This document shows positions 1-33,765 of a stretch of DNA of 33,765 nt, in pieces; positions within the stretch are counted from its first letter, which is position 1; every line of letters begins with the position of its first letter. The stretch lies in IMG/VR virus record IMGVR_UViG_3300042923_000605, positions 1 through 33,765 of that record. One strand, given 5' to 3'. The position numbers were made by a program, and so were the translations under genes. Origin of the DNA: a virus. Under the pieces are notes generated by a model, which was given only the letters and a program-made list of their open reading frames with translations, had not been told where the DNA came from and did not search any database.

Positions 1-202
1 TCGCGTCAGCGCGTGCCGCCTCAAGGTCGCGGGCCTTCTTTTCCGCGTCCCTGCGTGCCTTACGCTCCGCTGCAAGAGCCTTCTTCAGTCCTGCGGTCGG
101 GTCTTCCTGCTCCGACGCCTCTTCTTCGGAGGTGTCGGTGTCGGCTCCGTCGACTGCGATCTCTTCCGCGTCCGTCGTCTCAACGTCGTCGGTCTCGTTC
201 AA
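1..202 (-). CDS. Scaffold protein, N-terminal fragment (runs off the window)
   Basis: Only the first 67 codons are present; the gene continues beyond base 1. The start is TTG at 202, preceded by AGGAGT (211-216) at a spacing of 8 bases. The visible protein opens with a very acidic stretch rich in Asp, Glu and Thr, then a Lys/Arg/Ala/Glu-rich heptad-like segment (KKALAAERKARRDAEKKARD) that should form a coiled coil. This composition, together with the position just after portal and MuF-like genes, is typical of siphovirus capsid scaffolds, which guide capsid assembly and are removed on maturation. The function is inferred from composition and gene order because no catalytic motif is visible. 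Confidence 0.7.
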   Translation of the reverse strand, partial: MNETDDVETTDAEEIAVDGADTDTSEEEASEQEDPTAGLKKALAAERKARRDAEKKARDLEAARADA

Positions 203-230
203 TTGGAATCACTCCTATGGATGGGGATAG

Positions 231-256
231 AAAAAGGCGACCCGTCACAGGTCGCC
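231..256 (-). terminator. Rho-independent terminator between MuF-like gene and scaffold
   Basis: Perfect 7-bp stem GGCGACC (236-242) / GGTCGCC (250-256) with a 7-nt loop. On the minus strand it is followed by a TTTTT run (231-235). A second small perfect hairpin (261-266 with 271-276, CACCCC/GGGGTG, 4-nt loop) lies just upstream in the direction of transcription. Together they would attenuate transcription between the portal/MuF genes and the scaffold gene. Confidence 0.75.
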
Positions 257-299
257 TAGACACCCCATACGGGGTGATTCACCGCTTCACGCGGGAAAC

Positions 300-1340
300 T
301 CAGTGGAGGTAGCCATACCTCTGCAACAGTTCGCGGGCACGCTCCGGAGTCGAAGACATCGACATGATCTGCTCAGGCATCAACCGCAACGTCGAGGTGC
401 GCCGGTAACGGTCATTGCCGATCCTGTTCGCGTTCAACACCTGCGACCGACCCCACACGCCACGCGACGTCGTACCCTCCTGCGTCGCATACACCATCAA
501 CGGGGAACCGTCACGCGACGTCCCAATCTGGATAGGCCGCAACCGTGCCGGGGAGAACGTGCCGTCCGGGTGCTTCTTCGCATACGTGTACATGCCACGA
601 CGCGCATTGACAACCTTCACCGGGTCAGCGCCCAGCCGGATCGCCTCAGCACCAGCCTTCGTGAACACCCGCTCCTGCTCCGCCGCCGACAACGACTCGA
701 AATAGTCGCCTGTGTCACGGTGGAACCCGTCAGGCACCTCATCATCGAACAACCACATCGACGTGCACTTGCACCCAGGGTGACGGTCGAAATCGACCCG
801 GTACCCCTTCACGCCGGCGAGGATCGCGCACCTCGAGCACGCCCCAGGTTGGATCACACGCACCGAATACCGGGCACCCCGCCCGACGCTCAACGTGCCG
901 TCAGCGGCCCGCCCAGCATCCCGCACCAACGTTGACGCCATCACCGACATGAACGCCGCACCGGTACGGAACGCCTCACCAACCCCCACACCACGCCCGA
1001 TCAGCGTCTTCGTGGTCGTCACAGCCGCATACAACTCCGGGGCGATGCTCCGCCCCTCACGCGTCGCCCCACCGAACGCTTCCGGCACCAACGACGCGGG
1101 CTCCATGTCGGCACCCAGCAGCCCGCCAGCCTCCCGCACATACGCCGAAGACTGACGAGCCGCCGCAACCTGCGCCAACGTGACAACCCGCTCCACCTGC
1201 GGGGCAATCACGTCCCAGCCGGCGTCAAGGTCACCGCCACGGGTCCGATTCCACAACCGCAGAACGAGCCGTGACGCCCCATTGGACGTCGCTACCAGCC
1301 GCGCCTGCCTGTCACTCGCCAACCTCGTCAGAGCCGTCAT
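300..1340 (-). CDS. MuF-like minor head (head morphogenesis) protein
   Basis: Protein of 346 aa directly after the portal gene. Such proteins sit at the portal vertex inside the head, and some are ejected with the DNA. A Cys/His cluster in the middle (CSRCAIL, then HPGCKC about 20 residues on) is the hallmark seen in VG15/MuF-type phage minor capsid proteins, probably a metal site. The upstream half is helical. Start ATG at 1340 was chosen because AGGGGG lies just before it; it overlaps the portal gene by 29 bases. A longer frame to 1376 is open but has no better ribosome site. The gene is followed by a terminator at 231-256. Confidence 0.8.
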   Translation of the reverse strand: MTALTRLASDRQARLVATSNGASRLVLRLWNRTRGGDLDAGWDVIAPQVERVVTLAQVAAARQSSAYVREAGGLLGADMEPASLVPEAFGGATREGRSIAPELYAAVTTTKTLIGRGVGVGEAFRTGAAFMSVMASTLVRDAGRAADGTLSVGRGARYSVRVIQPGACSRCAILAGVKGYRVDFDRHPGCKCTSMWLFDDEVPDGFHRDTGDYFESLSAAEQERVFTKAGAEAIRLGADPVKVVNARRGMYTYAKKHPDGTFSPARLRPIQIGTSRDGSPLMVYATQEGTTSRGVWGRSQVLNANRIGNDRYRRTSTLRLMPEQIMSMSSTPERARELLQRYGYLH

Positions 1341-2769
1341 CAAAGGCCCCCTGAACCGCCGCCTGCACCCCAGCACCCAACGCCTCGTCGAGTTCCTTCT
1401 GACGCAGCTTCATAATCCGCCGAATCTCCGCCGGGGAACGCCCGTCAAGTTCCAGCAGGTACTCGAACGGGTAACCCATCTGCGACTTCTTCACCAGTGC
1501 ATCCGCCAGTTGCGCCTCAGACCGGATCTCCGGGGACTCCCAAACGATCCGCGCCAACCGGGTGGCCTGCGCCGTCTTCGCGTCGCCCCGAACCAGCGCC
1601 ACCAGCCGCAGCACCTCCCGCAGTTGCGGGTCAGTGAACGTGATGAACTCCCCAGCCTTCTTGTTCAGACCGATCTCAGCGGACTTCAGCGCATCACCGG
1701 ACAGGTTCGAGATCCCCTTGTTCGCCACAAGGTAGTGCGGGGGTGTGCGGGTCTGCGCCGCAATATGCCCCACCGCAATCTCGATCGTGTCCGTGAAGAT
1801 GTCGAGGCTCGCAGCCTTCCACGAGTCGATCTTCGCGTTATCCCCAGTGATGGTGATGAGGCGCCGTTCCCGGAGATCCTTCATGTCCACCGGGCGCTGA
1901 CCGATCGGCTTACCGTCCGCGTCCAGGATGGGGATCATGGGCGGCTGCGTGCCGAGCATCACCCGCGCATCCATCGACGCGTAATCCGCCGCCAGGAACA
2001 GGTACGCCCACAGCAGGTTGATAGCGTCCTGCATGGGCATGACACCCTGAATCTCCGACAGGGGGTCACCCTTCAACGTCGGACGGTTCTGGATCTCCAC
2101 CACCGGCACAACACCGAGCTTGTTCGGGACAGGCCACGAGTCGTCAGCCGCACCCTCACGCGGGTTCCACCCGCCCGACGCCGCGTACTCTTCCCGCTGC
2201 TGCTCCGACATCGACTCGAGCTCGTTAGCCGGCGTCACCCTCGGGCGAATCCACTTCCACACGTCATCCGCGGTGTACAGGGTCGCGTACTCGTCGTCCT
2301 CATCCACCCACGTCTTCAGAGCGGCCGTCCGCAAACGCGGATTCTCCCAGTCGTACTCAATCTCAACCGACGACGGGTGCTCAAACGTGACAATCGGCTC
2401 CCCATCAGAGTCGCCCCACACAATCACGAAACACCGCTTAGCAGTCAGAGCCGTAACCGCACCCTGCGAGAACTGAGCATCAAACTCGTTCATCTGCAAC
2501 GCATCCCACAGCTTCGACGCCGCACCCTTCGGCATGTTCGTCACACCGATAGGCTTCAACCGCTCAGCCTCAGCGTTCACAACCGTCCCACACCAGTTGT
2601 CGGAGAAATCCGCATACCGGGACGCGTTCGCCTTCTTCCACTCATCAGTCGCAAAGTTGAGAGGCTGATCGCCCTCGTAATACGACTCCGCCCGCTCAAT
2701 ATCCGGGCGACGGTTGTTCAAGCGGGTGTAAATCCGCTGAGTCAGTTTCCGGGCCGCATCCGCGTCCAT
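1312..2769 (-). CDS. Portal protein (SPP1 gp6-like family)
   Basis: 485 aa, the usual length for the SPP1 gp6-type portals of siphoviruses. It starts with a helical segment (LTQRIYTRLNNRRPDIERAE) followed by the YYEGDQPL motif typical of these portals. A central stretch with NLLWAYLFLAADYASMDARV is the conserved portal core, and the C-terminus is acidic. Twelve copies form the ring at the head vertex through which DNA is packaged and ejected. It lies between the terminase large subunit (15 bases away) and the MuF-like gene, the classical order. No truncation is seen. Confidence 0.92.
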   Translation of the reverse strand: MDADAARKLTQRIYTRLNNRRPDIERAESYYEGDQPLNFATDEWKKANASRYADFSDNWCGTVVNAEAERLKPIGVTNMPKGAASKLWDALQMNEFDAQFSQGAVTALTAKRCFVIVWGDSDGEPIVTFEHPSSVEIEYDWENPRLRTAALKTWVDEDDEYATLYTADDVWKWIRPRVTPANELESMSEQQREEYAASGGWNPREGAADDSWPVPNKLGVVPVVEIQNRPTLKGDPLSEIQGVMPMQDAINLLWAYLFLAADYASMDARVMLGTQPPMIPILDADGKPIGQRPVDMKDLRERRLITITGDNAKIDSWKAASLDIFTDTIEIAVGHIAAQTRTPPHYLVANKGISNLSGDALKSAEIGLNKKAGEFITFTDPQLREVLRLVALVRGDAKTAQATRLARIVWESPEIRSEAQLADALVKKSQMGYPFEYLLELDGRSPAEIRRIMKLRQKELDEALGAGVQAAVQGAFDDGSDEVGE

Positions 2770-2784
2770 GCGCCCTCCAAAGGC

Positions 2785-4431
2785 TCAGTAGTAAATGAAG
2801 TTGTCCGGCTTCGCAGCCAGGGCACCATCCGCGATCGCATCCATGACCGCTTCATGCGCGAGAACCGACGACATCGCATAGTCGAACTTCTGGTGATCCT
2901 CGGGCTTCCCGAGGATGTACTGCCGCTCCTTCGTGAGCGGATTCAACGCACGAGACCGCACAATCGCGTTACGCACATGCGTCGTCGTCACCGGGTCACC
3001 GTCATGCCGGAACGGGGAATCCGGGTTGTACACGTCCCCACGGAACCGCTCGAGCGCAGCGTGCATCTGCGTCACACGGTTCGTGCGCCACCCGATGAAC
3101 ACCTTCTCCCCATACAGGGACGCCCACGTGTCGATCTCCGACTCCCAGAACATGACGTCGCAATACGCGCGCACAATCTCGAACCGGTTAGCGAGCTCGT
3201 CAACCGCAGCGTTCACCTCAGACTTCGGGATACGCCCGTTCCAGTCGCCCGGCTCCCACAACGTCGGGCGGTTCGCGTCCCCATACGTCGGAGTGAACTG
3301 GTACTGGTCCAACGTCTCCAACCGGATACCGGTGAAGTCGTTGTTGTCCGACCCGTCGAACCCGAGACACACCCGAGTCCGCGGCGCAACCTCCACAGGA
3401 GCGTTCTTCGCATCCCACTTCGGCATCTCAAACCACGCACCAGACCCAGACACAATCCGGTTCCCAAAGAACCGCTCCGCATCAGCCGGGTCCGTCTCGA
3501 TCAGCTCCGACGCTTCCGCCTCAATCGCATTGATCGAAACCCACGGCGCCGCCCGATAGTTGAACTCGAAAATCCGGCGCCGATCCGACTTCTTCTTGAA
3601 GTCCAGATCAGCCGGCGGCTGCTGAAAGTCCTTATTGATGTCCTTCGCTTTGGACTCATAGGTCTGCTGCGCCGTCGAGTTCTCAGCCGGATTCCACGAG
3701 TTCGTCGTCTCGATCGAACGTCCACCCATGCCGGCCAGACCACGCCGCTGAGTCTTCGCGAGCTTCCACCCGCCGTTCGTCTCCAACCACAGGCCCGTCT
3801 CATCCTGAGCCGTGAACGTGATCCGCTGCCCCAGACGAGAGGTAGCCTTCGACGTCACCGCGTCGATCCGCCCCCCACCCGGCAGGCGAATGAACTCCTC
3901 ACCCGTCTTCGGGATCAAGTCAGCAAGCGGCCCCTTGTCAATCATCGGACGCAACGCGTCATACGTGTTCGCCGTCTGATCCTCAGTCGTCGCCGTGATC
4001 TGAATCAGCGGCGTCGACCACGGGCGCCCCATCGGCTCCCCCGGCTCATACACATACTCCTCGAACACGCCCCGAGACGTGCCCCAACCGCATCCGCAAC
4101 CGAAGTCCCGACAGTCGTAAACCTCGCCACCCTCAGCGCGGCGATCGAACACCGTAGGGCCAACACCCTCAGCGCACACGAACCCCGCCACCAGCGGAGA
4201 CTTGCCCCACTTCTGAGCGCGAACAAGCTGCGACCGCCGATACACGAAAGCGTCAACCGGCTTCACGATCTTGCGACGCTCAACATCCGGGCGAATCCGG
4301 TAATGGTTCACCACGAACGCGAACTGCTCATCCCCGAGCATGAACGGGCGCCCTACGTCATCACCGTCAGGGATCACGCAATGCGACTCGATCCACGCCG
4401 CAACAACCCCCAACGTGTCAGTCGCCAGCAT
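2785..4431 (-). CDS. terL: Terminase large subunit
   Basis: 548 aa packaging motor with ATPase and nuclease domains. Around residues 71-79 is a Walker-A-like RAQKWGKSPL that lacks the classical GxxGxGKS form, as is common in phage terminases. Walker B with catalytic carboxylate is FTAQDETG, D210-E211. The C-terminal nuclease shows three spaced acidic residues in CLGFDGSD, AYCDVMFW and KFDYAMSS, as expected for the RNase-H-like fold. It starts with ATG at 4431, overlapping the small subunit gene by 14 bases. A Cys-rich insertion (CRDFGCGCGWG, about residues 107-117) lies between Walker A and Walker B and is unusual. Confidence 0.95.
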   Translation of the reverse strand: MLATDTLGVVAAWIESHCVIPDGDDVGRPFMLGDEQFAFVVNHYRIRPDVERRKIVKPVDAFVYRRSQLVRAQKWGKSPLVAGFVCAEGVGPTVFDRRAEGGEVYDCRDFGCGCGWGTSRGVFEEYVYEPGEPMGRPWSTPLIQITATTEDQTANTYDALRPMIDKGPLADLIPKTGEEFIRLPGGGRIDAVTSKATSRLGQRITFTAQDETGLWLETNGGWKLAKTQRRGLAGMGGRSIETTNSWNPAENSTAQQTYESKAKDINKDFQQPPADLDFKKKSDRRRIFEFNYRAAPWVSINAIEAEASELIETDPADAERFFGNRIVSGSGAWFEMPKWDAKNAPVEVAPRTRVCLGFDGSDNNDFTGIRLETLDQYQFTPTYGDANRPTLWEPGDWNGRIPKSEVNAAVDELANRFEIVRAYCDVMFWESEIDTWASLYGEKVFIGWRTNRVTQMHAALERFRGDVYNPDSPFRHDGDPVTTTHVRNAIVRSRALNPLTKERQYILGKPEDHQKFDYAMSSVLAHEAVMDAIADGALAAKPDNFIYY

Positions 4432-4876
4432 TGACAGCCTGCAAACGGTTCTTCATCGAAGACGACCGCTGCGGCGAGTCGTCGCGCTTCTCAGCCAGCT
4501 CGTCCGCCGCGATCTTCCACCGCAACTGACCCATACCAACCGTCGACAGGCCCAACTCCGCCTCCATGCGAAGCACAGCCGTCTTCAAACCAGCAGACGC
4601 CTTCTCCTGAACCGACTCAAGGAACGCACGCACATACGCCGCCACCTGAAACTCAAGGCCCAGACGCGACCACATCACACCCTGCGGCTTCCGCCACAGC
4701 CTCGCCCACAACGCCACCTCAGCCGCCAACGCATCAGGCAACGGGAACTCAGGGATCTCACCCTGAAACCCCTCAGCAGGCAGAGTCGCCCACTCCTTAT
4801 CGCCCGCACGATCACGCCGCAAAGCGTTCGGATCAGCCGGGGGGCCACTACGAGCCCGAGCACCACCAGAAGTCAT
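4418..4876 (-). CDS. terS: Terminase small subunit
   Basis: 152 aa. The N-terminus MTSGGARARSGPPADPN followed by a disordered basic stretch is the usual opening of actinophage small terminases. The rest is helical with conserved Trp and Leu residues (ALWARLWRKPQGVMW). The small subunit recognises viral DNA and hands it to the large subunit. It overlaps terL by 14 bases and lies 49 bases downstream of an HNH nuclease gene, a frequent arrangement because HNH proteins assist terminase-mediated cleavage. Start ATG at 4876. Confidence 0.85.
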   Translation of the reverse strand: MTSGGARARSGPPADPNALRRDRAGDKEWATLPAEGFQGEIPEFPLPDALAAEVALWARLWRKPQGVMWSRLGLEFQVAAYVRAFLESVQEKASAGLKTAVLRMEAELGLSTVGMGQLRWKIAADELAEKRDDSPQRSSSMKNRLQAVNAGD

Positions 4877-4925
4877 GACATCACGTCCTCAGCATCACGC
4901 TGGGCCGCATCACGCGACCAACGAA

Positions 4926-5435
4926 CTAGGCCACTCGAGCGCCCTTCGACACGTTGCATCGAAGGTGCGCCAGTTGGCAGTTATCGGCGGTATGCGCGCC
5001 GCCGCGCGAGAGTGGGACCACATGGTCCAGAGACTTGGAGAAAGGGTCAGGGTGGGCAAGCGTCAGGTCAACGTCGACACCGCAGATCCCACAAGCGATT
5101 CCGTCGCGCGAGATGACATCCGACAGCGTGAAGGGCTCGACCGCGGCGCCGAGCTTGAGCGCCCGCCTCGCCTGCCAATTAGCACGCCTCCGCTCATCCC
5201 ACGGGGAAGCCAGCTTTCCCTCGCGCCGCAGTTCACGCTTGTAGTGCATGCTGCACACGCCACGCGCCCTTACCGGCCGGTCGCAGCCACCCTCCCCGCA
5301 TATCTGCGACGAGCTGTCCATCTGCTGGGTGCGCTTGACTTCGCGACGATGCGTCTCGCACCACTTTGGGTTCCGCCCCGAGCCCGACTTACGCTCGAGC
5401 GCGACATGGCAAGCCGGCCACTGGCACGCAAGCAT
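4926..5435 (-). CDS. HNH endonuclease with N-terminal Cys clusters, next to terminase
   Basis: 169 aa. The C-terminal half holds the HNH core: IACGICGVDVD, then SLDHVVPLSRGG and NCQLAHLRCNVSKG, giving the DH, N and H residues of the ββα-metal fold plus a structural CxxC...CN zinc pair. The N-terminal half has two further Cys/His clusters (CQWPAC...WCETH and CGEGGC...VCSMH) that resemble small zinc knuckles. Start ATG at 5435 (residue 37 of the longest frame) was chosen for the AAGGGA site just upstream. HNH proteins next to terminases are known to be required for cos or pac cleavage in several phages; that role here is inferred from position. Confidence 0.85.
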   Translation of the reverse strand: MLACQWPACHVALERKSGSGRNPKWCETHRREVKRTQQMDSSSQICGEGGCDRPVRARGVCSMHYKRELRREGKLASPWDERRRANWQARRALKLGAAVEPFTLSDVISRDGIACGICGVDVDLTLAHPDPFSKSLDHVVPLSRGGAHTADNCQLAHLRCNVSKGARVA

Positions 5436-5515
5436 CCGAACATCCCTTCGGTGGGCAACACTTTGAACCTGGCGGACCTGACGCAGCCCTCTCCGGCGGT
5501 TCGGAGGCAGGAGGG

Positions 5516-5543
5516 TTGAAGGGGGGCTCCCCCACCCCTTCAA
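5516..5543. terminator. 9-bp inverted repeat between the two HNH genes
   Basis: TTGAAGGGG (5516-5524) and CCCCTTCAA (5535-5543) pair perfectly across a 10-base loop. There is no T run on either side, so it is either a weak terminator or a protein- or RNA-level signal in the only gap between the two HNH genes. Confidence 0.4.
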
Positions 5544-5564
5544 GACGGACTGTCGAACATCCGT

Positions 5565-5909
5565 TCAGGTGTGCCAGCCTCCGGGCTGGTTCTGTGCGGT
5601 CTCTGTGTCGTGACAGGGTTTGCATAGGCCGCGGCCAGCGTCGGGGTCGTTGGGGTTGAGGCCGAGCTCGATCAACTCTTTGCGTGACCGTGGGTAGTGG
5701 TCCGCTACGGTGGCGAATGCGCGGCGGCAGAGGACGCAGATGGGGTCTCGTGTGAGTACCGCCGTGCGGAATGCTTGGTGTCCGGGGGTTGTGTAGCCTC
5801 GGTCCCTGCTGGTGCCGCGTGCCTTGTCCGCTTGGCGGGTGTGTTGTGGGCAGCGTCCACCATTGCCGTTGTGGAGGGTGGGGCATCCGGGGATGTTGCA
5901 CACGCGCAT
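5565..5909 (-). CDS. Second HNH endonuclease upstream of terminase genes
   Basis: 114 aa starting at ATG 5909 (GAGGTG lies 3 bases upstream; a GTG at 5915 is an alternative). It has an N-terminal Cys/His pair (CNIPGC...RCPQH) and then a compact HNH domain: ICVLCRRAF, VADHYPRSR, and GLCKPCHDTETA with the final catalytic His. This is the short HNH type usually found just upstream of actinophage small terminases. The tandem of two unlike HNH genes ahead of terS is notable; one may serve packaging while the other could be a selfish homing nuclease. Function is inferred from the motif and position. Confidence 0.85.
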   Translation of the reverse strand: MRVCNIPGCPTLHNGNGGRCPQHTRQADKARGTSRDRGYTTPGHQAFRTAVLTRDPICVLCRRAFATVADHYPRSRKELIELGLNPNDPDAGRGLCKPCHDTETAQNQPGGWHT

Positions 5910-6297
5910 GTGCACCTCGGGGTCGAAAGGGAAGAGTAAGAGTCCCGCTATTCCCGGTTACAGGGATAAACGGGAATAAGGGGGTTGAGGGGTAAGACTT
6001 GCCCGGCGCTTCATTAGGCTCATCACCATGCGTTAGGTCGCTCGCTCGCACGTCTGCTTTGGCGACACCGGGACTTTCTGCGAGGGTTGCAACTTCCGCG
6101 ACGGGTATGCCCATCACGCCTCGCATTGTGGACCGTGCGGGAGTTGCACCCGCTGTACCCGGTGAGATTGCCGCCACTGACGACGGCTCCCTAGCCGGGG
6201 CGTTGCTACTCGGCCCGTGGGTGTGGTTTGCGTCGTCACCGCGACGTGATCCCGGTCACAGCACCAAACCGGGAATAACACAGTCCAGTGTTCCTGG
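5910..6297. other. 388-base gap with CGGGAATA repeats and inverted repeats
   Basis: No convincing gene is present. On the minus strand a frame opens at GTG 6177 and reads protein-like for about 75 codons, but it has no stop before running out of frame through the HNH gene, so it is not called. Three copies of CGGGAATA occur: inverted at 5949-5956, and direct at 5971-5978 and 6270-6277. Each is part of an inverted repeat: ATTCCCG (5950-5956) with CGGGAAT (5971-5977), and CCCGGT (6251-6256) with ACCGGG (6268-6273). The layout suggests regulatory or terminator function downstream of the 6298-6546 gene and ahead of the HNH/terminase unit. Confidence 0.5.
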
Positions 6298-6546
6298 TTA
6301 GTCGTCGTCGTCTTCGCCTACGTCAACGATCCGTGCAGCCTGCCGTCGAGACGCGTACTCGATCAGCCCCGCCGTTATATGGAGGGGTTGACCGTCTGTC
6401 CAGGAGGTGAGGTAGTAGCCGTCGCTCGTGTCGATACGTTGCCCGTACGCCTGCAACACCCAGGAGGACGCAACAGCACCGTCGAACTCGTCAGCGAAGT
6501 GGGCTGCGATGGCGGCTTCGAGAGCATCCTTCGTGGAGTCGCTCAT
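6298..6546 (-). CDS. Conserved-type hypothetical protein, 82 aa
   Basis: Small acidic protein with an aromatic-rich middle (DGYYLTSWTDGQPLH) and a run of five acidic residues at the C-terminus. No motif gives a function. ATG at 6546 overlaps the stop of the preceding 48-aa gene in an ATGA arrangement, so it is translationally coupled. An imperfect hairpin (about 6268-6300) immediately follows the stop and may end the transcript. Probably a real early gene judging by codon use and tight packing. Confidence 0.7.
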   Translation of the reverse strand: MSDSTKDALEAAIAAHFADEFDGAVASSWVLQAYGQRIDTSDGYYLTSWTDGQPLHITAGLIEYASRRQAARIVDVGEDDDD

Positions 6547-6689
6547 CGGATCACCTCGTACTGCCAGAAGAACGCCTCGTGTTCGCCGCGGCCTTTGTGG
6601 GGGCCGGCGTGACCATCAGACAGGTAGCAGGTGAGGGAGTCGTAGTCGAGTACCAGGGTTGCGGTACAGGGCTGCTCGAGGTCAGTCAT
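6543..6689 (-). CDS. 48-aa protein with Cys/GHxGPH motif
   Basis: Short gene overlapping both neighbours (ATGACTGA at its start, ATGA at its end). The protein has two Cys (residues 8 and 21) followed by SDGHAGPHKG and a late His. The C...GHxGPH signature occurs in many tiny actinophage and actinobacterial proteins and probably binds a metal. Its role is unknown. The double overlap strongly supports it being translated. Confidence 0.7.
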   Translation of the reverse strand: MTDLEQPCTATLVLDYDSLTCYLSDGHAGPHKGRGEHEAFFWQYEVIR

Positions 6690-6924
6690 CGCCCGAACTT
6701 GCCTTGCGGTCACGGTTCCACTTCCACCAGTTCAGCCCGTACACCCACCCGTAGGCGAGTGCGGAGAGGATGAATCCCCACTGTTGGGTGACGATCGCGA
6801 AGACGAACCAGAGGACTTGTGCGGCTACGCCGAGCGCCCAGCCCCACAGGTTCTTACGGCCCGCGAGGTAGATGCCGAGGATGCCGATTCCTGCGAGCGC
6901 GAAGGACCAGATGATGTTGGTCAA
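6682..6924 (-). CDS. Small membrane protein, 80 aa
   Basis: Three hydrophobic segments are visible: residues 4-20, 27-44 and 48-64, followed by a basic, charged tail (WWKWNRDRKASSGDD). This is an integral membrane protein of unknown role. It heads the 6.9-6.3 kb group; ATG at 6924 has a GGAGAACC-like site upstream. It could act in superinfection exclusion or membrane remodelling, but nothing in the sequence shows which. Confidence 0.75.
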   Translation of the reverse strand: MTNIIWSFALAGIGILGIYLAGRKNLWGWALGVAAQVLWFVFAIVTQQWGFILSALAYGWVYGLNWWKWNRDRKASSGDD

Positions 6925-7016
6925 GGTTGGTTCTCCCTAACAGCTACAACCGCGCCCGTGGGGCGTCGTGGGTCTTGGGCCTTTCGCCCGCAGGGTCACT
7001 GGTTTGGAGAACGCGC

Positions 7017-7079
7017 CTACTGTTGACCCTTGTTCGGCGGGTCGGCTTGTTCGCTGACCAGATCCTCGATCCGGCTCAT
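7017..7079 (-). CDS. Possible 20-aa peptide coupled to membrane protein gene
   Basis: ATG at 7079 overlaps the stop of the preceding gene (ATGA). The frame encodes a 20-residue acidic, soluble peptide ending at TAG/TGA-rich sequence at 7017. The coupling resembles that of the surrounding real genes, but the shortness means coding evidence is weak. The 92 bases after it (6925-7016) hold no gene. Confidence 0.35.
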   Translation of the reverse strand: MSRIEDLVSEQADPPNKGQQ

Positions 7080-7261
7080 GGTGTCTCCAGCCAGGCTTTG
7101 AGTTCGTCTTCCCACGACGGCAAAACGGACGCGTGGAACACAGGCAACAGGAACAACAGGGCCAGGAATCCGGGTGCTGCGAGGACGAGGAGGCACAGCA
7201 ACCACACCGCCGCGGTGATGAGGCCGATGCCTAGTGCGGCGATCGTCACCCAACGCCACAT
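7076..7261 (-). CDS. Small membrane protein, 61 aa
   Basis: Starts at ATG 7261, which shares its A with the preceding TGA; GGGAG lies a few bases upstream. Two adjacent hydrophobic stretches fill residues 4-45, followed by a short soluble tail (SWEDELKAWLETP). This is probably a two-pass membrane protein. Unknown function. Confidence 0.7.
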   Translation of the reverse strand: MWRWVTIAALGIGLITAAVWLLCLLVLAAPGFLALLFLLPVFHASVLPSWEDELKAWLETP

Positions 7262-7428
7262 CAGGAATCCATCTCCCACGTGTGGTCGATCACGGCAAGC
7301 GCAATATCCCGCAGCTTGGCTTCGGACTCACGGAAGTGGTGGGTGCACCACGTCATCTCGGTCATGTCGATCCATGTGGACCAGTACGCCTGGACGCCAC
7401 ATCGGTCGCAACGTCTGGATGTGTCCAT
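7261..7428 (-). CDS. 55-aa zinc-finger-like protein
   Basis: The protein shows RRCDRCG near the N-terminus and a matching WCTHH about 20 residues later, giving a CxxC...CxxH metal site on a small beta hairpin, then a helix. This arrangement is common in tiny actinobacterial and phage proteins of unknown role. Its stop TGA overlaps the ATG of the next gene by one base, and it lies 12 bases after the preceding gene. Confidence 0.75.
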   Translation of the reverse strand: MDTSRRCDRCGVQAYWSTWIDMTEMTWCTHHFRESEAKLRDIALAVIDHTWEMDS

Positions 7429-7440
7429 GAGCCACCGCCC

Positions 7441-7656
7441 CTATTCGGGTTCCCACTCGCCCTGCGCAACAGCCCGCACCAGTGTGTACGGGCGTGGATA
7501 CTTCGGCGGGCTACACATGGCACATTCGGGGATCGCGTTCCGGGTGATCGCGATGTTCGCTTCGTCAACGTAATACCTGGTGTCGGTGGGGCAGATGTCG
7601 GCCCCGCATTTACCGCACCGCCTGTCAGGCTTGCTTCCACAGATCCAACACGCCAT
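7441..7656 (-). CDS. 71-aa protein with four CxxC-type motifs
   Basis: MACWICG, RRCGKCG, DICPTDT and ECAMC give seven Cys, enough for two zinc sites in a treble-clef or ribbon-like fold. Unknown function; likely a nucleic-acid or protein binding adaptor. It is the first gene after a 216-base gap that contains the CACGTG cluster, so it is probably the first gene of a transcription unit running from 7656 to 6298. Confidence 0.75.
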   Translation of the reverse strand: MACWICGSKPDRRCGKCGADICPTDTRYYVDEANIAITRNAIPECAMCSPPKYPRPYTLVRAVAQGEWEPE

Positions 7657-7682
7657 GACGCACCGCCGTTCGCGGACTTACC

Positions 7683-7717
7683 ACACGTGGATATACACGT
7701 GGCGTATACCCACGTGT
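7683..7717. promoter_or_regulatory. Triple CACGTG cluster upstream of the 7656-6298 gene group
   Basis: Three palindromic CACGTG cores lie at 7684-7689, 7696-7701 and 7711-7716. The first two are in direct repeats ACACGTGG (7683-7690, 7695-7702); the third is the inverse CCACGTGT (7710-7717). AT-rich ATAT and GTATAC spacers lie between them. The block is 27 bases upstream of the first gene of the group, where an operator would be expected. Protein partner unknown. Confidence 0.5.
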
Positions 7718-7738
7718 AGTAAAGGGGGGTTCGAGGAC

Positions 7739-7769
7739 GGCGTAACAACCTTGTGGGTTCTGTTACGCC
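7739..7769. repeat. 9-bp perfect inverted repeat GGCGTAACA / TGTTACGCC
   Basis: Arms 7739-7747 and 7761-7769 around a 13-base centre that can itself form a short stem. It lies between the metallophosphoesterase gene end and the CACGTG cluster. No T run follows, so it may be a protein binding site or a weak terminator for the upstream gene. Confidence 0.45.
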
Positions 7770-7872
7770 GCCCTCAGTAAGATCCGATCCGCCGCCCTCG
7801 TCCCCGCGTTCCAAAGGGTCAGGCTCGAGGCCCGTAGTGTTCTGTGCCGGGGGTTTGGCGGATGGAAGATGG

Positions 7873-9015
7873 TTACGGTTCCACGAACTCCAGCGCGTAA
7901 ACGCCTGAGTCCTTCACCGTGAACGTCGTAATCGACGGCTTCGAGTGCTCACCGGTCTTGTTCTCGAACCACGCGGAACCCGCGTCGAACATCGAACACG
8001 ACACGATCGCCCGACCACGCGACTCCCGATAACCGGGCTGATGGAAGTGACCGTGGCAAACGATCCGAGCATCAGCCATCGGAGACCGTGTCGACGCAGC
8101 CTGATTCGCAACCCACTGCGGGATGCGGTCATACGCTCCCGCGTGGTGTCCGTGAGTGAACGCCACCACCGTCCCGTCAACGTCGACATACGTCACGACG
8201 TCGTACTTCGACGGGGGGTAGTGGAACGTCAGGTTGAACCGGTTGGGGGCGAGGAGCGCGAACGCTTCCTCCACGGTCTTGGCGATGCCGATCCCGTGGT
8301 CCCCGTAGCCGACCTTCCCAGACGCGTTCCGAACCTCGCCGTGATTCGACGGGACCGCCGCCACATGCGTTTCACCCGCGTAGGGGGCGAGGGTCAGGAT
8401 CGCCTGCGTGAGGCGCCGCTGCCAAGCCTGCAACTGCTCCGGGAACTCGAGCGTGTTCGTTGCGATCTGGTTCGGCGCCGACGACGTGATGCCCTCCACC
8501 GGGTCACCGTTGTCAGCGATCACCAGGACACTCGGACGCTGCTGCTTGACCTTCCAAGCGACCTTCGCAAGCGCCTGATGGTACTTGTTGTCAAGGTCGT
8601 CGGGTCCGGTGGAGTCCGGGCCGTCCTTACCGAGTTGCGCATCCGCGAGGCAGACCACCATGGGCAGTCCTGCGGTCTTGGCGGGCTTGATCGGCTTGGC
8701 TGGTCGGATCAGTGACGCAAGCCAGGCGGCGCCGGGCGATTCCTCGTCGGGCGTGTTCCGCTCGAACTGGAAGAAGAAACTGTAGGTGTCTTCCCGGTCG
8801 TGGTGTGTCTTACTCCACTGGCTGACTTTTCCGACGATGCGGAAGGCGTCAGGGTCGAGACCGGCGAGGGTGAGGAGTTCGGCGTAGTCCGTGACCATGC
8901 GCCGGACAGGCCCGGTGGCTGCGGTGCCACCGTTCTCGTCGAACTCGGCGTGCTGCTGAAACTTCTTCGGCGGCGTCGGAACCGTCAACGCATCAAGATC
9001 ATCAGCTAGCGTCAC
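7873..9015 (-). CDS. Calcineurin-like metallophosphoesterase
   Basis: 380 aa from GTG 9015, which overlaps the stop of the preceding gene by 14 bases (GGAG upstream). The two-metal phosphoesterase motifs appear in order: CLADAQLG (about 122-129, Asp with Gln in place of the usual His), ADNGDPVEG (about 168-175), VPSNHGEV (the GNH box variant, about 222), FTHGHHAG and CHGHFHQPGY (the GHxH box). The phage family is related to Mre11/SbcD-type nucleases and other phosphodiesterases. A role in DNA processing or nucleotide clearance is plausible but the substrate cannot be read from sequence. The N-terminal ~110 residues may form a DNA-binding or oligomerisation region. Confidence 0.85.
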   Translation of the reverse strand: MTLADDLDALTVPTPPKKFQQHAEFDENGGTAATGPVRRMVTDYAELLTLAGLDPDAFRIVGKVSQWSKTHHDREDTYSFFFQFERNTPDEESPGAAWLASLIRPAKPIKPAKTAGLPMVVCLADAQLGKDGPDSTGPDDLDNKYHQALAKVAWKVKQQRPSVLVIADNGDPVEGITSSAPNQIATNTLEFPEQLQAWQRRLTQAILTLAPYAGETHVAAVPSNHGEVRNASGKVGYGDHGIGIAKTVEEAFALLAPNRFNLTFHYPPSKYDVVTYVDVDGTVVAFTHGHHAGAYDRIPQWVANQAASTRSPMADARIVCHGHFHQPGYRESRGRAIVSCSMFDAGSAWFENKTGEHSKPSITTFTVKDSGVYALEFVEP

Positions 9016-9223
9016 GGTACTTCTCCACCGTCTCCCGCGTAATCGGGATATCGTTCTTCCGCAACTTCGCCACCAAAGGGTCAATCATCACGGACGTGTC
9101 AGTGATGTACTCCATGACGAGATCCCGGGTTACGGGGTCAGTGGTTTCCAACCATGCCGCGAACGTTGCGGGCTTCTGTCGGCGCGCTTCTTCAAGGTCG
9201 GCGCGGAGCTTGTCGAGTGCCAC
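9002..9223 (-). CDS. 73-aa helical (HTH-like) partner of the metallophosphoesterase
   Basis: GTG at 9223 with GGGGG upstream. A helical, charged protein ending in IPITRETVEKYRDAS, which resembles the recognition part of a helix-turn-helix. It overlaps the phosphoesterase gene by 14 bases and is probably translationally coupled to it. A GTG at 9346 in the same frame could extend it by about 41 residues, but that stretch has lower-quality coding signal. DNA binding is inferred. Confidence 0.65.
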   Translation of the reverse strand: MALDKLRADLEEARRQKPATFAAWLETTDPVTRDLVMEYITDTSVMIDPLVAKLRKNDIPITRETVEKYRDAS

Positions 9224-9423
9224 GGTTACCCCCGTGATTGGGCTCCCCCCCGACGCAGGGGAAGCGACGGAAAGAAGGGGACGGCCCGCCAACGGCTTTA
9301 CCCGGCTCGGGCCTGTGTGGAGCTCGCGCGGTTTGCGGTCTTGGCTCACTGTTGTGCCGGCGCGCTCCTGGGCGTGCCATCCTGCAACCCGGTTATGCCG
9401 CGCACGACTACCGAGGAGGTCCA
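9224..9423. other. 200-base gap upstream of the 9223-7873 genes
   Basis: No gene is confidently visible. It lies just after a minus-strand terminator and so should contain the promoter for the phosphoesterase pair. GGCCCG/CGGGCC pair around the middle (near 9284-9310). Two overlapping minus-strand frames are open here, and one starts with a plausible Arg/Pro-rich opening at 9380, but neither has a convincing ribosome site. Confidence 0.4.
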
Positions 9424-9458
9424 AAGAAAATCCCCACCAGGCCCGGAGGACGGTGGGG
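9424..9458 (-). terminator. Terminator after the 47-aa gene
   Basis: CCCCACC (9432-9438) pairs with GGTGGGG (9452-9458) in a 7-bp stem with a 13-base loop. On the minus strand the sequence continues ATTTTCTTT (9423-9431). It ends the transcript coming from the 13.8-9.5 kb genes. Confidence 0.75.
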
Positions 9459-9510
9459 AACAAAGGTGGTTGCGGCTGTTTCTGCGCAGCCTAAAGCAAC
9501 CTAGGGCCGA

Positions 9511-9654
9511 TTATACACACACGAACGGTCGTGCGCAATGTCTGAACTGAAATCGTCCGGGGCACTCGTACCACGCGATGCCCATGTCCCCATGCTCGAT
9601 GCCCCACTGGTGGCTGGTGTGCGATTCGTGGCGATCGCAAAGCCGACTTATCAT
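9511..9654 (-). CDS. 47-aa Cys/His protein
   Basis: ATG at 9654 overlaps the stop of the preceding gene (ATGA), and the stop is TAA at 9511. The protein has CDRH near its start, several His, WYECPG in the middle and two late Cys, suggesting a metal-binding mini-protein. Function unknown. It is followed by the terminator at 9424-9458, making it the last gene of its operon. Confidence 0.65.
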   Translation of the reverse strand: MISRLCDRHESHTSHQWGIEHGDMGIAWYECPGRFQFRHCARPFVCV

Positions 9655-9920
9655 GACTGCGCCTTCCGCTTCTGCGCTTCGTCGAAGCCCATAATGAGTG
9701 ATCGCACCTGGGATACGAATAGCGCGGAATCTAGGTCAGACTTCGCGCGGTAGGTGTTTGCCTGCAAGGCGAGGTAGGCGATCGCCTTGAACAGTTCGGC
9801 TTTCGTAGCGTCGAGTCCATCCAGTCGCGCAGCCGCCCCGTCGATGTCGCCCTCGTAGCCCTCAAGGCGGCGCATTGCGCCATCCCCGATGCCCATCCAC
9901 GCCAGCGCGTCTCTGGTCAT
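9651..9920 (-). CDS. Hypothetical helical protein, 89 aa
   Basis: Mostly helical with alternating Ala, Leu and acidic residues (AARLDGLDATKAELFKAIAYLALQAN). No catalytic motif. ATGA overlaps at both ends couple it to its neighbours. Unknown role in the early region. Confidence 0.7.
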   Translation of the reverse strand: MTRDALAWMGIGDGAMRRLEGYEGDIDGAAARLDGLDATKAELFKAIAYLALQANTYRAKSDLDSALFVSQVRSLIMGFDEAQKRKAQS

Positions 9921-10156
9921 TGCTGACTCCTCGCCGCGTCTCGGGCGGGCAAGTCGAACTCGTCCAACACAAGGTCATCGAGCCGCTGCACGACGAACCC
10001 AGCCCACATGAGACGGCCGAGCTGCGACCGCGCGTTCTCGATCAAGATGTCGCGGTCGAGCAGATCGTAGTCGATTGGCTTGTCCCAGTCGAGATCCGGA
10101 TCATAGACCTCCGCGATGATCCGGGCGTACTCCTCGGGTGTGATGCTATGGCTCAC
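9917..10156 (-). CDS. Hypothetical acidic protein, 79 aa
   Basis: Rich in Asp and Leu (PDLDWDKPIDYDLLDRD), predicted to fold as a small helical protein. Start ATG 10156 overlaps the upstream stop (ATGA). Nothing indicates a function. Confidence 0.7.
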   Translation of the reverse strand: MSHSITPEEYARIIAEVYDPDLDWDKPIDYDLLDRDILIENARSQLGRLMWAGFVVQRLDDLVLDEFDLPARDAARSQQ

Positions 10157-10797
10157 GGTTCACTCCTGTTCGGTTGGTTGGTGGTTTCTAGTTCGTAGGC
10201 GAGTTCTCTTGCTCCCCACCTCTTGTCGCACGCACGACAAGCCGCAGTCGATTCGTCGATGAGGGACTGTTCCGGGTTCCTCGGGATCTCAACGACAAGG
10301 GGTTTCGGTAGGCGTTCCCCGTCTCGCCAGTATTCGTGTGCCCCACAGGCGGGGCACGGGTCGGGGAGTTCGCGTTGCCGGGGTGGGTCGAGTTCGCGAC
10401 GGATGGATGCGGCCCACCCGTGGAGGAGGCGGACGCGTGCCGCAACCTCCCCCGCCTCCCGGTTCCCCTGCGACCACGCCACGAACCATGCCCGCAACGT
10501 CCGCCCCGGATCACCCTTATACACAGCCGCCTTCACCCCGTGCGCCCAATCCGTGATCTGACTACTGATCCGCATGAACAACATGAGCGCACCAGAGTTG
10601 ATCGGCACCCGCTGATTCGGCAGGCTCTTGGCCCCCTCACGACTCAACGAGAACCGGATCTCGGACTCGAGGCGTTCGAGGAGGGACTGGTCGAACACGA
10701 CACACGTGAACCGGGACTCCGTGACGGTCTGATGCAGCACTACCCGTTTCGTGAGCTCGTCGACTGCTTCGAGTAGTTCGCTCTGTTCACCCGACAC
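10153..10797 (-). CDS. 214-aa protein with C-terminal zinc ribbon
   Basis: Start GTG 10797 overlaps the previous gene by 11 bases. The much longer open frame upstream is Arg/Ser-rich shadow sequence of that gene. The N-terminal half is helical (LLEAVDELTKRVVLHQTV). The middle carries RVRLLHGWAASIRRELDPP, followed by PCPACGAHEYWRDGE and, about 45 residues later, ACRACDKRW. The two CxxC knuckles make a zinc ribbon. Proteins of this architecture are frequent in actinophage early regions without assigned function; nucleic-acid binding is the obvious guess. Confidence 0.75.
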   Translation of the reverse strand: MSGEQSELLEAVDELTKRVVLHQTVTESRFTCVVFDQSLLERLESEIRFSLSREGAKSLPNQRVPINSGALMLFMRISSQITDWAHGVKAAVYKGDPGRTLRAWFVAWSQGNREAGEVAARVRLLHGWAASIRRELDPPRQRELPDPCPACGAHEYWRDGERLPKPLVVEIPRNPEQSLIDESTAACRACDKRWGARELAYELETTNQPNRSEP

Positions 10798-11086
10798 TAG
10801 AAACCCCCTCGAAAGTCCAACCCATCGACCGGCGCACATCCTCGAGCCCCGTGAGCCGGTCGAACTCGTCACGATCCACCTCACGCACAGCCACAACCTC
10901 CGACCACTGGCCCCGCTCCCCCGTCGACCGCCCGAGCTCGGCGTAAAGCATCGCGGGGCGCTCATCCAACCGAACGAACGCCCCGCGACGGAACCCCTGC
11001 GCGTAGTCGATGAGAACCACCGTTCCCCGTTCTCCACCGAGGTAACCGATAGTTCCCTTGACCTCCGTGTACAGGTGATCAACCAC
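10787..11086 (-). CDS. Hypothetical protein, 99 aa
   Basis: GTG at 11086 preceded by a strong AGGAG (GAGGAGAACCA). Beta-rich first half and acidic second half; no motif recognised. It overlaps the genes on either side by 8 and 11 bases, so it belongs to the same translation-coupled cluster. Confidence 0.7.
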   Translation of the reverse strand: MVDHLYTEVKGTIGYLGGERGTVVLIDYAQGFRRGAFVRLDERPAMLYAELGRSTGERGQWSEVVAVREVDRDEFDRLTGLEDVRRSMGWTFEGVSSVG

Positions 11087-11240
11087 TGGTTCTCCTCGCG
11101 TTCGGGCAGTCGCTACGTCCCCCGGTGAACGGGTTGCGGCAATACCCGCACACGTGGGGGCGGGGTTCGGGTTCCGGGTTCAGCACGGCATCCAACCACT
11201 TCTGTTCCCGCCTCGACGGGTGCCTATAGTCCTTACTCAC
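11079..11240 (-). CDS. 53-aa zinc-knuckle protein
   Basis: Starts at GTG 11240, 13 bases after ssb. HVCGYCRNPF followed by a third Cys (DCPN) gives a partial zinc knuckle; the N-terminal part is basic and Pro-rich. Function unknown. It overlaps the next gene by 8 bases, and the AGGAG of that gene lies inside its coding sequence. Confidence 0.65.
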   Translation of the reverse strand: MSKDYRHPSRREQKWLDAVLNPEPEPRPHVCGYCRNPFTGGRSDCPNARRTSG

Positions 11241-11253
11241 GATCGCCTCCGGC

Positions 11254-11673
11254 TCAGAAGGGGCTTTGCCCGTCGTCCCCGAACGTGCGGTGGCTCGTCC
11301 AGGAATCAGCCGGCTCGGCTACACGCGGCGCCGGCGCAGATGCTCCACGCTGCGTCTTCGTCACCACCGCAGTGGCGAACCGCAGCTCGGGACCAAACGC
11401 GGTCGCGTCCAGGAACCACGCCGTTCGGTTGTTGCCCTCACGGTCCTGGAACTTGCGGGACTTGATGGTGCCGACCGCGATGACGCGGGTTCCACGGTCG
11501 AGGGTGGCCGCGTTTTCTGCGAGGGAACCCCAGAGGGTGACGTCGTGGTAGTCGGTGACTTCCTGGTCGCGTTCTTTGCGGTTGACGGCGACGGTGATGT
11601 TGGCGACGGGGGTTCCACTGTTCGTGTAGTTGACGCTGGGAACTTCGGTGAGATTGCCGCAGATGGTTGTCAT
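11254..11673 (-). CDS. ssb: Single-stranded DNA-binding protein
   Basis: 139 aa with an OB-fold opening (GNLTEVPSVNYTNSGTPVAN, then VTLWGSLAENAATLDRGTRV) and the classical acidic tip TFGDDGQSPF, which recruits replication and repair partners. It coats single-stranded phage DNA during replication and recombination and should act with the ERF protein at 17638-18270. Start ATG 11673 shares its A with the preceding TAA; longer in-frame extension to 11922 is shadow sequence. Length is short for cellular SSB but normal for phage versions. Confidence 0.93.
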   Translation of the reverse strand: MTTICGNLTEVPSVNYTNSGTPVANITVAVNRKERDQEVTDYHDVTLWGSLAENAATLDRGTRVIAVGTIKSRKFQDREGNNRTAWFLDATAFGPELRFATAVVTKTQRGASAPAPRVAEPADSWTSHRTFGDDGQSPF

Positions 11674-11828
11674 TAGTTGTCGTCTCCTGTGTTGTCGTCT
11701 GGTTCGTAGTCGCCCCGCGCCTGGCGGAGCAGAAACACCCAACAGAAAGCCCCCACCGTGACTAGGACGGTGGAGGCTAACCCGAGGGTTACGAGTAGCG
11801 GGAGTAACCCCGCAAGGATCGGGTTCAC
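11673..11828 (-). CDS. 51-aa single-pass membrane protein
   Basis: GTG at 11828 (overlapping the previous stop). One or two hydrophobic stretches fill residues 3-36, followed by an acidic tail (DYEPDDNTGDDN). It is coupled to ssb by a TAATG overlap. Function unknown. Confidence 0.65.
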   Translation of the reverse strand: MNPILAGLLPLLVTLGLASTVLVTVGAFCWVFLLRQARGDYEPDDNTGDDN

Positions 11829-12028
11829 GACGGCCCCGGTTCATTCGGTTGGTGGTATTCGGCATAGCAAGCCGCCCAGCCTGCCTCGAAGTGCAGTCGG
11901 TCCACGGGCTTGCACGGCACACCGTCGCGGGCGTGGCCCTCGGATACTGCCAGCCACGCCAGGTCGCGCGCCAGGATGCGGGCGTGCCGCTCCTCGGCAG
12001 TCTCGCCCCACTGGTCGCGTTCAGTCAT
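11825..12028 (-). CDS. Hypothetical protein, 67 aa
   Basis: Small soluble protein with conserved-looking Trp, Cys and His residues (GWAACYAEYHQPNEPGPS at the end). ATG 12028 overlaps the resolvase stop (ATGA). No function recognised. Confidence 0.65.
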   Translation of the reverse strand: MTERDQWGETAEERHARILARDLAWLAVSEGHARDGVPCKPVDRLHFEAGWAACYAEYHQPNEPGPS

Positions 12029-12414
12029 GCTCCACTCCCGTTCCCGTGGTCCGTTCCGATGAGTAGTGCGACGAGGTCTTCGAGAGTTGTGGTGACGTAG
12101 GTTCCACCCATCGCGGCAGGTCCGTATCCGCGTCGCTTATGGACGACGAGACCGACAGCGGCGTCGTCGTTGCCTCTCTCTGTGGCGGCTTCCGTCACCC
12201 AGCCCGCAAGATTCAGCCGGGCGACATCCTTCGCTTCGATGACGACGCGTTCGCCTAGTGCGGTGCGAACCCCGGCGATGTCGCCGCGGTCTTTCGCTCC
12301 GGTGCGTGCGCGGCGTTCGATCCGGTCGTCCCCGAGCTGGGTTCGGAGGTAGTTCACTACGTCGGTTTCGAAGCTGGTTCCGGCTTGGCGGGCAGTACGC
12401 CTACTACGAGTCAT
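12025..12414 (-). CDS. PD-(D/E)xK nuclease, Holliday-junction-resolvase-like
   Basis: 129 aa from ATG 12414 (GGAG upstream; TGATG overlap with the previous gene). The core shows a basic N-terminus with a conserved Phe-Glu (TSFETDVVNYL), then DIAGVR and VVIEAKDVARL. The D...ExK pattern is that of archaeal Hjc/Hje-like and phage resolvases. It would cut branched intermediates made by the phage ERF/SSB recombination system before packaging. Assignment to resolvase rather than another nuclease of the fold is inferred from size and context. Confidence 0.75.
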   Translation of the reverse strand: MTRSRRTARQAGTSFETDVVNYLRTQLGDDRIERRARTGAKDRGDIAGVRTALGERVVIEAKDVARLNLAGWVTEAATERGNDDAAVGLVVHKRRGYGPAAMGGTYVTTTLEDLVALLIGTDHGNGSGA

Positions 12415-12782
12415 CACGACTCCGTTTCATTCGGTTTGGCCTCGCCGCATCCCCAGCAGCGGTCGACAGGCATCCCAAACTCATCCGAGTCGGAGCGTGT
12501 GGGGTAGAAGTGACCACGCTTCGTGTCGACGCACGCGGCGTAGCGGATTCCTGAGTCAGGGGTCGTCCGGTAACGGTCGAAGGCCTCCGGCTTGAGGCCC
12601 ATCCGGTCGAGTTCGGCGTCCCTCCACGGTGCCCAGCGATGCCGCGGCGACAGTTCGTCGTAGTCGTAGCCGTTCTCGTTGTGGTATTCGATGCCGCATC
12701 CGAGCGTGTACCTCTCGCGCTGGCGCGTCGCGATGACCTCAGCCTCGGTGATGCCGCAGATTAGGCATGAGCGTTCACTCAT
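12414..12782 (-). CDS. 122-aa protein with two CxxC sites
   Basis: ATG at 12782 with AGGAG six bases upstream. SCLICGI lies at the N-terminus and RCWGCGEAKP at the C-terminus, framing a Trp/Arg/Tyr-rich middle. The paired knuckles could form one zinc site. Function unknown; it sits directly ahead of the resolvase-like gene. Confidence 0.7.
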   Translation of the reverse strand: MSERSCLICGITEAEVIATRQRERYTLGCGIEYHNENGYDYDELSPRHRWAPWRDAELDRMGLKPEAFDRYRTTPDSGIRYAACVDTKRGHFYPTRSDSDEFGMPVDRCWGCGEAKPNETES

Positions 12783-12934
12783 GTCGTGCTCCTGTTCGGT
12801 TGGTTGGCGCATTCGTTTTGCGCGATGTGTTCTAGGAGTTCCCATAGGCCGGGAGGGTTACCGTGCAACCCGTGAACCGTCCCAGCCGAGGTGAATGGGG
12901 TGTGGCAGGTGGGACACGGAAAAGGACCGTTCAC
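12779..12934 (-). CDS. 51-aa protein with CPTCH motif
   Basis: GTG at 12934 overlaps the stop of the large HTH gene (GTGA), and its own stop overlaps the next ATG. It contains CPTCHTPF near the N-terminus and a single later Cys. Unknown function; the longer frame upstream to 13021 is shadow of the HTH gene. Confidence 0.65.
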   Translation of the reverse strand: MNGPFPCPTCHTPFTSAGTVHGLHGNPPGLWELLEHIAQNECANQPNRSTT

Positions 12935-13851
12935 GCAACATCCCGGTAGACATCCCGCGTCACGAGATAGATCGGCAGTTCGTGCCGCTTCCTGATGCGT
13001 TCCACCGTCTTCGCGGAACACCCAATGTGGTCAGCAATCCGCGCCGCCGACCAACGCCGCCCGTTCAACACCGTCACCACTTCGACGCGCTGCTCATAGG
13101 TGAGCTCGGGCTGTTCCCCCGCAATCGCGGAATCCACCACGGACGCCCACAGTTCTTCCTCACTGGGAAGTTCGGGTTCCGCGTTGGGGTCGTCGATCGT
13201 GTCGTCATCCCACGCCAACGGTGACGCCCACCCGTGCCGTTTCGCGAGGAGCCGTGAACGGTTGTACGACTGGCGTTCCCGAGGGTTGGTGAGTGGGGGC
13301 AGGGTGTTCCACAGTTCGTCGTAGATCCGGTTGATGGTGTCGCGGGTGGTGGTGGTGACGATGGTGGAGTGTGTGACGTTCCTCGCCCACGTCGTAGCGC
13401 GGCCCGCGCGTTCACTGATGGCCCAGAACGTCCAGCCGACTGCGACGAGGGCGCGGATGCGTCGGATGGTGCCCGTCGCGTCAACCTTGCGGGGTTCGGG
13501 GGCACGGTGCCGCATGTTCGGGTTCGTGCCGAGGAGAGCGTCAGCGGTTTCCCGTTCGATCCGTTTGGTGACGCCGCGCATGATGCGGCCCAGGGTGGGG
13601 ACTGACACACCGGACACTGTTTCGATGTCGGCGTAGGTCCAGTCCTCGCGCATGAGTTGCATGATGCGGGGGACGACGATGATCGCGTTGACGAACTCTT
13701 GGGTTTGGCCGGCGCGTGCGCGTGCTTCGCGTTCGCGTTCCTGCCGTGCGCGGTGCGCTTTGCAGTCGGTGCAGCGGCAGCGGTGTTTCTGGTAGCAGGT
13801 TCCTGTGGCCCCGTGCTTGTGATCTGGGGGGCACGTGTGGGGACTCGTCAT
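12931..13851 (-). CDS. Large HTH DNA-binding protein with N-terminal Cys/His cluster
   Basis: 306 aa. The N-terminus has HKHGATGTCYQKHRCRCTDCKAH, a Cys/His pattern frequent at the start of actinophage regulatory proteins. At least three helix-turn-helix-like segments follow: WTYADIETVSGVSVPTLGRIM (about 70-90), VGWTFWAISERAG (about 137-150), and RWSAARIADHIGCSAKTVERI near the C-terminus. It could be a transcription regulator or a terminase-small-like DNA binder acting in the early region. It is the first gene after a terminator (13874-13906), so it probably has its own promoter in the short gap 13852-13881. Confidence 0.75.
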   Translation of the reverse strand: MTSPHTCPPDHKHGATGTCYQKHRCRCTDCKAHRARQEREREARARAGQTQEFVNAIIVVPRIMQLMREDWTYADIETVSGVSVPTLGRIMRGVTKRIERETADALLGTNPNMRHRAPEPRKVDATGTIRRIRALVAVGWTFWAISERAGRATTWARNVTHSTIVTTTTRDTINRIYDELWNTLPPLTNPRERQSYNRSRLLAKRHGWASPLAWDDDTIDDPNAEPELPSEEELWASVVDSAIAGEQPELTYEQRVEVVTVLNGRRWSAARIADHIGCSAKTVERIRKRHELPIYLVTRDVYRDVA

Positions 13852-13873
13852 TGTGGGTCTCCGTTAAAGGGGG

Positions 13874-13906
13874 TAGAAGAAACGGCCCCCACCAAGAAGG
13901 GACCGT
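13874..13906 (-). terminator. Terminator after the DpdA-like gene
   Basis: ACGGCCCC (13882-13889) pairs with GGGACCGT (13899-13906), eight base pairs including one G-U. On the minus strand a TTTCTTCT tract follows. It closes the transporter/DpdA-like transcription unit. Confidence 0.7.
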
Positions 13907-14542
13907 CTAGATCAGTGAGCCCCAACCGGTGAGGGATGGGGCTGTTTGGTTGCGGTCAAGCCAGCGCTTGAGTTTCGGCAGGTTCTGGTCTGGCCCGAAC
14001 ACGAGGTAGGTGCCGTCTACTGAGTCGCAGCCGATGGCGGCGGCATACCGGAGTCGACGTTCCGAGTTGACGCGCCCCATGTGTACCCACTTGCCGCAGG
14101 CCTTCGCTTCACGGGTCAGTTGCGCGGCGTGTGGGCCGAGTTTCCATTCCGTTGTGCCGCCGAGGAAGAGAGCGTCGAACTCGTCCCACGGGACGCCGAC
14201 TGTCTCGGCGCCGTCTTGTGCGACGAACGCTGCCGGGTATCCGAGTTCACGGATCTTCGGGAGCCACGGGGTTGACCGCTCGAGCGTTCCTGCGGCGTCA
14301 GCGACAACATCTGGCGCAGTGGCGAACAGGCACCTTGAGCGTTGCTCTGAGGTGAAACTGTCCAACCATGCCAACCATGCGTCTTCGCCGGGGAACCCTT
14401 TGCCAAAGCATCCGTTGTCGGCGCACCATGCGGCACCCTCGGGAATGATGTTGCCCTGCATGGGCGTGTTTATCATCCCGAGGGCGCCGGCGGTCATGGC
14501 GTTACGGATGGGTTCCGTGGACGGGTTTCCGAAGTACAGCAC
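13907..14542 (-). CDS. dpdA: DpdA-like tRNA-guanine-transglycosylase-fold protein (7-deazaguanine DNA modification)
   Basis: 211 aa from GTG 14542, overlapping the transporter gene by 41 bases. It follows the TGT/DpdA TIM-barrel plan in order: CADNGCFG (40-47, position of the TGT SDSGGFQ box with D42), FATAPDVVADA (73-83), FVAQDG (106-111), ALFLGGTTEWKLG (124-136, like the TGT VGGLSVGE strand) and WVHMGRVNSERRLRYAAAIGC with DSVDGT (152-178). That last segment matches the TGT LMGVGTPED...GxDMFDC region, with D173 and D176 as candidates for the catalytic Asp. DpdA enzymes exchange guanine for a 7-deazaguanine base in DNA, hiding it from host restriction. The C-terminal zinc domain of tRNA-acting TGTs is absent, which favours the short phage DpdA type. 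Substrate assignment is inference. Confidence 0.72.
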   Translation of the reverse strand: MLYFGNPSTEPIRNAMTAGALGMINTPMQGNIIPEGAAWCADNGCFGKGFPGEDAWLAWLDSFTSEQRSRCLFATAPDVVADAAGTLERSTPWLPKIRELGYPAAFVAQDGAETVGVPWDEFDALFLGGTTEWKLGPHAAQLTREAKACGKWVHMGRVNSERRLRYAAAIGCDSVDGTYLVFGPDQNLPKLKRWLDRNQTAPSLTGWGSLI

Positions 14543-15068
14543 GGGACACCACCCATCCGATGAGGACGAACACGAGCATCGCCCACGCCTTGCCGACAAG
14601 TTGCCCAGGGAGGGCGGGGAGGATTGCTGCGGGGCCGAACGCGATGCCGAGGAACAGGACCGTGTCGACCACGGCGCCGACGACGGTGGATGCGGCGACC
14701 GCAGCGGCCCACTTCCGGTCACCGAACCGTGCCCGCTTGCGGATCGGCGTGTACACGGCATAGTCAGCGAGTTCGGACACTAGGAACGCGACCACGGACG
14801 CGAGAGCGATGAACGGCGCAGCCATCACGAAAGACAGCGCGGCACCGGCAAGGATCGCCGCGATGACCACCCACTTGCCGAGGGTGTCCTGTATGCCGTC
14901 TCTGAGCGCGAGCGTCGCGCCAGCCACGTAGGTTCCAGCGGTAGCGGTGAGCCCGAAACCGACCGGAACGAAACCGTACTGGGTGGTGAGGACGTTCGCG
15001 AGTACGACCGTTGAAATGAAGACGGCCACCAGAATCCATCCGGTGACCTGTCGTGTGCGCTTGTTCAT
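14502..15068 (-). CDS. yhhQ: VUT-family queuosine-precursor transporter (YhhQ-like)
   Basis: 188 aa with about six hydrophobic segments. Diagnostic stretches are VLANVLTTQYGFVPVGFGL, AGTYVAGATLALRDGIQDTLG and FLVSELADYAVYTPIRKR. These match the actinobacterial form of the VUT (PF02592) family, whose E. coli member YhhQ imports preQ0/preQ1. Start ATG 15068 has a perfect GAGGAG site; it overlaps the upstream small gene by 4 bases and the DpdA-like gene by 41. A phage that imports the base but carries no biosynthetic que genes in view would rely on salvage. Family identity is firm; the cargo here is inferred from the neighbour. Confidence 0.88.
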   Translation of the reverse strand: MNKRTRQVTGWILVAVFISTVVLANVLTTQYGFVPVGFGLTATAGTYVAGATLALRDGIQDTLGKWVVIAAILAGAALSFVMAAPFIALASVVAFLVSELADYAVYTPIRKRARFGDRKWAAAVAASTVVGAVVDTVLFLGIAFGPAAILPALPGQLVGKAWAMLVFVLIGWVVSRAVLRKPVHGTHP

Positions 15069-15205
15069 TGATTCTCCTCGAAGAGTTCCGGGGCGACGCA
15101 GCGTCCGCGGGTGCGGCCTTCCGCGTCTGCGGTTTCGGGGCACGGCCATCCGGCCCCGTTCGTGTGATGGTGCGAGACGTGGGCGCTAGCGAATACGTCG
15201 GTCAT
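15065..15205 (-). CDS. 46-aa Cys/His protein ahead of the transporter
   Basis: ATG 15205 with AGGG just upstream. Contains VSHHHTNGAGWPCP and RGRCVAPEL, so two His pairs and two Cys that might bind a metal. ATGA overlaps at both ends place it between the replication-type gene and the transporter. No known function; it might belong functionally to the base-modification unit, but only proximity suggests that. Confidence 0.6.
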   Translation of the reverse strand: MTDVFASAHVSHHHTNGAGWPCPETADAEGRTRGRCVAPELFEENQ

Positions 15206-15831
15206 GTTCCCTCTTCGCATCTGTGGCAGGGCAGCGGGTATTCCGCGTGTACCGTGCACGTTCGTTCGCGTCGCACCTCCGGCACAGTCGACGCCCTCCG
15301 CTTCACCTCAACCTGCGCCGACTCGAACGCGAGACGCGCAGTCCTGCACGGCCCACACGGACGATCCGTCCCACCAGGATGATTAGGGCAATAGGGGGCG
15401 GGGGCGTCAGCCCTCCCTCCCTTCCTCTCCTCTCCCTTCCCCTCCCCTCCTGGCGTGAGTTTGTGCAAACTCACGTGAGTTTCAGTGAGGTTGGGCGAGT
15501 CCAGGTGAGAACACAGACCACACCGTGAGTTCCAGCGGGTGTCGATGCGCTGATGATCGTTGAACCGGGGGATGCTCAAGAACCCCCGCCCATCAGGCAA
15601 AGCGACCCGTTCAACACGCCCCGCAGACACCAACGCGTCGAGCAGCACAGCCCCGTCGACCATGTCGGCCGGGAGGATCTTGAGCTTCAGCCCAAGCGGG
15701 TCATCTGACAGGTGGCCGCGGTCACAGGCGAAGTTCCACATGCCGATGTAGAACAGTCGCGCCTCATACGGGAGGGCGATGATCGCCCCATCGGTCCAGA
15801 ACTCCGGCTTGATGGACCTAATCCGGGGCAT
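15202..15831 (-). CDS. Phage replication-type protein (short)
   Basis: 209 aa opening with MPRIRSIKPEFWTDGAIIAL and LFYIGMWNFACDRGHL. This N-terminal winged-helix-like block is widely shared by phage replication initiation proteins. The family is usually longer, with a DnaD-like or basic C-terminal domain. Here the region after residue 115 becomes Gly/Lys/Glu-rich (about residues 126-140, encoded by a strong polypurine tract at 15412-15456), followed by a Cys/His-rich tail (YCPNHPGGTDRPCGPC...CHRCEEG). Function in origin recognition is inferred from the family; the tail could be a zinc replacement of the usual C-terminus. Confidence 0.72.
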   Translation of the reverse strand: MPRIRSIKPEFWTDGAIIALPYEARLFYIGMWNFACDRGHLSDDPLGLKLKILPADMVDGAVLLDALVSAGRVERVALPDGRGFLSIPRFNDHQRIDTRWNSRCGLCSHLDSPNLTETHVSLHKLTPGGEGKGEERKGGRADAPAPYCPNHPGGTDRPCGPCRTARLAFESAQVEVKRRASTVPEVRRERTCTVHAEYPLPCHRCEEGT

Positions 15832-15991
15832 GACCCTCCCTCAGTGTTTCTCGCCAGAACCACTCACGGTTGACTGCGATGTGTTCGGTGCGTGAGTCGC
15901 CAGGGATTCGACCCTCAGCGACCCAGTAGATGGTGTCCCCGTGTGGAGGGTCGAGACGAAAGCGTCGGTGAGCAGGCTTGCGGTCGGTCAT
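15818..15991 (-). CDS. Hypothetical protein, 57 aa
   Basis: ATG 15991 with GGAG site (GGGAGATCGAG). A small basic and aromatic protein (HRRFRLDPPHGDTIYWVAEG). It overlaps the replication-type gene by 14 bases. Unknown function. Confidence 0.65.
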   Translation of the reverse strand: MTDRKPAHRRFRLDPPHGDTIYWVAEGRIPGDSRTEHIAVNREWFWRETLREGHAPD

Positions 15992-16001
15992 CTCGATCTC
16001 C

Positions 16002-16193
16002 CTAGTCGGTTCGGATGGTGGGTGCGTGTAGCAGCGCCCACCGGATAACACCCAAATCCACGGAACACACCTCATTGATCTCTTCCACGGTCCACCCATG
16101 CCGAACCCACAAGGCACGGATCGCGACATCCCTTTGCGGACGGGATGGGCCTGACGCGTACTCGATGAGGGTCTGCACCCACGGATCAGTCAT
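16002..16193 (-). CDS. 63-aa HTH-like protein
   Basis: ATG 16193 overlaps the preceding gene by 8 bases. The second half, RHGWTVEEINEVCSVDLGVIRWAL, has the spacing of a helix-turn-helix; the first half is a helical arm. Likely DNA binding, target unknown. Confidence 0.65.
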   Translation of the reverse strand: MTDPWVQTLIEYASGPSRPQRDVAIRALWVRHGWTVEEINEVCSVDLGVIRWALLHAPTIRTD

Positions 16194-16434
16194 GCCCGCC
16201 CCCGTATCTAACTGGTACGAGAATCGTCGCGCCGAGCGTCCACACGTACTGAGGGCGCAACTTCCGCAACGCGTCAGCCATGAGCGGGGCGATCGCCGCG
16301 TCCACCGCCCGCTGAATCGCGGACTCAACCGACCCACCCCGCAACGACACGTAGTCATCGAAATAACGGGTGCAGTGGTGAACCTTCTTCGGGTACTCGG
16401 TTCCGCAGTCCCCGCAACGCCAACGCTTGCCCAT
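16186..16434 (-). CDS. 82-aa zinc-ribbon protein
   Basis: ATG 16434 preceded by AAAGGGACGAGAG. RCGDCGTEYPKKVHHC gives a CxxC...HxC zinc site at the N-terminus; an amphipathic helix (SVESAIQRAVDAAIAPLMADALRKL) follows. Unknown function. The longer frame to 16740 is shadow of the HNH gene. Confidence 0.68.
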   Translation of the reverse strand: MGKRWRCGDCGTEYPKKVHHCTRYFDDYVSLRGGSVESAIQRAVDAAIAPLMADALRKLRPQYVWTLGATILVPVRYGGGHD

Positions 16435-16448
16435 AACTCTCGTCCCTT

Positions 16449-16793
16449 TCAAAAGCTCGGTTCGAGGCCGGCGGGTTCGACTCGTCCGTCCGTGGTGAGC
16501 CACGACATCCCACCCCGCCACAACACAGGCACGTTCGCGGGGTCGGCCCACGAGTTCACGGACCATCCGAGCTCGTGCCCTTCCGCGGAATGCGCGGTCC
16601 CATGGCATCCCGTATGGTTGCCCCACCCACACAAGAAAATGAGGTTGGTGATTTCGTGTCCGCCGCCTCGTGACCGGTATTTGCGGTGGTGCAGTTCGGT
16701 TGCTTCCCGTTGCCCGCACCCCTCGCAAAGACCGCCGCACCGTTCTTCAACGATGCGGCGGGTTTTCGCGGGGACCGGTGTCGCGCGGGTCAT
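16449..16793 (-). CDS. HNH endonuclease in the early region
   Basis: 114 aa. CEGCGQREATELHHRKYRS contains the first CxxC and the HH of the HNH core; GGHEITNLIFLCGWGNHTGCHGTAH supplies the Asn, His and second Cys pair. The complete ββα-metal motif is present. Unlike the two HNH genes near the terminase, this one stands among replication and recombination genes, so it may be a restriction-like or free-standing homing nuclease, or a recombination helper. Start ATG 16793 overlaps the TGA of the frameshifted gene upstream. Confidence 0.82.
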   Translation of the reverse strand: MTRATPVPAKTRRIVEERCGGLCEGCGQREATELHHRKYRSRGGGHEITNLIFLCGWGNHTGCHGTAHSAEGHELGWSVNSWADPANVPVLWRGGMSWLTTDGRVEPAGLEPSF

Positions 16794-17039
16794 ATGGGCC
16801 TCGTGTAGAACGCTGCGTGCCAGTCCCGCGACTTAGCCCCACACGCCCCACACATCCACGTCCGCTTCAACGCCTCAACCGCCGACATCTTGTCGTCGTG
16901 ACACCCCGCACACCAGAGGACTTGTTGCGGGCAGGTGCGGCAACCTGCGAGCCATTCGGCGGGGTTCTCGTCGTTCAGGCAGTGGGGCCAGGTCGTCGAG
17001 GAGGGATTCTTCGAGGACTAGTTCAGTCGTCGTCGTCAT
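16790..17039 (-). pseudogene. Zinc-finger gene split by a +1 frame change
   Basis: ATG 17039 opens MTTTTELVLEESLLDDLA in one frame, which then degenerates into Arg-rich shadow sequence ending at 16875. From about 16990 the next frame (+1) reads HCLNDENPAEW, CRTCPQQVLWCAGCHDDKM, then MCGACGAKSRDW and a stop exactly overlapping the ATG of the HNH gene. That second half is a typical Cys-rich protein but has no ATG, GTG or TTG start after its in-frame TAG at about 17015-17017. The whole is 250 bases, one over a multiple of three. Explanations are a one-base insertion, a sequencing error, or programmed +1 frameshifting near GCC-CCA-CTG. Confidence 0.65.
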
Positions 17040-17184
17040 TGTCGTCTCCGTGTGTTCCGCAGGTGGGGAGCCATGCGCCGTCAACATCCTGGGCTGTCCC
17101 CCGCATCGGGTTCACCCCGCACCATGCGCACGTGAACGTGGAGAACGCCATAGAACGAACCGCATCACTGATAGGGGAAGTCAC
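17023..17184 (-). CDS. 53-aa zinc-knuckle protein with acidic tail
   Basis: GTG 17184 overlaps the stop of the previous gene (GTGA). FTCAWCGVNP and TCGTHGDD form a CxxC...CxxH site, ending in an Asp-rich tail. It overlaps the frameshifted gene by 17 bases. Unknown function; the same CxxC...CxxH layout appears in the 55-aa gene at 7261-7428. Confidence 0.65.
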   Translation of the reverse strand: MTSPISDAVRSMAFSTFTCAWCGVNPMRGTAQDVDGAWLPTCGTHGDDNDDDD

Positions 17185-17423
17185 GACGCCTCCTGCACCG
17201 CGGCGACGACACGACGGGCGGCTATCTCGGCTGTGCCGCCCCCGGAGAACCAGTTCCAGCACTCCATCTGCACCGCATACTCGAGACCGTGATGCGCTGC
17301 CTGGCCTTCGCCGCGCAACCAGCCGTCGAACTTGCCGTCGACCGTCGCTGCGAGAGCGTCGACCATCCGGCCCTTGCCGTAGACGTGGCGTAGGGCGTCG
17401 AGAATCTTCTTCTCGCGGTTCAT
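17181..17423 (-). CDS. Hypothetical protein, 80 aa
   Basis: ATG 17423 (overlapping ATGA; a GTG at 17429 is the alternative). Helical, with a conserved-looking aromatic core (MECWNWFSGGGTAEIAARRV). No function recognised; part of the coupled cluster downstream of the ERF gene. Confidence 0.68.
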   Translation of the reverse strand: MNREKKILDALRHVYGKGRMVDALAATVDGKFDGWLRGEGQAAHHGLEYAVQMECWNWFSGGGTAEIAARRVVAAVQEAS

Positions 17424-17638
17424 GAGCACTCCTGGATGGTTTCGATGACTGCGAATGGGATACGCGCAACCGTGTACGCATGGGCATACGCCTCACCCCA
17501 CGACGGAAACACGCGACGGTCATACGGCCCGAACGTGAGGACCGTCCAATCCGTGTCCCCCGGCTCCTTGAACACGATGGGACGGTTGGTTTCGTCGAGT
17601 TCTGCGAGAGCGTCACCGAGACGTTCCAACGGTTCCAT
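17420..17638 (-). CDS. Hypothetical protein, 72 aa
   Basis: ATG 17638 with GGGGGAG site; its A is shared with the stop of the ERF gene. Mixed alpha/beta composition with YDRRVFPSWGEAYAHAYTVA. Unknown function. Confidence 0.68.
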   Translation of the reverse strand: MEPLERLGDALAELDETNRPIVFKEPGDTDWTVLTFGPYDRRVFPSWGEAYAHAYTVARIPFAVIETIQECS

Positions 17639-18270
17639 CACGACTCCCCCGGGATAGGTGCGGCCTGCCAGTGGTCGGTGAGGCTCGAACCGAGCTCGGA
17701 ACGCTTCGCCTCAAGCGCCGCACTCACCTCAGCAACCCCCGCGATCCCGATCTGCTTCGCGTGCGCCTCGATAGCGTCCAAACGATCCGCCGTAGCCGCC
17801 TTACCGATCGCATCCAGCGCATCCGCGATCTTCGACTTCGGATCAGCCACCCGCGTAGACCGCTGACGAGGAGCCGCCCCAGGACCATTCGACGCCGCGT
17901 TACCGTCGTCATCCTCATCCGGTGCGATACCCGTCACAGCCGACAGGGTGTACCGCTTCGCATACGTCACAGCCGACCCCATCTGCTGTGGGGTTGCTTT
18001 CTCAGGGTCCGGGAGAGGCCACGAACCCGTCACCGACTCCCCCGACGTGTGCCGCAGTTCGTACTCGAGCGTGAACCCGTCGTCCGACACGCGGGGGGTG
18101 GTGATCCACGCAAGCCCCTGCTTCGCGAGGGCCGGCAGGACCACCGACACAATGTCGGCAAGGTCCGCGTACTTCGACTTAAAGGCCGGGTTGGTTGATC
18201 CCTTCCCAACCTTCGGCAGATCCGCGTGGAACGCTGTGAGCGCCTTTGCGAGCTGGCTTTCTTCGGTCAT
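17638..18270 (-). CDS. erf: ERF-family single-strand annealing recombinase
   Basis: 210 aa. The signature NPAFKSKYADLADIVSVVLPAL, followed by GLAWITTP, LEYELRHTSGESVTGSWPLP and TPQQMGSAVTYAKRYTLSAVTGI, is characteristic of the ERF superfamily (P22 Erf). The C-terminal part is an Ala/Lys-rich linker with a helical end domain. It anneals complementary single strands for recombination-dependent replication and genome circularisation, with the phage SSB and resolvase-like nuclease nearby. Start ATG 18270 overlaps the preceding stop (ATGA). Confidence 0.92.
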   Translation of the reverse strand: MTEESQLAKALTAFHADLPKVGKGSTNPAFKSKYADLADIVSVVLPALAKQGLAWITTPRVSDDGFTLEYELRHTSGESVTGSWPLPDPEKATPQQMGSAVTYAKRYTLSAVTGIAPDEDDDGNAASNGPGAAPRQRSTRVADPKSKIADALDAIGKAATADRLDAIEAHAKQIGIAGVAEVSAALEAKRSELGSSLTDHWQAAPIPGES

Positions 18271-18620
18271 GTCACTTCCCATCCACAGTGAGGGCAGAAC
18301 CCCTCAGCGGTGACGGCTACGGGGCCGTCCCTATCGCAGTCGATAACCACGGTCGGGTCATCACGAAACAAGGGCCAGAACAGTGAGCCCTGACCCTTGC
18401 GGAGTTCTTCGATCGCTTCCCCCTCCGTGAGGGAATCCCACCCGAGTTGGGTTTGCAGCACCCATTCGACGGCATCCCACCATCCCCGCCTGTGCCCCTG
18501 TTTGTAGGAGACGCCCATGCGGGTCCGGTCGTAAGCGGCGGTTTCTGCTGCGGCCTGTGCTAGTCCGTGTTCCGTCCGGAGACGGTCGGAAGCATCCGTA
18601 ACCATGGCCGACCAGTTCAT
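18267..18620 (-). CDS. 117-aa hypothetical protein with terminal CPHC
   Basis: ATG 18620 overlaps the upstream stop (ATGA). Contains SYKQGHRRGWWDAVEWVLQTQLGW and ends in GFCPHCGWEVT, half of a zinc knuckle, so it may dimerise around a metal or use additional His. It directly precedes erf and is coupled to it. Unknown function. Confidence 0.68.
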   Translation of the reverse strand: MNWSAMVTDASDRLRTEHGLAQAAAETAAYDRTRMGVSYKQGHRRGWWDAVEWVLQTQLGWDSLTEGEAIEELRKGQGSLFWPLFRDDPTVVIDCDRDGPVAVTAEGFCPHCGWEVT

Positions 18621-18931
18621 CCGTTCCACCTCACAACTGCGTTCGGGTGCTCGGCGGTACGGATCGCGAGAAGCGTCAGCATCTCAACGAACCCCTCGTA
18701 GTCGCCCCACCCGTTCGCAGGGTTCAGCGACCGGAACTGGTCAGGGAAGGACACCGCGCGCGTGAGGCCTTCGACGGCGCGAGAGTGGATAGCGCGAGCA
18801 CGCTCGCCGTCGAGATCCCGCGACGTGTTGAACACTCCCGCGAGACGCCACATCGGGGTCAGGTTGTAGGTGTGCCCGTCGAATACCTCGACGGTCTCCT
18901 CACCGGTCTCAAGATCAAGGCCCCAGCTCAT
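18617..18931 (-). CDS. Hypothetical protein, 104 aa
   Basis: Soluble protein with DGHTYNLTPMWRLAGV and a helical C-terminal half (FVEMLTLLAIRTAEHPNAVVRWNG). Such sequences are widespread among actinophages without assigned function. ATG 18931 overlaps the upstream stop by four bases. Confidence 0.7.
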   Translation of the reverse strand: MSWGLDLETGEETVEVFDGHTYNLTPMWRLAGVFNTSRDLDGERARAIHSRAVEGLTRAVSFPDQFRSLNPANGWGDYEGFVEMLTLLAIRTAEHPNAVVRWNG

Positions 18932-19146
18932 GGTCGGTGTCCGCCTTCCTCAGCGATGGTGAGTTCCCTCAGTACCCGTTCCCGGTCCTCCACCCACCGG
19001 GTCATTGCGGCCAGGTGCGACTGTGCGGTTTCGAGGTTGCGGGTGGTGACCCAGTGTGCGGATACTGCTCGGGCCAACATGCGTTCCGCGTCGTCCCGGT
19101 ACCGTTGTGCTTCGGTGACAGCGTCCTCAGCCTCACCAACGTTCAT
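18928..19146 (-). CDS. 72-aa coiled-coil protein
   Basis: Almost entirely a heptad-patterned helix (AEDAVTEAQRYRDDAERM through VEDRERVLRELTIAEE). Likely an oligomerising accessory protein. The start ATG 19146 lies 8 bases after the preceding stop. Function unknown. Confidence 0.68.
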   Translation of the reverse strand: MNVGEAEDAVTEAQRYRDDAERMLARAVSAHWVTTRNLETAQSHLAAMTRWVEDRERVLRELTIAEEGGHRP

Positions 19147-19154
19147 GTCGTGTC

Positions 19155-19292
19155 CTATCCGGTGATCCCGTAGATGAGGGCTGCGGTTATGAGTAGCCCG
19201 GTGATGAGTGCGCGTCCGAGGATGCGTTTACGTTCGCGTACAGCCCACGGGGGGCGGTTACCAACCCAAGCCAACGGGTCACGACGAGGCAT
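19155..19292 (-). CDS. 45-aa single-pass membrane protein
   Basis: ATG 19292 shares a base with the preceding TGA; GGAGG lies 10 bases upstream inside the previous gene. A basic N-terminal half (RRDP...VRERKRILGR) precedes a hydrophobic helix (ALITGLLITAALIYGITG), so the N-terminus should be cytoplasmic. Unknown function. Confidence 0.65.
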   Translation of the reverse strand: MPRRDPLAWVGNRPPWAVRERKRILGRALITGLLITAALIYGITG

Positions 19293-19540
19293 CAGAGCCA
19301 TACCTCCAGGTCGCCTTGCTGAGTTCGCTCGGGGAACTCGCGGTAGCCGGCGAGCGCAAGCCGGTGGGTGAACATGCGGGGCTCATTTGACGAGCCGAAT
19401 ATGCACCAGAGCGCGGTGCCATCCGGTGACTTCTTGACGACATGGCCGGGAACGCCGTCCAGGTACACGCGCACTCCGGGCGAGGGGGCCGCGGGGGCGT
19501 GGACGTGGCGTCCGACATAGGGCCTGTTGACACTGACCAT
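19292..19540 (-). CDS. Hypothetical protein, 82 aa
   Basis: ATG 19540 with AGGAG (GGCAGGAGCAGCG). Beta-rich small protein (GVRVYLDGVPGHVVKKSPDG, ALWCIFGSSNEP). No function recognised. It lies 99 bases after the secreted-protein gene, so it could belong to the same transcript. Confidence 0.65.
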   Translation of the reverse strand: MVSVNRPYVGRHVHAPAAPSPGVRVYLDGVPGHVVKKSPDGTALWCIFGSSNEPRMFTHRLALAGYREFPERTQQGDLEVWL

Positions 19541-19639
19541 CGCTGCTCCTGCCGAGCGTGAGTGGGCGTCCGGTTCTATTGCTTGTGCGCGCCGGGAACC
19601 TGCCCTCCCGGTGTCTGCTACGTCGCGCCGCGCCGACTC

Positions 19640-19942
19640 CTACCGGCACTTGATGAGGTACACAGGTGCACCCCACACCGGCATGTACCCCCCAGACACA
19701 CGCGTCCACCGGTAGAACGTGCCCTGATCCGCAACCCCCGACGCACACTTCGACGTCGACACAACCGTCTTGCGACCGTTGTGATACCACGGTGCAGTCA
19801 GCACCTTCGGGGACACGATCGACGTTGACGTAGGCCACGTGGTGACGACGATCGCCCGCGGGTTCGCTGTCACCGCATGGGCGGGTGTTGCGGTGAGGAC
19901 GAGCCCAATAGTGAGCAGGGCGGCGGTGAGTGTTCGTTTCAT
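19640..19942 (-). CDS. Secreted 100-aa protein with signal peptide
   Basis: ATG 19942 has a good AAAGGAG site. The N-terminus MKRTLTAALLTIGLVLTATPAHA is a textbook Sec signal with cleavage after AHA. The mature part (about 77 aa) has two Cys (SKCASG and the final KCR) that could form a disulphide, plus Tyr/Trp-rich segments. It is exported by a phage and is not part of the lysis or structural genes, so it could coat or protect the lysogen surface (superinfection exclusion) or act as a lysogenic-conversion factor. This is inference. It is the first gene after a 700-base non-coding stretch. Confidence 0.75.
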   Translation of the reverse strand: MKRTLTAALLTIGLVLTATPAHAVTANPRAIVVTTWPTSTSIVSPKVLTAPWYHNGRKTVVSTSKCASGVADQGTFYRWTRVSGGYMPVWGAPVYLIKCR

Positions 19943-20232
19943 CGTTGTTTCTCCTTTGATGGGTTGACCCCCACGGTGCCCTGCCGCTGACTCGCACAGC
20001 GGTGTACCGTCCCAGGGCGCTACGCCACCGACGACTCCTGCCCCGCGGGGTTCCACCAGGACGACGTCGACACGTAGGTTCTGCGGTCTCAAATGACAGG
20101 GAGCCGGCCCGAAAGGTGGGGCCGCGTCTGCCTCAACGGTTCCGTCCGCATTACCGAACCGTTCGTGGGCTTCGTGGAGTCGAACCACGACGAAAGAACC
20201 GTCAGCCCTGCGCGTCCGCGCGCCTTCATCGG

Positions 20233-20303
20233 CCTATGCCCCGGGAGTCAAACGATCACACCGTCACGCCGTCGCGTTTCAGTGACCTATGCCCAGGGAG
20301 TCA
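20233..20303 (+). repeat. 18-base direct repeat, 53-base period
   Basis: CCTATGCCC-N-GGGAGTCA occurs at 20233-20250 and 20286-20303 with a single mismatch (C or A at N). It lies inside the gene-free stretch. Confidence 0.7.
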
Positions 20304-20332
20304 GCAGCCGAACCATCAGCGCCAAATATGTA

Positions 20333-20352
20333 TCAGGCGTCATATCGCCTGA
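20333..20352. promoter_or_regulatory. Perfect 7-bp palindrome, operator candidate
   Basis: TCAGGCG (20333-20339), six-base centre TCATAT, and CGCCTGA (20346-20352). The AT-containing centre and size fit a dimeric repressor site. Confidence 0.4.
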
Positions 20353-20357
20353 CTCTT

Positions 20358-20398
20358 GAGCAGGTGACCCGTCAAAGTCACTCCTGCTCTTCCCTTTC
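20358..20398 (+). terminator. Plus-strand hairpin with pyrimidine tract
   Basis: GAGCAGG (20358-20364) and TGAC pair with GTCA and CCTGCTC (20383-20389), with a two-base bulge and an eight-base loop, followed by TTCCCTTTC. It terminates anything transcribed rightward from the gene-free stretch, which is surprising because all flanking genes run leftward. Confidence 0.5.
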
Positions 20399-20640
20399 GA
20401 CCCCCAAGCCCTGCGCCGCCCGCTCCTGCACGACGCCCAGCCAGCAATCGCTTGTGGGGTGTCTAATCGCTCGCAGTCCTCGTAGCCGGGGCGCGTACCC
20501 AGGGCTGTCCCCGATATCCCAGAGGGATCAGGCGGGCTGTTACTCCTGCGAGTTCTGTTCAGTTAGACGGTTGGAGGCAAACTCCGACCAGCGCTTCCGC
20601 TCGATCTGCGAGCGCAACGGAAGCCGAGAAGACGTGAGCG

Positions 20641-20904
20641 CTATTCGAGCTCTGGGACGGTTCCCCTCAAGTCGGGTTCCTCATCCCCCACCACGAACGC
20701 CGACAGGGTGTGAACGTCCGCGATGTACCATTCCGGGTCGTCCCACCGGATCGTGTGCACAGTCCCCCGCGACTCGACGACCGCCCCGACCGTGTTGGTT
20801 CCGAGGTAGGTGACGTGTTGGGGTGCGACACGGTCGTGTGCGTGTTCCGGGGTGTTGTGGACCAGATACACGCGGGCACCAGCCGCCAGGGCCGAGATGT
20901 TCAT
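20641..20904 (-). CDS. Hypothetical protein, 87 aa
   Basis: ATG 20904 overlaps the upstream stop (ATGA). Beta-rich composition (GARVYLVHNTPEH, VTYLGTNTVGAVVESRGTVHTI). Unknown function; it is the last gene of the leftward operon that begins with the Cro-like gene. Confidence 0.68.
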   Translation of the reverse strand: MNISALAAGARVYLVHNTPEHAHDRVAPQHVTYLGTNTVGAVVESRGTVHTIRWDDPEWYIADVHTLSAFVVGDEEPDLRGTVPELE

Positions 20905-21203
20905 GACGCCACCTGCTGCCACGGGCCTGCCTTGCGGCGGCGAACCACGTAGTTCTCTTCCGGGTAGGGATAGCTCATGTTCGCCCGGATCAGGGAGTTT
21001 CCTGCGTGCCACTCGTCCTCGGTCAGGCTGTACACACGCTCACCGCCGTCGAGCCACGAAAGCCCGTACTCCCAGTCAGCGTCGAGGTCGTACCCGGCGT
21101 CGTTGAGCGCTACAACAATCGCCTCGCTCAGCGCCCCGGCACCCATCGTGTGATCGCCGTCCGCGACTCGGATGGCCTGCGCAATTAGGTCTATCGCGTT
21201 CAT
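20901..21203 (-). CDS. Hypothetical protein, 100 aa
   Basis: ATG 21203 overlaps the preceding stop. An N-terminal amphipathic helix (IDLIAQAIRVADGD) and a second half with WEYGLSWLDGGERVYSL. No known motif. Coupled on both sides by ATGA overlaps. Confidence 0.68.
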   Translation of the reverse strand: MNAIDLIAQAIRVADGDHTMGAGALSEAIVVALNDAGYDLDADWEYGLSWLDGGERVYSLTEDEWHAGNSLIRANMSYPYPEENYVVRRRKAGPWQQVAS

Positions 21204-21325
21204 GACTGTGCCGCCTGCCACTCGGCGCCGGCGTTGAACACGCACTGCGCGAACTCCACCATCAACTCCGACAACGGCCCCAGGGTGGACAGGAGGGCGT
21301 TGAAAGCCACCTCACGATCACTCAT
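21200..21325 (-). CDS. 41-aa hypothetical protein
   Basis: ATG 21325 (GGGGTGAT upstream) overlaps the lipoprotein gene by 8 bases. Helical with one Cys. The longer frame to 21448 is shadow. Function unknown. Confidence 0.6.
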   Translation of the reverse strand: MSDREVAFNALLSTLGPLSELMVEFAQCVFNAGAEWQAAQS

Positions 21326-21515
21326 CCGAATCACCCCGCAGAAACTCGCAGTGGTAGCCGGACCACTCCGACCACGTCCACTCGCCGCCCGCCTCGGCAC
21401 ACGCCTTGCCCCGCTCGATGGAGGACGGTTCCCGCTCGGTTTCACCACAACCGGTAAGCGCGACCATGGCCGCGATGACGGTCAAGGCGACGGTCACCCG
21501 CTTACGCGCGCTCAT
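21318..21515 (-). CDS. Small lipoprotein, 65 aa
   Basis: MSARKRVTVALTVIAAMVALTGC is a lipoprotein signal with lipobox LTGC; Cys23 would be lipidated and anchored on the outer face of the membrane. The mature 43 residues contain two more Cys and a Trp-rich segment (GGEWTWSEWSGYHCEF), possibly disulphide-bonded. Expressed from the early/lysogeny-proximal operon, it is a good candidate for superinfection exclusion at the DNA-entry step, as known for other phage lipoproteins; the role is inferred. Confidence 0.75.
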   Translation of the reverse strand: MSARKRVTVALTVIAAMVALTGCGETEREPSSIERGKACAEAGGEWTWSEWSGYHCEFLRGDSDE

Positions 21516-21745
21516 GACCAGTCCTCCAGGTAGTCCGGGTCGACCGGTGCGATAGGGGCACGCTCATTCACAGAACGTTCCTCCGCGACCCAGTCAGCGA
21601 ACGCCAACACGACCCCGATAGCAGCGATCAGCCACCACCCGTTCGGTGCCCACAACTCGGGGTCCGTGTTCGCCCACGTGAGGAACGAACCGACAGCACC
21701 AGCGAGGAGGAACCCGACCGCGGCAACCGCAATCACAGCGCGCAT
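21512..21745 (-). CDS. 77-aa membrane protein
   Basis: ATG 21745 shares its A with the Xis gene stop, and GGAGG precedes it. Two hydrophobic segments (about 3-24 and 38-52), then a charged tail. Its neighbour is a lipoprotein, so the two may act together at the membrane. Function unknown. Confidence 0.7.
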   Translation of the reverse strand: MRAVIAVAAVGFLLAGAVGSFLTWANTDPELWAPNGWWLIAAIGVVLAFADWVAEERSVNERAPIAPVDPDYLEDWS

Positions 21746-21939
21746 CACGCCACCTCCTCGGAACCGCCGGCAACGATCGCTTCAACCGACTCACGCCGAT
21801 ACCGCACCATCCGCCCGATCTTGATGAACTCCGGGCCGATCTTCTGCCACCGCCACTTCGCGAGGGTCTGAACCTCCACGCGGAAGATGGCAGCGACTTC
21901 CTGCGGGGTGAGCAGGTCGGTGGGGTTGATGTCGTTCAT
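21745..21939 (-). CDS. xis: Excisionase (MerR-like HTH)
   Basis: 64 aa. LLTPQEVAAIFRVEVQTLAKWRWQKIGPEFIKIGRMVRYRRESVEAI is the winged-helix layout of excisionases and related MerR-type binders. It would direct the tyrosine integrase towards excision and often binds attP. It lies directly after the Cro-like gene in the lytic leftward operon, so it is made when the lytic promoter is active, as expected for Xis. Confidence 0.82.
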   Translation of the reverse strand: MNDINPTDLLTPQEVAAIFRVEVQTLAKWRWQKIGPEFIKIGRMVRYRRESVEAIVAGGSEEVA

Positions 21940-22142
21940 GACGCCACCACCTCTGCGAGCTCGACGTTGAGCGCGGACGTGATAGCGAACACGTTGACCG
22001 CCGTGAGTCGCGACGGCTCGTAGATCAGTTGGGCGCGTAGCGTCGAGTACGCGATCCCTGAGTCGCGGGAGAGCTGCCGGAGGCCACCGTTGGCCTTTGC
22101 CATCTGGAGCAGCCGGTCAGCGAGCGCTTCTGTGTTGGTCAT
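21936..22142 (-). CDS. Cro-like HTH regulator
   Basis: 68 aa from ATG 22142. GGLRQLSRDSGIAYSTLRAQLIYEPSRLT is a helix-turn-helix; the rest packs as a small XRE/Cro-type fold. It is the first gene of the leftward early operon, divergent from the probable repressor. The ATG sits 7 bases after a -10 box, so the mRNA should be leaderless. Its probable task is to shut off the repressor promoter, or both promoters, through the AGCAAGA palindromes. Confidence 0.78.
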   Translation of the reverse strand: MTNTEALADRLLQMAKANGGLRQLSRDSGIAYSTLRAQLIYEPSRLTAVNVFAITSALNVELAEVVAS

Positions 22143-22145
22143 GCA

Positions 22146-22178
22146 AGCAAGAGTATTGCTCGCGGAGGCAAGATTCAA
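22146..22178 (-). promoter_or_regulatory. Leftward early promoter (leaderless) with overlapping operator
   Basis: On the minus strand, TTGAAT (22173-22178) and TACTCT (22150-22155) are 17 bases apart. The ATG at 22142 lies at the expected transcription start. The palindrome AGCAA-GAGTA-TTGCT (22146-22160) covers the -10 box, so a repressor bound there would block the promoter. Confidence 0.6.
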
Positions 22179-22227
22179 GCATTTGATACATGAGGATTGT
22201 TACAAACTTTGCCCGGGAGGCGTTGAG

Positions 22228-22247
22228 TCTTGCTACAAAGAGCAAGA
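22228..22247. promoter_or_regulatory. Operator: TCTTGCT-ACAAAG-AGCAAGA
   Basis: Perfect 7-bp arms (22228-22234 and 22241-22247). It shares the AGCAA/TTGCT core with the palindrome over the leftward promoter, and further single GCAAGA or CTTGC copies occur between them (for example 22168-22173). It is the best operator candidate in the window. Confidence 0.6.
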
Positions 22248-22255
22248 TCCTTGGC

Positions 22256-22285
22256 TTGCGTGGGACCGATACAGAGCCGTATCGT
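22256..22285 (+). promoter_or_regulatory. Rightward repressor promoter (leaderless)
   Basis: TTGCGT (22256-22261) and TATCGT (22280-22285) with an 18-base spacer. The repressor ATG at 22293 begins 8 bases after the -10 box, placing it at the transcription start. It mirrors the leftward promoter. Confidence 0.5.
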
Positions 22286-22292
22286 TCTCGGC

Positions 22293-22553
22293 ATGGGAAC
22301 AACGCCCGACGACAACGCCAGGGCCATGAGCGATCAACTCATTGCTGAGATCAGCGCCAGCGAGTATCGCAGTGTGCGCAAAGTGGCGGCGGCTCTCAAC
22401 CGGGACTACACCACCGTGTACAGGTGGGTGACGAACAAGCAGCCGATCCGCATGGACGTCCTCTTCGACATCCTCGCCCTGCTCGAGATTGAGCCTGGCG
22501 TCTTCTTCACGCGAGCTCAGGAACGCGCTGAGACAGCACACCCCACGGATTGA
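22293..22553 (+). CDS. Probable immunity repressor (XRE-type HTH)
   Basis: 86 aa. EYRSVRKVAAALNRDYTTVYRWVTNKQPIRMDVLFDILALLEI forms an XRE/CI-like helix-turn-helix domain with helices 2 and 3 clearly placed. There is no long C-terminal dimerisation or cleavage domain, so SOS-dependent self-cleavage is unlikely, as for many small actinophage repressors. The start ATG 22293 is leaderless; ATG 22326 is a possible internal start. It is divergent from the Cro-like/Xis operon and on the strand of the integrase, the usual position of a repressor. Its 3' end overlaps a convergent small gene. Confidence 0.75.
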   Translation: MGTTPDDNARAMSDQLIAEISASEYRSVRKVAAALNRDYTTVYRWVTNKQPIRMDVLFDILALLEIEPGVFFTRAQERAETAHPTD

Positions 22554-22677
22554 GTCCGAGCGTTTCGCACGCTTCGGCTACCTCATCGAAGGTGGGGCAG
22601 TCGCGCCCGATCTTCATGAACGGGCATACCTGCTCGCACGCGGAACCCCCACCGCAGATTTTTGCGTCGGCAAACAT
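22507..22677 (-). CDS. 56-aa Cys-rich protein convergent with and overlapping the repressor
   Basis: ATG 22677 with GGGGGG upstream; the stop lies inside the repressor gene, giving a 47-base antisense overlap. The protein has five Cys (8, 14, 18, 27, 37) in ICGGGSACEQVCPFMKIGRDC and a helical C-terminal half (EVAEACETLGLNPWGVLSQ), with GC-rich third codon positions. It could bind zinc or an iron-sulphur cluster. Transcription of it towards the repressor would make antisense RNA to the repressor 3' end. Function unknown. Confidence 0.6.
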   Translation of the reverse strand: MFADAKICGGGSACEQVCPFMKIGRDCPTFDEVAEACETLGLNPWGVLSQRVPELA

Positions 22678-22988
22678 AGATTCCCCCCGGAAGAGACACG
22701 GTCCTCTCTGCCGAGGCTATGCACCCTGGGTAGTGCCGGCGGAGGTCCTATTGGGCATCGTAGGTGACGGTGACGACATCGGCGACCGCCCGTGTCCGCC
22801 TTAAGGATGACAAGGTGTTCGTTTTCAGGCTAGTTTTTGATAACGATCTGATAACTGCCTAGCCAACATTCATTACTTCGCCCCGATGTCTGTTAATGCG
22901 TCGGAAGTTGTAGCGCTTCCCGCTACGTTTTGGTATAAGCTGTAGCAATGATCGCAACGATTACCGAATCAACCGTCTCCCCGTCGCG
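22678..22988. other. 311-base regulatory gap before the integrase operon
   Basis: No gene seen. TGATAAC occurs twice (22838-22844, 22849-22855, one helical turn apart) inside an inverted repeat GGCTAG (22828-22833) / CTAGCC (22859-22864). GTAGCG/CGCTAC (22910-22926) forms a 6-bp stem followed by GTTTT. A TATAAG box at 22934-22939 could serve the integrase operon, though no -35 box is well placed. The TGATAAC pair is a candidate site for Xis, integrase or a regulator. Confidence 0.5.
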
Positions 22989-23207
22989 ATGAGCGCTACA
23001 GTCGGGGGCGTGCCCCAGAAGCGAGGACTCATCAGCGACGCCGACCAGGCCCGCATCCGCACGGCCCTTCGTCAACGCGACGAATGGGAGGCAGCTCTCC
23101 GAGAGTCCGTCGTGGAGGCAGCGCGCCACGGAGCATCGGTGCGCGAGCTCGCAGCATTCACGGGGCTGTCCACCAACACGATCAGCCGCTGGAAACGCGG
23201 CGACTAG
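22989..23207 (+). CDS. 72-aa HTH protein upstream of the integrase
   Basis: Helical N-terminal half (DADQARIRTALRQRDEWEAALRESVVEAARHG) followed by SVRELAAFTGLSTNTISRWKRGD, a clear helix-turn-helix at the C-terminus. It lies 9 bases before the integrase gene and the integrase ribosome site AGGAG abuts its stop, so the two are co-transcribed. It may control integrase expression or assist recombination directionality; the sequence alone does not decide. Confidence 0.75.
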   Translation: MSATVGGVPQKRGLISDADQARIRTALRQRDEWEAALRESVVEAARHGASVRELAAFTGLSTNTISRWKRGD

Positions 23208-23216
23208 GAGCGCGCA

Positions 23217-24380
23217 ATGCCCAGGCCACCACTGCCCCTCGAGACGTGGGGGGAGATTCGGGACTTCACCCACAACGGCAAGCCCGCAGCAAGCGCCTAC
23301 TACCGGGACAGCGATGGGCAGCGCCGCCGGATGATGCGGACGGGGAAGACAAAGACTGCCGCCAGGAACAACCTCACCGCGGCGATCCGGGCACGTATCG
23401 GCGTCAGTGACGACGACGAACTCCTCACCCCCGACACAACACTGCGGGTGCTCTCGCAACAGTGGTACGCGGAGAAGGCGTCCGAGGGCATGAAGCAGGG
23501 AACCCTACGAACCTACAAGGTGTCGCTGGACTCGCACATCATCCCGGAGATCGGCGAAGTGCGACTGTTCGAGGCCACAGTGCCCCGCATAGACCGATAC
23601 CTAAAGGCCCTAACGCGATCGTCCGGGCCGGGAACAGCGACGACCGCGCGCGTGGTACTGAAGGGCATGTTCGGGCTTGCAGTACGGCACGGGGCGATGA
23701 AAGCTAACCCCGTTGCTTCCACAGCCGCCGTGACCGTGAAGCGCGCCCGCCCGGTAGCGCCCGACAAGGCGCAGGTGGTAGGCATCCGGTCCCGGTTTCA
23801 CGAGTGGGACAACATGCTCGACGGCAGAGGGAACCCCAAGGCGACGCAGATCCTCGACGCGTGCGACTTCCTGACCGGAACCGGAATCCGCACGGGCGAA
23901 CTGCTGGCGTTGAAGTGGGCCGACCTGGACCTGCTCGATTGCACCGTGACGATCCGCCGTACGATCGCCGTGGGCGAGGATGGCAGGGCTTTCGTGCAGG
24001 ATCTTCCCAAGACGGACGACTCTGAGCGGACCCTGTTCCTTCCGACTCCCGTCGTGCAGATGCTCGCGAGGCGCCCTAGATACTCCGAGTATGTGTTCCC
24101 GTCCACGACGGGAACGTTCTGGCATCCCGCGAACTTCCGTGCTCGGTGGCGTGAGGCTTTGAAGGGTACGGAGTACGAGGGGACGACGCCCCGCGCGTTC
24201 AGGAAGCTGGTTGCGACGACGTTGCAGCGGGCGCTGGGGTCGCGTGCGGCGGGGGATCAGTTGGGTCATGCGTCGGAGCGGACGACTGAGGCGCATTACA
24301 TTATGCCGACTCGGTTGGGGCCGGTGACGGCGGTGTTGGACGACCTATTCAGCTTACAAATCACAAGGAGCGAACAATGA
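23217..24380 (+). CDS. int: Tyrosine-family site-specific integrase
   Basis: 387 aa. N-terminal arm-binding region (residues 1-70), SAM-like core-binding domain (about 77-175), catalytic domain from about 185. Catalytic residues: R225 in GTGIRTGE, K265 (LPKT) as probable β-hairpin Lys, R329 in RAFRK, H351 in LGH, and nucleophile Y361 in EAHYI. Position 326, usually His in the HxxR box, is Arg here (R326-A-F-R329-K). It integrates the phage at a tRNA gene, consistent with the tRNA-Arg 3' fragment 740 bases downstream. ATG 23217 has AGGAG. Confidence 0.95.
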   Translation: MPRPPLPLETWGEIRDFTHNGKPAASAYYRDSDGQRRRMMRTGKTKTAARNNLTAAIRARIGVSDDDELLTPDTTLRVLSQQWYAEKASEGMKQGTLRTYKVSLDSHIIPEIGEVRLFEATVPRIDRYLKALTRSSGPGTATTARVVLKGMFGLAVRHGAMKANPVASTAAVTVKRARPVAPDKAQVVGIRSRFHEWDNMLDGRGNPKATQILDACDFLTGTGIRTGELLALKWADLDLLDCTVTIRRTIAVGEDGRAFVQDLPKTDDSERTLFLPTPVVQMLARRPRYSEYVFPSTTGTFWHPANFRARWREALKGTEYEGTTPRAFRKLVATTLQRALGSRAAGDQLGHASERTTEAHYIMPTRLGPVTAVLDDLFSLQITRSEQ

Positions 24381-24583
24381 ACGCGATGGACGAGGCACAG
24401 AAAGCGGTGGACGACTACGCCGCCCTTGACCGTGCAATCGGTGAGGTGCTGTTCAACGTGAGCAACTTCCCCCCGGCGGCGCAGTCCCGCCTCCTGGGCC
24501 AGAACATGCGCCCCCTGAACGAGAAACTGGCAGACGCCGTGCTCGCCGCGGGATTCACGCGCGCCGCCGAGGGGAGCGAGTGA
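24377..24583 (+). CDS. 68-aa hypothetical protein coupled to integrase
   Basis: ATG 24377 overlaps the integrase stop (ATGA). A helical soluble protein (AVDDYAALDRAIGEVLFNVSN). No motif recognised. Tight coupling to the integrase suggests expression in lysogeny or during integration. Confidence 0.7.
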   Translation: MNAMDEAQKAVDDYAALDRAIGEVLFNVSNFPPAAQSRLLGQNMRPLNEKLADAVLAAGFTRAAEGSE

Positions 24584-24834
24584 TGAGCGACACCCTGATC
24601 GAGCGAAAGCGCGCCCTGCTGGCGCGAATGTGGGACCGATTCGAAGGCGGCAACCTCAACGCTGACGAATGCCCTCAGTGTGGATGGCACGTATCTTCCC
24701 ACGGACTGAGTTGCTACGGACTGGACTGTCCTGGGGGCGGGTGGTCGCCTGCCGCCCGCGAGGGGCGCCTGCCCAGTCGTCTATCTGGTCGCGACCATGG
24801 CTGGCGAGACAGCCGGAACGAAAGTAGCCACTAA
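24583..24834 (+). CDS. 83-aa protein with zinc-ribbon-like Cys
   Basis: ATG 24583 shares a base with the previous TGA. NADECPQCGWHVSSHGLSCYGLDCPGGGW has four Cys and two His, probably one zinc site. The C-terminal codons run into the first integrase arm-like repeats (24822-24843), so the end of the gene overlaps attP. Unknown function. Confidence 0.68.
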   Translation: MSDTLIERKRALLARMWDRFEGGNLNADECPQCGWHVSSHGLSCYGLDCPGGGWSPAAREGRLPSRLSGRDHGWRDSRNESSH

Positions 24835-24850
24835 GTAGCGACTACGCACG

Positions 24851-24887
24851 AAAAAGGCCCCCGCCGAGCTTTCGCTTGACGGGGGCC
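24851..24887 (-). terminator. Strong hairpin between integrase operon and att
   Basis: GGCCCCCG (24856-24863) pairs perfectly with CGGGGGCC (24880-24887). AAAAA (24851-24855) makes a T run on the minus strand, so termination is best for leftward transcripts, but the stem should also stop the rightward integrase operon. Confidence 0.65.
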
Positions 24888-24914
24888 GATCCCTTACGGG
24901 AGTAGGTAACTTCC

Positions 24915-24957
24915 TGGTGCACCCCCTGGGACTCGAACCCAGAACCCACTGGTAAAG
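24915..24957 (-). other. tRNA 3'-end fragment (Lys-like), minus strand
   Basis: On the minus strand, T-arm CTGGG-TTCGAGT-CCCAG (24926-24942), acceptor 3' strand GGGGTGC (24919-24925), discriminator A and an encoded CCA (24915-24917), with GGGTT as variable region. No 5' half exists: the matching GCACCCC and D-arm are missing upstream. The sequence resembles the 3' half of actinobacterial tRNA-Lys, so it is either an alternative or former attachment core. It is not a functional tRNA as it stands. Confidence 0.7.
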
Positions 24958-25033
24958 GGTGAGAGTTGTCCTGACGTGGATTTTTATTGACTGACCGGAG
25001 GTTTGTAGCGACCGGGCCGCGCTAGCTGGATGA

Positions 25034-25051
25034 ACCGAGATATACCGAGAT
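25034..25051 (+). repeat. ACCGAGAT direct repeat in attP
   Basis: ACCGAGAT at 25034-25041 and 25044-25051, ten bases apart, between the two tRNA fragments. The helical-turn spacing suggests a binding site, possibly for Xis. Confidence 0.5.
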
Positions 25052-25118
25052 TCCGGGGGTTTCCGCCCGGTAGACGGATTGAAAGTAGCGACTAAGTAGC
25101 CACCTATACCCCAGTCCG

Positions 25119-25165
25119 TTGGTTTCCGGTACCAAAGGTCGCAGGTTCGATTCCTGTCGGGGGCA
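25119..25165 (+). other. attP: attP core: 3' 47 nt of tRNA-Arg(CCG)
   Basis: Anticodon stem-loop TTGGT-TTCCGGT-ACCAA with anticodon CCG (25126-25128), variable AGGTC, T-arm GCAGG-TTCGATT-CCTGT (25141-25157), acceptor CGGGGGC (25158-25164) and discriminator A. The D-arm and the 5' acceptor GCCCCCG are absent. On integration such a fragment restores the host tRNA 3' end. Its place downstream of int and beside arm-type repeats makes it the best attP core. Confidence 0.8.
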
Positions 25166-25174
25166 CAACACAGA

Positions 25175-25216
25175 GAGAGGCCCCTTCCCTAGAAAACACT
25201 AAGGAAGGGGCCTCTC
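25175..25216. terminator. 14-bp perfect hairpin just beyond attP
   Basis: GAGAGGCCCCTTCC (25175-25188) pairs with 25203-25216 over a 14-base loop. No T run follows on either side, but the length would stop or strongly pause polymerase and insulate the att region. Confidence 0.6.
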
Positions 25217-25461
25217 AGCATGTACGGGGCGGGGAGCGCGGGCGGGGGTTCGTAAGCCCGGACGTGAGCCGAGGCACCCTACGGTGCACCTTTGATCCTG
25301 TAGCCGCCTGTACAGCACAAGAACGCAGGGGGGTAGCGGTGCGTAACGGTGACCAGTACAGTAGGACCACCATCACATGTCGGTGGGCGCTCGTAGAATG
25401 AGCGAAGGCCCCGCACCTGCGGTAACAGGCCGGGGCACGGTCCAACTAACAGGAGTTGAAC
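25217..25461 (+). promoter_or_regulatory. Promoter and leader of the 25462-25970 genes
   Basis: No gene in this 245-base stretch. TAGAAT at 25393-25398 is a plausible -10 box, without a good -35. The leader then has a GCCCCG/CGGGGC stem (about 25410-25437) before AGGAG and the ATG at 25462. These two genes may be expressed from the prophage independently of the lytic operons. Confidence 0.4.
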
Positions 25462-25758
25462 ATGACTGAGTCTAACGTGAGGGTGGGGACACAGGTCGCC
25501 CTCGACGACGTGAGGGAGCCGAGGTGGCAGTACAGTTACGTCGCGAAGTACGCGGACGGCTCTGGTGTGCGTGAGCGGGTCACGTTCGACACGCTCGCTA
25601 AGGCCGAGACATGGCTCCGCGACAACGCCGATGACGTGACCGCGTGGAACGCAGAGGTGCCCCCGGGGGACGTGCTCGTGGCGGCTGTTGAGCGCCGTCA
25701 GGTGTGGGAGCCGGGCGAATGGGAACCGGTCACCGTCGCCGCTGAGGGGAGTGCGTAA
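25462..25758 (+). CDS. 98-aa hypothetical protein, possibly lysogeny-expressed
   Basis: ATG 25462 with AGGAG six bases upstream. Beta-rich N-terminal half (WQYSYVAKYADGSGVRERVTF) and acidic C-terminal half. No motif recognised. It stands alone on the plus strand between attP and the lysis cassette, with its own promoter region and a strong terminator after the second gene. This is where phages often carry lysogenic-conversion or exclusion genes. Confidence 0.7.
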   Translation: MTESNVRVGTQVALDDVREPRWQYSYVAKYADGSGVRERVTFDTLAKAETWLRDNADDVTAWNAEVPPGDVLVAAVERRQVWEPGEWEPVTVAAEGSA

Positions 25759-25970
25759 TGATCTTCGGAGACTGCCCCTACTGTGGACAGCCGGTATGGT
25801 TCGCGATCCCCGACGACGTGGCACTGCCGGCGCTCGCGAAGGTCGACTGCGAGCATTGTGACTCCCAATTCTGGGAGCGGTTCTCCCGCATCGACCCGCG
25901 CGCCTACCGACTCGATCAGGTGATAGTGGATGAGGACACGGAACGAGTCCTTGAGGTGCGAGAGGCCTGA
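25758..25970 (+). CDS. 70-aa zinc-ribbon protein
   Basis: The ATG overlaps the preceding stop by one base (TAATG). CPYCGQPVWF and CEHCDSQFWE, about 24 residues apart, form a classical four-Cys zinc ribbon; an acidic tail follows. Likely nucleic-acid or protein binding. Coupled to the 98-aa gene upstream. Confidence 0.75.
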   Translation: MIFGDCPYCGQPVWFAIPDDVALPALAKVDCEHCDSQFWERFSRIDPRAYRLDQVIVDEDTERVLEVREA

Positions 25971-25995
25971 TTCCTAGCCCCGGGAACGGCGAAAA

Positions 25996-26033
25996 CGCCC
26001 CGCGTTCCACCAATACAGGTGGAACGCGGGGCG
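25996..26033. terminator. 16-bp bidirectional terminator between convergent operons
   Basis: CGCCCCGCGTTCCACC (25996-26011) pairs perfectly with 26018-26033 around loop AATACA. AAAA lies on the left and TCGTTCTT on the right, so it can end both the rightward 25462-25970 genes and the leftward lysis genes. Confidence 0.8.
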
Positions 26034-26042
26034 CAGTCGTTC

Positions 26043-26120
26043 TTAGAACCAGGACAGGAAGATTCGGAGCCAACCCGGCAGGATCGGGGCGGACACACTG
26101 TTCGTGCGAGCGTGAGGCAT
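26043..26120 (-). CDS. Possible 25-aa peptide after the holin
   Basis: ATG 26120 overlaps the holin stop (TGATG), and the TAA is at 26043, just ahead of the terminator. The peptide is basic and then hydrophobic at its C-terminus (ILPGWLRIFLSWF), so it may insert in or lie along the membrane. Coupling to the holin supports translation. A role in lysis is inferred only from position. Confidence 0.45.
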   Translation of the reverse strand: MPHARTNSVSAPILPGWLRIFLSWF

Positions 26121-26335
26121 CAGACCTCACCGTCCTTGCTGTTGCCGCGGAACGCGACAGAGGTCAGGAGCGACAGAGCCGCGTAGGAACCTGCTAGGGA
26201 AAGAGTCTGCATCCAGTCGACGTCGAGCACACCGACGCCGTCGAGTCCCGCAGTGGCGATGAGGCCCTGCGCGAACGAGGCGATGACACGGTCAGCCGTG
26301 TCGATCCAGAACTGCTTGTTTGCGTACTTCGACAT
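26120..26335 (-). CDS. Holin (r1t-type)
   Basis: 71 aa from ATG 26335 (GGAGG upstream). KQFWIDTADRVIASFAQGLIATAGLDGVGVLDVDWMQTLSLAGSYAALSLLTSVA matches the r1t holin family: a Trp-containing N-terminal helix, a first membrane segment, the GVGVLDVDW turn and a second membrane segment, ending in a charged tail. It permeabilises the membrane so that the lysins reach the cell wall. Located directly after the lysin genes, behind a terminator hairpin at 26353-26374 that could limit its expression. Confidence 0.85.
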   Translation of the reverse strand: MSKYANKQFWIDTADRVIASFAQGLIATAGLDGVGVLDVDWMQTLSLAGSYAALSLLTSVAFRGNSKDGEV

Positions 26336-26352
26336 TCGTCCTCCAATGAGAA

Positions 26353-26374
26353 GAGCCACCCCGCAGGGTGGCTC
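26353..26374 (-). terminator. 9-bp hairpin between membrane protein gene and holin
   Basis: GAGCCACCC (26353-26361) pairs perfectly with GGGTGGCTC (26366-26374) around CGCA. On the minus strand TTCTC follows. It may attenuate transcription into the holin gene and so delay lysis. Confidence 0.65.
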
Positions 26375-26392
26375 GGATAGTTCAGGCGGTGG

Positions 26393-26737
26393 TTACCGCG
26401 GAAGGTTGATAGGCCAGATCGGCCGGGGACGCTCGGGGGTCTCCACGTACCCGCCCCACTCGTGCAGGACGTGAGCGTGGGACCGGTACGCGTCCCGTTC
26501 GTTCTCCAACATCGACACGCGCGACTCGAGCTTCTTCACGTCATCGCGTAGCCCGGTCGCGTACTCGAGCGCGAGTTGGCCGGCGTCGACCTTCGCGTTG
26601 CGTCGGTTCGTAAGCCATGTTCCGAACGCCGTACCTGCCGCCGCACACACAGCCGCACCAACCACGCCTAGCGCGCCCCACGCGGCCACTGGGAGGCCGA
26701 TAACGGCGTCCCAGAACCCCGGGTCTACCGCGGTCAT
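26393..26737 (-). CDS. Membrane-anchored coiled-coil protein of the lysis cassette
   Basis: 114 aa. One or two membrane helices (about 12-45, AAWGALGVVGAAVCAAAGTAFG), then a coiled coil (LALEYATGLRDDVKKLESRVSMLENERDAY), then a Pro-rich tail (PERPRPIWPINLPR). Such proteins lie between lysin and holin in many actinophages, acting as a second holin, a holin regulator or a spanin-like link. ATG 26737 overlaps the lysin stop (ATGA). Confidence 0.7.
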   Translation of the reverse strand: MTAVDPGFWDAVIGLPVAAWGALGVVGAAVCAAAGTAFGTWLTNRRNAKVDAGQLALEYATGLRDDVKKLESRVSMLENERDAYRSHAHVLHEWGGYVETPERPRPIWPINLPR

Positions 26738-27687
26738 GCGCCGTCGTCCAACACGGCGCGGAGGCGCGCCTGCACCTGACGGGCGCGGAGCAACTGTGCC
26801 GAGATGGAAGCGGACGCGTCCACGATCTTGTCCACAACGTCGGTGATCGTTGCCAGGTCCGCCTCGAGCGCGAGCCTGTCCGTCACCACCGGGGGGATGA
26901 CCGGGTTCTGCCCGTACTCCCCCACCATCGCCCGGGTGAAGTCAACCGACCCGCCCCACTGACCGTTCGACCACTGCTGCAACTGCGCCCGCGAATCCCA
27001 GACACCACCGGACCATGCGTACGTTTGGAAACCCCACCGGATCTTCCCCGCATCAAACGCAGCCTTCAGGGGTCCAAGCCCGGCGTACAGTCCAGTGCGG
27101 TCCAGGCCGATCACGGAGGCGATACCGTCTAGCGCGGCGAGGATCTTCGGCATATCCGTAGCGGGTGCGTCGTAATCCACGTTGAAGTAGATCGGGAACC
27201 ACCGCAGGCCCAGCTTGTTCAGGAACGCTTCGGCGGCTTTCGCGACACGGACACCAGCGTCGAACCCGCCCAACAGTTCCTTACCGTCCTCCTCATAGAT
27301 GAAGAACACGTCAATGCCAGCGTTGGTGAGTGCGGTGAGCTCGCTCGGGCCGATGCCCTTGTTGGTGCGCCCGTCCAGGTACTTCTCATTCCACAGGTAC
27401 CGGCCCGCGAGTTTCACGCCACGGGACGCGAGCATGGTCGGGTCGGGGCGGGAGAACGAATAGTCGACCCCGTGGGTGGACCCTGCCGGGGGGAACGCGA
27501 ACCCATCCGTCGTGATGCCCCAGATGCCGTCCGCGGTGATGTACTTCGACTTCTGGTAGGTGATGACGGCGGCGTCGGTCATCGGCCCCCAACGCCCATC
27601 AATCGCGCCCGTGTACAGGCCCGCGGTCTTCAGGAACGTTTGGATCTCAACAGTGGTGCGCGTCCCGTGGATCGCGTTGTAACCCAT
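26734..27687 (-). CDS. Endolysin: DUF1906 glycoside-hydrolase-like domain
   Basis: 317 aa from ATG 27687, overlapping the M15 gene stop. The N-terminal ~55 residues (EIQTFLKTAGLYTGAIDGRWGPMTDAAVITYQKSKYITADGIWG) form a peptidoglycan-binding type 1 domain. GVDYSFSRPDPTMLASRGVKLAGRYLW through about residue 225 is the DUF1906/Rv2525c-like TIM barrel, with FFIYEEDG and YFNVDYDA as acidic active-site strands. The C-terminal ~50 residues form a helical/coiled tail (ITDVVDKIVDASASISAQLL). It degrades the actinobacterial cell wall together with the M15-type enzyme upstream. Confidence 0.85.
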   Translation of the reverse strand: MGYNAIHGTRTTVEIQTFLKTAGLYTGAIDGRWGPMTDAAVITYQKSKYITADGIWGITTDGFAFPPAGSTHGVDYSFSRPDPTMLASRGVKLAGRYLWNEKYLDGRTNKGIGPSELTALTNAGIDVFFIYEEDGKELLGGFDAGVRVAKAAEAFLNKLGLRWFPIYFNVDYDAPATDMPKILAALDGIASVIGLDRTGLYAGLGPLKAAFDAGKIRWGFQTYAWSGGVWDSRAQLQQWSNGQWGGSVDFTRAMVGEYGQNPVIPPVVTDRLALEADLATITDVVDKIVDASASISAQLLRARQVQARLRAVLDDGA

Positions 27688-28379
27688 CAGTACGTCCCCA
27701 GGCGCACGGCCTCGTCGTACCAGTACGTCGACACCATGTGAACGTCCATCGGAAGCACAGGGGCGGCGCCACGCTGAAACGCGCGCAGCATCGACCACTC
27801 CGCCGAACTGATGCTGCGAGACTTCCCCCGCGCCTGGTTGAAGAACATGAACGGCTTAGACCCGTCCGTTGGTCCGTAGTAGAAGCCCATCTCGTCCTCC
27901 TCGGGTTCGGGTTGAATGATGGGGAGCGGTTTGATGTTGATCGCCGCGAACTGCGGCACCGTCCACGGGTTGAAGTCACCCACATGCCACAGCTCTTGCG
28001 GCTTCACAAAGTTGACGGTGAGGCCGACGATGCGGCAGAGGGCTACGAACCTGGCCCAGCCGAGGTCGCCCCAGTTCTGCACGTCGATCGCGCAGCACTC
28101 GCGCCCCTGATACTCGCCACCGTGCGAAGACGTACCGGGGACAGCCGCCCAGACGCCGAGGTCGGCGCGGTACAGGTATTGGATGCGGAGGGGACGGTAA
28201 ATGTTCCACCCGGGGGTGACGCGCAGGCGCACACCGTACTTCTCCCATGCGAGGCGCACAAGCTCCTGCCAGCGTGCAGCGGTGCCGGGAGGGGCGAGGT
28301 GGAACCACTGCCCGTACTTATCCCACCCTGACCCGAGGTTCACCATCGTGGACTCGTCTAGCCGGCCGTTCGCGATCAT
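27687..28379 (-). CDS. Endolysin: M15-type peptidase
   Basis: 230 aa from ATG 28379 with GGGGAGG. Metal site of the VanY/M15 family: H86 in SSHGGEYQ, D99 in CCAIDVQ, E129 and H132 in QELWHVGD. These peptidases cut peptide crosslinks in peptidoglycan. After about residue 150 follows an acidic linker (EPEEDE) and a C-terminal domain of about 70 residues (MGFYYGPTDGSKPFMFFNQARGK), probably for wall or partner binding. Two separate lysins in a row, one peptidase and one glycosidase-like, split the lysin A functions. Confidence 0.85.
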   Translation of the reverse strand: MIANGRLDESTMVNLGSGWDKYGQWFHLAPPGTAARWQELVRLAWEKYGVRLRVTPGWNIYRPLRIQYLYRADLGVWAAVPGTSSHGGEYQGRECCAIDVQNWGDLGWARFVALCRIVGLTVNFVKPQELWHVGDFNPWTVPQFAAINIKPLPIIQPEPEEDEMGFYYGPTDGSKPFMFFNQARGKSRSISSAEWSMLRAFQRGAAPVLPMDVHMVSTYWYDEAVRLGTY

Positions 28380-28402
28380 GTCGCCTCCCCGGGCAAAGCG
28401 AA

Positions 28403-28427
28403 GGCCCCCGGTGTTTACCCGGGGGCC
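28403..28427 (-). terminator. 9-bp hairpin between tail-end genes and lysis cassette
   Basis: GGCCCCCGG (28403-28411) pairs with CCGGGGGCC (28419-28427) around a 7-base loop. Only a weak T tract (TTCGCTTTG) follows on the minus strand, so partial readthrough into the lysis genes is likely. Confidence 0.6.
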
Positions 28428-28444
28428 GTTCAACGCTCTCTTGG

Positions 28445-28639
28445 TTATGTGGTGTGTTTCTTCCACTGCATGATCGTGTCGGGACTGATCCCGGCTTCCC
28501 TCGCGGCGGCTCGAACGCTGGAGCGAGCAGCGATCTCGAGCACGACATTCCGCCAGTTAGCGTCCGCTTCGGCTTTCGCTGTGCGGGCGGCTTCGATGCG
28601 GGCGATGTCGTCTTCGGTCACGGCGCCACGTCGGGTCAC
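28445..28639 (-). CDS. 64-aa HTH protein at the end of the tail operon
   Basis: SSVRAAAREAGISPDTIMQWKKH is a compact helix-turn-helix at the C-terminus, with a helical N-terminal arm. It is an odd position for a DNA-binding protein, between the tail genes and lysis genes; it might regulate late transcription or lysis timing. Overlaps the next upstream gene by four bases. Confidence 0.7.
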   Translation of the reverse strand: MTRRGAVTEDDIARIEAARTAKAEADANWRNVVLEIAARSSVRAAAREAGISPDTIMQWKKHTT

Positions 28640-28836
28640 CCAGCAAACGTACCGAAGTTCGGCCGACCACCACGCACATACGTGTCACGGGGGCAAACCT
28701 CGGGACGGTCACACACGGTCTCGTCGTCCATGTGCCGCCAGTGAGCGACGAACTGGGTGGTGTCGAGGTCCAGCATCACGGTCTCCATGTCTGCACTGTA
28801 CTGGTTGTCGTTACGGTTCACAATAGGCTTTCCCAT
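28636..28836 (-). CDS. 66-aa hypothetical protein
   Basis: ATG 28836 is the likeliest start, though no strong ribosome site is seen; the frame is open to 28905. It contains FVAHWRHMDDETVCDRPEVCPRDT, with two Cys. Unknown function, placed after the last tail protein. Confidence 0.55.
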   Translation of the reverse strand: MGKPIVNRNDNQYSADMETVMLDLDTTQFVAHWRHMDDETVCDRPEVCPRDTYVRGGRPNFGTFAG

Positions 28837-28873
28837 AACGCGTAGAGCACCAGCTAGGACACCTGATACATCC

Positions 28874-29914
28874 CTAGGCGGTTGTTGCAGCCGCGATCTG
28901 GGCACCCGTCAACGCCGCAACATCGGCCAGCACCAGAGCCGCGGTCCCTACAGTGTCATCCGTGGGAACACCCGCCGCGACCGAAGCGGGCGGGGGAACA
29001 GCGAGCGTGCCCGTACTCGAACTGGTCGAGTCATACACCGTGCCCTCACGCACATCCTCCGGCGCCGGAAGACCCGTGTTGTACCGCTGCACGTAGATCT
29101 GAGCGCCGGTCGCTGCGGGCCAGTTGTCGTCGGACGGTGCGTGCATGGCGAGGTGCGAGCCGGTGCGCATGAACTGAGGCGCCACGCTGCCGGTGAACGG
29201 AGATGCACCGTTCGGCCCCCACCCCAGCGAGGCGTCGATACGCAAGAATCCGCCTGTGATGCTCGCACCAGGGCCAACCGCGCCGCCCGTGATGCTACCG
29301 ATGATGGTCGTCTGCGATGAGGCGCCGCTGTTCGCGATTCCCGCAGCGTTCGCGGAACCGCTACCCGTGACATCCCCGTTGACGGTGAGGACCGCGCCGG
29401 ATTCACCAACCACGGCAATCGCCGAGGCGCCTCCCGTGACATCCCCGTTGATCGTGACCTGAGCGGAGGATGAAACATACATGCCATACGCGCTCGACGA
29501 ACCCGAACCGCCCGTGACATCGCCGTTCACGGTCAACGCCCCCGTGTACCCGGACTCTACGCGCACGCCCCACCGGTTCGAGCTGTTCCCTCCGACCACG
29601 TTGGCGTTGAGTGTCACCGCGAACGATCCCGCGTTGAGCGTGAGGACGCCGGTTGAGCTCGAGACGCTGTCCGTTGTTGCGATCCCCGCAGTGATCGTGA
29701 CAGTTGCGGCAGCGGTGACCCCGAACGCGCCACCAGCCGCTATGACCGGGGATGCGTTGCTGATCTTCTTCAGCGAGTTCACCGTCACCGACTGGTCGAT
29801 ACTCACGGTGAACCCGTTGGAGTACACGTCATCCGTCGAACCGGGGAGCGTCCCCCCGTCCCACGTTGCCGTGCTCGACCAGTTACCGGACGCGACCGCG
29901 TATCGGATTGCCAT
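28874..29914 (-). CDS. Beta-helix-like minor tail / fibre protein
   Basis: 346 aa, poor in charged residues and rich in Gly, Ser, Thr, Ala and Val. Residues about 40-220 contain repeated VNGDVTGGSG-type turns (for example ALTVNGDVTGGSGSSS, QVTINGDVTGGASA, VLTVNGDVTGSGSAN), which point to a parallel beta-helix. A C-terminal region of about 100 residues is Ala-rich and ends at AAATTA. Such proteins are minor tail or fibre components that contact the host surface. Exact binding target unknown. Confidence 0.75.
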   Translation of the reverse strand: MAIRYAVASGNWSSTATWDGGTLPGSTDDVYSNGFTVSIDQSVTVNSLKKISNASPVIAAGGAFGVTAAATVTITAGIATTDSVSSSTGVLTLNAGSFAVTLNANVVGGNSSNRWGVRVESGYTGALTVNGDVTGGSGSSSAYGMYVSSSAQVTINGDVTGGASAIAVVGESGAVLTVNGDVTGSGSANAAGIANSGASSQTTIIGSITGGAVGPGASITGGFLRIDASLGWGPNGASPFTGSVAPQFMRTGSHLAMHAPSDDNWPAATGAQIYVQRYNTGLPAPEDVREGTVYDSTSSSTGTLAVPPPASVAAGVPTDDTVGTAALVLADVAALTGAQIAAATTA

Positions 29915-29923
29915 GCGTTCCCC

Positions 29924-30913
29924 TTACGAGTAGCTGATCGCCGCGCGACCAGTCCAAGTTCCGGTGCCGTCCTCGATCACGGGAGGCGAAGTGAGCGTGA
30001 TGCGGGTGACCGTCCACCCGGTCGATCCCTCAGCGGTCCCTGCCGTCGCGGAACCCATGTACGAGTAGGTTGCGTCGGAGTCGTGACGAACCTCCTGCGC
30101 GGAACCACCACCGCCACCGGATGCCGCAATCTCGATAGTGTCGCCCGCATCGTTCGGTGTGATCGTGACGTTCGCTCCCGCGACGAGCGCAACGCCCATC
30201 GTGTCCCGGATCAGTTCAGGAGCGGCCGACGCGTCAAGCTTCCCCGTGATGCCCGCCGCAACCCGGGCGTCAGCAGCGGCATTGAAGTCGCTGATATCCG
30301 CCGCCGTGTGCGCGTGGCCCGTATCCGACTTCCCCGCAAGCGCCGTAGACAGCCCCGTGATGTCGGACTGTGCGTGTGAGTGCGTCGAGTCGGCCTTGCC
30401 TGCCAGGGTCGTCGAGAGGCCCGTCACGTCAGACTGTGAGTGGGTGTGCCCGGTGTCGGACTTGCCCGCGAGGGCGGTATCGAGCCCGGTCACGTCAGAC
30501 TGCGCGTGCGTGTGTCCTGTCGCTGACTTCCCGTCAAGCGCGGCCTGAAGGTCCGTCTGGTCCGCCAGGGTCCCCGTGATGGAACCCCACGTGCCGCCGC
30601 CGCCCTCGGCGTCGTCCCCAGGATCACCGCGCGGGATCGTGAAGTTCAGGATCGCCGCGGACGCCGTACCGACGTTCTCGATCTCAGCGGACGTGCCGGG
30701 TTCACCCGTGGTCACCGTGCCAACCGTGATCGTCCCGGCAGGGCCGGCGTCACCGTCCTCGCCCTGAAGCGATGCAAGCCACTCAGCCTCAGTCCCCACG
30801 GAAGGGTCAGCCGCGAACGCATGCTGATACGCCGACATACCCGGCGCACCAGCCTGCGACACCGTAACCTCAATCGCCGGGGCGGCGACAACCTCAACCG
30901 TGATATCGGTCAC
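29924..30913 (-). CDS. Minor tail protein with collagen-like and GHTH tandem repeats
   Basis: 329 aa from GTG 30913 (overlapping the preceding stop). The N-terminal ~45 residues precede a short collagen-like patch (GEDGDAGPAG, about 51-60, and PRGDPGDDAEGGG at 94-106). Residues about 130-216 are four 22-aa units of the type LAGK-S-D-T-GHTHSQSDVTGLSTA, a known phage tail repeat expected to trimerise. The C-terminal ~100 residues form a Gly-rich then beta-rich tip (about 230-329), likely receptor-facing. Located between the small baseplate-type gene and the beta-helix protein. Confidence 0.8.
   Translation of the reverse strand: MTDITVEVVAAPAIEVTVSQAGAPGMSAYQHAFAADPSVGTEAEWLASLQGEDGDAGPAGTITVGTVTTGEPGTSAEIENVGTASAAILNFTIPRGDPGDDAEGGGGTWGSITGTLADQTDLQAALDGKSATGHTHAQSDVTGLDTALAGKSDTGHTHSQSDVTGLSTTLAGKADSTHSHAQSDITGLSTALAGKSDTGHAHTAADISDFNAAADARVAAGITGKLDASAAPELIRDTMGVALVAGANVTITPNDAGDTIEIAASGGGGGSAQEVRHDSDATYSYMGSATAGTAEGSTGWTVTRITLTSPPVIEDGTGTWTGRAAISYS
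30266..30526 (-). repeat. Four 66-base tandem units encoding GHTHxQSDVTGL repeats
   Basis: Four in-frame units of 22 codons; the last is the most divergent (GHAHTAADISDF). The DNA copies are diverged enough to be old but could still recombine to change fibre length. Confidence 0.75.
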
Positions 30914-31257
30914 TGCGTCACCTGATCCTTCGGCTTGATCTTCCCCGCAACCCACGTCCGCTCAGTCGGCGTGTGCTGCAAGTCCCAGTAGCACACGTCC
31001 GGCAGATCACGAGTATCCGCAGACGCGATCGAGAACCGGAATACACCCGTATCCGCATCCGACGAGTCAACAGTGATGGACGCCAGCGCGGCCTCATCGG
31101 AGTTGCCCGCGGCCTCACGGATCTGCGCCTCCCACCCCGTCGTCGGCAACACCACGGGCACACCATCCTGCACGGCGGTCCACTCGAACGACACCGTGTC
31201 CTCACGCCGGAACCCGCTGATATTCAGCACCCCAGGGGACAGATCAAGGTCCGCCAT
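30910..31257 (-). CDS. 115-aa structural protein, baseplate-type
   Basis: Beta-rich (FRREDTVSFEWTAVQDGVPVVLP, FRFSIASADTRDLPDVCYWDLQHT), probably one small beta-sandwich. Similar small domains start BppU-like and other tail adaptor proteins. Its place between the S74 fibre and the GHTH-repeat protein suggests that it links fibres to the tail tip. The assignment is by context and composition. Confidence 0.65.
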   Translation of the reverse strand: MADLDLSPGVLNISGFRREDTVSFEWTAVQDGVPVVLPTTGWEAQIREAAGNSDEAALASITVDSSDADTGVFRFSIASADTRDLPDVCYWDLQHTPTERTWVAGKIKPKDQVTQ

Positions 31258-31258
31258 G

Positions 31259-31987
31259 TCAGCCTCTCAACTCTTCCTCAAGCGCGACCACCCGCGCGTG
31301 CAACTGCGCAACCTGCGCCACCAACAACGCCACCGTCTGAATCGACGCCGGCTCCCCCGCCGCATCCCGAATCAGGAACCGTTCAGCGTCCGTCCCCACA
31401 AGGTCATCCGCCATCGGCCCAATATGCCGACGCCCATCCCCAACGATGTACTCCCACTCGTAAAGGGGCGGGAAGATCGACACCAGCTCGGGCACGTCAG
31501 TGATGTTCTCCTTCAACCGGCGCGCGGACGGGTTCGAGAACGTCCCATTCACGACCACGTTGTGCGTAGCCGAACCAAGGATGAAGTCGTTCTCGTTCGG
31601 CGCTGACGCGCCCCGCCCGATCGCAACAGCCCGGAGCCCGTAAGCGGACGCACCATCACCGATCGCGACGGACTCTACCCCTGCCGCGAAAGCGTTCGCG
31701 CCTACCGCGGTACCGTCCGCGTTCGCATACGTTCCCGGGCCAAGCGCCGTCGAATACCCGCCACCACCTGTCCCGGAGTCCGCGTAGGACGCTTGCCCGA
31801 TCGCAACCGACCGGGAACCCAAAGCCTCCGCAGCGTCACCGATCTGCACCGAGAACGCACCCGTCCCCAGGTGGTCACTATCCCCACCGCCACCGAACCC
31901 GGCACCATCGTTGCCCGACTGGGTCTCCAACTGTCGGACCCGCCGCGACAACTTCGCGAGCTCGCTGCCACCGTCGATAGCCCCCAT
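31259..31987 (-). CDS. Tail fibre with YadA-like head repeats and S74 chaperone
   Basis: 242 aa. Short coiled-coil start (LAKLSRRVRQLETQ). From about 45 to 130 it has adhesin-head (Hep/Hag) repeats such as SVAIGQASYA, TAVGANAFAAGVE, SVAIGDGASAYG and AVAIGRGASA, the trimeric left-handed roll known from bacterial adhesins. From residue ~154, NPSARRLKENITDV opens an S74 intramolecular chaperone with candidate Ser154/Lys159 dyad, which cleaves itself off after trimer folding. The released chaperone ends in a coiled coil (LLVAQVAQLHARVVALEEEL). Likely receptor-binding. Confidence 0.82.
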   Translation of the reverse strand: MGAIDGGSELAKLSRRVRQLETQSGNDGAGFGGGGDSDHLGTGAFSVQIGDAAEALGSRSVAIGQASYADSGTGGGGYSTALGPGTYANADGTAVGANAFAAGVESVAIGDGASAYGLRAVAIGRGASAPNENDFILGSATHNVVVNGTFSNPSARRLKENITDVPELVSIFPPLYEWEYIVGDGRRHIGPMADDLVGTDAERFLIRDAAGEPASIQTVALLVAQVAQLHARVVALEEELRG

Positions 31988-33090
31988 CAGACGGCCTCCT
32001 CTTCAATCAGCAACGACACCTCAAGGCCCACATCGGCAGACAACCCGATCAGCCGGTAGGTCTTCGACGCGTCAGGCAGGAACGGTTCATCCGCCTCGAT
32101 AACCACGGTCACCGACGACCCCAACACCAGATCGGCGGGGGACACGACCGTCGCCATAACCCGAATGTCGGGTTGCACGGTCGGGTTCTTGAACGCCCTC
32201 ACACGCTCCTTCGCCAACTGCGACGCGTGCTCGTTGGTCTTCACCATCTTCCATGCGACAACATCGTCACGGGCCGGGATGCTTGCTACGGGGACACCTG
32301 GGGTTCCGCCGACGACCATTTCGGCGCCGTAGTTCTGCCCCACCCCGAACACACCCGTAACCTGCTTCTGCGCGTTCTCATCCACCATGTACGACGACAC
32401 GCCATGCGTCTTCGTCGTCAGATCGAACGTGAACGAACCACCCGTCAACGCCCCAGCCCGCACCACCCACTCAAGCGTGTCCGTGCCAGACCATTGCGGA
32501 GAGAACTCCACGTCCGGGCCACCGTCCATCTCCTGAATCTCGTCAAGGATGTCCGCGACCCGCTGAAAGTTGTAGTTCTCATACGTGGTCGAGAACGACC
32601 CCGCCGTCGACAGGGACGGGAGTACCAGCGGCAGGGAGTAGTCCGCGCCGCCCACCGGTCCCGTCGTGCCCGCCTCCAACACGAGCCCCAGCGTGGACAC
32701 CAGCGACTTGCTCGAGATCGTCAGCTTCCCCGGGATACCCGCCGACTCGTCCTCCCAATAGGAGTTCTCACCGAACGGCAACCGGTACAGAAACAGCGCC
32801 CGCAGATCGACGTGCTGAACCGTCAACACCTTCGTGTCATACGAATACGGGCGCCCAGTGATGAGCCCCGCATACACCGGTTCGTCATCCCAGCACACCA
32901 CCAGTGTGCGGTCCCACGCGATCGTCGCATTCCGCCACTCAGCCCGCGTATGCGCCCCATCAGCCAGGGTGAACACATGCTGACCGGACCCCGCCGCATT
33001 CAACCTGCGCGACCACGAACCGCCCGCCGGCTCAACCTCAAGGATCTTCGCACCCGTGATCGTGTCGCAAAACCAGTACGACCACGTCAT
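31987..33090 (-). CDS. Minor tail protein, Tal/gp37-like
   Basis: 367 aa. The N-terminal part is a beta-sandwich (RRLNAAGSGQHVFTLADG, TLVVCWDDEPVYAGLITG) followed by LTVQHVDLRALFLYRLPF, typical of siphovirus tail-tip proteins just downstream of Dit (ReqiPepy6 gp37-like). The C-terminal part, with AKERVRAFKNPTVQPDIRVMATV, completes the tail hub fold. It forms the hub that closes the tail tube before host contact. It overlaps Dit by four bases. Confidence 0.8.
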   Translation of the reverse strand: MTWSYWFCDTITGAKILEVEPAGGSWSRRLNAAGSGQHVFTLADGAHTRAEWRNATIAWDRTLVVCWDDEPVYAGLITGRPYSYDTKVLTVQHVDLRALFLYRLPFGENSYWEDESAGIPGKLTISSKSLVSTLGLVLEAGTTGPVGGADYSLPLVLPSLSTAGSFSTTYENYNFQRVADILDEIQEMDGGPDVEFSPQWSGTDTLEWVVRAGALTGGSFTFDLTTKTHGVSSYMVDENAQKQVTGVFGVGQNYGAEMVVGGTPGVPVASIPARDDVVAWKMVKTNEHASQLAKERVRAFKNPTVQPDIRVMATVVSPADLVLGSSVTVVIEADEPFLPDASKTYRLIGLSADVGLEVSLLIEEEAV

Positions 33091-33524
33091 ACGTACTCCT
33101 CCGCGAACGGCCCATACCTGACCGGGTCAGGAGCCCACAACTGCAACTGGTACTCAGCGAGCGAACCCCACACCACAACGCGTGTGCGGGGCATCCCGTA
33201 CCGGTACACCGTCGCGGTCGTCGCACCCACCCCCGTAGTCACGGTGAGCGTGTCCGACTCCCCATCAGCAAGCAGCCCCGACAGCGCCACCAGCGCCGCC
33301 TCAAAGTCCGCATCCGACGACGCGTGCACCTTCCCCGTCAGAGTCACAATTCGACCGGACAGGAACCCGGGGGAAGCGAACTGGCCGTGCTGGTTGGGGC
33401 GGTCAACATACTCACGGCGCATCGTCGCGGAGTTGACGAACCAACCGTCCAACTCCTCGAGCGTGTATGTCGCCGCCCCGGCGTCACCAGCAAACGTCAC
33501 CGAACCGAGGGTTGCTTCAAGCAT
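33087..33524 (-). CDS. Distal tail (Dit)-like protein
   Basis: 145 aa, short for Dit but with its N-terminal core: LEELDGWFVNSATMRREYVDRPNQHGQF followed by FLSGRIVTLTGKVHASSDADFEAALVALSGLL, the belt domain pattern. Gene order tape measure - Dit - Tal is fully conserved in siphoviruses and supports the call. The C-terminal galectin-like domain present in larger Dit proteins is absent. Confidence 0.8.
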   Translation of the reverse strand: MLEATLGSVTFAGDAGAATYTLEELDGWFVNSATMRREYVDRPNQHGQFASPGFLSGRIVTLTGKVHASSDADFEAALVALSGLLADGESDTLTVTTGVGATTATVYRYGMPRTRVVVWGSLAEYQLQLWAPDPVRYGPFAEEYV

Positions 33525-33765
33525 CAGACCCCCCTCAACTCGAACGCGAACGTCTTAGCCGCGGCGTGCCCGATCTGTTCCTCACTCATCCCCGGCTGAG
33601 GGTGAATGTCGACCTGCACGCTCCCGCCGCCACCGCCCCCGAACGAACCGCCGCCGTGCAGCGACTCCCGGAACGCGTACACGTTGTGCTGACCACCCAT
33701 CGCATCCACATCCGCGGCGGTAAGCACATGCTCACCAGCCGACAGCGCGGCGATCACCGAATCCG
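33524..33765 (-). CDS. Tape measure protein, C-terminal fragment (runs off the window)
   Basis: Only the last ~80 codons are visible. SVIAALSAGEHVLTAADVDAMGG is the motif commonly found at the end of actinophage tape measure proteins, followed by a Gly-rich linker (GGGSFGGGGGG) and a short acidic end (GMSEEQIGHAAAKTF). The rest of the gene, expected to be several kilobases, lies to the right of the window. Confidence 0.78.
   Translation of the reverse strand, partial: DSVIAALSAGEHVLTAADVDAMGGQHNVYAFRESLHGGGSFGGGGGGSVQVDIHPQPGMSEEQIGHAAAKTFAFELRGV

Follow-up and report, generated by a model that had tools for sequence, protein, structure and literature searches.

The window analysed here, the whole of a 33,765-base virus record from IMG/VR, carries two overlapping genes that probably form a minimal salvage-type cassette for 7-deazaguanine modification of DNA, pairing a putative preQ0 importer with a distant, short DpdA-type protein whose sequence suggests that it would catalyze base exchange. 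The substrate would be preQ0, the target phage DNA, and the benefit protection from restriction. The source virus infects soil-type bacteria. Among its relatives with a named host, the closest is a Cellulomonas sp. KH9 prophage, whose short DpdA is 71% identical. The phage context of the pair comprises genes for SSB, an Erf-like recombinase, an integrase and other phage proteins, together with a gene at 2785-4431 that has a homologue in a Cellulomonas prophage (E=7e-165) and, judging from gene order, would encode the terminase. The features that bear on the pair are the following:

13907..14542, minus strand: short DpdA-like protein (phrog_15826), putative 7-deazaguanine DNA transglycosylase, 211 aa, GTG start
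14502..15068, minus strand: COG1738/QPTR (YhhQ-type) transporter, putative preQ0 importer, 188 aa, ATG start
14502..14542, minus strand: overlap of the short DpdA and transporter genes, exactly 41 nt
14411..14419, minus strand: motif D42-N43-G44, aligned to DSGA of DpdA, at the end of barrel strand 3; putative acid/base Asp
14309..14314, minus strand: motif P77-D78 (PDVVxDA), aligned to LDxIGD of DpdA, at the end of barrel strand 4
14156..14161, minus strand: motif G128-G129 (LFLGG), aligned to GG of DpdA, at the end of barrel strand 6
14066..14083, minus strand: motif H154-x-G156-R-V-N159 (HMGRVN), matched by eye to HGxGIT of DpdA, at the end of barrel strand 7
14012..14017, minus strand: motif D176-G177 (DSVDGT), matched by eye to CDSSSW of DpdA; putative nucleophile Asp
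23217-24380: phage integrase

Both open reading frames lie where the initial annotation of this DNA had placed them, and the 41-base overlap that it reported is exact. The 41-nt overlap of transporter and short DpdA is seen again in several relatives (L002-L006, L021 and L022), and an overlap of this kind suggests that the two genes may be translationally coupled. Both are under purifying selection, with dN/dS values of 0.04-0.32 against five relatives. At the nucleotide level, the closest relatives match over 13908-15193, a stretch that ends near both edges of the gene pair, and the flanking genes differ, such that transporter and short DpdA are kept as a block while their flanks change.

The transporter is clearly recognized by Pfam Vut_1 (PF02592; E=2e-13, 51.4 bits, gathering cut-off 27.2) and narrowly by TIGR00697, "queuosine precursor transporter" (51.1 bits, cut-off 50.95, a margin of 0.15 bit), in agreement with its earlier description as a VUT/YhhQ-type queuosine-precursor transporter. 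It failed the model of the E. coli-type preQ0/preQ1 transporter, PRK11212 (32.9 bits, cut-off 252), and a PDB search with the transporter profile gave no matches; on these model scores we assign it to the broad COG1738/QPTR family, outside the PRK11212 equivalog. The cassette transporters form one clade with a transporter from the dpd island of Cellulomonas sp. KH9, with an SH-aLRT support of 100 against the hosts' tRNA-pathway QPTRs; the four host QPTRs in the comparison fall outside the phage clade, and three of these four adjoin TGT genes. The island transporter is located as follows:

L077:13548-14138: QPTR in the Cellulomonas sp. KH9 dpd island, nested in the phage QPTR clade, directly after a FolE2-like gene

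This chromosomal island contains DpdA, DpdB, DpdC, DpdD, DpdJ, QueC/E/D and the FolE2-like gene, and YhhQ has been found in about 9% of dpd islands (PMC11888242).

The short protein matches PHROG 15826, annotated as of unknown function, with E=1e-91, and has zero matches in Pfam, NCBIfam and PADLOC, which covers both the TGT family PF01702 and the DpdA model of bacterial dpd islands, NF041059; sequence searches of the PDB, made with the protein and with its profile, found no TGT match and nothing useful. The ordered TGT motifs named in the initial annotation are all present, and across 28-32 homologues their core residues never vary (D42N43G44, P77D78, Q109, G128G129, H154, G156RVN159, R163 and D176G177). 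The C-terminal zinc site of TGT is absent, as had also been noted: the chain stops about 35 residues past the putative nucleophile D176, leaving no room for the tRNA-binding zinc domain. Homology to DpdA emerges at the profile level. An hhalign comparison of 50 short proteins with 13 canonical phage DpdAs gave a probability of 96% and P=2e-9, against P=0.46 for a reversed-sequence control, and its register places ADNG on DSGA, PDVVADA on LDxIGD, and the glycines at 128-129 on GG; the alignment covers residues 34-130 only, and the correspondence of HMGRVN and of the D176 nucleophile was drawn by eye. With just 4 DpdAs the match was weak (probability 29%), the 96% being reached with the larger alignments. 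The relationship is reciprocal, since a canonical DpdA HMM finds short members and a short-family HMM finds canonical members.

The AlphaFold model of the short protein is a confident alpha/beta barrel (pLDDT 91.6, pTM 0.88) in which the ends of strands 3 to 8 bear the invariant residues. A fold search of this model against BFVD returned a phage queuine tRNA-ribosyltransferase at rank 2; the search against the PDB was unspecific, with PdxJ and epimerase barrels above the TGTs and the first TGT entry at rank 31. The fold check proposed earlier thus confirmed a TIM barrel without singling out TGT and, as there is no sequence match and generic TIM barrels rank higher, TGT membership is not provable by plain sequence or fold searches alone. 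Taken from the profile comparison, the protein is best described as a distant, short DpdA-type protein, with catalysis predicted. As a side observation, the short DpdAs of L020, L021, L027 and L030 carry a CxxC...CxxC insertion directly after the GG motif, possibly a zinc knuckle.

The genomic neighbourhood of the short DpdA was surveyed in 58 loci, with genes called by a purpose-written codon-usage caller because shadow ORFs in GC-rich DNA had distorted a first neighbour analysis. No other neighbour is nearly as common as the transporter, which is adjacent in 30 loci (two of which are one Cellulomonas prophage counted twice) and on the 5' side in 29, while the other recurring neighbours, a QueF-like gene aside, stand at scattered distances. 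Phages infecting Mycobacterium, Rhodococcus and Arthrobacter have the linked pair, as do prophage or integrative loci from several families of actinobacteria. QueC/QueD genes were present in none of 18 records with an adjacent transporter and in 6 of 11 records without one (Fisher test, p=0.001 raw and p=0.03 after near copies were removed), a comparison in which several records are fragments. A que gene adjoins the short DpdA in L018, L024/L025 and L032; in L018 and L025, queC, queE and queD lie beside it and canonical DpdA was not found in that stretch or record, the short DpdA being the only DpdA-like protein found in the 57-kb record that holds L025 (G016). The que-bearing rows are scattered over the short DpdA tree, and the transporter and queCED arrangements are most simply read as two ways of providing this enzyme with one and the same base, preQ0. 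Transporter and queCED were not seen together beside a short DpdA. Import and biosynthesis do not strictly exclude each other, however, since Seuratvirus phiG7 has a QPTR inside its que cluster, at a distance from its short DpdA homologue. Beside cassettes lacking a QPTR, no substitute transporter stood out. A mirror-tree comparison of transporter and enzyme distances gave r=0.73, falling to 0.39 without divergent rows; as these rows carry the correlation, we do not count it as evidence for the pairing.

A further supply gene appears in nine sister loci (L036, L007, L009, L010, L011, L013, L015, L027 and L044; eight of them IMG/VR or phage records, the ninth a Nocardia farcinica contig), where the short DpdA is directly preceded on its 5' side by a QueF-like gene encoding about 107 aa. 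It lies between transporter and short DpdA in eight of these, L011 having no transporter, and is exemplified by a gene of Arthrobacter phage Aoka:

L036:6667-6996: QueF-like gene, Aoka gp39, annotated "hypothetical protein"

All six proteins tested score above the cut-off of Pfam PF14489 (QueF-like), and the best PDB match is archaeosine synthase QueF-Like. Known QueF-Like relatives act on preQ0, and the presence of such genes in nine sister loci points to preQ0 as the probable imported base. The gene also predicts dG+ (archaeosine) or dPreQ1 in the DNA of those sister phages.

Within the window, a search for QueC, QueD, QueE, FolE and QueF-like genes found none, as the initial annotation had observed from the sequence. 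It had called this absence provisional because the capsid-side part of the genome is missing; this module is present in the related contigs G002-G005, where the called genes are structural or unknown and the QueC and QueD models had no matches. The absence is therefore firmer than first thought. In several hosts, a full-length QueC match and a TGT are both lacking, so that salvage would be the only source of the base there.

Related arrangements are already on record. Mycobacterium phage Bhagsy (gp54-55), Rhodococcus phage ReqiPine5 (gp03-04) and Arthrobacter phage Aoka (gp38-40) carry the same two families in the same order, with genes overlapping or adjacent, at 54-61% identity; like the window, their records contain no QueC/QueD, and they differ in that the membrane gene bears no transport annotation and, in Aoka, in the additional QueF-like gene between the two. 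SEA-PHAGES records already label homologues of the enzyme "DpdA-like" (tRNA-guanine transglycosylase). Phage DpdA1, as in Enterobacteria phage 9g and Rosebush-type mycobacteriophages, shares with the short protein the motif order DSGA / LDxIGD / GG / HGxGxT / DSS and profile homology; however, it is 266-385 aa long, compared with about 205 aa for the short family, which lacks the C-terminal part, and phages of the 9g and Rosebush types, unlike the window, have preQ0 genes of their own. In Streptococcus phage Dp-1 (gp6-gp7, QueT and DpdA), a queuosine-precursor transporter gene overlaps the DpdA gene as it does here, although the transporter is an ECF-type QueT instead of a QPTR and the DpdA is of canonical length. 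The dpd islands with YhhQ (PMC11888242) likewise place a transporter from the cassette clade next to a DpdA-type enzyme, but as part of a full restriction-modification island with DpdB/C/D/J and with a DpdA of about 400 aa.

The salvage hypothesis itself was put forward by Hutinet et al. in 2019, who proposed that phages with DpdA and without preQ0 genes (Group 3), some of which have YhhQ, may import precursors, and who also reported that mycobacteria lack any queuosine genes (PMC6884629). In that work YhhQ was uncorrelated with any phage group, whereas here the transporter is tightly linked to the short DpdA. The salvage pair of the initial annotation therefore stands in its gene identities and in its logic, which are supported by the DpdA homology, the que exchange, the QueF-like genes and the dpd-clade transporter, but not as a new idea; what is new is the recognition of a short DpdA subfamily, of supply genes that can replace one another, of a QueF-like variant and of a link to dpd islands. 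Our literature search found no description of the short subfamily, its fixed QPTR link, the queCED exchange, the QueF-like variant or the host dpd link, with overlap possible in NAR 2023 (gkad657) and MMBR 2024. If the reading is true, phage DNA modification relies on a base made by other organisms, and protection from restriction would therefore depend on the environment. It also makes the point left open in 2019, that of DpdA phages without preQ0 genes, directly testable in genome-sequenced phages with M. smegmatis as host, and proposes a function for PHROG 15826 and PHROG 4899.

In the proposed mechanism, the transporter would be made together with DpdA from the overlapping genes and would import preQ0 from outside the cell, as its family, its clade and the QueF-like partners suggest. 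The short DpdA would then exchange guanine for preQ0 in phage DNA, a step that draws on its homology and on its que neighbours, and virion DNA bearing dPreQ0 would resist host restriction, perhaps including that of the host's own dpd island. Protection from restriction is established for phage dPreQ0 and dG+, and the dPreQ0 of Rosebush DNA blocks BamHI, EcoRV and NdeI (PMC6884629).

With regard to such islands, dpd-type DpdA is present in 4 of 10 sampled genomes with a QPTR and short DpdA cassette (G023, G024, G028 and G031; loci L077-L079), compared with 1 of 296 other Actinomycetes and 8 of 150 other Micromonosporaceae; the enrichment has p=0.003 in the stricter comparison, in a small sample and with kinship ignored. 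Genomes whose short DpdA lacks the transporter had none (0/10), a contrast with 4/10 that is not significant (p=0.09). A dpd restriction island distinguishes modified from unmodified DNA, and the co-occurrence suggests that the cassette may help mobile DNA get past dpd restriction. Tentatively, and with less confidence than for the cassette itself, we propose a mobile counter-defence in which actinobacterial phages and integrative elements combine their own DpdA with a swappable supply (importer, importer plus QueF-like protein, or queCED), so that their DNA would bear the same self-mark as that of the host, or a variant of this mark.

Other roles for the pair have to be weighed against a DNA-modification cassette. 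The short family occurs together with canonical DpdA in Sonali and in two gamma-proteobacterial phages (phiG7 and R29Z), so the short protein may have another function, and the name "DpdA" alone does not settle its role. It could be an accessory DpdA-like enzyme that edits or exchanges existing 7-deazaguanines, acting in a second sequence context or removing host marks, and not the main inserter, a reading with which the loci devoid of any supply gene also agree. We consider this unlikely, as most of the records, the window and the 57-kb record with queCED among them, yielded no DpdA-like protein besides the short one. An enzyme acting on tRNA, with the pair giving infected hosts back a queuosine-like tRNA modification, would be in keeping with the documented part of COG1738 transporters in tRNA queuosine salvage (PMC11130926) and with the kinship of DpdA and TGT, given that a dpd-island DpdA also matches TGT models. 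The missing zinc domain, the profile similarity to phage DpdA, the grouping of the transporters with that of a dpd island and away from host transporters linked to TGT, and the several hosts devoid of any TGT make it improbable.

Little credit is due to the view that the barrel is some other TIM-barrel enzyme of nucleoside or purine metabolism, with the transporter importing a different small molecule, which we hold to be improbable as well: the unspecific PDB fold search and the lack of PDB and Pfam matches would fit it, while the profile homology to DpdA and the queCED and QueF-like neighbours speak against it. Insertion of a salvaged 7-deazaguanine into phage DNA is our preferred reading of the pair.

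Several individual loci depart from the common arrangement. The Seuratvirus homologue of the short DpdA (L038:7938-8530, phiG7 gp20/gp21) is split in two ORFs beside canonical DpdA and que genes. A clade of Nocardia, Actinomadura and Nonomuraea, with one viral contig (L028, L048, L050, L052, L054, L056, L057 and L067), has a short DpdA with neither QPTR nor que genes nearby, and the function of the protein may differ there. In Mycobacterium phage Techage (L037, gp52), a Bhagsy-type relative, the transporter is truncated and the short DpdA absent, the two changes occurring together. Finally, the cassettes of L045, L053 and L064 lie near integrase and excisionase-like genes, in a setting that resembles an actinomycete integrative element and not a phage.

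Follow-up and report, generated by a model that had tools for sequence, protein, structure and literature searches.

Why a phage should carry the 3' ends of two different tRNA genes, on opposite strands and about 160 bp apart, behind a single integrase gene is the question raised by the record analysed here. This record of IMG/VR comprises 33,765 bases, without end repeats, and its whole length is referred to as the window. An initial annotation, which had the coordinates and spacing of both fragments right, placed them in one attP region, considered that either could be an attachment core, and proposed a switch in integration site, a dual-specificity integrase or a remnant of recombination with another prophage. 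The reading favoured here, with a probability of roughly 0.85 on the basis of sequence comparison, is that the window holds one complete tRNA-Lys attP module together with an orphan half of a tRNA-Arg attP, left by an exchange of integration modules.

Positions 24915-24957 read CTTTACCAGTGGGTTCTGGGTTCGAGTCCCAGGGGGTGCACCA on the minus strand, with a perfect T-arm, the 3' strand of the acceptor, a discriminator A and an encoded CCA. Homologues of this fragment in Nonomuraea and Propionimicrobium are called as tRNA-Lys(CTT) by ARAGORN, and the phage genes matching it carry a tRNA-Lys annotation; what had been described as a Lys-like 3' end with CCA is identified through these homologues as the 3' end of tRNA-Lys(CTT). 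Zero exact copies of the Lys 38-mer were returned by an exact search of 84,980 species genomes (genome_contigs). On the plus strand, positions 25117-25166 match the 3' end of a complete tRNA-Arg(CCG) of Microbacterium chocolatum at 100% (50/50, E 6e-17), in agreement with the identity first proposed, but the fragment measures 50 nt and not 47. The tRNA-Arg(CCG) locus is common to two M. chocolatum "plasmids" (NZ_CP015811.1 and NZ_CP015812.1), in one of which it adjoins thrC and a homoserine dehydrogenase gene; both resemble pieces of a chromosome, possibly with an element at tRNA-Arg.

Perfect T-arms number three in the window, including those of the Lys and Arg fragments, compared with a chance mean of 0.4 per window in a first-order Markov simulation of it, and in the two fragments the tRNA sequence runs over 43-50 nt and is also conserved among other phages. 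The third T-arm-like sequence lies at 20189 on the minus strand and is also present at 14251 of the related phage G005; no acceptor CCA was seen. A complete phage tRNA or tmRNA was rejected, as ARAGORN reported neither in the window and Rfam gave zero matches.

The window is syntenic with two sister phages, G001 (IMGVR_UViG_3300042923_000617, 41.9 kb) and G005 (IMGVR_UViG_3300042923_000444, 33.7 kb), and a backbone common to all three is shared in patches at about 90% identity. Since about 7.8 kb of G001 are missing from it, the window is a sizeable fragment of the genome of a temperate tailed phage. Short stretches are held in common with Microbacterium phage Footloose. Most of the related phages compared originate from a single metagenome, and phages with an Arg-type system come from the same one as G001 and G005. 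Complete tRNA-Asp(GTC) genes are found in G001 (18828-18902) and in two further relatives, G004 (2720-2794) and G006 (8974-9048); ARAGORN detected none in the window, and no tRNAs were found in the endolysin-related records G007 and G008. A hairpin-like sequence, GCCCCGCACCTGC...CAGGCCGGGGC, together with the beginning of a small ORF, is found again at differing positions in the window (25408-25477), G001 (35820-35890) and G004 (about 21.2 kb). The features on which the argument depends are the following.

23217..24380, plus strand: tyrosine integrase, 387 aa (PHROG integrase, 1.8e-50; Pfam PF00589)
24822..24843, plus strand: proximal (P) pair of putative arm sites, AAGTAGCCACTAAGTAGCGACT; identical pair in G001, also in G010
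24849..24890, plus strand: hairpin-like inverted repeat, GGCCCCCGCCGAGC...GGGGGCC, between P arm and core, read from the sequence; identical in G001
24915..24957, minus strand: tRNA-Lys(CTT) 3' fragment with CCA, putative core of the complete attP; kept in G001, also in L004
24931..24937, minus strand: 7-bp T-loop of the Lys core, inferred strand-exchange segment; the breaks of G006 and G009 fall inside it
25083..25104, plus strand: distal (P') pair of putative arm sites, AAGTAGCGACTAAGTAGCCACC; same in G001 and G010
25104..25106, no strand: junction of Lys-type and Arg-type homology; homology to G001 stops at 25103 and homology to G005 starts at 25107
25117..25166, plus strand: tRNA-Arg(CCG) 3' fragment, 50 nt, putative orphan half-attP core; matches M. 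chocolatum, core present in G003-G006
25251..25270, plus strand: distal arm pair of the Arg system, CGTAAGCC and CGTGAGCC; matched to sites of G005

The tyrosine integrase is 91% identical to that of G001. No second integrase and no serine recombinase were found in the record (one match to PF00589, none to PF07508), nor any relatives of the integrase in genome_contigs. The first His of the HxxR motif is missing in this family, the motif reading RAFR in the window and G001 and GAFR in G008 and G010. Two small ORFs, the arm pair at 24822, the hairpin, the Lys core and the arm pair at 25083 follow in this order 3' of the gene, and the Lys core is thus flanked by two arm-repeat pairs (AAGTAGCNACTAAGTAGCNAC) behind the sole integrase gene found. 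The hairpin is probably the transcription terminator of the integrase operon. The same layout of Lys core and both arm pairs is found in G001, without an Arg core.

Conservation between these two phages follows the same elements. Compared with the spacer at 24963-25072, where about one quarter of the positions differ, no changes are found in the P arm and hairpin (24820-24907, Fisher p 5e-8), in the Lys core (24913-24962, p 2e-5) or in the P' arm (25073-25103, p 7e-4), each value referring to stretches within a single pairwise alignment, with tests framed after the alignment had been seen. A more distant comparison is offered by G010 (IMGVR_UViG_3300013100_000008, also L050), whose integrase is 44% identical to that of the window, with a well conserved N-terminal region, and which carries the same arm repeats in the same order around a different tRNA core; the repeats therefore appear to belong to the integrase family of the window. 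In the window, G001 and G010 alike, the core is flanked on either side by arm-type repeats, putative integrase binding sites, and the Lys module has an adjacent tyrosine integrase. This integrase is probably the cognate of the tRNA-Lys site, its counterpart in G001 belonging to a phage with a Lys core only. The same tRNA-Lys core is also carried, at 329-385, by L004 (IMGVR_UViG_3300044765_000081), an unrelated circular 16-kb element with repeated contig ends whose XerC-like integrase (contig 15412-16089) is of a third kind; several unrelated integrases thus appear to target tRNA-Lys. Another tRNA-Lys-like core lies within the annotated immunity repressor gene of Brevibacterium phage AGM1 (L038:3001-3044), an arrangement to be compared with integration-dependent immunity.

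The Arg core is associated with a different system. Exact copies of it occur in G003-G006, the integrases of which form a separate family, 42-97% identical among themselves and about 25% identical to that of the window. G003 is bounded at both ends by the 50-bp Arg core, as expected for the ends of a prophage or an att junction, and the isolate-derived record IMGVR_UViG_2744055068 is also bounded by a variant of it. In G005, five CGT[AG]AGCC arm sites are distributed on both sides of the Arg core; two distal sites of this type are kept in the window, at 25251 and 25263, and the proximal sites of G005 are absent from it. With arms on the distal side only and no Arg-type integrase found in the record, the initial view that either fragment could be the attachment core was too even-handed, and the "one attP region" does contain attP sequences but is better described as one complete attP and half of another.

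The pairing of cores, arms and integrases also bears on dual specificity, according to which the single integrase of the window would act on both cores. Both are found no more than about 750 bp downstream of the integrase gene, and two potential attP sites per phage have been reported in the Gordonia phages Splinter and Vendetta (PMC5559632). The arm sites of the integrase, however, surround just the Lys core, the phage with the most similar integrase carries a Lys core and no Arg core, and the Arg core is found with a separate integrase family and separate arms, which makes a dual-specificity enzyme extremely unlikely and sets this part of the initial annotation aside.

The comparison of related attP regions that had been advised gave a Lys module or an Arg module in each phage, and the window joins the two. 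From 25107 onwards the homology to G005 amounts to 93.6% over 220 bp, and the switch from G001-like to G005-like sequence takes 3 bp, about 10 bp outside the Arg core. A switch in integration site and a remnant of recombination with another phage, listed initially as separate possibilities, are thus both upheld and would here be one and the same event. A junction of this kind might instead be an assembly chimera of two phages, given that related phages of both types share one metagenome, but this is very improbable: at the junction there is no repeat whose length could lead an assembler astray, each side differs by 6-12% from the available sister phages, and a reverse composite is present in G006 and a further composite in G009 (IMGVR_UViG_3300042923_000742).

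Despite a diverged flank, the Arg core shows no change relative to G005, nor do the bases next to it (p 0.01, in a test framed after the alignment had been seen), which fits a recent exchange and also continued use. If the half-site could still be used, a second prophage in the same host would supply an Arg-type integrase, which would bind the core and the P' arm and allow entry or recombination at tRNA-Arg. The core is indeed identical to Microbacterium tRNA-Arg, the P' arm sites are likewise unchanged relative to G005, and the Arg-type phages share their metagenome with the sister phages. The proximal arm, however, is lost, and in well-studied phage tyrosine integrases, such as those of lambda and L5, both arms are required for integration between attP and attB; the absence of decay, moreover, is accounted for by a recent exchange. 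Continued use is accordingly judged improbable, and under the module-exchange reading the Lys site would be the active one and the Arg half, alone, inactive.

The composites in other phages run in the opposite direction. G006, which has a terminal repeat of 127 bp, carries an Arg integrase and an Arg attP together with half of a Lys core and a P'-Lys arm; this Lys half abuts the 3' end of the integrase gene, the final codons and stop of which are built from Lys-core sequence. In G009 the same Lys half lies directly downstream of an integrase of a third, unrelated type, which has a tRNA-like core of its own upstream. In G004, where the integrase shares 97% identity with that of G006, only a decayed P'-Lys trace, CCACTAAGTAGCCACCT, is left, and a scan with CCCAGAACCCACTGGTNNAGGGTNA for phages with a Lys half recovered none beyond those already found.

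In window coordinates the break points fall at 24935 in G006 and 24936 in G009, both within the T-loop at 24931-24937. The T-loop is the probable strand-exchange segment in mycobacteriophage Ms6 (PMC1762012), and the position of the two breaks suggests a junction made by an integrase. Half-attP junctions might then be the work of integrases themselves, with the Lys integrase recombining its attP at secondary sites that lie where the integrase genes of other prophages end, an idea prompted by two unrelated integrase genes being joined to the Lys attP within a single T-loop of 7 bp, at positions that differ by one base. This is unlikely, and the junction of the window itself, outside the Arg core, offers no sign of such an origin; were it true, site-specific recombination would drive the switching of integration sites and the leftover halves would record such events.

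The direction of the exchange can be approached from the same composites. Relative to G001, the only extra DNA of the window is the 881 bp at 25104-25984, with homology restarting at 25985, and this would also fit the insertion of an 881-bp segment, comprising the Arg half-site and two small ORFs, into a Lys phage. Such an insertion competes with the replacement of an Arg module on direction alone and is possible, if somewhat doubtful. In G005, the P'-Arg segment adjoins a terminator similar to that found behind the G001 module. The leftover halves of G006 and G009 also lie on the backbone side, adjoining the backbone terminator, a position suggesting that whichever half is closest to the backbone was resident first. 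As the insertion also fits, we infer the order of replacement in the window, with the Lys module as the newcomer, rather than read it directly.

The most likely course can be outlined as follows. Related phages would have swapped their integration modules at a break located about 10 bp ahead of the Arg core, and the Lys module would most probably have replaced a resident Arg module, leaving behind the Arg core and distal arm without proximal arm or integrase. The present phage is predicted to insert into a host tRNA-Lys gene at its 3' end and to rebuild that gene, using its sole integrase, the P arm pair, the tRNA-Lys(CTT) core and the P' arm pair. Predictors relying on tRNA matches alone would report both sites; arms on both sides of a core, considered together with sister genomes, indicate the core that is likely to be live, a rule usable elsewhere.

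The Lys module resembles known systems in its layout. In Cluster J mycobacteriophages, the integrase gene is followed on its 3' side by P1P2, a tRNA 3' core of about 44 bp and P3P4 (PMC3706429), and Pixie and Tweety integrate at tRNA-Lys, with a 47-bp core in Pixie and arm sites on both sides (PMC3203893). The window, in contrast, has an extra core and one arm of a foreign system directly behind. In Splinter and Vendetta, the two potential attP sites are at tRNA-Lys and tRNA-Arg, and their usage was left unresolved (PMC5559632); like the window, these phages combine candidate cores of both isotypes with one integrase per phage. The Lys match of Splinter, however, is most likely a complete tRNA-Lys(TTT) gene, 2.6 kb from the integrase, whereas the window has 3' fragments in close proximity, and Splinter was for this reason rejected as an exact precedent. 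In tRNA-dependent lysogeny, phage tRNA sequence is linked to a tRNA attB (PMC10865867); there the phage encodes a full tRNA of the isotype that is disrupted, and the core measures about 10 bp. The window, unlike these systems, has no complete tRNA, and its cores, at 43-50 nt, have the length needed to restore the host tRNA. Literature searches on remnant attP sites yielded mainly work on transgenic vectors.

A parallel in principle is the well-known exchange of integrases and modules between mobile elements, reviewed for archaea (PMC8371274), and the mosaicism of temperate phages (PMC3945230), where, as here, related genomes swap modules and the insertion site changes. A change of insertion site by module swap is known in phages, but the intermediate step is seldom caught, and the related phages compared here include some with just one of the two modules, either Lys or Arg, as well as composites in both directions. 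In contrast to the precedents, half of the old site would be retained in this group, and in more than one phage, so that the replacement can be read from the sequence.
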